Assembly (NCBI GenBank): GCA_017555595.1
Contig: JAFZGC010000125.1
Location: 1-34,694 of the forward strand
DNA: 34,694 bases
Source of the DNA: Paludibacteraceae bacterium
GTDB taxonomy: Bacteria; Bacteroidota; Bacteroidia; Bacteroidales; Paludibacteraceae
Direction: 5' to 3'
How positions within the stretch are numbered: position 1 is the stretch's first letter; each line of letters opens with the position of its first letter. Both the position numbers and the translations under genes were made by a program. The notes under the pieces were generated by a model. It saw only the letters and a list, made by a program, of their open reading frames with translations, was not told where the DNA came from and ran no database searches. Shown one piece after another: positions 1-34,694 of this stretch.

Positions 1-1014
1 GATGCATATTTCATCCTTGAACATTGGGGTGGCAATATGGGTAGTGAGCGTCCTGCTCTTATCAAAGAAGGTATGATGTGCTGGGATAACACTACCAACG
101 CATACTACCAAACTGCTATGGGATGGCTCAAAGATGGCGACGACCTATCTTCTGCAAACAAAGATAACTATGTTACCTACTGTGAGAGCCATGATGAAGA
201 ACGTGCATTCTTCAAGGCTAAACAATGGGGTAATGGTGATCTGCAAACCAATGAAGAGGCTCGAGTAGCGCGTGTACCTTTGAATATGGCTTTCCTAACT
301 ATGCTCAATGGTCCTAAGATGTTCTACCACTTCGCTGAACTCGGATATGATAATTCTAAATACCAAAATGCACAAGGTAAATGGGGCAAGAACGATTATG
401 GAATTGCTAGTGAACTGGGTGATGACTATGACTGCAAGATGCAAGTCAAGAAGCGCATTGAAAAATGGTTGGTTGCGGGCAACTGCCATATGGCGGCTTT
501 CCAAAAGGTCGGACAAATTATTCAACTCCGTACACGCTTAATGCCAGAGGTATTCGAGGGCAATCCTACTGCCGCAACTCTTGGATCAGGAAAAGCATTA
601 CGTACTATCCAATGGGGAAGCAATGTGTTTGTGGCGGGTAACTTTGATGTGACTGCTAATCAAACAGTAACTTTGCCTAGTGGAACTTGGTATAATTATT
701 TTGCTCAAGCCAAGCAAACTGCAACTACCATTACGCTTGCACCTGGCGAGGTAGCAATCTTTACTGGCAAGGAGGTCAAACTGCCTGTGATGCCCGATGG
801 GTACGAGTTCTATACCGATGTTGAGGATGTTGTAATCAATACTCCTGCAGATATGTTGCCTCCATATGATGTACGCCTGTACAACATCAATGGTCAGTTG
901 ATTAGCAACCAAACCAACACCATGTCTGCCGATCTTTCTGGTTTGAATGCAGGTCTGTACATTATACAATACGAGAAGAACGGACAACGCGTAGCAAAGA
1001 AGATTATCCGCTAA
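1..1014 (+). CDS. Alpha-amylase family (GH13) protein, C-terminal part, with T9SS sorting domain; 5' end outside window
   Basis: The frame is open from base 1, so the gene starts upstream and only about 337 codons are visible. The first codons read AYFILEHWG, which fits the GH13 general-acid Glu region. VTYCESHDEERAFF (about residues 58-71) fits conserved region IV, where the HD pair holds the transition-state-stabilising Asp. After the barrel comes a beta-rich stretch typical of the GH13 C-terminal domain. The last 55 or so residues (VRLYNINGQLI, then LNAGLYIIQYE, ending KKIIR) match a type A type IX secretion sorting domain, so the enzyme is probably exported across the outer membrane and surface-attached or released. 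The expected role is alpha-glucan (starch or glycogen) hydrolysis. The stop overlaps the stop of the convergent downstream gene by four bases. The family call is firm; the exact substrate is not. Confidence 0.85.
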   Translation, partial: DAYFILEHWGGNMGSERPALIKEGMMCWDNTTNAYYQTAMGWLKDGDDLSSANKDNYVTYCESHDEERAFFKAKQWGNGDLQTNEEARVARVPLNMAFLTMLNGPKMFYHFAELGYDNSKYQNAQGKWGKNDYGIASELGDDYDCKMQVKKRIEKWLVAGNCHMAAFQKVGQIIQLRTRLMPEVFEGNPTAATLGSGKALRTIQWGSNVFVAGNFDVTANQTVTLPSGTWYNYFAQAKQTATTITLAPGEVAIFTGKEVKLPVMPDGYEFYTDVEDVVINTPADMLPPYDVRLYNINGQLISNQTNTMSADLSGLNAGLYIIQYEKNGQRVAKKIIR

Positions 1015-1886
1015 CGATTAACAGATTTGACGCGATAGCCAGCGGCTTTGAGTAGGGCGAGAAGCCCATCCTCACCGCCTAAATAAATGGCATTCAATGT
1101 GATAAACGCCTTACCTTCACGAAGGTAGGGCGTTAATCGTTTTGCCCACACTTTGTTGCGTTGGCTATATACTTTATAGTCGGAGAAGGATATAGATGTG
1201 CTGTTGTCAGGACCTTTGATTTGGTATGCCATATCCGACAAACGACCATAGAGGTACATCTCTCTCAATGTACGTTCTTGTCGTACCTCTTTGTCAGGAT
1301 ATTCAATTACTTTGTATAGTTCTTCGCATTGCCAGTGAAAAGGCTCACGGTCAAAAAGCATATACATCGTTTCGCCAATATCATCTAATCCATATACGGG
1401 AATATTCGATTGTGCAGCTACTTTCTCAAAGAAGGTCTCCATAGAACGGTCCTCATCGTAATAAAGCCACTTTTTGAGCAATTCGTTGCGATACATTTCG
1501 GTAAGATAGGCTGGCTTCATACGTCCTAACTTATCAAGTCCCATACCCAAATTGATGCGTAGAGCCTCATCTATCTCTTGATATTGTGCTTCGGAGTAAA
1601 AGTTTTGCAACCGTACAGAGTCTGGCAATATAGCAGCTTGTCGCAATGCAGCAATAGCTTCGTAATCCTGCATAGCAAATTCAGTAATCACTTTATTACA
1701 AGCACTATAACATTTGAAGACATTAGGTATAGTGTCTAAAAAAGTCATATCCACCGTACGATTGGTTGCCAAAATATACGATGGCGCTGCTGCGGAATTG
1801 CCTGAAATACGGTAAAGCACTTGTGCATCAGTGGTGCCAATAGCCAATAGCCAATAGCCTAAGGAGATGAATATAAATCGTTTCAT
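1011..1886 (-). CDS. TraB/GumN-like secreted protein with degenerate metal-site motifs
   Basis: 291 residues with a signal peptide (about 1-21, ending TTDAQ). Overall layout is that of the TraB/GumN (TIKI-like) family: an early beta strand motif, an acidic helix region (VITEFAMQD) and a C-terminal FITLNAIYLGGEDGLLALL followed by a GYRVK strand. In active relatives the first motif is GxxH and the C-terminal one carries a His. Here the corresponding places read ATNR (residues 40-43) and NAIY (about 265-268), so both histidines appear to be lost and the protein may be catalytically inactive. The start codon overlaps the stop of the upstream TPR gene by four bases (ATGA), so the two are probably translationally coupled. 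The signal-peptide core is encoded by a heptanucleotide tandem repeat. Family assignment is moderate; no substrate is known. Confidence 0.7.
   Translation of the reverse strand: MKRFIFISLGYWLLAIGTTDAQVLYRISGNSAAAPSYILATNRTVDMTFLDTIPNVFKCYSACNKVITEFAMQDYEAIAALRQAAILPDSVRLQNFYSEAQYQEIDEALRINLGMGLDKLGRMKPAYLTEMYRNELLKKWLYYDEDRSMETFFEKVAAQSNIPVYGLDDIGETMYMLFDREPFHWQCEELYKVIEYPDKEVRQERTLREMYLYGRLSDMAYQIKGPDNSTSISFSDYKVYSQRNKVWAKRLTPYLREGKAFITLNAIYLGGEDGLLALLKAAGYRVKSVNR
1834..1861 (-). repeat. Heptanucleotide tandem repeat inside a signal-peptide coding region
   Basis: On the plus strand four consecutive seven-base units read GTGCCAA, TAGCCAA, TAGCCAA, TAGCCTA. On the coding (minus) strand they encode the hydrophobic core GYWLLAIG of the TraB/GumN-like protein. 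Seven is not a multiple of three, so gain or loss of one unit would shift the frame near the start of the gene. The same period and core (RCCAA) recur at 3837-3864 in the next gene. Confidence 0.85.
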
Positions 1887-3928
1887 TGGAAGCGTGATAT
1901 TAGGTTGTATGCTTGGTAGATGCCCAATTCGCCTGCTTTGCTGAGGTCAATAATACCCTTTTCGTTTTGACCAATATAGATGTAAGTCAAACCACGATTG
2001 AAATATGCTTCGGCAAAGTCGCTATCTATGGCAATCGCTTGAGTGTAGTAGGTGATGGCCGCTTTAAAATCTTGTTGGATACAAAGCATGTTCGCTTTGT
2101 TGTAATATGCAAAGGAGAAGTCTGGTGTGTGATTGATTACATAGTCGTAATCCCGCATCATCAACTCAAAATCCGCTTTGTCGGTTGATTCGCCAATCGC
2201 ACGCTTATATTCCAGCAATTTGTACCTCCAATTTGCACGACAGAAATAAGCAAAATATAGTGTGCCGTCTATCAATATGGAACGAGTCACATCATCTAAC
2301 GCAGAAGAATAATCTTGCACCAATGCAAATTCAAAGGCACGAGCGATATAGGCAGCACATAGTTGTGCATTATTCTGTGTATTAGGCGAAGCCATGTGCT
2401 CTAGGTGGTCAATTTGATGTGAAAGATTACTGATTTGTGTAAAGTGCTGATTTACTATGTCTGCTGTGAGAGGTATCTCTTGGGTGGTAAAACGCAATGG
2501 AGCTGGCAGGTGCATTGTGCGGTTATATGCATCTACTGTGGCGTGCGAGTAGTTAGTCTGGCGCAGAGCGTTGGCGTTGGTACTGGTCGCATAATATGAG
2601 AGAAAGATATTAGGCTCGTTGATTACATCAGTATAGCGCTTTTGCACTGCACCGCGGGTATCGCTATCGTATGTGATTTCCTCATTATTGGTCTCTTGAT
2701 TTTGCGCAGCAAGGGCAGAAAATTCTTTTCTGTTGTCACGTTGTCGTGGTTGGTTATCAGCTACTTGCATGTCAGTCTGAAGGGATTGTATGCTATCTTT
2801 CTTCTGCTCAAGGTTGTATGCTTGTTGGCGTAGTTGATATGCCTCCTTGTCGTGTCCGAGTGATGCCTCTGCTTGCGCCGCAAGGTAATAGGATGGCAAG
2901 AAGTATGGGTATCGTTCAATGATAATATTGAAATCAGTTAGTGCATCTTGCCACTGGCGCAGTTGTAGTTGCACCATACCGCGTTGGTAGTATAATTCTA
3001 TTCGTTCAGGCGCAAAACTAATCGCTTGTGTAAAGTCTTCCAAGGCGCGGTTATAATCGCCTAATTCCTGTCGCAATACGCCACGATTGTAGTAGCATTG
3101 TGCGTCATGTGGAGAGAGTGTTACTGCTTTATCGTAGTCCACAAGAGCACTACGGTAGTTATGTTTTCGGTAGTAGATAATACCACGGTTAATATAGTCG
3201 CCTGCCCATTTACTGCCATGTTCTATAGCTTTGCTGAGCGAATGGAGAGCTTCGTCTTGATGATCCTGCATCAGTTGTACTAATCCCAAGGCTGACCAAT
3301 TGGCAGGATTCTGTGAGTCGTATTCTGTGGCATGGGTAAAAGCATTGAGGGCGCAAAGGGTGTCGTTGCTACGCAAGCAGATGGAACCTTTCTCAAAATG
3401 CAAAGATGCCGATTGTGGCTCGCGATGGAGCAAGTGATTAATGTCTTGTAAAGCAAGGTCATACCGTTCGAGTTCAGCCAATACATCTGCACGCATGGCA
3501 AGATAAGTCCTATTTTCTGGAGCAAAAATTAGGGCCTCGCTAAAGTCCTGTTCTGCGTTTTCTAGTTGACCTGTTTGACGGTAAATATAACCGCGTGTGT
3601 AGTATGCACCAGGCTGAAAGGGATTACGCTCAATAGCTGCGTTGCAATCAATTTCTGCGCCTGTGTAATCGCCTAACTGGATCTTCGCAATTGCGCGAAG
3701 CAGATAAGGCTCGCTGAGATAAGGCTTGAGTTTGATAACCTGATTGAAGTATTGAATGCTAAGTACATAGTCGTCAAAATACAACGCGTTGCGTCCAATC
3801 GCTGTAATGCGATCGGTATTGAGTTGCGCGAAGGCAGAACCAAGAGCCAAAAACCAAGAACCAAGACAGATAAGGATTATCCGTCTAAGTCGAAAGTGAT
3901 ATGTCTTTGCTTCTTGTTCGTGATTCAT
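1883..3928 (-). CDS. Secreted tetratricopeptide-repeat (TPR) protein
   Basis: 681 residues. A charged N-terminal stretch precedes a hydrophobic segment and a cleavage-like SAFAQ (about 17-35), so it is probably periplasmic. Residues about 40-375 are consecutive TPR units with the usual pattern (for example YYTRGYIYRQTGQLENAEQDF and CYYNRGVLRQELGDYNRALED). Residues about 375-520 are polar and not TPR-like. TPRs return from about 525 to the C-terminus (AYYNKANMLCIQQDFKAAI). TPR arrays bind proteins; no catalytic domain is visible. The gene starts nine bases after the PBP1A stop and overlaps the next gene by four bases, so it is expected to be co-transcribed with PBP1A. An accessory role in peptidoglycan synthesis is an inference from position only. 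The signal-peptide core is encoded by a heptanucleotide repeat like that of the next gene. Confidence 0.85.
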   Translation of the reverse strand: MNHEQEAKTYHFRLRRIILICLGSWFLALGSAFAQLNTDRITAIGRNALYFDDYVLSIQYFNQVIKLKPYLSEPYLLRAIAKIQLGDYTGAEIDCNAAIERNPFQPGAYYTRGYIYRQTGQLENAEQDFSEALIFAPENRTYLAMRADVLAELERYDLALQDINHLLHREPQSASLHFEKGSICLRSNDTLCALNAFTHATEYDSQNPANWSALGLVQLMQDHQDEALHSLSKAIEHGSKWAGDYINRGIIYYRKHNYRSALVDYDKAVTLSPHDAQCYYNRGVLRQELGDYNRALEDFTQAISFAPERIELYYQRGMVQLQLRQWQDALTDFNIIIERYPYFLPSYYLAAQAEASLGHDKEAYQLRQQAYNLEQKKDSIQSLQTDMQVADNQPRQRDNRKEFSALAAQNQETNNEEITYDSDTRGAVQKRYTDVINEPNIFLSYYATSTNANALRQTNYSHATVDAYNRTMHLPAPLRFTTQEIPLTADIVNQHFTQISNLSHQIDHLEHMASPNTQNNAQLCAAYIARAFEFALVQDYSSALDDVTRSILIDGTLYFAYFCRANWRYKLLEYKRAIGESTDKADFELMMRDYDYVINHTPDFSFAYYNKANMLCIQQDFKAAITYYTQAIAIDSDFAEAYFNRGLTYIYIGQNEKGIIDLSKAGELGIYQAYNLISRFQ
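3837..3864 (-). repeat. Degenerate heptanucleotide repeat in the TPR-protein signal peptide
   Basis: Four seven-base units on the plus strand read GAACCAA, GAGCCAA, AAACCAA, GAACCAA. They encode the LGSWFLALG part of the signal peptide on the minus strand. They share period and core with the repeat at 1834-1861. Confidence 0.8.
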
Positions 3929-3937
3929 ATTTCTCTC

Positions 3938-6241
3938 TTACTTACATCCCGCTTCTGGGTCAAACCATTCAGGTATATCAAATTGCTCTTCTATACTATA
4001 GCCCAGCAAGGTGTCGGCATATACTTTCTGCATATATATAGACCATATGGGCAACGCCATGTTTGCACCTTGACCTGCGGACATATTATCAAAGTGAATA
4101 GAACGGTCTTCGCCACCGACCCATACACCACTAACCAACGACGGAGTAAAACCTACAAACCAGCCGTCAGAGTGGTTTTGTGAAGTACCAGTCTTGCCTC
4201 CCATTGGTGCTTTCAATCCGTAGCGGAAGCGTGCACGAACGCCAGTTCCATGATCCATCACGTTGCGCAGCATATAGATCATCTTATAGGAGGTTGTCTC
4301 GCTGATAATCTCGTAAGTCTTAGGAGTGAAACTAGCCAAGATATTACCATTGTTATCCTCAATGCGAGTAACGTACAGTGGTTCTACGCGGATACCTTTA
4401 TTGGGGAAGGTTGTATATGCATCCACCATCTCCTTGACGCTTACCTCGCATGGTCCAAGACAGAGACTGACTACGGGGTCTAATTGTCCTTCGATACCGA
4501 AAGAGCGCATCATACGTACTAACTGTTCTGGAGTAAAGAGCGACATCAAATAGGCTGTAATCCAGTTGCTGGATTTCTCTAATCCCCAATTGAGAGTTAC
4601 CATTTCGCCCTGATTGGAGTGGTGATCATCGCGTGGTGTCCATGCTACACCATTGCCGTCCACAAGTGTGATGGAGTCGTTAACAGTACTGTCGCATGGC
4701 CACATACCCTCGTCCATTGCCAAAGTAAAGAGATAAGGCTTGATAGTAGAACCCACCTGACGGCGACCTGATGTAACCATGTCGTATTGGAAGTGTGTGA
4801 AGTCTGGTCCGCCTACGTATGCTTTTACCGCGCCCGAGTGTGCTTCCATAGACATGAATCCGCAACGTAGGAAATGTTTGTTCCATCGGATAGAATCCAT
4901 AGGCGTCATGGTGGTGTCAATCAATCCGTTGTAGGAGAATACACGCATAGGTACTGGTGTTTTGAATACTTGTTTGATATCTGTTTCACTCATACCTTGC
5001 TTCTTCAGTGTACGGTAGCGGTCGGTTTGGCGCATTGAGCGATTCATAATACCGTCAATTTCTTCGGGAGTGAGGTCTTTAGAAAATGGTGCATACGATT
5101 TCTTACGCTTTTCGCGGAAGAAACTTTTTTGTAGGTCTTGGATATGCTCGCTTACTGCTTCTTCTGCATATTGTTGCATACGAGAATCTATGGTCGTGTA
5201 AACACGCAAACCATCTTGATAGAGATCGTATGGGGTACCATCAGGCTTGTGATTCTTATTACAGAAACCATAAAGTGGGTTCTCCTCCCATAGGCGTTTG
5301 TCAATTTCGTATTGAAGCATGTTCCAATCGGAATAGTTGCTCTTTTTGGGTTCTTTAGCGGTCAGTACTTGGCGTAAATACTCGCGGAAATAAGGTGCAA
5401 GACCTTGCTTATGATCTACTGGTTGGTATTTAAGTTCTATGGGGAGTGCTTTCAGAGAGTCGCATACCTCTTGGGTGATATAGTCGTATTTGCACATTTG
5501 GTCAAGCACGGTGTTGCGGCGGTTGAGTGCACGCTCTGGACGACGGCGAGGATTGTACATAGAGGGGTTCTTACACATTCCAACCAACATGGCCGCCTCC
5601 TCCATTTTGAGTTTCGATGGCGTGGTGCTAAAATACACTTGTGCAGCGGACTTTATACCTACTGCATTGTAGAGGAAGTCAAACTGATTGAGGTACATAG
5701 TTAGTATCTCCTCCTTGGAGTAGAAACGTTCTAACTTCGTTGCAATTACCCATTCGATAGGCTTTTGCAGGGCACGCTCGAAGATGCTATTGGCTTGTGG
5801 CGACCATAATTGCTTGGCTAATTGCTGCGTAATAGTACTTCCTCCACCTGCTTTTCCTAACATTACTACGGCGCGGAACAATGACTTTACATCCACGCCT
5901 GTATGATCGTAGAATCGCACGTCTTCAGTTGCAATAAGAGCATTGATCATATTGGGCGAAATGTCGGTATATTCTACACTCACGCGGTTTTCGTTGCGAT
6001 AGTAACGTCCGAGCAACTGCATGTCGCTGGAAATAACTTCAGTGGCGAATTTATTTTTAGGGTTTTGAAGCTCATCCAATGGTGGTAAGTAACCCAACCA
6101 ACCTTTGGTTATCATCCAGAACAATGCGATGACAGACAGAGTCCCAAGCGAAATAATGCTCCAGAACCAGACAATAAATTGTTTCTTAAATGGCGTTTTG
6201 TCTGTTTTCTTCAACCATTCTACAACGTTGTTATTATTCAT
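3938..6241 (-). CDS. mrcA: Penicillin-binding protein 1A, bifunctional transglycosylase/transpeptidase
   Basis: 767 residues, the normal size for class A PBPs. It polymerises lipid II into glycan strands and cross-links the stem peptides at the outer face of the inner membrane. One transmembrane helix lies at about 20-45. The GT51 domain follows, with IATEDVRFYDH (catalytic Glu near 105), GGSTITQQLAKQLW and a KLERFYSKEEILTMYLNQ helix. The transpeptidase domain has all three motifs: STIK (nucleophile Ser near 497), SSN (near 555) and KTGTS (near 680). It is first in a minus-strand unit with the TPR and TraB-like genes, driven by a promoter at 6281-6311 about 40 bases before the ATG. All key residues are present. 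The family is certain; the symbol follows common usage and could equally be pbpA or ponA. Confidence 0.95.
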   Translation of the reverse strand: MNNNNVVEWLKKTDKTPFKKQFIVWFWSIISLGTLSVIALFWMITKGWLGYLPPLDELQNPKNKFATEVISSDMQLLGRYYRNENRVSVEYTDISPNMINALIATEDVRFYDHTGVDVKSLFRAVVMLGKAGGGSTITQQLAKQLWSPQANSIFERALQKPIEWVIATKLERFYSKEEILTMYLNQFDFLYNAVGIKSAAQVYFSTTPSKLKMEEAAMLVGMCKNPSMYNPRRRPERALNRRNTVLDQMCKYDYITQEVCDSLKALPIELKYQPVDHKQGLAPYFREYLRQVLTAKEPKKSNYSDWNMLQYEIDKRLWEENPLYGFCNKNHKPDGTPYDLYQDGLRVYTTIDSRMQQYAEEAVSEHIQDLQKSFFREKRKKSYAPFSKDLTPEEIDGIMNRSMRQTDRYRTLKKQGMSETDIKQVFKTPVPMRVFSYNGLIDTTMTPMDSIRWNKHFLRCGFMSMEAHSGAVKAYVGGPDFTHFQYDMVTSGRRQVGSTIKPYLFTLAMDEGMWPCDSTVNDSITLVDGNGVAWTPRDDHHSNQGEMVTLNWGLEKSSNWITAYLMSLFTPEQLVRMMRSFGIEGQLDPVVSLCLGPCEVSVKEMVDAYTTFPNKGIRVEPLYVTRIEDNNGNILASFTPKTYEIISETTSYKMIYMLRNVMDHGTGVRARFRYGLKAPMGGKTGTSQNHSDGWFVGFTPSLVSGVWVGGEDRSIHFDNMSAGQGANMALPIWSIYMQKVYADTLLGYSIEEQFDIPEWFDPEAGCK

Positions 6242-6280
6242 AGTTTTTATTTTGATTGCACATTAACCCAAATTAACGTG

Positions 6281-6311
6281 CAAAGGTACAAAAAAAAAAG
6301 TACATGCGCAA
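6281..6311 (-). promoter_or_regulatory. Bacteroidota-type promoter for the PBP1A unit
   Basis: On the minus strand there is TTG (6309-6311), exactly 20 bases, then TACCTTTG (6281-6288). This is the -33/-7 pattern used by the primary sigma factor of this phylum. The spacer carries a ten-base homopolymer (A run on the plus strand). Confidence 0.8.
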
Positions 6312-6389
6312 GCGTATGCGCACTTTTTTGGAAAGCTGCTTCAATTTTAGGTTAAAAATGGTGTGTTGCTGATTAGATATATCTTTTCT

Positions 6390-6462
6390 CCCGCCTCCGC
6401 CGTTATCATTCCGTACCACTCCGCTATCATCTTTTACTTTCCTTGTACTTTGGCAATCATTT
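6390..6462 (+). repeat. Dispersed intergenic repeat, copy A
   Basis: 73 bases starting CCCGCCTCCGCCG and ending TTTGGCAATCATTT. They match 13006-13079 over their whole length with scattered mismatches and one single-base difference in length. The segment CATCTTTTACTTTCCTTGTA is identical in both. The copy lies in the gap between the divergent PBP1A and rubredoxin genes, 76 bases before the rubredoxin promoter. No open frame is shared. The rest of the 6312-6538 stretch shows nothing recognisable. Confidence 0.8.
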
Positions 6463-6538
6463 GAGGGTTGGGACAATGAAAAAATGAATGGATTTGATAG
6501 AATTTAATACGATTGTCCTGTATATTTTTGAGTTCTAC

Positions 6539-6569
6539 TTGCACATGTTAGAAAAAAATGCTACCTTTG
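6539..6569 (+). promoter_or_regulatory. Promoter for rubredoxin-mtaB
   Basis: TTG at 6539-6541, 20 bases, TACCTTTG at 6562-6569. It places the transcript start near 6575, about 65 bases before the rubredoxin ATG. Confidence 0.8.
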
Positions 6570-6640
6570 CAGCGAAATGGCACAATTATTGTACATATAC
6601 AAGTGACAATAATAACATTAACGATTAAATGTTGAAACAT

Positions 6641-6802
6641 ATGAAAAAGTATATTTGTGATGTGTGTGGTTGGGAGTATGACCCAGCAGTAGGTGTAGAA
6701 GAGGCAGGTATTGCTCCTGGAACAGCTTGGGAAGATCTGCCAACTGATTTTGTTTGCCCACTCTGTGGCGTAGGCAAAGATGAATTCTCGGCTGCGGAAT
6801 AA
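6641..6802 (+). CDS. Rubredoxin
   Basis: A 53-residue protein. It is a one-iron electron carrier in the cytoplasm. The two metal-binding pairs are CDVC (Cys6, Cys9) and CPLC (Cys39, Cys42), with the usual [15 protein letters not shown] start and a [14 protein letters not shown] segment. An in-frame ATG at 6629 would add MLKH; the start at 6641 is preferred because it gives the standard rubredoxin N-terminus. It is the first gene after the promoter at 6539-6569, and mtaB follows after 34 bases, so co-transcription is likely. Supplying electrons to MtaB or to an oxidative-stress reductase would be a guess. Family is certain. Confidence 0.95.
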
Positions 6803-6810
6803 GTTCCCAT

Positions 6811-6825
6811 ACCTCCAAAGTGGAG
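6811..6825 (+). other. Small intercistronic hairpin between rubredoxin and mtaB
   Basis: CCTCCA, AAG, TGGAGG: a six-base-pair stem with a three-base loop, with no T run after it. It may affect RNA stability or the access of ribosomes to the mtaB start 11 bases downstream. Confidence 0.45.
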
Positions 6826-6836
6826 GATTATAGATA

Positions 6837-8099
6837 GTGAAAATAAGATTTATAACATTAGGATGTAAACTAAACTTTGCCGAGAGTAGCGCTCTCGGCA
6901 AAGAACTTTTGTTGCGTGCTCATCAGCGTGTTTCTCTGAACGAAATCCCAGATGTCTGCGTTGTTAATACATGTAGTGTGACAGATGCTGCTGACCATAA
7001 AGATCGTCAAACAATCAATCAGTTACACCGCAAATATCCAGATGCTATTATTATCGTTACTGGTTGCTATGCTCAACTTCAACCCGAGCAAATTAGCAAG
7101 ATTCCTGGTGTTGATTATGTCTTAGGACAAAACGAGAAATACGATATACCTGCCCTTATAGATGAGGTGGAAATGCGAAGGGGCGAGAAGATGCAAGAGG
7201 GTAAAATTCGTGTAGCAGCAATTCGCGAGGTTGATGATTTCCATGGAGTACACTCGGCAGATGACCGTACGCGTTGTTTTATCAAGGTACAAGATGGCTG
7301 CAATTATTTTTGCACTTATTGTACTATCCCATATGCGCGAGGTAAATCGCGCAATCCAAAGATTGAGGATGTTATAAAAGATGCACAAGTGGCGCTAGAC
7401 CAAGGTGCCAAAGAATTGATAATCACAGGAGTGAATATCGGCGATTTTGGAAGAAGTACAAGCGAGCAATTTATTGATTTATTACGAGCCTTTGACCTTC
7501 TCAATGGTGACTATCGTGTGCGTATATCTTCCTGCGAACCTAACTTGTTGACAGACGAGATTATTGACTTTGTGGCAAACTCTAAGCATTTTGCTCCACA
7601 TTTCCATATTCCTTTGCAATCGGGTAGTAATGAGGTGCTTGCCATAATGAAACGCCGTTATACACGCGAATTATTTGCCGAACGTGTGCAACATATTCGT
7701 AAGGTGATGCCGCATGCATTTATTGGTGTTGATTGCATGGTGGGTGTACGCGGCGAAACGCAGGAATGTTGGGAAGATTATCTATCCTTTATCAAAGAAT
7801 TAGATGTGAGCCAATTGCATGTCTTTACATATTCAGAGCGTGCTAATACACGAATGTTGGAGTTGGATCTCTATGTGGTTCCAAAGGCAGAACGACAACG
7901 TCGTAGTAAAATTTTGCACGAAGTGTCAGAGAAGAAAACAAGAGATTTCTATGCACGACATCTGGGTAGAAAATCAGTTGTTTTGTGGGAGTCAAAGAAA
8001 GAAGGAGACCAAATGTCGGGATTTACCGACAATTATATTAAGGTTTATGGACCTTATAAAAAGGAAAAAATAAATACCTTTGAAGATATTTTGCTATAA
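6837..8099 (+). CDS. mtaB: tRNA-t6A37 2-methylthiotransferase MtaB
   Basis: 420 residues. It converts t6A at position 37 of ANN-decoding tRNAs to ms2t6A by radical-SAM chemistry. The start is GTG, which gives the family N-terminus MKIRFITLGCKLN. The UPF0004 domain carries Cys10, Cys46 and Cys77 (TLGCKLN, VNTCSVTD, VTGCYAQ), ligands of the auxiliary iron-sulfur cluster. The radical-SAM CxxxCxxC is CNYFCTYC (Cys155, 159, 162). FHIPLQSGSNEVL and MKRRYTRE are typical of the methylthiotransferase family. The usual IVGFPGET reads MVGVRGET here. A TRAM-like C-terminal segment follows. MtaB is preferred over MiaB and RimO because of the TLGCKLN start and C-terminal length. It ends where the rho promoter begins. 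Confidence 0.93.
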   Translation: MKIRFITLGCKLNFAESSALGKELLLRAHQRVSLNEIPDVCVVNTCSVTDAADHKDRQTINQLHRKYPDAIIIVTGCYAQLQPEQISKIPGVDYVLGQNEKYDIPALIDEVEMRRGEKMQEGKIRVAAIREVDDFHGVHSADDRTRCFIKVQDGCNYFCTYCTIPYARGKSRNPKIEDVIKDAQVALDQGAKELIITGVNIGDFGRSTSEQFIDLLRAFDLLNGDYRVRISSCEPNLLTDEIIDFVANSKHFAPHFHIPLQSGSNEVLAIMKRRYTRELFAERVQHIRKVMPHAFIGVDCMVGVRGETQECWEDYLSFIKELDVSQLHVFTYSERANTRMLELDLYVVPKAERQRRSKILHEVSEKKTRDFYARHLGRKSVVLWESKKEGDQMSGFTDNYIKVYGPYKKEKINTFEDILL

Positions 8100-8122
8100 A
8101 AATTTGCATAATTCAAATTTTT
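8098..8122. terminator. AT-rich inverted repeat at the mtaB end, overlapping the rho promoter
   Basis: AAAAATTTG (8098-8106), seven-base loop, CAAATTTTT (8114-8122): a perfect nine-base-pair inverted repeat. It starts within the mtaB stop codon and covers the -33 element of the rho promoter. It could be a weak terminator or an operator-like site. Confidence 0.45.
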
Positions 8123-8134
8123 GTAGTAATTTTG
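8104..8134 (+). promoter_or_regulatory. Promoter for rho
   Basis: TTG at 8104-8106, 20 bases, TAATTTTG at 8127-8134. The expected transcript start is near 8141, giving a leader of about 68 bases. Confidence 0.75.
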
Positions 8135-8138
8135 CGGC

Positions 8139-8172
8139 ATCTTTGTGATGACTAGCAAAGATTTTCTATAAT
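8139..8172 (+). promoter_or_regulatory. Terminator-like hairpin in the rho leader
   Basis: ATCTTTG (8139-8145) and CAAAGAT (8156-8162) form a seven-base-pair stem with a ten-base loop, followed by a T-rich tract that includes an eight-T run. The site lies between the promoter and the rho ATG, where an attenuator would be expected. The expected start site falls within the left arm, so it is uncertain whether the whole stem is transcribed. Confidence 0.4.
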
Positions 8173-8208
8173 TTTTTTTCATAAAAGAAATATTTACATA
8201 CATTTTAT

Positions 8209-10266
8209 ATGCAATACGATATGCAGAAACTCGGGCGTATGACGCTCGAACAATTGATTGAGATTGCGCAGAAGTTCGATTTGAAAGTTGGACGTGGCGC
8301 AACAGAGCAATCTATTATCTATCAGATTCTTGATGCTCAAGCCGATAAACATGGTGCTGAAGTTCAGGCGCGTGCAGAAGCACGAGAAGAACGTCGTAAG
8401 GGTAAACGAGCTCGCATTCAAAACACTCCTCAAAAAGTAAATACCGACAATTTGAAAGGTAATCGCGTCCTTGCTACTGTAGGTAGTAAGGAGGAAACGT
8501 TGGGGCAAATTAAAGAAGAACAGGCTAAACAACCACAGCCAAAACCAGTCATATCTGCTGTGCAACCTTCGATGTTTGATGTTGCTGCACCAGCACCTGT
8601 TGTGGAGGAAAAGGTGGTAGATGAGAAGAAAGTGGAGAAACCTTCAAAGAAGAAAAAAGGAAATAAATTGAACAAAACGGAAACGGTAGATACTGAACCT
8701 GTGATTGAGGGAATCATAGAAAATGTTTCAGAGCCTCAAGAGCAAGTTGTTCTACCTGAACACCCAGAAAAGCAGCCTAAGAACATGAAACGTGGACGTC
8801 CTAAAAAATCAGTAGAACCTGTACTCGCAGTAGCAAAAGAGGATGTCCTAGCTATAGAGGAGGTGGTAGCGGTTGAAGAACCAATTATCGTGGATGAGCT
8901 TGTGAGAATGGAGACCGAGGGCAAAGAACAGCAGGCAAATACACCAAGTCGTAAGAATGAAACTAAGGAGGAACGTCAAGCGCGTGTGAATGCCCGTATT
9001 GCACAAATTACTCAGCAAATAGCCAAACGTGAAGAGCAAATCGCTAATGGAGAAGAGATTACTCCGATTAATGAGAAACCACAACCTAAACCAGCAGTAT
9101 CTCTAGAAGAGGAAGTTCTCAATAAGGGTGTGGAGGCATTTGGTGACACAATTACTGCTATTGGTACATTAGAGTGTGCACCTGATGGTTATGGATTTTT
9201 GCGTAGTGCAGATTATAACTATATTTCTTCGCCAGACGATATATATGTTTCGCAACAGCAGATACGTCAATATAGTTTGAAAACTGGAGATACTGTGGAA
9301 TGTACTATTCGTCCACCTAAAGAGGCTGACAAGTATTTTCCAATGAAAGATGTATTACGCATCAATGGTATTTCTTCTGCTGCTGCTAAAGAGCGTATTG
9401 CATTTGAGAATCTTACTCCACTATTCCCAGATGAAAAATTCAAACTCTGCAAGGGGGATAAGACTGATTCGTTATCAGTACGTATTATAGATTTCTTTGC
9501 TCCTATTGGTAAGGGACAACGTGGATTGATTGTTGCACAGCCTAAGACAGGTAAGACTGTGTTACTCAAAGATATAGCCAATGCCATTGCGGCCAATCAT
9601 CCAGAAGTATATATGATTGTACTGCTGATTGATGAGCGACCTGAGGAGGTTACTGATATGGCACGTTCTGTGAATGCGGAGGTCATTGCTTCTACCTTTG
9701 ATGAACCAGCCGAAAACCACGTGAAAGTGGCAAATATCGTACACGAGAAAGCCAAACGATTGGTTGAATGTGGACATGATGTGGTAATCTTATTAGATAG
9801 TATTACTCGTCTTGCGCGTGCATACAATACCGTAGCGCCTGCTAGTGGAAAAGTGTTGTCTGGTGGTGTGGAAGCCCAAGCATTGCATAAGCCAAAACGT
9901 TTCTTCGGAGCTGCGCGTAACATTGAGAATGGAGGTAGTTTAACCATTATTGCTACTGCATTGACGGAAACCGGTAGTAAGATGGATGATGTGATCTTTG
10001 AGGAATTTAAGGGTACAGGCAATATGGAGTTGCAACTAGATCGTAAACTCAGCAATAAGCGCATCTTCCCTGCCGTAGATATCCCAGCATCTTCTACACG
10101 TCGTGATGATTTGTTGCTTCCTGCAGATGTATTAAGCCGTATGTGGATGATTCGTAAGGAGTTAACAGATATGAATAGCGTGGAGGCAATGGAGAAACTC
10201 AAGACATACATGGAGCGAACCAATGATAACGATGAGTTCCTCTTGTCAGTAACAGGCATGAGATAA
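8209..10266 (+). CDS. rho: Transcription termination factor Rho with long disordered insert
   Basis: 685 residues, against about 420 in E. coli. It is the hexameric RNA-dependent ATPase that ends transcription. Residues about 1-45 form a Rho_N helical domain ([19 protein letters not shown]). Residues about 50-310 are Lys/Glu/Pro/Val-rich and look disordered. The cold-shock-like RNA-binding domain follows ([15 protein letters not shown]). The ATPase core has Walker A QPKTGKT (near 446-452), Walker B-like [17 protein letters not shown], and [21 protein letters not shown] later ATG at 8221 would remove four residues. Large Rho inserts are known in this phylum; in Bacteroides thetaiotaomicron such an insert has been tied to phase separation. 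aroQ starts 40 bases downstream. Confidence 0.95.
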
Positions 10267-10306
10267 GAGGATTATTGAGTTCAAACAACTTGAAATTAGA
10301 TATTGA

Positions 10307-10759
10307 ATGCGTATAGCAATCATCAATGGACCAAATTTGAATTTGCTTGGCAAAAGAACTCCAAGCATTTACGGCACTAAATCTATGGAGCAAGTTTTGC
10401 TATCCGTTCAGAGTGCGTATCCTGATGTGTATTTTGAGTATCGACAATCGAATCATGAGGGTGATTTGATCGATTGGATACAAGAATTTGGGCTATTGGC
10501 ATTAAATCAAGAGCCATGCGATGGCATCGTTTTGAATGCAGGTGGCTATACACATACGAGTGTTGCATTACGTGATGCGGTGGCTTGTAGTCAAGTGCCT
10601 GTAGTTGAAGTGCATATATCTAATATCATGCAGCGAGAACCCTTTCGTCGTATCAGTTTGCTATCCGATATATCTGCCCATACCATCATGGGACAAGGAA
10701 CTAATGGCTATTTGGAGGCTGTAAAGTGGATCATGAATAAAAAACATACAAACATATGA
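10307..10759 (+). CDS. aroQ: 3-dehydroquinate dehydratase, type II
   Basis: 150 residues, the normal size for the dodecameric type II enzyme. It converts 3-dehydroquinate to 3-dehydroshikimate in the shikimate pathway. Visible active-site elements: IINGPNLNLLG at the N-terminus; the lid loop with Arg17 and Tyr22 (GKRTPSIYG); YRQSNHEG; NAGGYTHTS (Asn77); VEVHISN with His103; and REPFRR. The relatives' PEIYG reads PSIYG here. It overlaps the following porT-like gene by four bases (ATGA) and follows rho by 40 bases without a visible terminator. Confidence 0.95.
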   Translation: MRIAIINGPNLNLLGKRTPSIYGTKSMEQVLLSVQSAYPDVYFEYRQSNHEGDLIDWIQEFGLLALNQEPCDGIVLNAGGYTHTSVALRDAVACSQVPVVEVHISNIMQREPFRRISLLSDISAHTIMGQGTNGYLEAVKWIMNKKHTNI

Positions 10760-11505
10760 CAAAAAACGTCAAACAACTAGCAGTATTTCTTATGTTTGTT
10801 GTGTTTGTGTTGCCTATAAAAGCACAACACAATCCCTATGTAGATGATAAACTGATACATTTCGGGTTTTCGTTGGGGGTGGATTTCCTTTCGTATGGAG
10901 TGGAAGAAACGGATAGTTTGATGCAAATGGAAAAAATAGGTACGGTCTATCATACGCGCACATCTGCTCCTGGTGTGGGATTTTCGGTTGGATTTATAGC
11001 GGACTTGCGCTTAGCTCGTCACTTGAATCTTCGTTTTTGTCCTGGCATGCATTTCGGCTCGCGAACAATCACTTATAAAAATTATACTATACCCGATGCC
11101 AGTATTTCTGGTACGAATTGTACAAATAATAGGCCATCTGTTCTCTGTTTGCCAATTGACATTCCGTTATATTTGAAATGGTCGGCTGAACGTGAAGTTA
11201 ATTATCGTCCATACGTCACGCTTGGTGGTGGGGTTAGTTTTGATATAGGGAGAAGTAAAGATAAAGTGATTCTACAAAAGACAACAGATTATTTTATGGA
11301 GGTTGGTATAGGTTGCGATTTATATTTCCCGTGGTTTAAATTAGCTCCAGAGATTCGTTATCGTATAGGATTTAATAATATGCTTACTCCTACAAAGGAT
11401 TGTGAAAAGGAGGACTGGAAGTTGCCAGCAGGTGATTTCTTCTATACTGATGCAATATCTAAGCTGACGAATCAACAATTGTCATTGGTGTTTAATTTCG
11501 AGTAA
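10756..11505 (+). CDS. porT: PorT-like outer-membrane beta-barrel protein (type IX secretion)
   Basis: 249 residues. Signal peptide about 1-23 (ending PIKAQ). The mature N-terminus, NPYVDDKLIHFGFSLGVDF, carries the HFGF motif of the PorT family, and alternating beta-strand segments run to a C-terminal aromatic strand (LSLVFNFE). PorT is needed for type IX secretion in Porphyromonas gingivalis and is related to SprT of gliding Bacteroidota. The presence of a T9SS sorting domain on the amylase in this window is consistent with it. Both neighbours overlap it (four bases with aroQ, one base with the next gene), so translation is coupled. It could be a non-T9SS member of the broader PorT barrel family, but the HFGF start argues for the true branch. 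Confidence 0.8.
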   Translation: MTKNVKQLAVFLMFVVFVLPIKAQHNPYVDDKLIHFGFSLGVDFLSYGVEETDSLMQMEKIGTVYHTRTSAPGVGFSVGFIADLRLARHLNLRFCPGMHFGSRTITYKNYTIPDASISGTNCTNNRPSVLCLPIDIPLYLKWSAEREVNYRPYVTLGGGVSFDIGRSKDKVILQKTTDYFMEVGIGCDLYFPWFKLAPEIRYRIGFNNMLTPTKDCEKEDWKLPAGDFFYTDAISKLTNQQLSLVFNFE

Positions 11506-12989
11506 TGCGCAGATTATCAATTATATTCTCGTGGTTATTGCAACAAGTAGTTGTCTTGTCTTCTTCGCTATGTCTCTTGTTAACAGCTTGTCAACAAGAT
11601 ATACTATCGGATGATGTAACCATGCAACTAACATTTTCGCATGATTCCTTGCTTTTTGATACAGTATTTACGACAATGGGTAGCTCTACCAAACGTATGA
11701 TGGTGTATAATCCAAATCAAAATGCTATTATGATTGAACGGGTGGAGATGAATCAAGGAAAATCGTTTTTTATCAACCTTGATGGCGAGAACCAGATAGA
11801 AAATATGCGTGATATTACATTGCGTGGAGGTGATAGCTTGTTTCTTTTTGTTCGTGCAGAAATTGATCCACTACAATCCAACAACCCTGTCTTGGTAGAA
11901 GATACTATTTCGTTTTATGTGCATGGTAAACCGCAACGAGTTTATTTGCAGGCGTATGGACAGAATGTGGAGATTATTCGTAGTAAAGATAAGTTTGTGC
12001 AAAAACAAACTCTATCTTTATGCAATGAAAAACCTTATTTAATTTATGACACCTTGGTGGTGGCGGGTGATTTGTCTATTCAGCATGGAACAACATTGTA
12101 TATGCATGCTGGCTCTATGATTTATGTGTATGGAGATTTGATAGCAAAGGGTACTCTGGAACAGCCAATTGTTATTCGTGGAGACCGAACAGATATGTTG
12201 TTTGATTCAGTTCCGTATCGTGTCGCATCTGGTCAGTGGAATGGCCTGTATCTCATACATTTAAGTGATTGGGAACTACCTAAGTATGAGTTAGATTATG
12301 TGGATGTCTTGTCAGGGGCAATAGGTATATATGCTTTGTCTGAAAGTACAGGGCAACTCCCGAAATTATCCCTCACTAATTCACGTATTCATAACCATTC
12401 GCAATATGGAATGGTGTTGCAAAATGTTGATGCCACAGTGGTGAATACGGAGATTAGTAATTGTGCATCTTATTGTGTGTATTTGGCGGGTGGTAAGCAT
12501 GATTTTGTTCACAATACGATAGCGTCGTACTTTGGTTTTCCTTATACGACAATCAATATACATAATAATATTCTGCGAGAGGATGTTGCGGCTGTATATA
12601 TTGATAATTTGAGTAAGAATATGGAATCTACAACCACGTCCTTCTATAATTGTATTATCACGGGTGCGAGGGATAATAATCTGGTTGTCGCAACACCATT
12701 ACCTAATTATTACGAGGGAAGATTCCAGGGCAACTACCTACGTGCGGACTCATTGCCACAGATTTATTCATTCAATAATACTTATGCAAGTGATTCGGAT
12801 TCCGTAGTATTTCGTAATGTCCATTATCTGTACAAAGAATATCGATATTATGATTTCCAACTTGACTCTCTATCACCTGCTCGATCTGTGGCTGATTCTG
12901 CAATCGCACGTAAATATCCTTATGATCGATTAGGCCGTCTGCGTAAATCGCACCCCGATGCGGGATGTTATGAGTATATGCCAGAGTAA
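11505..12989 (+). CDS. Lipoprotein with predicted right-handed beta-helix
   Basis: 494 residues. The hydrophobic N-terminus ends in a lipobox-like LLTAC (Cys29), so it is probably membrane-anchored by lipid. Residues about 35-155 look like an immunoglobulin-like domain (LLFDTVFTTMGSSTKRMMVYN). Residues about 180-420 contain short strand repeats (GDLSIQHGTTLYMHAGS, YGMVLQNVDATVVNTEISN, NTIASYFGF) that fit a parallel beta-helix. No catalytic motif is seen. The start codon overlaps the porT-like stop (TAATG), so it is the last gene of the rho-aroQ-porT run. A role beside PorT in the envelope is an inference from coupling. Confidence 0.75.
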   Translation: MRRLSIIFSWLLQQVVVLSSSLCLLLTACQQDILSDDVTMQLTFSHDSLLFDTVFTTMGSSTKRMMVYNPNQNAIMIERVEMNQGKSFFINLDGENQIENMRDITLRGGDSLFLFVRAEIDPLQSNNPVLVEDTISFYVHGKPQRVYLQAYGQNVEIIRSKDKFVQKQTLSLCNEKPYLIYDTLVVAGDLSIQHGTTLYMHAGSMIYVYGDLIAKGTLEQPIVIRGDRTDMLFDSVPYRVASGQWNGLYLIHLSDWELPKYELDYVDVLSGAIGIYALSESTGQLPKLSLTNSRIHNHSQYGMVLQNVDATVVNTEISNCASYCVYLAGGKHDFVHNTIASYFGFPYTTINIHNNILREDVAAVYIDNLSKNMESTTTSFYNCIITGARDNNLVVATPLPNYYEGRFQGNYLRADSLPQIYSFNNTYASDSDSVVFRNVHYLYKEYRYYDFQLDSLSPARSVADSAIARKYPYDRLGRLRKSHPDAGCYEYMPE

Positions 12990-13003
12990 AGGGTCTACCC
13001 TTT
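12988..13003 (+). terminator. Short hairpin at the end of the rho-aroQ-porT run
   Basis: AAAGGG, TCTA, CCCTTT: a six-base-pair stem with a four-base loop that begins inside the stop codon. No T run follows it, so it is a weak terminator candidate or a 3'-end stabiliser. Confidence 0.35.
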
Positions 13004-13005
13004 GC

Positions 13006-13079
13006 CCCGCTTCCGCCGCCACCATTCCGTGACCATTCCCGTAGCATCTTTTACTTTCCTTGTAGTTTGGCAATCATTT
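13006..13079 (+). repeat. Dispersed intergenic repeat, copy B
   Basis: 74 bases matching copy A at 6390-6462. The 3' half (ATCTTTTACTTTCCTTGTA, TTTGGCAATCATTT) is nearly identical and the 5' half, rich in CCATTCC-like units, is more variable. It lies in the same orientation as copy A and ends 14 bases before the -33 element of a promoter. Confidence 0.8.
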
Positions 13080-13093
13080 TTTCAGCTATATAT

Positions 13094-13124
13094 TTGGAAA
13101 AATGTAAAAAAAGTTGTACCTTTG
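13094..13124 (+). promoter_or_regulatory. Promoter for the four-gene envelope cluster
   Basis: TTG at 13094-13096, 20 bases, TACCTTTG at 13117-13124. It leaves a leader of about 75 bases before the ATG at 13207. No other promoter of this type is seen up to 21728. Confidence 0.8.
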
Positions 13125-13206
13125 CGGCGTAATAGCAGCTATGCAATAAATGATTCGAGAGAATCACATGTATTGATTAAATAATCACAATTCAAAACAA
13201 CTTAAA

Positions 13207-15708
13207 ATGGCACATTTTTCTCGCTTTTCTGTTTCCATCCGTTATGTAATGGTGGGTATTTTTCTATCTATCAGTGTTGTGTTAATGTCTGCGCCTCCTC
13301 GTTGGTTGCGTGTTCTGCCTAAGGCTAGCAACGATTCTTTTCGCTATGTCATTGAGTCGGCTACAGCAACTACGGAAGAGGCAGCCTATAACAAAGCTAT
13401 GGGATTGGTGCTGCAACATTCTATCATGTCATTGGGATTACCATTTAATTCTAAACAGGTAGAGCATGCTATCACTACTGGAAATTTGGAAAGTAAAATG
13501 GCGGAGTGGAAGATCCCTGTTAATCCAGTATGTCGTTATCGTCAGGGATTAGAAGGTGGGGGTGTTCGAGTGTATGTGCTCTGTCAAGTGGCTGTGGCGG
13601 CTAATATTGAGATACATTTTGATGTGTTCCGTAATTGTGGTAATGATGGCGATAAGTATGCTGGACAAATGAACCTTCGTCCAGATCGTTGGGCTATGTA
13701 TGAACTGGATACCTATTTTTCAGCTTTTGAAGAGAGAGAGTTGGAGGGAAATCTGGATGAGGCGGCTGCGAGTGCACAACTAGAAGAAAGTGTTAAACAA
13801 GCATTAATCCAGGACATAGCTTTGAAGGATAGTGCGCTTATGCAGTTAATAAAAACAGAATACCATCGCTATAAAAACACTGCTTATGCAGTGGCTTATG
13901 TTGAGCGTGAATGGGTGACTGATAAGTATTGCGATGATATTGAAAAGGAAATAGATGTATGCTATTCCTTGGTGGAGAACGCTGAGAGTTATATGGAAGA
14001 GGGGAATCTAGGAGAAGCAAAGGCATTGCTTCTGCGTGTGAAAGAGCAGTTAGCTGCGATTGAACCTAGTGTACGATTCCTGAATGCATATTCTTCATCA
14101 CGAACAATCGACCGATATATTGATGATACAAAGGAACTTAATAGACAAATCAATGATAAATTGGTACAAACGGCGGGTGATACACAGCGAGCAAAAGAGG
14201 GAAAGATTTACGAGTATATCAAAACGGGACAAGATGTATTAGCTAAACAGATGGTTGGAGATGCACTACGTTATTTCTATGCTGCGCAAGTGATGTTAGC
14301 GGATATTCAGAACAATGGGCACATTACCGTAAAGGACGATGAGTCGGGGAGTGATATACATGCTAATATCTACCTACAAAACATGATTACCCAAATCTTG
14401 AAGAAGATTCAAGTGACGTGTGATGGATATTTTCCAAATAGTGAGACTGAAGTGAAATTAAGCTTCCGATACGAAGATACGCCGATTTGCAATCTCAATT
14501 ATGCCTACAATGCTAATATGGGATGGAGTGATATCTATTCCGTAACAAATGGATGGTCTGCAATATTCTTGCCTGAAAACAATAAACCCAATACTATTCA
14601 TATGCGTATTGAGTATCGTTATACGGATGAAGCTAATTTTGATGCAGAGTTGCCCGCTATGATGAAAAAGTATGCTTCACGATTTAATTATGATACCTAT
14701 GCCAAAACGATTGTTTCGATTGTACACACACCTATTAAGATAGGTAATTCTACACATGCTATGGCAAACAAAAACACCACAAACGTGGCACAAAATATCG
14801 TGGCGAACAAGGTGGAAGAAGAGCAACATAAGGTAAATGAGATCGATGCTAAATATTATCACCAGAAGATTCAAAAAGTTTGTTCTGCTATCAAATCGCA
14901 ACAATTTGATTCTATTTTTACGCTTTTTACTATGGATGGTTACAAACAGTTTGAGCAACTGGTTAAATATGGTAAAGCGCGTGTACTGACATTAGAGAAT
15001 TGCCAATATATACGTATTGGAACAGATGTGCAATGCCGTAGTATTCCTATGAATTTCTCTTTCTCAAAAGGAAAACAACAGCTTGAAAATGTGGTGTTTA
15101 CATTCAATAATCAGGGTAAGATTGATGGATTGCAATTCGCTTTAGAAGAGCGCTCTGCGCGCAATGTTATGGGAGATACGGATATTGACGAGTTGTCACG
15201 TTTGACATTAATCAATTTCTTAGAAAATTATAAAACAGCTTTTGCGTTGAAGCGTTTGGATTATATTGAATCAATTTTCTCTGATAATGCGGTAATTATC
15301 ACGGGACGTGTATTACGCAAATCAGAACAAAATCCTGAGTTTCAGAATGTGCAGATGGCTATGAAGAATCAGGTGGTGTTCAATAATGTACTTTATACGC
15401 GTATGTCTAAAGAACAATACATTAAACGTCTAAAAAACTCATTTGCATCAAAAGAGTGGATTAACATCAAGTTCGGTGGAACAACCATAGACCAAAGTGT
15501 CCAAGCAGATACATATGGTATTCGTTTAGTACAAGATTATTCGTCTAATAATTACGGAGATCATGGTTATCTGTTCTTGTTAGTTGATGCCAGCGATAAA
15601 GAGAATCCTACAATTCGTATTCGTACATGGCAACCCGAAACGGAAGGTGCCCAACCCTTCTCTATGGATGATTACGACCTATTGACAAATAGTGGGTCAG
15701 AGATGTAA
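13207..15708 (+). CDS. Large secreted protein with LPP20-like N-terminal domain, function unknown
   Basis: 833 residues. A hydrophobic segment at about 13-29 is probably a signal peptide. Residues about 30-140 (PRWLRVLPKASNDSFRYVIE, then VYVLCQVAVA) form a domain resembling LPP20-type lipoprotein domains; it is clearly related to the start of the gene at 33270-34076. Residues about 180-370 are helical, with an EEGNLGEAKALL repeat-like helix. Residues about 395-500 look like a beta-sandwich. Two alpha/beta modules follow (about 550-650 and 660-800); the second starts LINFLENYKTAFALKRLDYIESIF and resembles NTF2/SnoaL-like folds. No catalytic motif is recognised. It opens a four-gene unit; the next gene starts 30 bases later. 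The domain reading is moderate and no function can be assigned. Confidence 0.75.
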   Translation: MAHFSRFSVSIRYVMVGIFLSISVVLMSAPPRWLRVLPKASNDSFRYVIESATATTEEAAYNKAMGLVLQHSIMSLGLPFNSKQVEHAITTGNLESKMAEWKIPVNPVCRYRQGLEGGGVRVYVLCQVAVAANIEIHFDVFRNCGNDGDKYAGQMNLRPDRWAMYELDTYFSAFEERELEGNLDEAAASAQLEESVKQALIQDIALKDSALMQLIKTEYHRYKNTAYAVAYVEREWVTDKYCDDIEKEIDVCYSLVENAESYMEEGNLGEAKALLLRVKEQLAAIEPSVRFLNAYSSSRTIDRYIDDTKELNRQINDKLVQTAGDTQRAKEGKIYEYIKTGQDVLAKQMVGDALRYFYAAQVMLADIQNNGHITVKDDESGSDIHANIYLQNMITQILKKIQVTCDGYFPNSETEVKLSFRYEDTPICNLNYAYNANMGWSDIYSVTNGWSAIFLPENNKPNTIHMRIEYRYTDEANFDAELPAMMKKYASRFNYDTYAKTIVSIVHTPIKIGNSTHAMANKNTTNVAQNIVANKVEEEQHKVNEIDAKYYHQKIQKVCSAIKSQQFDSIFTLFTMDGYKQFEQLVKYGKARVLTLENCQYIRIGTDVQCRSIPMNFSFSKGKQQLENVVFTFNNQGKIDGLQFALEERSARNVMGDTDIDELSRLTLINFLENYKTAFALKRLDYIESIFSDNAVIITGRVLRKSEQNPEFQNVQMAMKNQVVFNNVLYTRMSKEQYIKRLKNSFASKEWINIKFGGTTIDQSVQADTYGIRLVQDYSSNNYGDHGYLFLLVDASDKENPTIRIRTWQPETEGAQPFSMDDYDLLTNSGSEM

Positions 15709-15738
15709 TAATGTTAGGTAAATTTGTACGAAATTATT

Positions 15739-17343
15739 ATGAATAGAAGATTACTAATAGTAGTACTATGCTGTTTTGTGGTGTCTATCAATAATGCGCA
15801 AAGTAATTATAGAAAAAAGTTTGAACAGATAGGAATCGCTCAGCACGATTTTTTCGAGCATACACGTTCTGAACGCCAAAAACGATTTGATCAAATACGT
15901 CGCAACCAAACTCAGCGATATGTGGAGCAGTTACGTAAGCGATGGATGCTTCTTGACGCTATTGCACCTCTGTCTTCAGTAGAACGTAACCAGATCATCC
16001 CAATTGAGTATGTAGATACAATAGTTACTCCTACGGTAATCACCCATACTGCGGAGGAGCATTCTAGCTCGTTGAAAGCCATAAATACTGATGCAATAGA
16101 AAAAATTGTAATAGATACAACACTAAAAGATGGGGGACTTGTACGTACAAACGAAGACATCATTTTTTTACCGAAGCCAACACCACAACCACAGCCTATA
16201 GCAGATATTCTTCCAATAAAGCAGGAGTTTGATTTGGTGAGTACTGCTTTGTATGGTACCTTGATGTCGGTGGCGTTTCCTAAGAATGCTGATTTGCATT
16301 TGCAAAATGTTGATGAAAATGCTATCGCTACTTTGTGGCAGCAGATTGCGGATACGGTCGTGCCAAGTCGATTTGATATGACGATTGTTTCGTGCCTGAA
16401 GAATCGAGATGAACTGAAATTATGTGATTGGACGTATCTGAAAATGGTGCAAGCCATTGCTAAAAGGAGATATGGCAATACCAATGAAGCTACAATATTT
16501 GCAGCCTATATTATGGCTGAATCGGGATATAAAATACGATTAGCGTTTACAGAGAACTATGTGTATATGCTATTAGCTAGCCAGCATGAGATATACCAAA
16601 TGAGCAGATTTTTTCTAGATGATGAGTGGTATTATATGATTGATGGACGTGGAGAATCTAGTTGCTATATCAGTAATGTGGGATACGATAAAGAGCAGAA
16701 ATTTTCGTTGTTTATTGCTTCTGAACAGAAAATAGAATCTGAGTTATCCGATACGGTTGTTGCTACATCGCGCAAGGGGTGGGCTTTGCCTGTACAGACC
16801 AACCTGAATATGATTGATTTCTATGATGAGTATCCTACAGGTAGAATAGAGTATGGTCAAGAGAGTAGCAAATGGTTGCTTTCTGTCAATACTCCATTGG
16901 ATAGTGTAACCAAGGCTGTTTTGTACCCACAGTTACGCGACTCTATTAAGGGACTTTCTTCTTGGCAAGCTACTTCAATGATTCTCAATTGGGTACAGAC
17001 GGCATTGCACTATGAACTGGATGAAAATGTCTGGGGATATGACCGAATTTTCTTTCCTACGGAAACACTACATTATCCAGCATCAGACTGTGAGGATATA
17101 GCAATATTGTTTACTAATTTGATACGTGACATAATGGGACTGGAGGTCATATTGTTGTATTATGATAATCCGTGCCACTTGGCGACGGCAGTACATTTTC
17201 CAGTGGAGGAAACAGATGGTGAATATGTTATGTATAATAACAAAAGATATGTAGTTTGTGACCCTACCTACATAAATGCGCCAGTCGGAAAGCAGATGTC
17301 CTATTTCAAGGGAGTAGAGGCACAGATTATTGTAATAGATTGA
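15739..17343 (+). CDS. Secreted transglutaminase-like (papain-fold) protein
   Basis: 534 residues from the ATG at 15739. An in-frame TTG at 15724 is rejected because the ATG gives a clean signal peptide (about 1-20, ending NNAQ). Residues about 25-330 are poorly characterised, with a Gln/Arg-rich helical start. The C-terminal 130 residues carry the transglutaminase-like triad: Cys451 in SDCEDIAILF, His near 485 in CHLATAVHF, and Asp near 508 in VCDPTY, preceded by a helix with NWVQTALHYELDE. This fold acts as a protease, amidase or cross-linking enzyme, or serves in peptide binding. All three triad residues are present, so it may be active. It is the second gene of the cluster, with spacers of 30 and 47 bases and no internal promoter of the standard type. 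Confidence 0.8.
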   Translation: MNRRLLIVVLCCFVVSINNAQSNYRKKFEQIGIAQHDFFEHTRSERQKRFDQIRRNQTQRYVEQLRKRWMLLDAIAPLSSVERNQIIPIEYVDTIVTPTVITHTAEEHSSSLKAINTDAIEKIVIDTTLKDGGLVRTNEDIIFLPKPTPQPQPIADILPIKQEFDLVSTALYGTLMSVAFPKNADLHLQNVDENAIATLWQQIADTVVPSRFDMTIVSCLKNRDELKLCDWTYLKMVQAIAKRRYGNTNEATIFAAYIMAESGYKIRLAFTENYVYMLLASQHEIYQMSRFFLDDEWYYMIDGRGESSCYISNVGYDKEQKFSLFIASEQKIESELSDTVVATSRKGWALPVQTNLNMIDFYDEYPTGRIEYGQESSKWLLSVNTPLDSVTKAVLYPQLRDSIKGLSSWQATSMILNWVQTALHYELDENVWGYDRIFFPTETLHYPASDCEDIAILFTNLIRDIMGLEVILLYYDNPCHLATAVHFPVEETDGEYVMYNNKRYVVCDPTYINAPVGKQMSYFKGVEAQIIVID

Positions 17344-17390
17344 GAATAATTTTGTACCCCTCCAAAAAAATCATATAAACATACAAAACG

Positions 17391-18095
17391 ATGAAAAAGT
17401 ATTTCGTATCATTATTCATGTCCTTGTTTTATGTGCTTTTATTGCAAGCGCAATCCGTGACAATCAAGCAATCTTTTCAAGCGATTCCTAATAGTTCGGT
17501 ATTGGCTTCGTATAAAAACCAATTTGGATCATGGGAGGAAGGTGATGCCTTTCCATATGCGGTTATTCGTATCGAATTAGAGGGGAATGCTCATGAGGTT
17601 ACTGCTGCTAAACAATTATTGCATTTGGATTTAGGGGAATTAGGCTATGAAGTTTCGGTGTATAAAGGGATGCAAAACGAGTTGTTGTTTTTGGTACCTG
17701 TAGCGGCACAACAAATTTATTTAACTTGTGGTACGGGATGTGTGCAACAATGCATTATCACAACTTCCAAACCACTACAAAAGAATACGGTCTATCTTGG
17801 ACGTGTTCATTACGTGCCAGAGAAACTACAGACTACACTCGCTACCCACACTGACCAATATATTTTCCGCCAATTTTTTAGGTTTAATCTGACACCTGCA
17901 GATGCTATTGTTAGTGTTGAAGTGGATGGAGTGATGGAAATTTGGAGCACGAATAATGGAGTGGCATATAAGATGCTCAACTATGGATCATACCCATATT
18001 TAATTTACGCTGAAGGATACCAGCCACAACATGGTACGATTGAGGTTTCCGACGAATCAAAAGCAATGGATGTTATACTAACCCCACTGCAATAG
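17391..18095 (+). CDS. Secreted protein paralogous to the N-terminus of the next gene
   Basis: 234 residues, signal peptide about 1-20 (LLLQAQ). The mature protein aligns along its length with residues about 20-230 of the downstream 1202-residue protein: shared landmarks are FPYAVIRIELEG versus FPYVVIRIGLEG, ELLFLVP in both, VYLGRVHYVP versus VYYGRVHYVP, and a final PEGA-like strand pair (YKMLNYGSYPYLIYAEGY versus NKMLHFGTYRYRVSAENH). It ends where the neighbour goes on to more PEGA-like modules and SUMF1-type domains. It probably arose by tandem duplication. It is the third gene of the cluster, 24 bases before the next. The function of the shared domain is unknown. Confidence 0.85.
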   Translation: MKKYFVSLFMSLFYVLLLQAQSVTIKQSFQAIPNSSVLASYKNQFGSWEEGDAFPYAVIRIELEGNAHEVTAAKQLLHLDLGELGYEVSVYKGMQNELLFLVPVAAQQIYLTCGTGCVQQCIITTSKPLQKNTVYLGRVHYVPEKLQTTLATHTDQYIFRQFFRFNLTPADAIVSVEVDGVMEIWSTNNGVAYKMLNYGSYPYLIYAEGYQPQHGTIEVSDESKAMDVILTPLQ

Positions 18096-18119
18096 TTTAA
18101 TGGTAAAGCTTTTAGAGAC

Positions 18120-21100
18120 ATGAATAGAAATAGCATAATCACATTCTTCTTATTACTTTTGTCATTGGGTGTGTATGCACAATCCATAACGTTGACACAA
18201 CCTTTTGCTGAAGTTTCCAATGAAACGGTTCTCAATACATATAACAAACAGTTTGCTAAGTGGGAGAAACCTGATTTGGATGATACTTTTCCTTATGTGG
18301 TAATACGCATCGGATTAGAGGGAACCAAGCATGAAATTACTATGGCAAAGCAGATGCTCGGACTCTACATGGGTACGCAAACAGCGGTAGAAGCTATTGA
18401 TCGAAGTGGAGATGATGAACTGCTTTTTTTGGTGCCAAAGCGAGCGCGCAATATTGAGATTAGTTGTGGTGAAGGGTGTGCTCGTATCTCTATTATGGAT
18501 GGTACAAAGGCTTTGAAATCCAATAGGGTATATTATGGACGAGTACATTATGTCCCCCTGGCAGATATGTCTTCGATTGTTAATACACGTCAAAAGTTTC
18601 AATTGGCTGTGACACCTAAAAATGCAATTGTGGAGGTTTATATCAATGGTAAACGAGAACTGTGGCCTGTGGTAGAGGGTCGGGCAAACAAAATGCTACA
18701 TTTTGGCACCTATCGATATCGTGTATCGGCGGAGAACCATTACCACGAGGAGGATAATTTTATTGTGTCGCCACATTCTAATGAGCTGCAAGTAACATTA
18801 AGACCTAAATTTGGTTGGCTCAGTATTGATGGTGATACGCAAATATACGGAGCCTTTGTGTTTGCAACTAATACGAATACTGGAAGTATTAAACAGATTG
18901 GCACTATTCCAATCGAACGAGCAGAACTGCCTATAGGTAAATATACGCTTAATATTCAAATGGATAAATATAAGGAATATACGGGGAATGTCACTATTCG
19001 AGAGGCGGAGAATGCAAAACTGCGTCCTGTCTTACAGCCCAACTATTCAATGGTAACACTCACTACGTCCGACAGAGCAGATATATATGTTGATGGTACT
19101 TGGGTTGCTAAGGGTACATGGCAGGGAACGTTGGAGTATGGCGATTACCTGATTGAAACGCGTCAGCAGAATTGTAGTCCTGCGTTTACTCCAATATCTA
19201 TTGCAACAGGAGATGCTAATGTGGCATATACATTGAATGACCCTATGCCTATATATGGAGCATTAATTGTAGATGGTGAACCGATTGATGCTACCATTTG
19301 GATCGATAATGTAAAACGTGAAACAACTCCGATGGTGTTCAACCAAATCTTAATTGGTGAACACCGGGTACGGATAACTAAAGAGGGATTCTTGCCTTAT
19401 GAGCAGGTTCTTGAGATTGAAAAGGGTAAGGATAAACTCATAAATTATACCCTTTCAGACCTGAAGGATATGCAGACTACTACACCGATTGATATGAACA
19501 ATGTGGTGCATCGATTCAATGTACAGGGAGTTAATTTTGTTATGGTTAAGGTCTGTGGAGGCACATTCATCATGGGAGCTACTGATGAGCAACGAGAGGG
19601 AATGAATAACAACGAACTTCCTATTCACCAAGTTACAGTTTCGGACTTCTATATGGGACAAACCGAGGTAACGCAAGCTCTCTGGACAGCAGTTATGGGG
19701 ACAAATCCAAGTGCTTTCCCGTCCAACCCGTCTAATCCTGTAGAAAATATTAGTTGGGAAGACAGCCAAACTTTCATTCGTAAGCTCAATCAACTCACGG
19801 GGCAAACTTTCCGTCTTCCAACAGAGGCTGAATGGGAATATGCTGCGCGAGGTGGGCGTGATACAATTAGTTACCGATATGCGGGAGATAGTATCATCGC
19901 CAACGTTGCTTGGTCGCTCGAAAATAGCAATCAAACTACCCATATTGTAGCGGCTAAACATGCTAATCAATTGGGCTTATATGATATGAGTGGTAATGTA
20001 TGCGAGTGGTGCGATGATTGGTATGCCGATTATGAAATGACGAAGCAGAAGGATCCACATGGACCTGCTCAAGGGGCATACAAGGTTTATCGTGGGGGTA
20101 GTTGGCACTTTGATGCGAGATATGCTAGAACGGCGCAGCGTAACTATCATACCACTACCTTTAGTAATCACAATATTGGTTTACGATTAGCTTTATCTGA
20201 TATTAAGGATAATGTGTCTGGTCACAATCATAAAGAGAATAATCTTGAGCCTATTGCGCCACCTATGATTGATTCTACAAATATTGTTACTGTGGCTGGA
20301 GTAGCATTTGCTATGGTTAATATTGAGGGTGGCAAATTCATGATGGGATCCACGGAGGAGCAAGGAAATGATGCAATGGAAGGAGAAAAACCTGTGCGTA
20401 ATATCACTCTATCCAACTATGCTATTAGCCAAACTGAAGTTACGCAAGCTCTTTGGAAGGCAGTTATGGGTACAAACCCAAGTGCAGACACTACCTATAT
20501 GCTCAATCCTGTTACGAACGTAAGTTGGGAGGATTGTCAAAACTTTATTGCTAAACTCAACGAACTAACAGGTCGAACCTTCCGACTTCCTACCGAAGCC
20601 GAATGGGAATACGCTGCACGAGGAGGTATGTTGAGTAAGAAATATAAATATTCGGGTAGTGCAACGGCAAATGAGGTTGCATGGCATCTAGCCAATAGTA
20701 GTGGAAAAGCGTCATATCCAATCGGCCAAAAAACGCCCAACGAACTAGGATTATATGATATGAGTGGTAACGTTTGTGAATGGTGTCAAGACTGGTTTGG
20801 AACATATGATGTTACTTCCTTGAATAACCCCCAAGGACCTGCTAATGGATCATATCGAGTTGTACGTGGTGGTAGTGCCCAAACGCCAATGAGGAATACG
20901 CGAGTAGCGTTCCGCAACGGGTATGCAGCCAGTGATAAACGAGAAGATGTGGGGTTGCGTCTCGTTGAACTACGGACGAATGAGGATGAAAGAGCTGCGA
21001 AAAAAATGGTAATACCTATGGATAAAGTTATTCTCCATTTTGATGTAAAGGGAGTGCCTTTTTCTATGGTTAAGGTGGAAAGTGGATCTTTCTTTATGGG

Positions 21101-21728
21101 AGCTACTGAGGAACATGCGGAGTTAGCATATGATTGGGAGAAACCAATGCACTATGTTACACTAGGAACCTATTTTATTGGGCAGACGGAGGTGACACAA
21201 GAGTTGTGGAAAGCGGTCATGGGTACACTACCATGCAATTTCCAAAATGATCTCTCAAATCCTGTGGAGAATGTCACATGGGAAGAGTGCCAAGAGTTTA
21301 TTAGTAAACTCAATGCGCTTACGGGTGCTACCTTCCGACTTCCTACTGAAGCGGAATGGGAATATGCTGCACGAGGTGGAAATAAGTCGCAGAAATACAT
21401 CTATCCAGGCACTGCAAACATAGAAGAAGCGGTTTGGTATAAAACCAATAGTTTAGAAACTACGCACCCTGTTGGGTTGAAAAAGCCTAACGAATTAGGA
21501 TTATACGATATGTGTGGAAACGTATGGGAATGGTGTCAAGACTGGTATGGAAAATACGAGAAAAAATCGGCTATCAACCCAAAAGGTCCAGAGACGACTT
21601 CTGCTGATAGACGGGTGGTGCGTGGTGGTAGTTGGGCTTATGATGCTAATACTTGCCGTGTAACAGTGCGAAATGGACAAGTGTCAACAAAACATAAAAT
21701 TGATATTGGATTCCGATTAGCACTATAA
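18120..21728 (+). CDS. Secreted multidomain protein: PEGA-like modules plus three SUMF1-type (FGE-fold) domains
   Basis: 1202 residues, signal peptide about 1-21. Residues about 22-230 are paralogous to the preceding gene. PEGA-like beta modules fill about 230-450 (GALIVDGEPIDATIWIDN is a clear example). Three SUMF1/formylglycine-generating-enzyme-like domains follow at about 459-691, 720-950 and 969-1202. Each has the start MVxxxGGxFxMG, a QTEVTQxLWxAVMGTxP segment, FRLPTEAEWEYAARGG, GLYDMxGNVxEWC, and a RGGS-to-GLRL or GFRL end. Active FGE needs two cysteines after the RGGS region; domains 1 and 2 have none there and domain 3 has only one (ANTCRVTVRN), so sulfatase activation is unlikely. 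A binding or structural role is more plausible, as for SUMF1-fold GldJ/GldK proteins. Its stop is seven bases from the convergent yifB stop. Confidence 0.9.
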   Translation: MNRNSIITFFLLLLSLGVYAQSITLTQPFAEVSNETVLNTYNKQFAKWEKPDLDDTFPYVVIRIGLEGTKHEITMAKQMLGLYMGTQTAVEAIDRSGDDELLFLVPKRARNIEISCGEGCARISIMDGTKALKSNRVYYGRVHYVPLADMSSIVNTRQKFQLAVTPKNAIVEVYINGKRELWPVVEGRANKMLHFGTYRYRVSAENHYHEEDNFIVSPHSNELQVTLRPKFGWLSIDGDTQIYGAFVFATNTNTGSIKQIGTIPIERAELPIGKYTLNIQMDKYKEYTGNVTIREAENAKLRPVLQPNYSMVTLTTSDRADIYVDGTWVAKGTWQGTLEYGDYLIETRQQNCSPAFTPISIATGDANVAYTLNDPMPIYGALIVDGEPIDATIWIDNVKRETTPMVFNQILIGEHRVRITKEGFLPYEQVLEIEKGKDKLINYTLSDLKDMQTTTPIDMNNVVHRFNVQGVNFVMVKVCGGTFIMGATDEQREGMNNNELPIHQVTVSDFYMGQTEVTQALWTAVMGTNPSAFPSNPSNPVENISWEDSQTFIRKLNQLTGQTFRLPTEAEWEYAARGGRDTISYRYAGDSIIANVAWSLENSNQTTHIVAAKHANQLGLYDMSGNVCEWCDDWYADYEMTKQKDPHGPAQGAYKVYRGGSWHFDARYARTAQRNYHTTTFSNHNIGLRLALSDIKDNVSGHNHKENNLEPIAPPMIDSTNIVTVAGVAFAMVNIEGGKFMMGSTEEQGNDAMEGEKPVRNITLSNYAISQTEVTQALWKAVMGTNPSADTTYMLNPVTNVSWEDCQNFIAKLNELTGRTFRLPTEAEWEYAARGGMLSKKYKYSGSATANEVAWHLANSSGKASYPIGQKTPNELGLYDMSGNVCEWCQDWFGTYDVTSLNNPQGPANGSYRVVRGGSAQTPMRNTRVAFRNGYAASDKREDVGLRLVELRTNEDERAAKKMVIPMDKVILHFDVKGVPFSMVKVESGSFFMGATEEHAELAYDWEKPMHYVTLGTYFIGQTEVTQELWKAVMGTLPCNFQNDLSNPVENVTWEECQEFISKLNALTGATFRLPTEAEWEYAARGGNKSQKYIYPGTANIEEAVWYKTNSLETTHPVGLKKPNELGLYDMCGNVWEWCQDWYGKYEKKSAINPKGPETTSADRRVVRGGSWAYDANTCRVTVRNGQVSTKHKIDIGFRLAL

Positions 21729-21735
21729 ATGCCAT

Positions 21736-23316
21736 TTATCCCAACCAATCGCTCCGATCTATATTGCGGTAGGATATGGCTTCCATAAGATGTTTAGAGG
21801 CTATATGTTGAGCACCCGCTAAGTCGGCGATAGTGCGGGCTACTTTTAGGATACGGTCATAGGCACGTGCAGACAATCCCAGTTTATCCATAGAGTATGC
21901 CAACAGTCTGTCACCTTCTGCATCTAATTGGCAATAAGTACGGACCAGCTTAGGTGTCATCTGTGCATTGCAATGGATAGGGGATTTTGTGGTTTGATTG
22001 TATGCTGAAAAACGCTCTTGTTGTATAGATCGTGCACGTATTACACGCGCTCGGATGGTAGCGCTATTTTCGCTAGGACAATCATCTTTGAGCAGGGAAT
22101 AGGGAACGGGTTGTATATCACATTGTATATCAATGCGATCAAGCAATGGACCTGATATGCGGCTAATATAACGGTGTATCTGAGATGCAGTACAGGTGCA
22201 AGGATGGACTGGATTATTTTCGCCATAATGTCCGCAGGGGCAGGGGTTCATAGCTGCCACCAACATAAATCCAGCTGGATAATTCACACGCATTTTAGTA
22301 CGCGTGATACTGATGTGCCTGTCCTCTAATGGCTGACGCATCACCTCCAATGCGGTGCGTTTATATTCAGGTAGTTCATCCAGAAAGAGTACACCGTTAT
22401 GTGCCAAACTAATCTCACCTGGCTGAGGATTTGTTCCACCACCAACCAAAGCCACATCTGTCACTGTATGATGGGGACTGCGAAATGGACGTTGTACGAT
22501 AAGCGCACTATTCACTCCATTTTGCTCTTTGCGACCTGCCATCATGCCTGCTACCGAATAGATTTTAGTTGTTTCCAATGCCTCTTCTAAGGTCAGGGGA
22601 GGTAGTATGGATGGCAAGCGTTTTGCAAGCATACTCTTACCTGCACCAGGAGGACCTACCATCAGCATATTATGACCACCTGCTGCGGCTACTTCCATGG
22701 CTCGACGAACATTCTCTTGTCCGCGTACATCCGAGAAATCTAGGTCTGCTGAGAATGCATGCATAGCAAATTCGGCTTGTGTATCAACTTGTACGGGGGG
22801 AAATGTTTGGATGCCATTCAGCAAACGTATCACATCTTGCAAATGAGATAAACCATATACTTCTATACCATCTACCACGGCAGCTTCGCGAGCATTTTGT
22901 AGGGGTAATATAATGCCTTTGAAACCTGCTTGGCGAGCCGATAGGGCTATAGGAAGAACCCCTTGAATAGGTTGCAGCGAACCGTCTAATGACAACTCGC
23001 CCATAATCATATATTGCTCCAGCATAGCTGTTTTTACCTCCTCTTCAGCAGCTAACATGCCTATAGCTAGAGGTAGGTCATAGGAGGAGCCTTCTTTTTT
23101 TATATCGGCGGGAGCCATGTTGATTGTCAATGTATGGCGAGGTTTGTTATAACCATTTACGGTCAAGGCTGCAATGATACGTTCATGGCTCTCCTTTACC
23201 GCATTATCTGGTAAACCAACCAGAGTAAATTCAAATCCTGGGACGGCATGTACTTCTATTCTCACTACCACAGCATCTATGCCTTGAGGTGCGGCTCCAT
23301 AGCATTTAATCAACAT
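21736..23316 (-). CDS. comM: YifB/ComM family Mg-chelatase-like AAA ATPase
   Basis: 526 residues from the ATG at 23316. An in-frame TTG six bases upstream is less likely, since the family begins M-hydrophobic-K-x-YG and here MLIKCYGAAPQG fits. The N-terminal ChlI-like domain (about 1-125) precedes the AAA core with Walker A GPPGAGKS (near 219-227), Walker B LFLDELPEY, and a sensor region with NPCPCGHYG. The zinc-type cluster NPCPCGHYGENNPVHPC-TC is present. The C-terminal Mg_chelatase_C domain ends the protein. Relatives (ComM) are hexameric branch-migration helicases that help integrate incoming DNA during natural transformation. It lies 16 bases after tamB and is probably co-transcribed. 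The symbol yifB is equally used. Confidence 0.93.
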   Translation of the reverse strand: MLIKCYGAAPQGIDAVVVRIEVHAVPGFEFTLVGLPDNAVKESHERIIAALTVNGYNKPRHTLTINMAPADIKKEGSSYDLPLAIGMLAAEEEVKTAMLEQYMIMGELSLDGSLQPIQGVLPIALSARQAGFKGIILPLQNAREAAVVDGIEVYGLSHLQDVIRLLNGIQTFPPVQVDTQAEFAMHAFSADLDFSDVRGQENVRRAMEVAAAGGHNMLMVGPPGAGKSMLAKRLPSILPPLTLEEALETTKIYSVAGMMAGRKEQNGVNSALIVQRPFRSPHHTVTDVALVGGGTNPQPGEISLAHNGVLFLDELPEYKRTALEVMRQPLEDRHISITRTKMRVNYPAGFMLVAAMNPCPCGHYGENNPVHPCTCTASQIHRYISRISGPLLDRIDIQCDIQPVPYSLLKDDCPSENSATIRARVIRARSIQQERFSAYNQTTKSPIHCNAQMTPKLVRTYCQLDAEGDRLLAYSMDKLGLSARAYDRILKVARTIADLAGAQHIASKHLMEAISYRNIDRSDWLG

Positions 23317-23332
23317 AAGCAACGATAGGGGG

Positions 23333-26300
23333 TTATAATGTACGAATAGTATCGTTTACGGAATGTGTGTCTTGGTCGGGGATGGTATCAGACACAGTTG
23401 GTATATGTTTTTTAGGCAATTCCCAGTTGAAATCGTGTTTGAATATCAGACCCAAACCTTGAACGGTATTGGCTTGTTTCAGTGAATATTTATCTACTGT
23501 ATGTGTATAGGCTTTTGCACGAAGTTTACCGTTAGGAGTCAACAGATATTCAATGTCCAAGTCGCCAAAGAACGGACGGTTGCTCAAGTCGTTGTAGCGA
23601 TAACCAAAGTTACCATTGATAACCAACTGCCTAATAGGTTGTAATTGATAGTTAGCTTCATATTCTTGACTTGCACTGGCACCTTCACCATCGGTACGGA
23701 AATTGAAGCCCATCGTAAAGATATCTGTCAATTTACTTAACCAGGAGTTTATCTGTCCAGTAATAGTGGAGGAGAGTAGCGAATAGGTCTCATTGAGTCC
23801 CACTGTTTGTGTTGTTTGCAAATAGTCTGCTGTATAGAAACGGTTGAATACCAACAGGTAAATCACTTGGCGCATCAGCATCTCATCGGTGTTGATAATA
23901 GAATTTACTTGACTCTGTACCGACTCGTCAGATTGAGGCAATTCCACGGAAAAGCGTAAGTCTGGGTTAAAGAGTTGCTTGGTCATATACAGCACGCAGT
24001 TCACGGGAACAGATGAGCGGTTTGTAGCTGCTTGTGAAAACTCGCTACCAAATAGGTCGCGGAGCGAGGCGGTGGTGTGATAACGACCGATAATATCTAC
24101 GTTAGGAGACATTGGATCGCCACTCCATATCACGCGACTGCCATCGGCTATATCGAAATTGCGGCGGACGATATTACCTAATGCATACGAGAACATACCA
24201 GATTGTAGTGTGTAGGTACCCAACATCTGTATCTCCTCTGAGGAGTCGTCGTATGTCAGTTTGATATTACCTTCACCTCGACCACGAATACCGTCATCGC
24301 CGCCTAATTTAATGTTTATTTCAGCGGTTGGAGTTGCTTCTATTTGCAATGAAAGCAGTAATTTCGTGCGGTTGGGTAAGGTGGTCAGTTTCGTGGATTC
24401 TGGAGCGGAGAGCAAGTGCAAGAGGTTATTCGATGAAACGGGCTCTTTAAATTCAATAAAGGATGCATTAGAAGCTACTGAGGCTGTGTTTACGCTCAAA
24501 TAGAATTTAGAGTTGGCTTCAGTACGGGCATCTACACTAATCTTGCATTCGTAGTCATCGCCCTTGATATTCACTTTTCCTGTGCCATACACTTTTCCGT
24601 AGAATAGTGACTGTGGATCGTAGGGCAAGTCCATTGCCAGCATGTTATTTACATCGGCAGTCAGATCATAGTGGAAATTCAAGAAATTGGTGTGGGTAAT
24701 CATACCGCTGAATGAACCTTGATGACCATCTTTATCATAAAGGGTGACATGAGGGATTCGAATTGCGGTAGAGTCCATAAATATTGAATCGCTGAAATAG
24801 AATGTACTTCCTATTTGTGGAACAGTCAATTGAGCATCTTTGCCGTAGATAGCCGCTGTAACCCATGTCTGACGATCTTGACCAAACACTTGCAAATCAC
24901 CGTAACCGCGACCTTGTGGGTTGCTAAAGAAGTCGTGCGTCCAAAAGTCAATCAGACTGATATCTACGCTATCACAATGTATATCCAATCCCCACCATTT
25001 GGTAGCTGGAATCACTTTTCCCTGTACTTCTACTACTTTGTGTTGAGTCGAGTCTATGGCTTCACCATTGATGATGATGGTTTTCTCTTCGCGATTCAGA
25101 TAGGCTTGTGCGGTCAAGTTACCCAGATACGTACCATTCAATCCTGCATCTGTGATAGCCAGTTCTGCTTCCACCATAGGCTGGGTAAACAGGCCATATA
25201 AGGTTGCCCAACCTGTCAAAGGACCTTGCACAGAAATCGCTTCGCTGGCTAATGTGTACCCCAACAGGTATTGCAAGTCAATGTTTTGCAATTCCACGGT
25301 GATGGAGTCCTCCGCATGCGGAGAGGCGGTGCCGTGAGCTGCGATAGCTTGATAGTCGGTACTCAATGCGAAATGTTGGATATCTAAGGTGCGTTCTGCT
25401 GCGGTATAGGTGATATCTGCTTCGTTGATTGTCCAAGCAGAGTCATTGAGGATGATATTGGTTGGATGCAGGTGAATATCCAATAGGGGACTATTGGCAT
25501 ATTGCTTGATTTGAGAAGATACATGGATAGTACCCTCATTGCGAACACTATCTGTATTGTCTAAGTGGATTTTCATGTCCACCGAGTCTTGCCATGCATT
25601 CAGGTTTAGGCGCATTTTCATATCGCCAATCTTGGCTGCTGTAGGATTATCCTTAGGAAGGCGATTGTACATGTACAGCGCCACGTTCAAGTCGTTATCT
25701 TGGTTGTCAATAGAGAGTGTCAAGTCTTCTATCTGTGTACCAGATGTCTGTATTTTTGGTATGTGAGCTTGTAACCCCAATTGATGAATGTCTTCGTTCA
25801 CGAAACCCTTGATAGTCGGGTAGGAGGGGATAGACAAAGGCAACTCCAGTACCTTAGAGATCGATTCCAACTCTCGAAAATAGGCATAGAAACCTAAATT
25901 GTTAGGTTTTTCGTTTATCTTTTTAGGCTTGTCAAACAGCGAGGGTAGGTAAGTGTGTAGTATGTCTTGGAAGGTATTGGGCAGTGTGGTGTATTGAAAA
26001 TTGCCCGATATGTTCGCTGTTAGGTAATCCGATTTAAGGCGCATATGGTGTATAGGTGTACCCTCTTTCCATTCGCTGTCAATAGTCAGCTCCAGTTTTT
26101 CCATTAATGCCTGTTCTTCACCGTTGCGTATATCCAACGTATCAATAATCACATAACCGTTGAGATTATCCAACATCTGTTTTGGTGTGCCCGATGTAAA
26201 CATACTGACGTATGTCATAGCACTAATTGCCATCTCTGGATACTGTTCCGTCAAGTGGATTGTATGTGGACGTAGATCTGTGACGCGTGCTGTGAAATCC

Positions 26301-27562
26301 AAGCGCGTATCTTCTTCCGACCAGTCGGCTAAACCGTTGATTTGTAGTGTGATATTCTCGTCGTTGATGAGCAACTGACCATTCACTTCCTCTACACCCA
26401 TTTCTCCGTCAAAGTGAATATCTTGATAGGTATAACCACGATATTCGATATGCGAGATGTTGGCTTCAGCCTCACATCGTGTCAATTGTTTCTTATCGAT
26501 AGTACCATTCACATGTGCTTGCAGTGCAATTTCTCCTAAGTCTGGTTGACTCAATAGATTGCCCAACTGAAAACCATTAGTTGATAGATGTCCAACAAAC
26601 CCATAGTCCTGAAATGTGGAATCAACGGATACGTATCCGTTCACTTTGATTGCTCCCAATGCGGTGGTGAAGGCACCTTGCAGATTGAGATGCTCGATGC
26701 TTCCGTTGATTCCACCACGATAGTGAACGTGACCCAATTGGGCTACGGGTTGAGGAAGCACAATAGGGCGTGTCTGCAAATGTGACAAGAAATCTTGCAG
26801 CAGGGCATGATTGCAATATAGATTGTTGCAGTGCGCCTGCACGTACAAGGAGTCTAAGGTCGTGGGGTGATATACAGCCACATCGCCATCAAAGATGCGT
26901 TTGCCTCTGTAAACGAGTAACATTTGATCCGCAAAAATAGAGTCAAGGTCGCCATGTAGTGTTGCGCTGAAGCCAGCATCTAATTGATCGATTTGTGCGC
27001 GTAAACTCAAATTATGAAGATGTACATCCAGCGAGTCGCTGCTGAATACGGGCAACGCCATAGATAGTTGCAATGGGGCGATCAAGAGCTCATTATAGCG
27101 TATGCGCATATCCGACATGTCCAGTTGGTCGATGTTTAGTCGGAAAGGAAAGGTTTGTTTTTCGGGCTGCTGCTGATAGAGAAGGAAGTGACAATTGAGT
27201 GTGGAATCATTCAGCGAATGAATGTTGATGTAAGGCTGTCGCAGTTCTATGTGTGTTAAATCCAAACGGTCCTCCGCCAATTCAAGTAGGTTGATGGAGA
27301 TGTTGGCTTGTGCTACGAAGAGCAAGGTGTCGTGCTGTTGGTCGCTAATGTATAGACTATCAACGGCTAAGTGGTTCAGCGGGCGATAGTGAACGCGTTT
27401 GATTTCCACATCGGCTTGTAATGTCTGTGACAGCTCTTTGGTTATCTTTCCCACGATATAGGTCTGCACGTTGCTTTGTTGCAATAGCAACGATCCGCCA
27501 CCCAACAGGATAAGCAGCGAACCCAACACAATACCTATAATAATCAGCGCCTTTTTCATCAT
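23333..27562 (-). CDS. tamB: TamB/DUF490-family translocation and assembly protein
   Basis: 1409 residues. An N-terminal membrane anchor lies at about 4-27 (ALIIIGIVLGSLLILLGGG). It is followed by the AsmA-like start (LQADVEIKRVHYRPLNHLAVDSLYI). A very long run of beta-strand repeats follows, of the kind that builds a periplasm-spanning hydrophobic groove. The C-terminal 400 or so residues contain the TamB domain (for example GIRGRGEGNIKLTYD, GSRVIWSGDPMSPNVDIIGRY and LLVFNRF). The family supports lipid transport or outer-membrane protein assembly between the two membranes. In Bacteroidota it often sits beside a BamA-like TamL gene; none is next to it here. The start has two ATGs in tandem (27562 and 27559). 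The promoter is at 27580-27610. yifB/comM follows in the same direction. Confidence 0.92.
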   Translation of the reverse strand: MMKKALIIIGIVLGSLLILLGGGSLLLQQSNVQTYIVGKITKELSQTLQADVEIKRVHYRPLNHLAVDSLYISDQQHDTLLFVAQANISINLLELAEDRLDLTHIELRQPYINIHSLNDSTLNCHFLLYQQQPEKQTFPFRLNIDQLDMSDMRIRYNELLIAPLQLSMALPVFSSDSLDVHLHNLSLRAQIDQLDAGFSATLHGDLDSIFADQMLLVYRGKRIFDGDVAVYHPTTLDSLYVQAHCNNLYCNHALLQDFLSHLQTRPIVLPQPVAQLGHVHYRGGINGSIEHLNLQGAFTTALGAIKVNGYVSVDSTFQDYGFVGHLSTNGFQLGNLLSQPDLGEIALQAHVNGTIDKKQLTRCEAEANISHIEYRGYTYQDIHFDGEMGVEEVNGQLLINDENITLQINGLADWSEEDTRLDFTARVTDLRPHTIHLTEQYPEMAISAMTYVSMFTSGTPKQMLDNLNGYVIIDTLDIRNGEEQALMEKLELTIDSEWKEGTPIHHMRLKSDYLTANISGNFQYTTLPNTFQDILHTYLPSLFDKPKKINEKPNNLGFYAYFRELESISKVLELPLSIPSYPTIKGFVNEDIHQLGLQAHIPKIQTSGTQIEDLTLSIDNQDNDLNVALYMYNRLPKDNPTAAKIGDMKMRLNLNAWQDSVDMKIHLDNTDSVRNEGTIHVSSQIKQYANSPLLDIHLHPTNIILNDSAWTINEADITYTAAERTLDIQHFALSTDYQAIAAHGTASPHAEDSITVELQNIDLQYLLGYTLASEAISVQGPLTGWATLYGLFTQPMVEAELAITDAGLNGTYLGNLTAQAYLNREEKTIIINGEAIDSTQHKVVEVQGKVIPATKWWGLDIHCDSVDISLIDFWTHDFFSNPQGRGYGDLQVFGQDRQTWVTAAIYGKDAQLTVPQIGSTFYFSDSIFMDSTAIRIPHVTLYDKDGHQGSFSGMITHTNFLNFHYDLTADVNNMLAMDLPYDPQSLFYGKVYGTGKVNIKGDDYECKISVDARTEANSKFYLSVNTASVASNASFIEFKEPVSSNNLLHLLSAPESTKLTTLPNRTKLLLSLQIEATPTAEINIKLGGDDGIRGRGEGNIKLTYDDSSEEIQMLGTYTLQSGMFSYALGNIVRRNFDIADGSRVIWSGDPMSPNVDIIGRYHTTASLRDLFGSEFSQAATNRSSVPVNCVLYMTKQLFNPDLRFSVELPQSDESVQSQVNSIINTDEMLMRQVIYLLVFNRFYTADYLQTTQTVGLNETYSLLSSTITGQINSWLSKLTDIFTMGFNFRTDGEGASASQEYEANYQLQPIRQLVINGNFGYRYNDLSNRPFFGDLDIEYLLTPNGKLRAKAYTHTVDKYSLKQANTVQGLGLIFKHDFNWELPKKHIPTVSDTIPDQDTHSVNDTIRTL

Positions 27563-27579
27563 TTTACTAAAAAAACGTG

Positions 27580-27610
27580 CAAAGATACTAAAAATCTTGC
27601 ATTAATGCAA
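27580..27610 (-). promoter_or_regulatory. Promoter for tamB
   Basis: On the minus strand TTG (27608-27610), 20 bases, TATCTTTG (27580-27587). It lies 18 bases before the ATG, so the leader is very short (about 12 bases). Confidence 0.8.
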
Positions 27611-27611
27611 G
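27596..27611. promoter_or_regulatory. Perfect palindrome over the tamB promoter
   Basis: CTTGCATTAATGCAAG is a perfect 16-base palindrome that includes the -33 TTG of the tamB promoter. It would suit a dimeric regulator, but it could be a chance extension of the TTGCATAAT-like sequence found at other promoters here. Confidence 0.4.
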
Positions 27612-27678
27612 AGCATATTATTTTTTCTTGAAAAAATACCCGCAAAATGTATGCAAATGATTTTTTTTGCATTCTGGC

Positions 27679-27695
27679 AAGCGAGATGTTCGCTT
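27679..27695 (-). terminator. Possible terminator of the DUF5106 gene
   Basis: AAGCGA, five-base loop, TCGCTT. On the minus strand it is followed within ten bases by an A-rich rather than T-rich stretch, so it is not a classical terminator. The rest of 27612-27756 contains a nine-C run (27724-27732) and no gene. Confidence 0.3.
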
Positions 27696-27756
27696 ACCAC
27701 TCGGTTACCCTCTGATGTTCCTACCCCCCCCCACACAAAAAAACCGCATAATTGGC

Positions 27757-28569
27757 TCAGAATCTATACTGTATTACCTCCTCCAATCGCACATCTTTTA
27801 GTAGTACGCGCTTTTGCGTGTCTAAGAGGTATAATGTGGGCAGGGCTTTGATGTTGTATAGGTCTTGTTTGTCTATCTCTGGCGCATATACGCTGAGCCA
27901 TGCAGAGGGATATTGTGCTTTCTGCCACGCTTCTACCTCGTCGTCAATATACACTGCCACGACTTGCACACCTCTCTGCGCAAAATGAGCGTGTTGGCTC
28001 TCCAGTTGTTGTTTTACCCACTGACACTCCTCGCAATTTGGATCGTGGAAAAAGAGTAGAATATATGGGCTTTGTACGCCATATAAATGCCCTTCCTCGC
28101 CTGCTTGGGTTGTGAAAGGGAAATCCGCAGCATGTGTGCCCATACGATTCTTCTTCACCATCGTGTAATGCTTTTGGTAGCGCGGATTGGTGGTGTAATT
28201 CGCTAACTGATGCGTGGCAGCATATTGCAAGAATAGCAGATACTGTTCATCGTTGCGATAGGGCGAGTTAGGGTCGTAGAGGTACTTTTCTGCGAGTGTC
28301 AGAAACCGCGCTGTAGCATTGTTTTGCTCTGCTTTGGCAAGTAATGCACCAATCTGCTCTGCCTGTTGGGTAGGAGTTTGATGCTCCATACCCAACAAGA
28401 ACCGCGCAAATCGTTCCTCCGCTTCGCGGGATTCTACTGCTTGTTCATCTTCAAATGCAAATCCTTCCCACACGGAATACTGTGGCAGCAAGACCTGTGC
28501 GGCAATAGGGCTATTGGTCGGCAATAATCCGCAGAGAAATAGTGCAATATGTAGAAGAGATATCTTCAT
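27757..28569 (-). CDS. Secreted DUF5106/thioredoxin-like protein
   Basis: 270 residues, signal peptide about 1-24 (SPIAAQ). Residues about 60-150 resemble the helical DUF5106 domain (ATARFLTLAEKYLYDPNSPY, NDEQYLLFLQYAA). The C-terminal part is a thioredoxin fold with the redox pair Cys179 and Cys182 in FHDPNCEECQWV, and a cis-Pro motif ALPTLYLLD. It probably acts in the periplasm as a thiol-disulfide protein; reductant and targets are unknown. It starts 34 bases after the upstream AAA ATPase gene in the same direction, with no promoter between them, and may share its transcript. Confidence 0.85.
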   Translation of the reverse strand: MKISLLHIALFLCGLLPTNSPIAAQVLLPQYSVWEGFAFEDEQAVESREAEERFARFLLGMEHQTPTQQAEQIGALLAKAEQNNATARFLTLAEKYLYDPNSPYRNDEQYLLFLQYAATHQLANYTTNPRYQKHYTMVKKNRMGTHAADFPFTTQAGEEGHLYGVQSPYILLFFHDPNCEECQWVKQQLESQHAHFAQRGVQVVAVYIDDEVEAWQKAQYPSAWLSVYAPEIDKQDLYNIKALPTLYLLDTQKRVLLKDVRLEEVIQYRF

Positions 28570-28603
28570 TATAAATCCTATTCCGCTATCAATTACTCTT
28601 CCA

Positions 28604-29734
28604 TTAGATACTTTGCGCTAACCAAATTCCAAATAGTCGGTCATACACAGAGTAAGTACCTGATTCTTCGTAGATAAATTCTTTTTCTACCAATGTTTTT
28701 ATTGCACTACGTACCGAACTGCCTGCTGGCAAATGATACTTCGTGAGGAAAGTTCGATTATTTGGCTCTGACACGTTGCGTTCTTTGGCAATAGCTTTAA
28801 GTGTTTCTAATTGATTAGAAGTAAAGAGCCGACAATAATTCTGATACGTATATTCATTTTCATTTACCAAACACTCAATCACATTCTGTACTTCAGAAAT
28901 ACTTATCTGCGCCATACCTAATTCGTATAGTCGGTTCAAGACAGATTGAATATACCATGTATGCCCATATAGATTACTGTATAAGAAGTGGAATGCTTCT
29001 TGGGTAATCTCTTGTTGATGAGTGGCAAAATGTTTTGTTGCAAATTCAAAGTACTTTGTTTCTGGTATTTCTGAAATATGCATTGTTTGTGCACTTTGGA
29101 AGAATGCACGCTTGGCAGAGGAGAACATATCCATCATCATGTGCTTTTGACTACCTGCAAAGATAAAATGCACATTACGCATATGTTGGATATAACTTCG
29201 CAAAGTTTCTTCCACTTTATTGTCTGAATAGTATTGGATTTGTTGAAACTCATCTAATGCAACATACACGGGTTTATCAGCATGTTCCATATAATTAAAT
29301 ACTTGTTGCAGCGAGACTTCAGTTCGCGTTTCTACCATTGTCACTCCAATTTCGGGAGTTCCAGTAATAGGGTCACTACTAAATGAGAAGCGTAATGACT
29401 GTAATGCCTTCATGATGGATTCTCGCAGGGATGGAGAACCGCAATTGCCTATTACTGATTTGGCTAAACATTCTACAAATTCACGCAGGCAATTGGTTTT
29501 GTACAAATCAACATAGATGCAATATGCTTCTTGTTGAGGAACTTGTGCAAAAAGATGACCAATCAGTCCCGTTTTACCCATTCGTCGAGGACTAATCAGT
29601 ACTACATTTCGCTCATTTTGGAGTGCAGAATGTAATTGTGCAGTTTCTGTCTCACGGTCACAAAAATAGTTTTTTGATACATAACCGCTAATCAAAAACG
29701 GATTTTTAGGTGTCTTTTTATTCATATAATTCAT
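28604..29734 (-). CDS. AAA ATPase of the archaeal-type ATPase/STAND-like family
   Basis: 376 residues with no signal peptide. The N-terminus NYFCDRETETAQLHSAL matches the lead-in of this family, followed by Walker A SPRRMGKT (near 48-55) and Walker B PVYVALDEFQQ (near 152-162). A FAGSQKHMMMDMF sensor-like segment lies near 193, and the C-terminal part (about 290-376) looks like a winged helix (FLTKYHLPAGSSVRSAIKTLVEKEFI). Such proteins are frequent in Bacteroidales, often as several copies per genome, and their roles are mostly unknown. A second ATG lies at 29725. Its own promoter is at 29789-29819. No toxin or nuclease partner is adjacent. Confidence 0.88.
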   Translation of the reverse strand: MNYMNKKTPKNPFLISGYVSKNYFCDRETETAQLHSALQNERNVVLISPRRMGKTGLIGHLFAQVPQQEAYCIYVDLYKTNCLREFVECLAKSVIGNCGSPSLRESIMKALQSLRFSFSSDPITGTPEIGVTMVETRTEVSLQQVFNYMEHADKPVYVALDEFQQIQYYSDNKVEETLRSYIQHMRNVHFIFAGSQKHMMMDMFSSAKRAFFQSAQTMHISEIPETKYFEFATKHFATHQQEITQEAFHFLYSNLYGHTWYIQSVLNRLYELGMAQISISEVQNVIECLVNENEYTYQNYCRLFTSNQLETLKAIAKERNVSEPNNRTFLTKYHLPAGSSVRSAIKTLVEKEFIYEESGTYSVYDRLFGIWLAQSI

Positions 29735-29788
29735 TGATTACTATGGTATTATCATAATAGCAAAAAACATGTAGCAATTTTTTCGCTG

Positions 29789-29819
29789 CAAAGGTACTGA
29801 AAATCTTTTAATTATGCAA
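29789..29819 (-). promoter_or_regulatory. Promoter for the AAA ATPase gene
   Basis: On the minus strand TTG (29817-29819), 20 bases, TACCTTTG (29789-29796). The leader is about 50 bases. Confidence 0.8.
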
Positions 29820-29837
29820 GGTTTTGAACTATTTTTT

Positions 29838-29884
29838 ATGATTCCCGCAATGTTTTTTATGTAATTCTCTATGATTCCCGCAAT
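29838..29884. repeat. Pair of 14-base direct repeats
   Basis: ATGATTCCCGCAAT occurs at 29838-29851 and again at 29871-29884, a 33-base period, upstream of the ATPase promoter. No function is evident. The remaining bases to 29949 hold nothing recognisable. Confidence 0.7.
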
Positions 29885-29949
29885 TTTAGGTGGCTTAATT
29901 GCAAAAAAAACTTTAGGACTTCTCTATGCTTTCGGTAGGCAAAATGTGG

Positions 29950-30507
29950 TTATGGAAATGGCTTACGAGGTTTATATAATAATGGAGTGGAAAAATATTC
30001 GGCAGGATGCACATCTGAATCTATTTTTATTTCTTCCTTTTCTATGTATCTTAATATGCTATTCGAAACCGCAGTATCAGGATATGCCTTTCCCGCCATG
30101 CTGAACCACCGCAAATAATCTTTCAATATATAGACATCGGGATATATTTGCTGAAGCAAATCATGTCGATCCGCTATTTCATTGAATATCCTCTGTGATC
30201 GTTTCCACGGAGTACACATCACATGCTTATTATGATATGGATCTACATCTCTGTTATGAACATAGCGACGCGAAATAGCATATCTAAGTACAACTACCAA
30301 TTCTTCATCGGTAGCGTTACTCAATAAACTATCAAATCGTTTGCGTTCTGCACCATACCCATCATAATACTTTTCTTCTTGGATAGGGCAATCTGTATTC
30401 TTCGACTGTTCTACCATTAGGCTAATAGCAGTAATCAGAAACAGTATCACATTCCAACCCACGATACTAATGATAACAATTAGTAATGTCTTATATTTTT
30501 GTTTCAT
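29950..30507 (-). CDS. Unknown protein with one N-terminal membrane helix
   Basis: 185 residues. A single hydrophobic segment (about 7-33, LLIVIISIVGWNVILFLITA) follows a short basic N-terminus, so it is a signal anchor with the rest probably outside the cytoplasm. The soluble part is charged and rich in Tyr and Arg (GYGAERKRFDSLLSNATDEE, RRYVHNRDVDPYHNKH). No family was recognised. The ATG overlaps by three bases the stop of an upstream open stretch that resembles the start of an ATPase gene. A promoter lies 178 bases upstream at 30685-30715. It is more likely a real gene than not, given its signal anchor and clean codon use, but it has no supporting homology. Confidence 0.6.
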   Translation of the reverse strand: MKQKYKTLLIVIISIVGWNVILFLITAISLMVEQSKNTDCPIQEEKYYDGYGAERKRFDSLLSNATDEELVVVLRYAISRRYVHNRDVDPYHNKHVMCTPWKRSQRIFNEIADRHDLLQQIYPDVYILKDYLRWFSMAGKAYPDTAVSNSILRYIEKEEIKIDSDVHPAEYFSTPLLYKPRKPFP

Positions 30508-30620
30508 AAGTTTCTTATTGTTTTTTGATTGAAATTATGATTGGATTTCTTGTTGCTATACAAGCGATTAAGCTCATCTGCTTCTCTTGTTCTTCCTATT
30601 AATTTTCCATAAAAAGTTGT
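30504..30620 (-). pseudogene. Apparent remnant of an AAA ATPase gene N-terminus
   Basis: On the minus strand an open stretch reads FYGKLIGRTREADELNRLYS and then NKKSN before leaving the family pattern and ending in a TGA at 30504-30506. In many Bacteroidales ATPases the protein begins with an IGR..E...LN.LY.SKKSE pattern just before the Walker A loop. Here no in-frame ATG precedes the stretch and the Walker region is missing, so it looks like a decayed fragment left in the leader of the downstream gene. The resemblance is judged by eye over about 25 residues. Confidence 0.35.
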
Positions 30621-30684
30621 TTTATTCCGCTACGAAACATATTTTTACTAATTCGTGGCGGATTATCTCGCTGTTTTTGCGCCG

Positions 30685-30715
30685 CAAAGGTACAAGAAAA
30701 AATGTATATGTGCAA
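30685..30715 (-). promoter_or_regulatory. Promoter upstream of the unknown membrane protein
   Basis: On the minus strand TTG (30713-30715), 20 bases, TACCTTTG (30685-30692). It implies a leader of about 170 bases that contains the ATPase-like remnant. The stretch 30716-30857 shows no gene. Confidence 0.7.
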
Positions 30716-30857
30716 GCAAAGCGAGTATTATTTTCAAAAAAGATAGTTTTTTCTATCACGCAAGAAAAAAGTGGCGAAATTGATAATTTTTTGTTTAATT
30801 TCGTCGCTAAAGTGTAGGATTTGCTCGCAAATCGCAATGTAGGCTATTCGTTCTAAA

Positions 30858-30905
30858 GAAGTGGGCTTTTCGCCCACTTCCTTAACAATCGACCGCCTAT
30901 GGCGG
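30858..30905 (-). terminator. Double-hairpin terminator after the DUF1566 lipoprotein gene
   Basis: On the minus strand, just after the stop, a small hairpin (ACCGCC, ATA, GGCGGT; about 30892-30906) is followed by a strong one (GAAGTGGGC, five-base loop, GCCCACTTC; 30858-30880) and a short T run. Confidence 0.7.
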
Positions 30906-30919
30906 TAATAGTTAAATGG

Positions 30920-32833
30920 TTAATCTTCTTTTCTAATACAACGCACATATTTGTGAAAGTCCTTATCCTCGGACTCTAGATCACCATCGTAGAAACTCTG
31001 GAAATACGCGTAGTCTTCACTCTCAGCCGTACTACTCCAATACTCACTATTATGGTAACCAGTGGTGAAGCCCCCAATCTGACTTCTATGAATATACATT
31101 GTATTTAGCACATCTTTTGAAGGTAATACCCAATCCGAATAACCTCCGTAGGTTAAATTGTCACAAGCATTTATCGCTTGGTACCATGACATATGAGAAT
31201 CGAAAGCTGGATGCACCCGATAAGTATAAGCATTATGACGAAATGTAGGCAAAGCAATATAGGCTGTATAATCAGGATGCTCTAACTTAATCGTGGTACC
31301 ATACGAAATAGAAGCACTACTTTTGGCGTATGCACGCACATAGAAAATTCCTTGAGTTAATCCACTTATTGTTACTTGTTTTTCAAATTGCGCAGAAGAA
31401 GTTTTTGCTACTGTCACTTTTGTAACACTTGAATCGTCCAAAGTTGGATTTTGTATCTTAGCATAAATGAATCCGCGTTCCGTATATTCAGGATCGCCTG
31501 CATTGGTAATCTTTCCGATACAATAAGCACTTGTATTGCTTTTTATCTCCACCGATACTGTTGTAACCTGTGGCGAAATCGCCTTAAAATCAGCCACTTT
31601 CTCCTCGCCATACGCAGTACCTTGTGTATTGGTAGCGTATGCGCGAACATAGTAAACATTACCGACTTGCAGATTAGAAGCATTTGCAGAAAATTCACCT
31701 GTACCTTTGCCTGCTGCTACAATTTTTGTATCACTACCTACCATAGGGTTATGCGTAGTAGCATATACAAATCCGCGTTCTGTATAGTTAGGTTCGCCCG
31801 CATCCACAATCGTACCATGGAAAGTCGCACGTCCATTTGTACGAGAAATATCCGTTACGGTTTGTGTCGTCACTTGTGGCAAAGCGTCAGAAGGTGTAAA
31901 CGACACTTCATTCGTGCTATACGCCTCTTTACCTGCATTGATGGCGTAAGCACGAACATAGTAGGTTTTGCCTTTTGTCAATCCTGATACTGTAGCGGAA
32001 TAGGTTTTGCTATTGGTCAATGTGGAAGTTATTTTCTGAATACAACTACCTAAAGTAGGCATAGAGGATTCCGAATATACAAAACCGCGCTCGCTATACT
32101 TGGGGCTACCGTCTGTCAATATCTCGCCATTGAGGGTGGCAGTAGTTGTTTTTACATTGGTAGCCGCCAAAGTGTTGAGTGTGGCGAGAATAGGACCTGT
32201 CGCAGTTATTGTCAATTGTTTGCTACCGTTATTAGAGGTAATATGTGCAGTAGTCGTATTCTCTCCACTCTTGAGTTTAGTTCTATCAATCGTCACAATC
32301 AATGATTGAGTAGCACCAGCGGAAAGTACGCCTTCAATCTTACTGACAGATTTAATCCAATCCGCTGTAACGGTAATCTGCCACTCCAATGATTCTGTAC
32401 CATCATTGAACAAACTAAATGAACGCGCTACATCATCAATCGCACTACCAAAATCCAATGTGCTGATTTCTTGGCGATTGTCATCTACCACCTTCAACGC
32501 AGGAGGCAGTTTCTCTATCTGTACATCGCCTTTAGCTTGTTGTCCTGGCTTCACTTCGATGGTGCTACTTACGCCATCAAGATAACCAGTTTTGGTAATA
32601 ATCAAAGTGTATTTGCCAGGGTCTAATTCCGTAAACTCGAATTGACCTTCGCTGCCCGTCACGGTTTTTAGTCCGCTTGGACTCAATTCTACACCTGCCG
32701 ACTTAATTGGTTCACCAGTGGCTTTGTCCACCACCGTGCCATAAATACTGCCAGGCAATTCCTCTGGCGCACATGCTTGGTAAATGCCACAAACGAGTAG
32801 CAGACCAAGGAGAAGATAGAATGATTTTTTCAT
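30920..32833 (-). CDS. Modular lipoprotein: regulatory-like domain, BACON-like domain, three Fn3-like repeats, DUF1566-type C-terminus
   Basis: 637 residues. Lipobox YQAC near Cys21. Residues about 28-108 are a carboxypeptidase-regulatory-like beta-sandwich (YGTVVDKATGEPIKSAGVEL), closely similar to the next upstream protein. Residues about 110-212 look BACON-like (WIKSVSKIEGVLSAGATQSL). Three fibronectin-III-like repeats follow, each with a YSERGFVY or YTERGFVYA signature and a YYVRAYA strand. The last 105 residues resemble DUF1566/Fib_succ_major (YGGYSDWVLPSKDVL, EYWSSTAESEDY, YVRCIRKED), a fold of the C-type-lectin kind. It is probably a surface-exposed binding protein. It is last of a minus-strand run with the 32898 and 33270 genes, and a double hairpin follows it. 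Confidence 0.88.
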   Translation of the reverse strand: MKKSFYLLLGLLLVCGIYQACAPEELPGSIYGTVVDKATGEPIKSAGVELSPSGLKTVTGSEGQFEFTELDPGKYTLIITKTGYLDGVSSTIEVKPGQQAKGDVQIEKLPPALKVVDDNRQEISTLDFGSAIDDVARSFSLFNDGTESLEWQITVTADWIKSVSKIEGVLSAGATQSLIVTIDRTKLKSGENTTTAHITSNNGSKQLTITATGPILATLNTLAATNVKTTTATLNGEILTDGSPKYSERGFVYSESSMPTLGSCIQKITSTLTNSKTYSATVSGLTKGKTYYVRAYAINAGKEAYSTNEVSFTPSDALPQVTTQTVTDISRTNGRATFHGTIVDAGEPNYTERGFVYATTHNPMVGSDTKIVAAGKGTGEFSANASNLQVGNVYYVRAYATNTQGTAYGEEKVADFKAISPQVTTVSVEIKSNTSAYCIGKITNAGDPEYTERGFIYAKIQNPTLDDSSVTKVTVAKTSSAQFEKQVTISGLTQGIFYVRAYAKSSASISYGTTIKLEHPDYTAYIALPTFRHNAYTYRVHPAFDSHMSWYQAINACDNLTYGGYSDWVLPSKDVLNTMYIHRSQIGGFTTGYHNSEYWSSTAESEDYAYFQSFYDGDLESEDKDFHKYVRCIRKED

Positions 32834-32854
32834 TGTTGTAGATTATTGCGTTGA

Positions 32855-32877
32855 GCGCGAACAATGTTGGTTCGCGC
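32855..32877 (-). other. Strong intercistronic hairpin
   Basis: GCGCGAAC, seven-base loop, GTTCGCGC: a perfect eight-base-pair GC-rich stem between the small lipoprotein gene and the large one. No T run follows. It may limit read-through or stabilise the upstream message. Confidence 0.6.
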
Positions 32878-32897
32878 AAATGTTGTTTGTGTTGTCT

Positions 32898-33230
32898 TTA
32901 TTTTTTTATCTCCATCGTAATCGTTACATCCGTTGTCTCTCCTGCAATAGCATTTACCAACTTACGGTTAGTGCTATAGCCAGTTTTCATCACGGTAATC
33001 GTGTATTGCACAGCATCCACTTCTGCAAACTCGAAGCGTCCATCTGCACCCGTCACCATATTTTTACTTGAGGGGCTGAGTTGTACCGATACACCCTCTA
33101 TCGGTTCCATCGTTGTCGCATCTACCACCGTACCACTCACTGTAGCAAATACCTCGTATGTCACAGGTTCACAGCCTACTATTGTCAGCAATGCTAATAG
33201 CAATGCACAAAAAGTTATTCGTTTCATCAT
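32898..33230 (-). CDS. Small lipoprotein with a single carboxypeptidase-regulatory-like domain
   Basis: 110 residues. Signal sequence ending in lipobox TIVGC (near Cys20). The remainder is one beta-sandwich domain (GTVVDATTMEPIEGVSVQLS, MVTGADGRFEFAEVDA, YTITVMKTGY). It aligns closely with residues about 30-85 of the following lipoprotein, so the two arose by duplication. Two ATGs in tandem (33230, 33227) offer the start. The upstream gene ends 39 bases before it. It is probably an envelope lipoprotein; no further function is suggested. Confidence 0.85.
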   Translation of the reverse strand: MMKRITFCALLLALLTIVGCEPVTYEVFATVSGTVVDATTMEPIEGVSVQLSPSSKNMVTGADGRFEFAEVDAVQYTITVMKTGYSTNRKLVNAIAGETTDVTITMEIKK

Positions 33231-33269
33231 AATTGTCCCTAATTGTCTTATAAGTTGTCTTTGTTGTCT

Positions 33270-34076
33270 TTAGAAATTTACTACCGCTGCTACACCGCCA
33301 CTCTCATAATCTGCGTATGGCGTTAAACGCAACTCAGCTGTACCCAATGGTATTTGTGTCTTTCCTTTTGCCACCATACCATCTATCACATTCCATACAT
33401 ACACCGCTGCCACACAACCTATGCCCACATTGCGACTAATCTGACAGATATTCGCATTCTGCGCATAGCGTTGTTTTAATGTGCTGTTGTGTGTCATGCT
33501 TATCTGTTGTGCATAGTATCGTTGCAGACATTCAGCAGCCACTACGCCACCGACCAATACCACTTCGCTCACGATAAACGCAGTACCTTTGCCCACGCTG
33601 CCTTTCTTTATCTGCGCCAAGCCAGGCACAAACGAATGTCCAATATATTGGCTCTTGGCTAATTGGTTGCACTGGGTGAAAGGGGTAAAGTGGGCTGTTC
33701 TGTTGCCTGCTGCTGCCACTTGGCATAGCACATATACCACATACTGACTGCCCTCGCGTTGTACATATTCGCACACTTTATTCACGGGCACATTCATTGC
33801 CTCGGAAGTTTCACCATAGTTGCTGCCGTTGGATATAGCAGCATTGATACTGGCTAAATCTATCGCTAATGCCAAACGCTCAATGGTACTGCGATAAACC
33901 AATCCCATAGCGCGATTGCGTGCTTCCATCTCGGTTGTACCTACACCGCGTTCTACTACATACAGATAACTGTCGTTGGCTGGGCGTGGGGTTTGCAACA
34001 CCCATTGAGGCATCTCCTGCGCGCAGATTGCCATTTGCGCTGCTACTAAAAGCAGCAAAAATAATAGTTTCTTCAT
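33270..34076 (-). CDS. Secreted/membrane protein with LPP20-like N-terminal domain, paralogue of the 13207 gene
   Basis: 268 residues, signal peptide about 1-19 (AICAQ). Residues about 20-130 (PQWVLQTPRPANDSYLYVVE, RAMGLVYRSTIERL, VPVNKVCEYV, YVVYVLCQVAAAG) match the N-terminal domain of the 833-residue protein at 13207 in order and spacing. Residues about 140-268 differ: FVPGLAQIKKGSVGKGTAFI and two hydrophobic stretches resemble the small membrane domain (DUF5683-like) of other Bacteroidota proteins. No catalytic motif is visible. The only promoter of the standard type upstream is that of the candidate ncRNA (34464-34494), so expression may depend on read-through. Confidence 0.8.
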   Translation of the reverse strand: MKKLLFLLLLVAAQMAICAQEMPQWVLQTPRPANDSYLYVVERGVGTTEMEARNRAMGLVYRSTIERLALAIDLASINAAISNGSNYGETSEAMNVPVNKVCEYVQREGSQYVVYVLCQVAAAGNRTAHFTPFTQCNQLAKSQYIGHSFVPGLAQIKKGSVGKGTAFIVSEVVLVGGVVAAECLQRYYAQQISMTHNSTLKQRYAQNANICQISRNVGIGCVAAVYVWNVIDGMVAKGKTQIPLGTAELRLTPYADYESGGVAAVVNF

Positions 34077-34113
34077 TGTTGTATAGTATTTTCAATTAGT
34101 CGAATAAGGGTAC

Positions 34114-34147
34114 AAAAAAAGCGCGGAACTTGCCTTTTGCCAGTTCC
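34114..34147 (-). terminator. Intrinsic terminator of the candidate ncRNA
   Basis: On the minus strand GGAACT ... AGTTCC with an inner GC pair set and an AAAA loop, followed by GCGC and seven T residues. It sits directly after the closing helix of the folded RNA. Confidence 0.75.
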
Positions 34148-34457
34148 ACGTTATGAGGCTGTCGCATTGCCTTGGAATTTAGAACCGACAACGCGAAGCC
34201 CACGCCGAATATAAAATATACTCTCGTGCTACAATAGTTAAGGTACGCGTGTGCGCATACGTATATACGCAAAAGACGTACCATAATAGGCACAAGAGGG
34301 ATAATCTTATATCCCGTAGGACATCTATCGTTGCTAAGTCCTGAAATTCCCTGAAACTTGCGACATTTCATAACGTCAGAACAGAGCGCAATAAACGCCT
34401 TTTAAATATGTCTGCAAAACCCTCCGCCGATGCGCAGACATCCCTTCGTTGGGTTTC
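34114..34457 (-). ncRNA. Candidate structured non-coding RNA of about 340 nt
   Basis: No protein gene is supported here, but the minus strand folds well. A 5' hairpin pairs 34434-34441 with 34408-34415 (eight pairs). Long-range helices join 34369-34376 to 34148-34155 (eight), 34359-34365 to 34160-34166 (seven) and 34344-34350 to 34174-34180 (seven). Inside lie a hairpin 34298-34303/34310-34315 and a two-part hairpin 34242-34247/34277-34282 with an inner eight-pair stem and tetraloop. A standard promoter precedes it and an intrinsic terminator follows, so it is probably a free-standing RNA. A long rod with internal loops recalls 6S-type RNAs or Rfam Bacteroidales motifs, but this was not tested. 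RNase P RNA and tmRNA signatures are absent. Confidence 0.6.
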
Positions 34458-34463
34458 GCGCTG

Positions 34464-34494
34464 CAAAGGTACAATATTTTTTTGAATTGCACAA
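34464..34494 (-). promoter_or_regulatory. Promoter for the candidate ncRNA
   Basis: On the minus strand TTG (34492-34494), 20 bases, TACCTTTG (34464-34471). The expected start is near 34457, just before the first hairpin. Confidence 0.75.
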
Positions 34495-34495
34495 A

Positions 34496-34520
34496 AAAAA
34501 TCGCCGAAAAAGCGATTTTT
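34496..34520. terminator. Bidirectional terminator-like hairpin
   Basis: AAAAATCGC, seven-base loop, GCGATTTTT: a perfect nine-base-pair stem flanked by A and T runs on both sides, directly upstream of the ncRNA promoter. It may insulate the RNA from transcription on the far side. Confidence 0.6.
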
Positions 34521-34594
34521 AGTTTATCCAATTTTAATTCCTTGCTTTTGGAGCTGTCCCATCCTGAAAAAGGTTTACACATAAAACAATAAAA

Positions 34595-34694
34595 ATGTGT
34601 CAAATATTAAGATTTAGTGTTATGTGTAACCAGGAAAAATTATTATCAAATCGCAGAAGAAAGATTTATTCATTACCAGAAAAGCAGCAGATGA
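34595..34694 (+). CDS. Start of an open frame running off the window, possibly a transposase OrfA
   Basis: From ATG 34595 (or the in-frame ATG 34622) the frame is open to the window end and encodes MCNQEKLLSNRRRKIYSLPE and then KQQM from the second start. The basic RRRKIYSLPEKQQM stretch resembles the start of a helix-turn-helix transposase subunit. Upstream, ACACAT/ATGTGT elements at 34574-34582, 34595-34603 and 34620-34630 could belong to an insertion-sequence end. Too little is visible to name a family. Confidence 0.3.
   Translation, partial: MCQILRFSVMCNQEKLLSNRRRKIYSLPEKQQM

Follow-up and report, generated by a model that had tools for sequence, protein, structure and literature searches.

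Among the regulatory systems described so far, those closest to the RNA reported here are the riboswitches and attenuators that make use of an intrinsic terminator. These elements occupy the 5′ leader of a transcript that starts at its own promoter and continues into genes on the same strand, and they join a sensor-like 5′ domain to antiterminator and terminator pairings that are mutually exclusive. A second term of comparison is provided by the leaders that depend on UpxY, RfaH or LoaP, which operate antitermination ahead of capsule and surface operons; leaders of this kind need a NusG paralogue. In addition, 6S RNA and 6S-Flavo are long rod-like RNAs equipped with a promoter and a terminator, and DUF805b and DUF805 are candidate cis-regulatory RNAs. 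Promoters of Bacteroidota follow the consensus TTTG-N19-TAnnTTTG. Finally, a study on Flavobacterium psychrophilum describes 64 structured 5′ regions without a known class, together with independent RNAs having a median length of 176 nt (PMC9723704).

The window analysed here, that is, a whole stretch of 34,694 nucleotides from a Paludibacteraceae bacterium (contig JAFZGC010000125.1), carries on its minus strand a segment that we read, with a probability of about 0.78, as a 5′ leader acting as a transcription attenuator, in which initiation at a dedicated promoter is followed by a choice between a rod and a terminator (Table 1). It differs from the known riboswitches and attenuators in that no Rfam class fits it, in that up to 26 matches are found per genome, ahead of unlike genes, and in that the role of antiterminator would be played by a rod of ~290 nt. 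Judging from the letters, TTTG and TACCTTTG upstream of the RNA constitute a Bacteroidota-type promoter, and the 3′ end of the RNA consists of a hairpin, GUGGAAC...GUUCCGCGC, followed by seven T residues. The minus strand from 34458 to 34113 (346 nt) has a fold energy of -130.6 kcal/mol, as compared with a mean of -94.4 (sd 5.9) for its dinucleotide shuffles (z -6.15; 0 of 100 as low). An earlier note on this DNA had described a promoter, a structured RNA and a terminator with seven T in one orientation, and in this respect it was right. The window copy scores 343.6 bits against the model R1, to whose alignment it itself belongs. A second predicted intrinsic terminator (AAATCGC..GCGATTTTTTTT, 34493-34518, minus strand) ends directly 5′ of the promoter, reaching into the TTTG box; its role is probably to end a transcript that comes from upstream or to shield the leader.

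Table 1. Features of the leader RNA and of its surroundings, in window coordinates; paired segments are given as 5′ strand with 3′ strand.
Feature	Position	Strand	Details
Promoter, predicted	34464..34495	minus	TTTG 34495-34492 and TAnnTTTG TACCTTTG 34471-34464, 20 nt between them
Whole leader RNA	34114..34461	minus	Length about 345 nt; predicted start near 34461 and end at 34114, read from the sequence; fold z, R1 score, R2 matches
5′ H-type pseudoknot, potential	34408..34459	minus	Pairings of helix 1 and helix 2
Pseudoknot helix 1		minus	GCGAAACCC 34459-34451 with GGGTTTTGC 34422-34414
Pseudoknot helix 2		minus	ATGTCT 34441-34436 with AGACAT 34413-34408
Conserved small hairpin, rod base	34385..34399	minus	GGCGT-loop-GCGCT; helix 1 of A1 and A6
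Long imperfect rod	34143..34382	minus	Helices 2-6 of A1; covariation in A6
Rod base helix		minus	GTTCTGAC 34382-34375 with GTGGAAC 34149-34143
Hypervariable helix next to rod base		minus	34374-34369 with 34155-34150
Strand Y	34315..34322	minus	GTCCTACG; rod partner of X, proposed antiterminator arm
Strand X	34198..34206	minus	GGCGTGGGC; shared switch strand, pairs with Y (rod) or Z (terminator)
Intrinsic terminator	34114..34149	minus	W GTGGAAC 34149-34143; Z TTCCGCGC 34128-34121; seven T 34120-34114
First gene of the putatively controlled transcript	33270..34076	minus	ORF; 268-aa protein with a hydrophobic N-terminus

The structure of the RNA is documented by the comparison of its copies. The models R1, R2 and R3 were built from 40 cores, 21 divergent copies and 19 compact copies, respectively, and 40 further loci were fetched and aligned for structure work. 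In alignment A1 (40 copies, 66 pairs), 98.4% of the cells are paired against 89.6% after shuffling, and pairing drops to 36-49% when the partner strand is slid by 1-3 columns; cells changed on both sides number 220, as opposed to 59.5 in shuffled controls. Specifically, the small hairpin at the rod base is paired in 100% of the cells, with four of its five pairs invariant, and helices 2-6 in 93.6-100%. Alignment A6, which comprises 21 divergent copies, shows changes on both sides at 47 of 66 pairs against 26.3 in shuffles (0 of 500 as high); it was fitted to the R1 structure, and its slid controls drop to 38-46% paired. Here the small hairpin is again paired in 100% of the cells, one pair being changed on both sides. 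In the 19 compact copies aligned with MAFFT (A12), 95.1% of the cells are paired and double changes occupy 77 cells against 23.1 in shuffles. The hypervariable helix next to the rod base is paired in 39 or 40 of the 40 copies at each position of A1, by means of three to five pair types per position, and the length of the core ranges from 245 to 306 nt between copies. The covariation of the RNA structure is strong by shuffle controls in A1, A6 and A12; this was the check on homologues that the earlier note had proposed, and the long-range nested helices to which it referred are present.

The position of the copies with respect to genes is equally characteristic. Among 132 loci with a model match, 123 could be evaluated for the downstream gene, which shares the strand of the RNA in 119 and lies on the opposite strand in 4, whereas upstream genes divide into 70 on the same strand and 41 on the opposite one (n = 111); the Fisher p of 1.6e-11 for this difference is nominal, since the loci are partly paralogous or come from related genomes. 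A first set of loci has same-strand next genes in 41 of 41 cases, and in a phylum-wide set of 20 loci the same is true of 19 of 19 evaluable ones. Within this phylum set (L290-L309), 18 of 20 loci have a divergent upstream gene. The gap from the T-run to the next gene has a median of 70 nt and measures 30-120 nt in 86 of 119 copies; in 43 copies it is 60 nt or less, so that little space is left for a second promoter. In the window, the 38 nt between the T-run and the start codon of the next gene are insufficient for a second promoter of the same type. The promoter of the leader, on the other hand, recurs: 111 of 129 copies have TAnnTTTG in the 150 nt that precede them and, in a matched control limited to the 120 copies with sufficient upstream DNA, 102 have it as compared with 6 of 120 in a stretch farther upstream. 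The 119 of 123 same-strand next genes at a median gap of 70 nt, set against 70 of 111 upstream, thus identify the RNA as a 5′ leader. The label of a free-standing gene, given to it previously on the basis of the window, has to be abandoned in view of the same-strand gene that follows nearly every copy and of the 38-nt gap, and the concurrent suggestion of a leader for the downstream envelope genes is the one that the copies favour.

A further line of evidence comes from the strands that form the terminator. X is one conserved strand (GGCGUGGG) with two alternative partners, the rod strand Y and the 3′ arm of the terminator, Z (CCACGC). Across 76 copies, X pairs with Z in all 76 (z 8.1), the terminator 5′ arm W pairs with Z in 51 (z 7.5), and a run of Y-X pairs scoring at least 4 is found in 69 (z 4.7); in each of the three cases, 0 of 300 between-copy re-pairings were as high. 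The W arm is missing from the compact forms. Compensated variants are GCGUAGG / CUGCGC (L035, L087, L088) and GCGUGAG with CUCACGC or UUCACGC (L091, L184, L186, L195, L198, L203). In the compact copies (n = 19), X-Z is paired in 96.1% of the cells against 46.7-73.7% when slid, and double changes are confined to 2 cells, a count reached by 8 of 500 shuffles; being so few, they leave conservation and correct register as the evidence in these copies. As X is unable to pair with Y and Z together, both states are under selection, and the covariation of both X-Y and X-Z over 76 copies is the signature that distinguishes a transcription attenuator. In 116 of 133 copies, at least four T are preceded by a 3′ hairpin with an energy of -4 kcal/mol or lower, and 4 of 133 are devoid of any run of four T. 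When the two states are compared, the rod is predicted to be lower than the terminated state by 0.5-8.9 kcal/mol (mean 4.3) in all 40 copies, the energies being rough, with unequal constraints and cotranscriptional folding left out. The long helices and the terminator listed in the earlier note are both present, but the closing helix of the rod borrows the 5′ arm of the terminator, so that the two cannot both form fully. On these grounds, it is very likely that the RNA decides whether the polymerase stops or reads through into the gene, and we infer that termination is regulated.

A rather unlikely alternative is that the copies make up a family of trans-acting small RNAs, the terminated transcript of ~345 nt being the product and the downstream gene being reached by weak read-through. 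The promoter and terminator that each copy possesses and the very stable fold would agree with this, and copies could owe separate identities to the variable helix, each position of which admits three to five pair types. A lone small RNA, however, has no need to be followed at ~70 nt by a same-strand gene, as happens in 119 of 123 cases, and it needs only one of the alternative terminator-strand pairings that are conserved here; moreover, the variable segments pair internally.

With regard to known families, a search of the window against Rfam 15 at gathering score gave 0 matches on the RNA, a relaxed threshold gave only chance-like matches in the RNA region (best E 0.98), and ARAGORN found 0 tRNA or tmRNA genes in the window. 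In 20 order-level and own-genome loci, Rfam 15 recognised only DUF805/DUF805b, outside the RNA, and in 20 phylum loci one tRNA only, again outside the RNA. A 6S-type RNA or a known Rfam motif, both of which had been entertained from the sequence, are not what these searches point to. In particular, unlike 6S RNA and 6S-Flavo, the leader RNA is many-copy, is always a leader and has no Rfam match, and 6S RNA has about half its length. The putative attenuator class is cis-acting and is absent from Rfam 15 in all tests made. A survey of the open-access PMC literature found no paper describing this RNA, which does not imply its absence from print.

Of the Rfam matches outside the RNA, DUF805b occurs in the same transcripts as the leader. 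In the genome of the window, 6 of 6 DUF805b (RF02914) matches begin 15-48 nt past a leader, and in the genus sample a leader lies within 200 nt upstream in 16 of 29 DUF805b loci. DUF805b and DUF805 differ from the leader in being separate short elements near the start codon, downstream of it, and the window copy is without one; DUF805b often accompanies the leader proper, close to the start codon, and is distinct from it. DUF805 (RF03081) was considered as an obligate partner and rejected, a leader being upstream in 2 of 30 loci tested and no obvious leader being present in most of the 28 upstream regions inspected. In 6 of the 40 fetched loci (L042, L059, L065, L070, L072, L078), the stretch from the terminator to the start codon contains a further short element with the core GGGAGTTCCTA, preceded in several by AATCCGCATAG; possibly, this element is another companion hairpin of the DUF805b type.

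The genes behind the leaders serve diverse functions, an unusual situation for a metabolite riboswitch. In the window, the first of them encodes a protein for which 0 Pfam families were found, and the LPP20-like label given to this neighbour received no support from Pfam. Following it on the minus strand, 32898-33230 and 30920-32833 contain carboxypeptidase-regulatory-like (CarboxypepD_reg), Lcl_C and fn3 domains; farther on (23333-27562) there is a gene for a TamB protein, and these genes form an envelope cluster. Across the copies, a hydrophobic N-terminus was counted, by a crude hydropathy rule and with paralogues included, in 94 of 119 downstream proteins as compared with 11 of 68 upstream controls; the downstream proteins look exported. 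The 65 of 71 downstream cluster representatives compared with Pfam gave 41 families, of which 25 were listed. Among those listed, and each in one or two members, are glycosyltransferases, GtrA, Poly_export, polysaccharide pyruvyl transferase, T9SS tail, BspA LRR, sulfatase and OmpH, and a NusG domain occurs once. In the phylum set, for which Pfam covers 10 of 20 proteins, 6 of 10 are SusC-type receptors (Plug + CarbopepD_reg) and one is a sigma factor.

These targets, with their polysaccharide and surface operons, resemble those of NusG paralogues of the UpxY/RfaH/LoaP kind, and the RNA could be conceived as the loading site of such a dedicated antiterminator instead of a riboswitch. At locus L163, which belongs to a Prevotellaceae MAG, the gene directly behind the leader encodes a NusG domain, which would speak for this explanation; this gene (5964-6689, plus strand) carries a KOW motif, and its product is UpxY-like by context. 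Two points make the explanation unlikely: loading of an antiterminator does not require alternative secondary structures and, mildly against it, a count by domain gives one NusG-domain gene in the genome of the window, which is 89.5% complete.

The sequence of the window RNA recurs within its own genome, in which R2 gives 19 matches, the two weakest with E 1.2e-7 and 1.1e-5, and R1 gives 17, 4 of them being opposite-strand echoes of the rod. A DNA search of the genus found matches in 66 of 101 genomes, with long matches in fewer, and several near-identical copies. With R2, the RNA is detected in 40 of 41 genomes of the genus (own genome counted), with a maximum of 26 matches per genome, in 50 of 198 genomes and 43 of 151 genera of the order, and in 7 of 296 genomes of the phylum. 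R3, which represents the compact form of ~175 nt, detects it in 59 of 395 phylum genomes and 31 of 171 genera. Searches spanning 40 genomes were run with stricter filters, by which weak matches are lost, so that 15% of the 395 phylum genomes is a lower bound. The structured 5′ regions of F. psychrophilum (PMC9723704) are like the compact form by description only.

Most of the named records in which the core word occurs are MAGs of Paludibacteraceae and of further Bacteroidales obtained from herbivore guts, and others belong to Prevotellaceae, Bacteroidaceae, Limimorpha and Parabacteroides. The pattern scan with this word also matched non-Bacteroidota records; among these, the models recognised nothing in L100, L152 and L167 (L116, L131, L151 and L154 were left out). 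The RNA class is widespread in Bacteroidota. Up to 26 matches per genome, several copies being near-identical, might also be produced by a dispersed MITE-like repeat without a regulatory role, which carries promoter and terminator along as it spreads. Such a repeat is very unlikely in view of the fixed orientation ahead of genes, the deep conservation across the phylum, the compensatory change at 47 of 66 pairs, and the result that neither the window copy nor the core word has a match in phage, plasmid and viral collections. Least probable of all is a protein-coding segment or a leader-peptide attenuator: a 91-codon frame, in which the earlier note had correctly seen no protein character, crosses the RNA and an ATG occurs at AUGUCU in some 5′ domains, but the ATG of the frame, situated within a hypervariable helix, is retained by 5 of 40 copies, and both the changes of length between copies (core 245-306 nt) and the compensatory pattern are RNA-like.

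Ahead of the rod, the interval that separates it from the promoter contains in many copies four strands in the order 1-2-1′-2′, which in the window are GCGAAACCC, AUGUCU, GGGUUUUGC and AGACAU. Helix 1 varies among copies, and its own-partner score is 5.17 against 4.46 across copies (35 distinct copies; 0 of 500 re-pairings as high). Helix 2 is formable in 68 of 130 copies and is compensated or extended in some of them (L143, L088, L030, L084, L085, L036); when helix 2 was tested directly against shuffles in the full set of copies, the result was weaker, with runs of at least 7 in 10% against 6%, because many copies lack this helix. The 5′ domain of about half of the copies can form, by potential pairing, an H-type pseudoknot, which is mostly missing in the compact forms. 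A pseudoknot in this share of the copies is no more than suggestive of direct ligand binding. In loci L039-L078, the initial 50-90 nt are of several unrelated sequence types placed ahead of one common rod, and in L047 and L051 the 5′ domain has an additional ~40-80 nt; it looks as if this domain were exchangeable between copies. Copy number, 5′ pseudoknot and alternative terminator pairings lay beyond what the earlier reader could see, and the interpretation given at that stage is, on the whole, partly supported.

The course of events that we propose for the attenuator is the following. The polymerase would start at the TAnnTTTG promoter and produce first the pseudoknot and then the rod of ~290 nt. 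X (GGCGUGGGC), which comes late in the leader, would be bound to Y within the rod and would thereby be unavailable; the rod base would also sequester the local terminator arm GUGGAAC, and the gene for the surface protein would be reached by read-through (ON). With the rod left unclosed or opened, X and/or GUGGAAC would bind Z (CCACGC-U6) and transcription would stop after ~345 nt (OFF). We infer the assignment of the rod to the ON state from the strands that the terminator needs. A common signal, either a metabolite or an RNA-binding protein, may be read by the pseudoknot and the conserved loops and tip the balance between the two states; what is sensed might also be the behaviour of RNA polymerase. 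A single leader class would serve numerous scattered genes, the majority of which encode exported and surface proteins.

More tentative, and in our judgement somewhat doubtful, is the wider proposal of a phylum-wide sensory RNA of Bacteroidota, in which one signal, bound by pseudoknot and rod, would switch a whole surface programme through attenuation at tens of loci per genome. If this were true, SusC-type receptors and genes for capsule and glycan, T9SS and lipoproteins would be placed under one global regulator made of RNA leaders in place of a transcription factor. With 15% of 395 phylum genomes and up to 26 matches per genome, the class would rank among the more numerous regulatory RNAs of Bacteroidota, and DUF805b, an orphan Rfam element, gains a partner. 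Bacteroidota are major degraders of glycans in guts and soils, and the switching of their surface coats is an open problem; the leader class described here could link surface genes to one signal.
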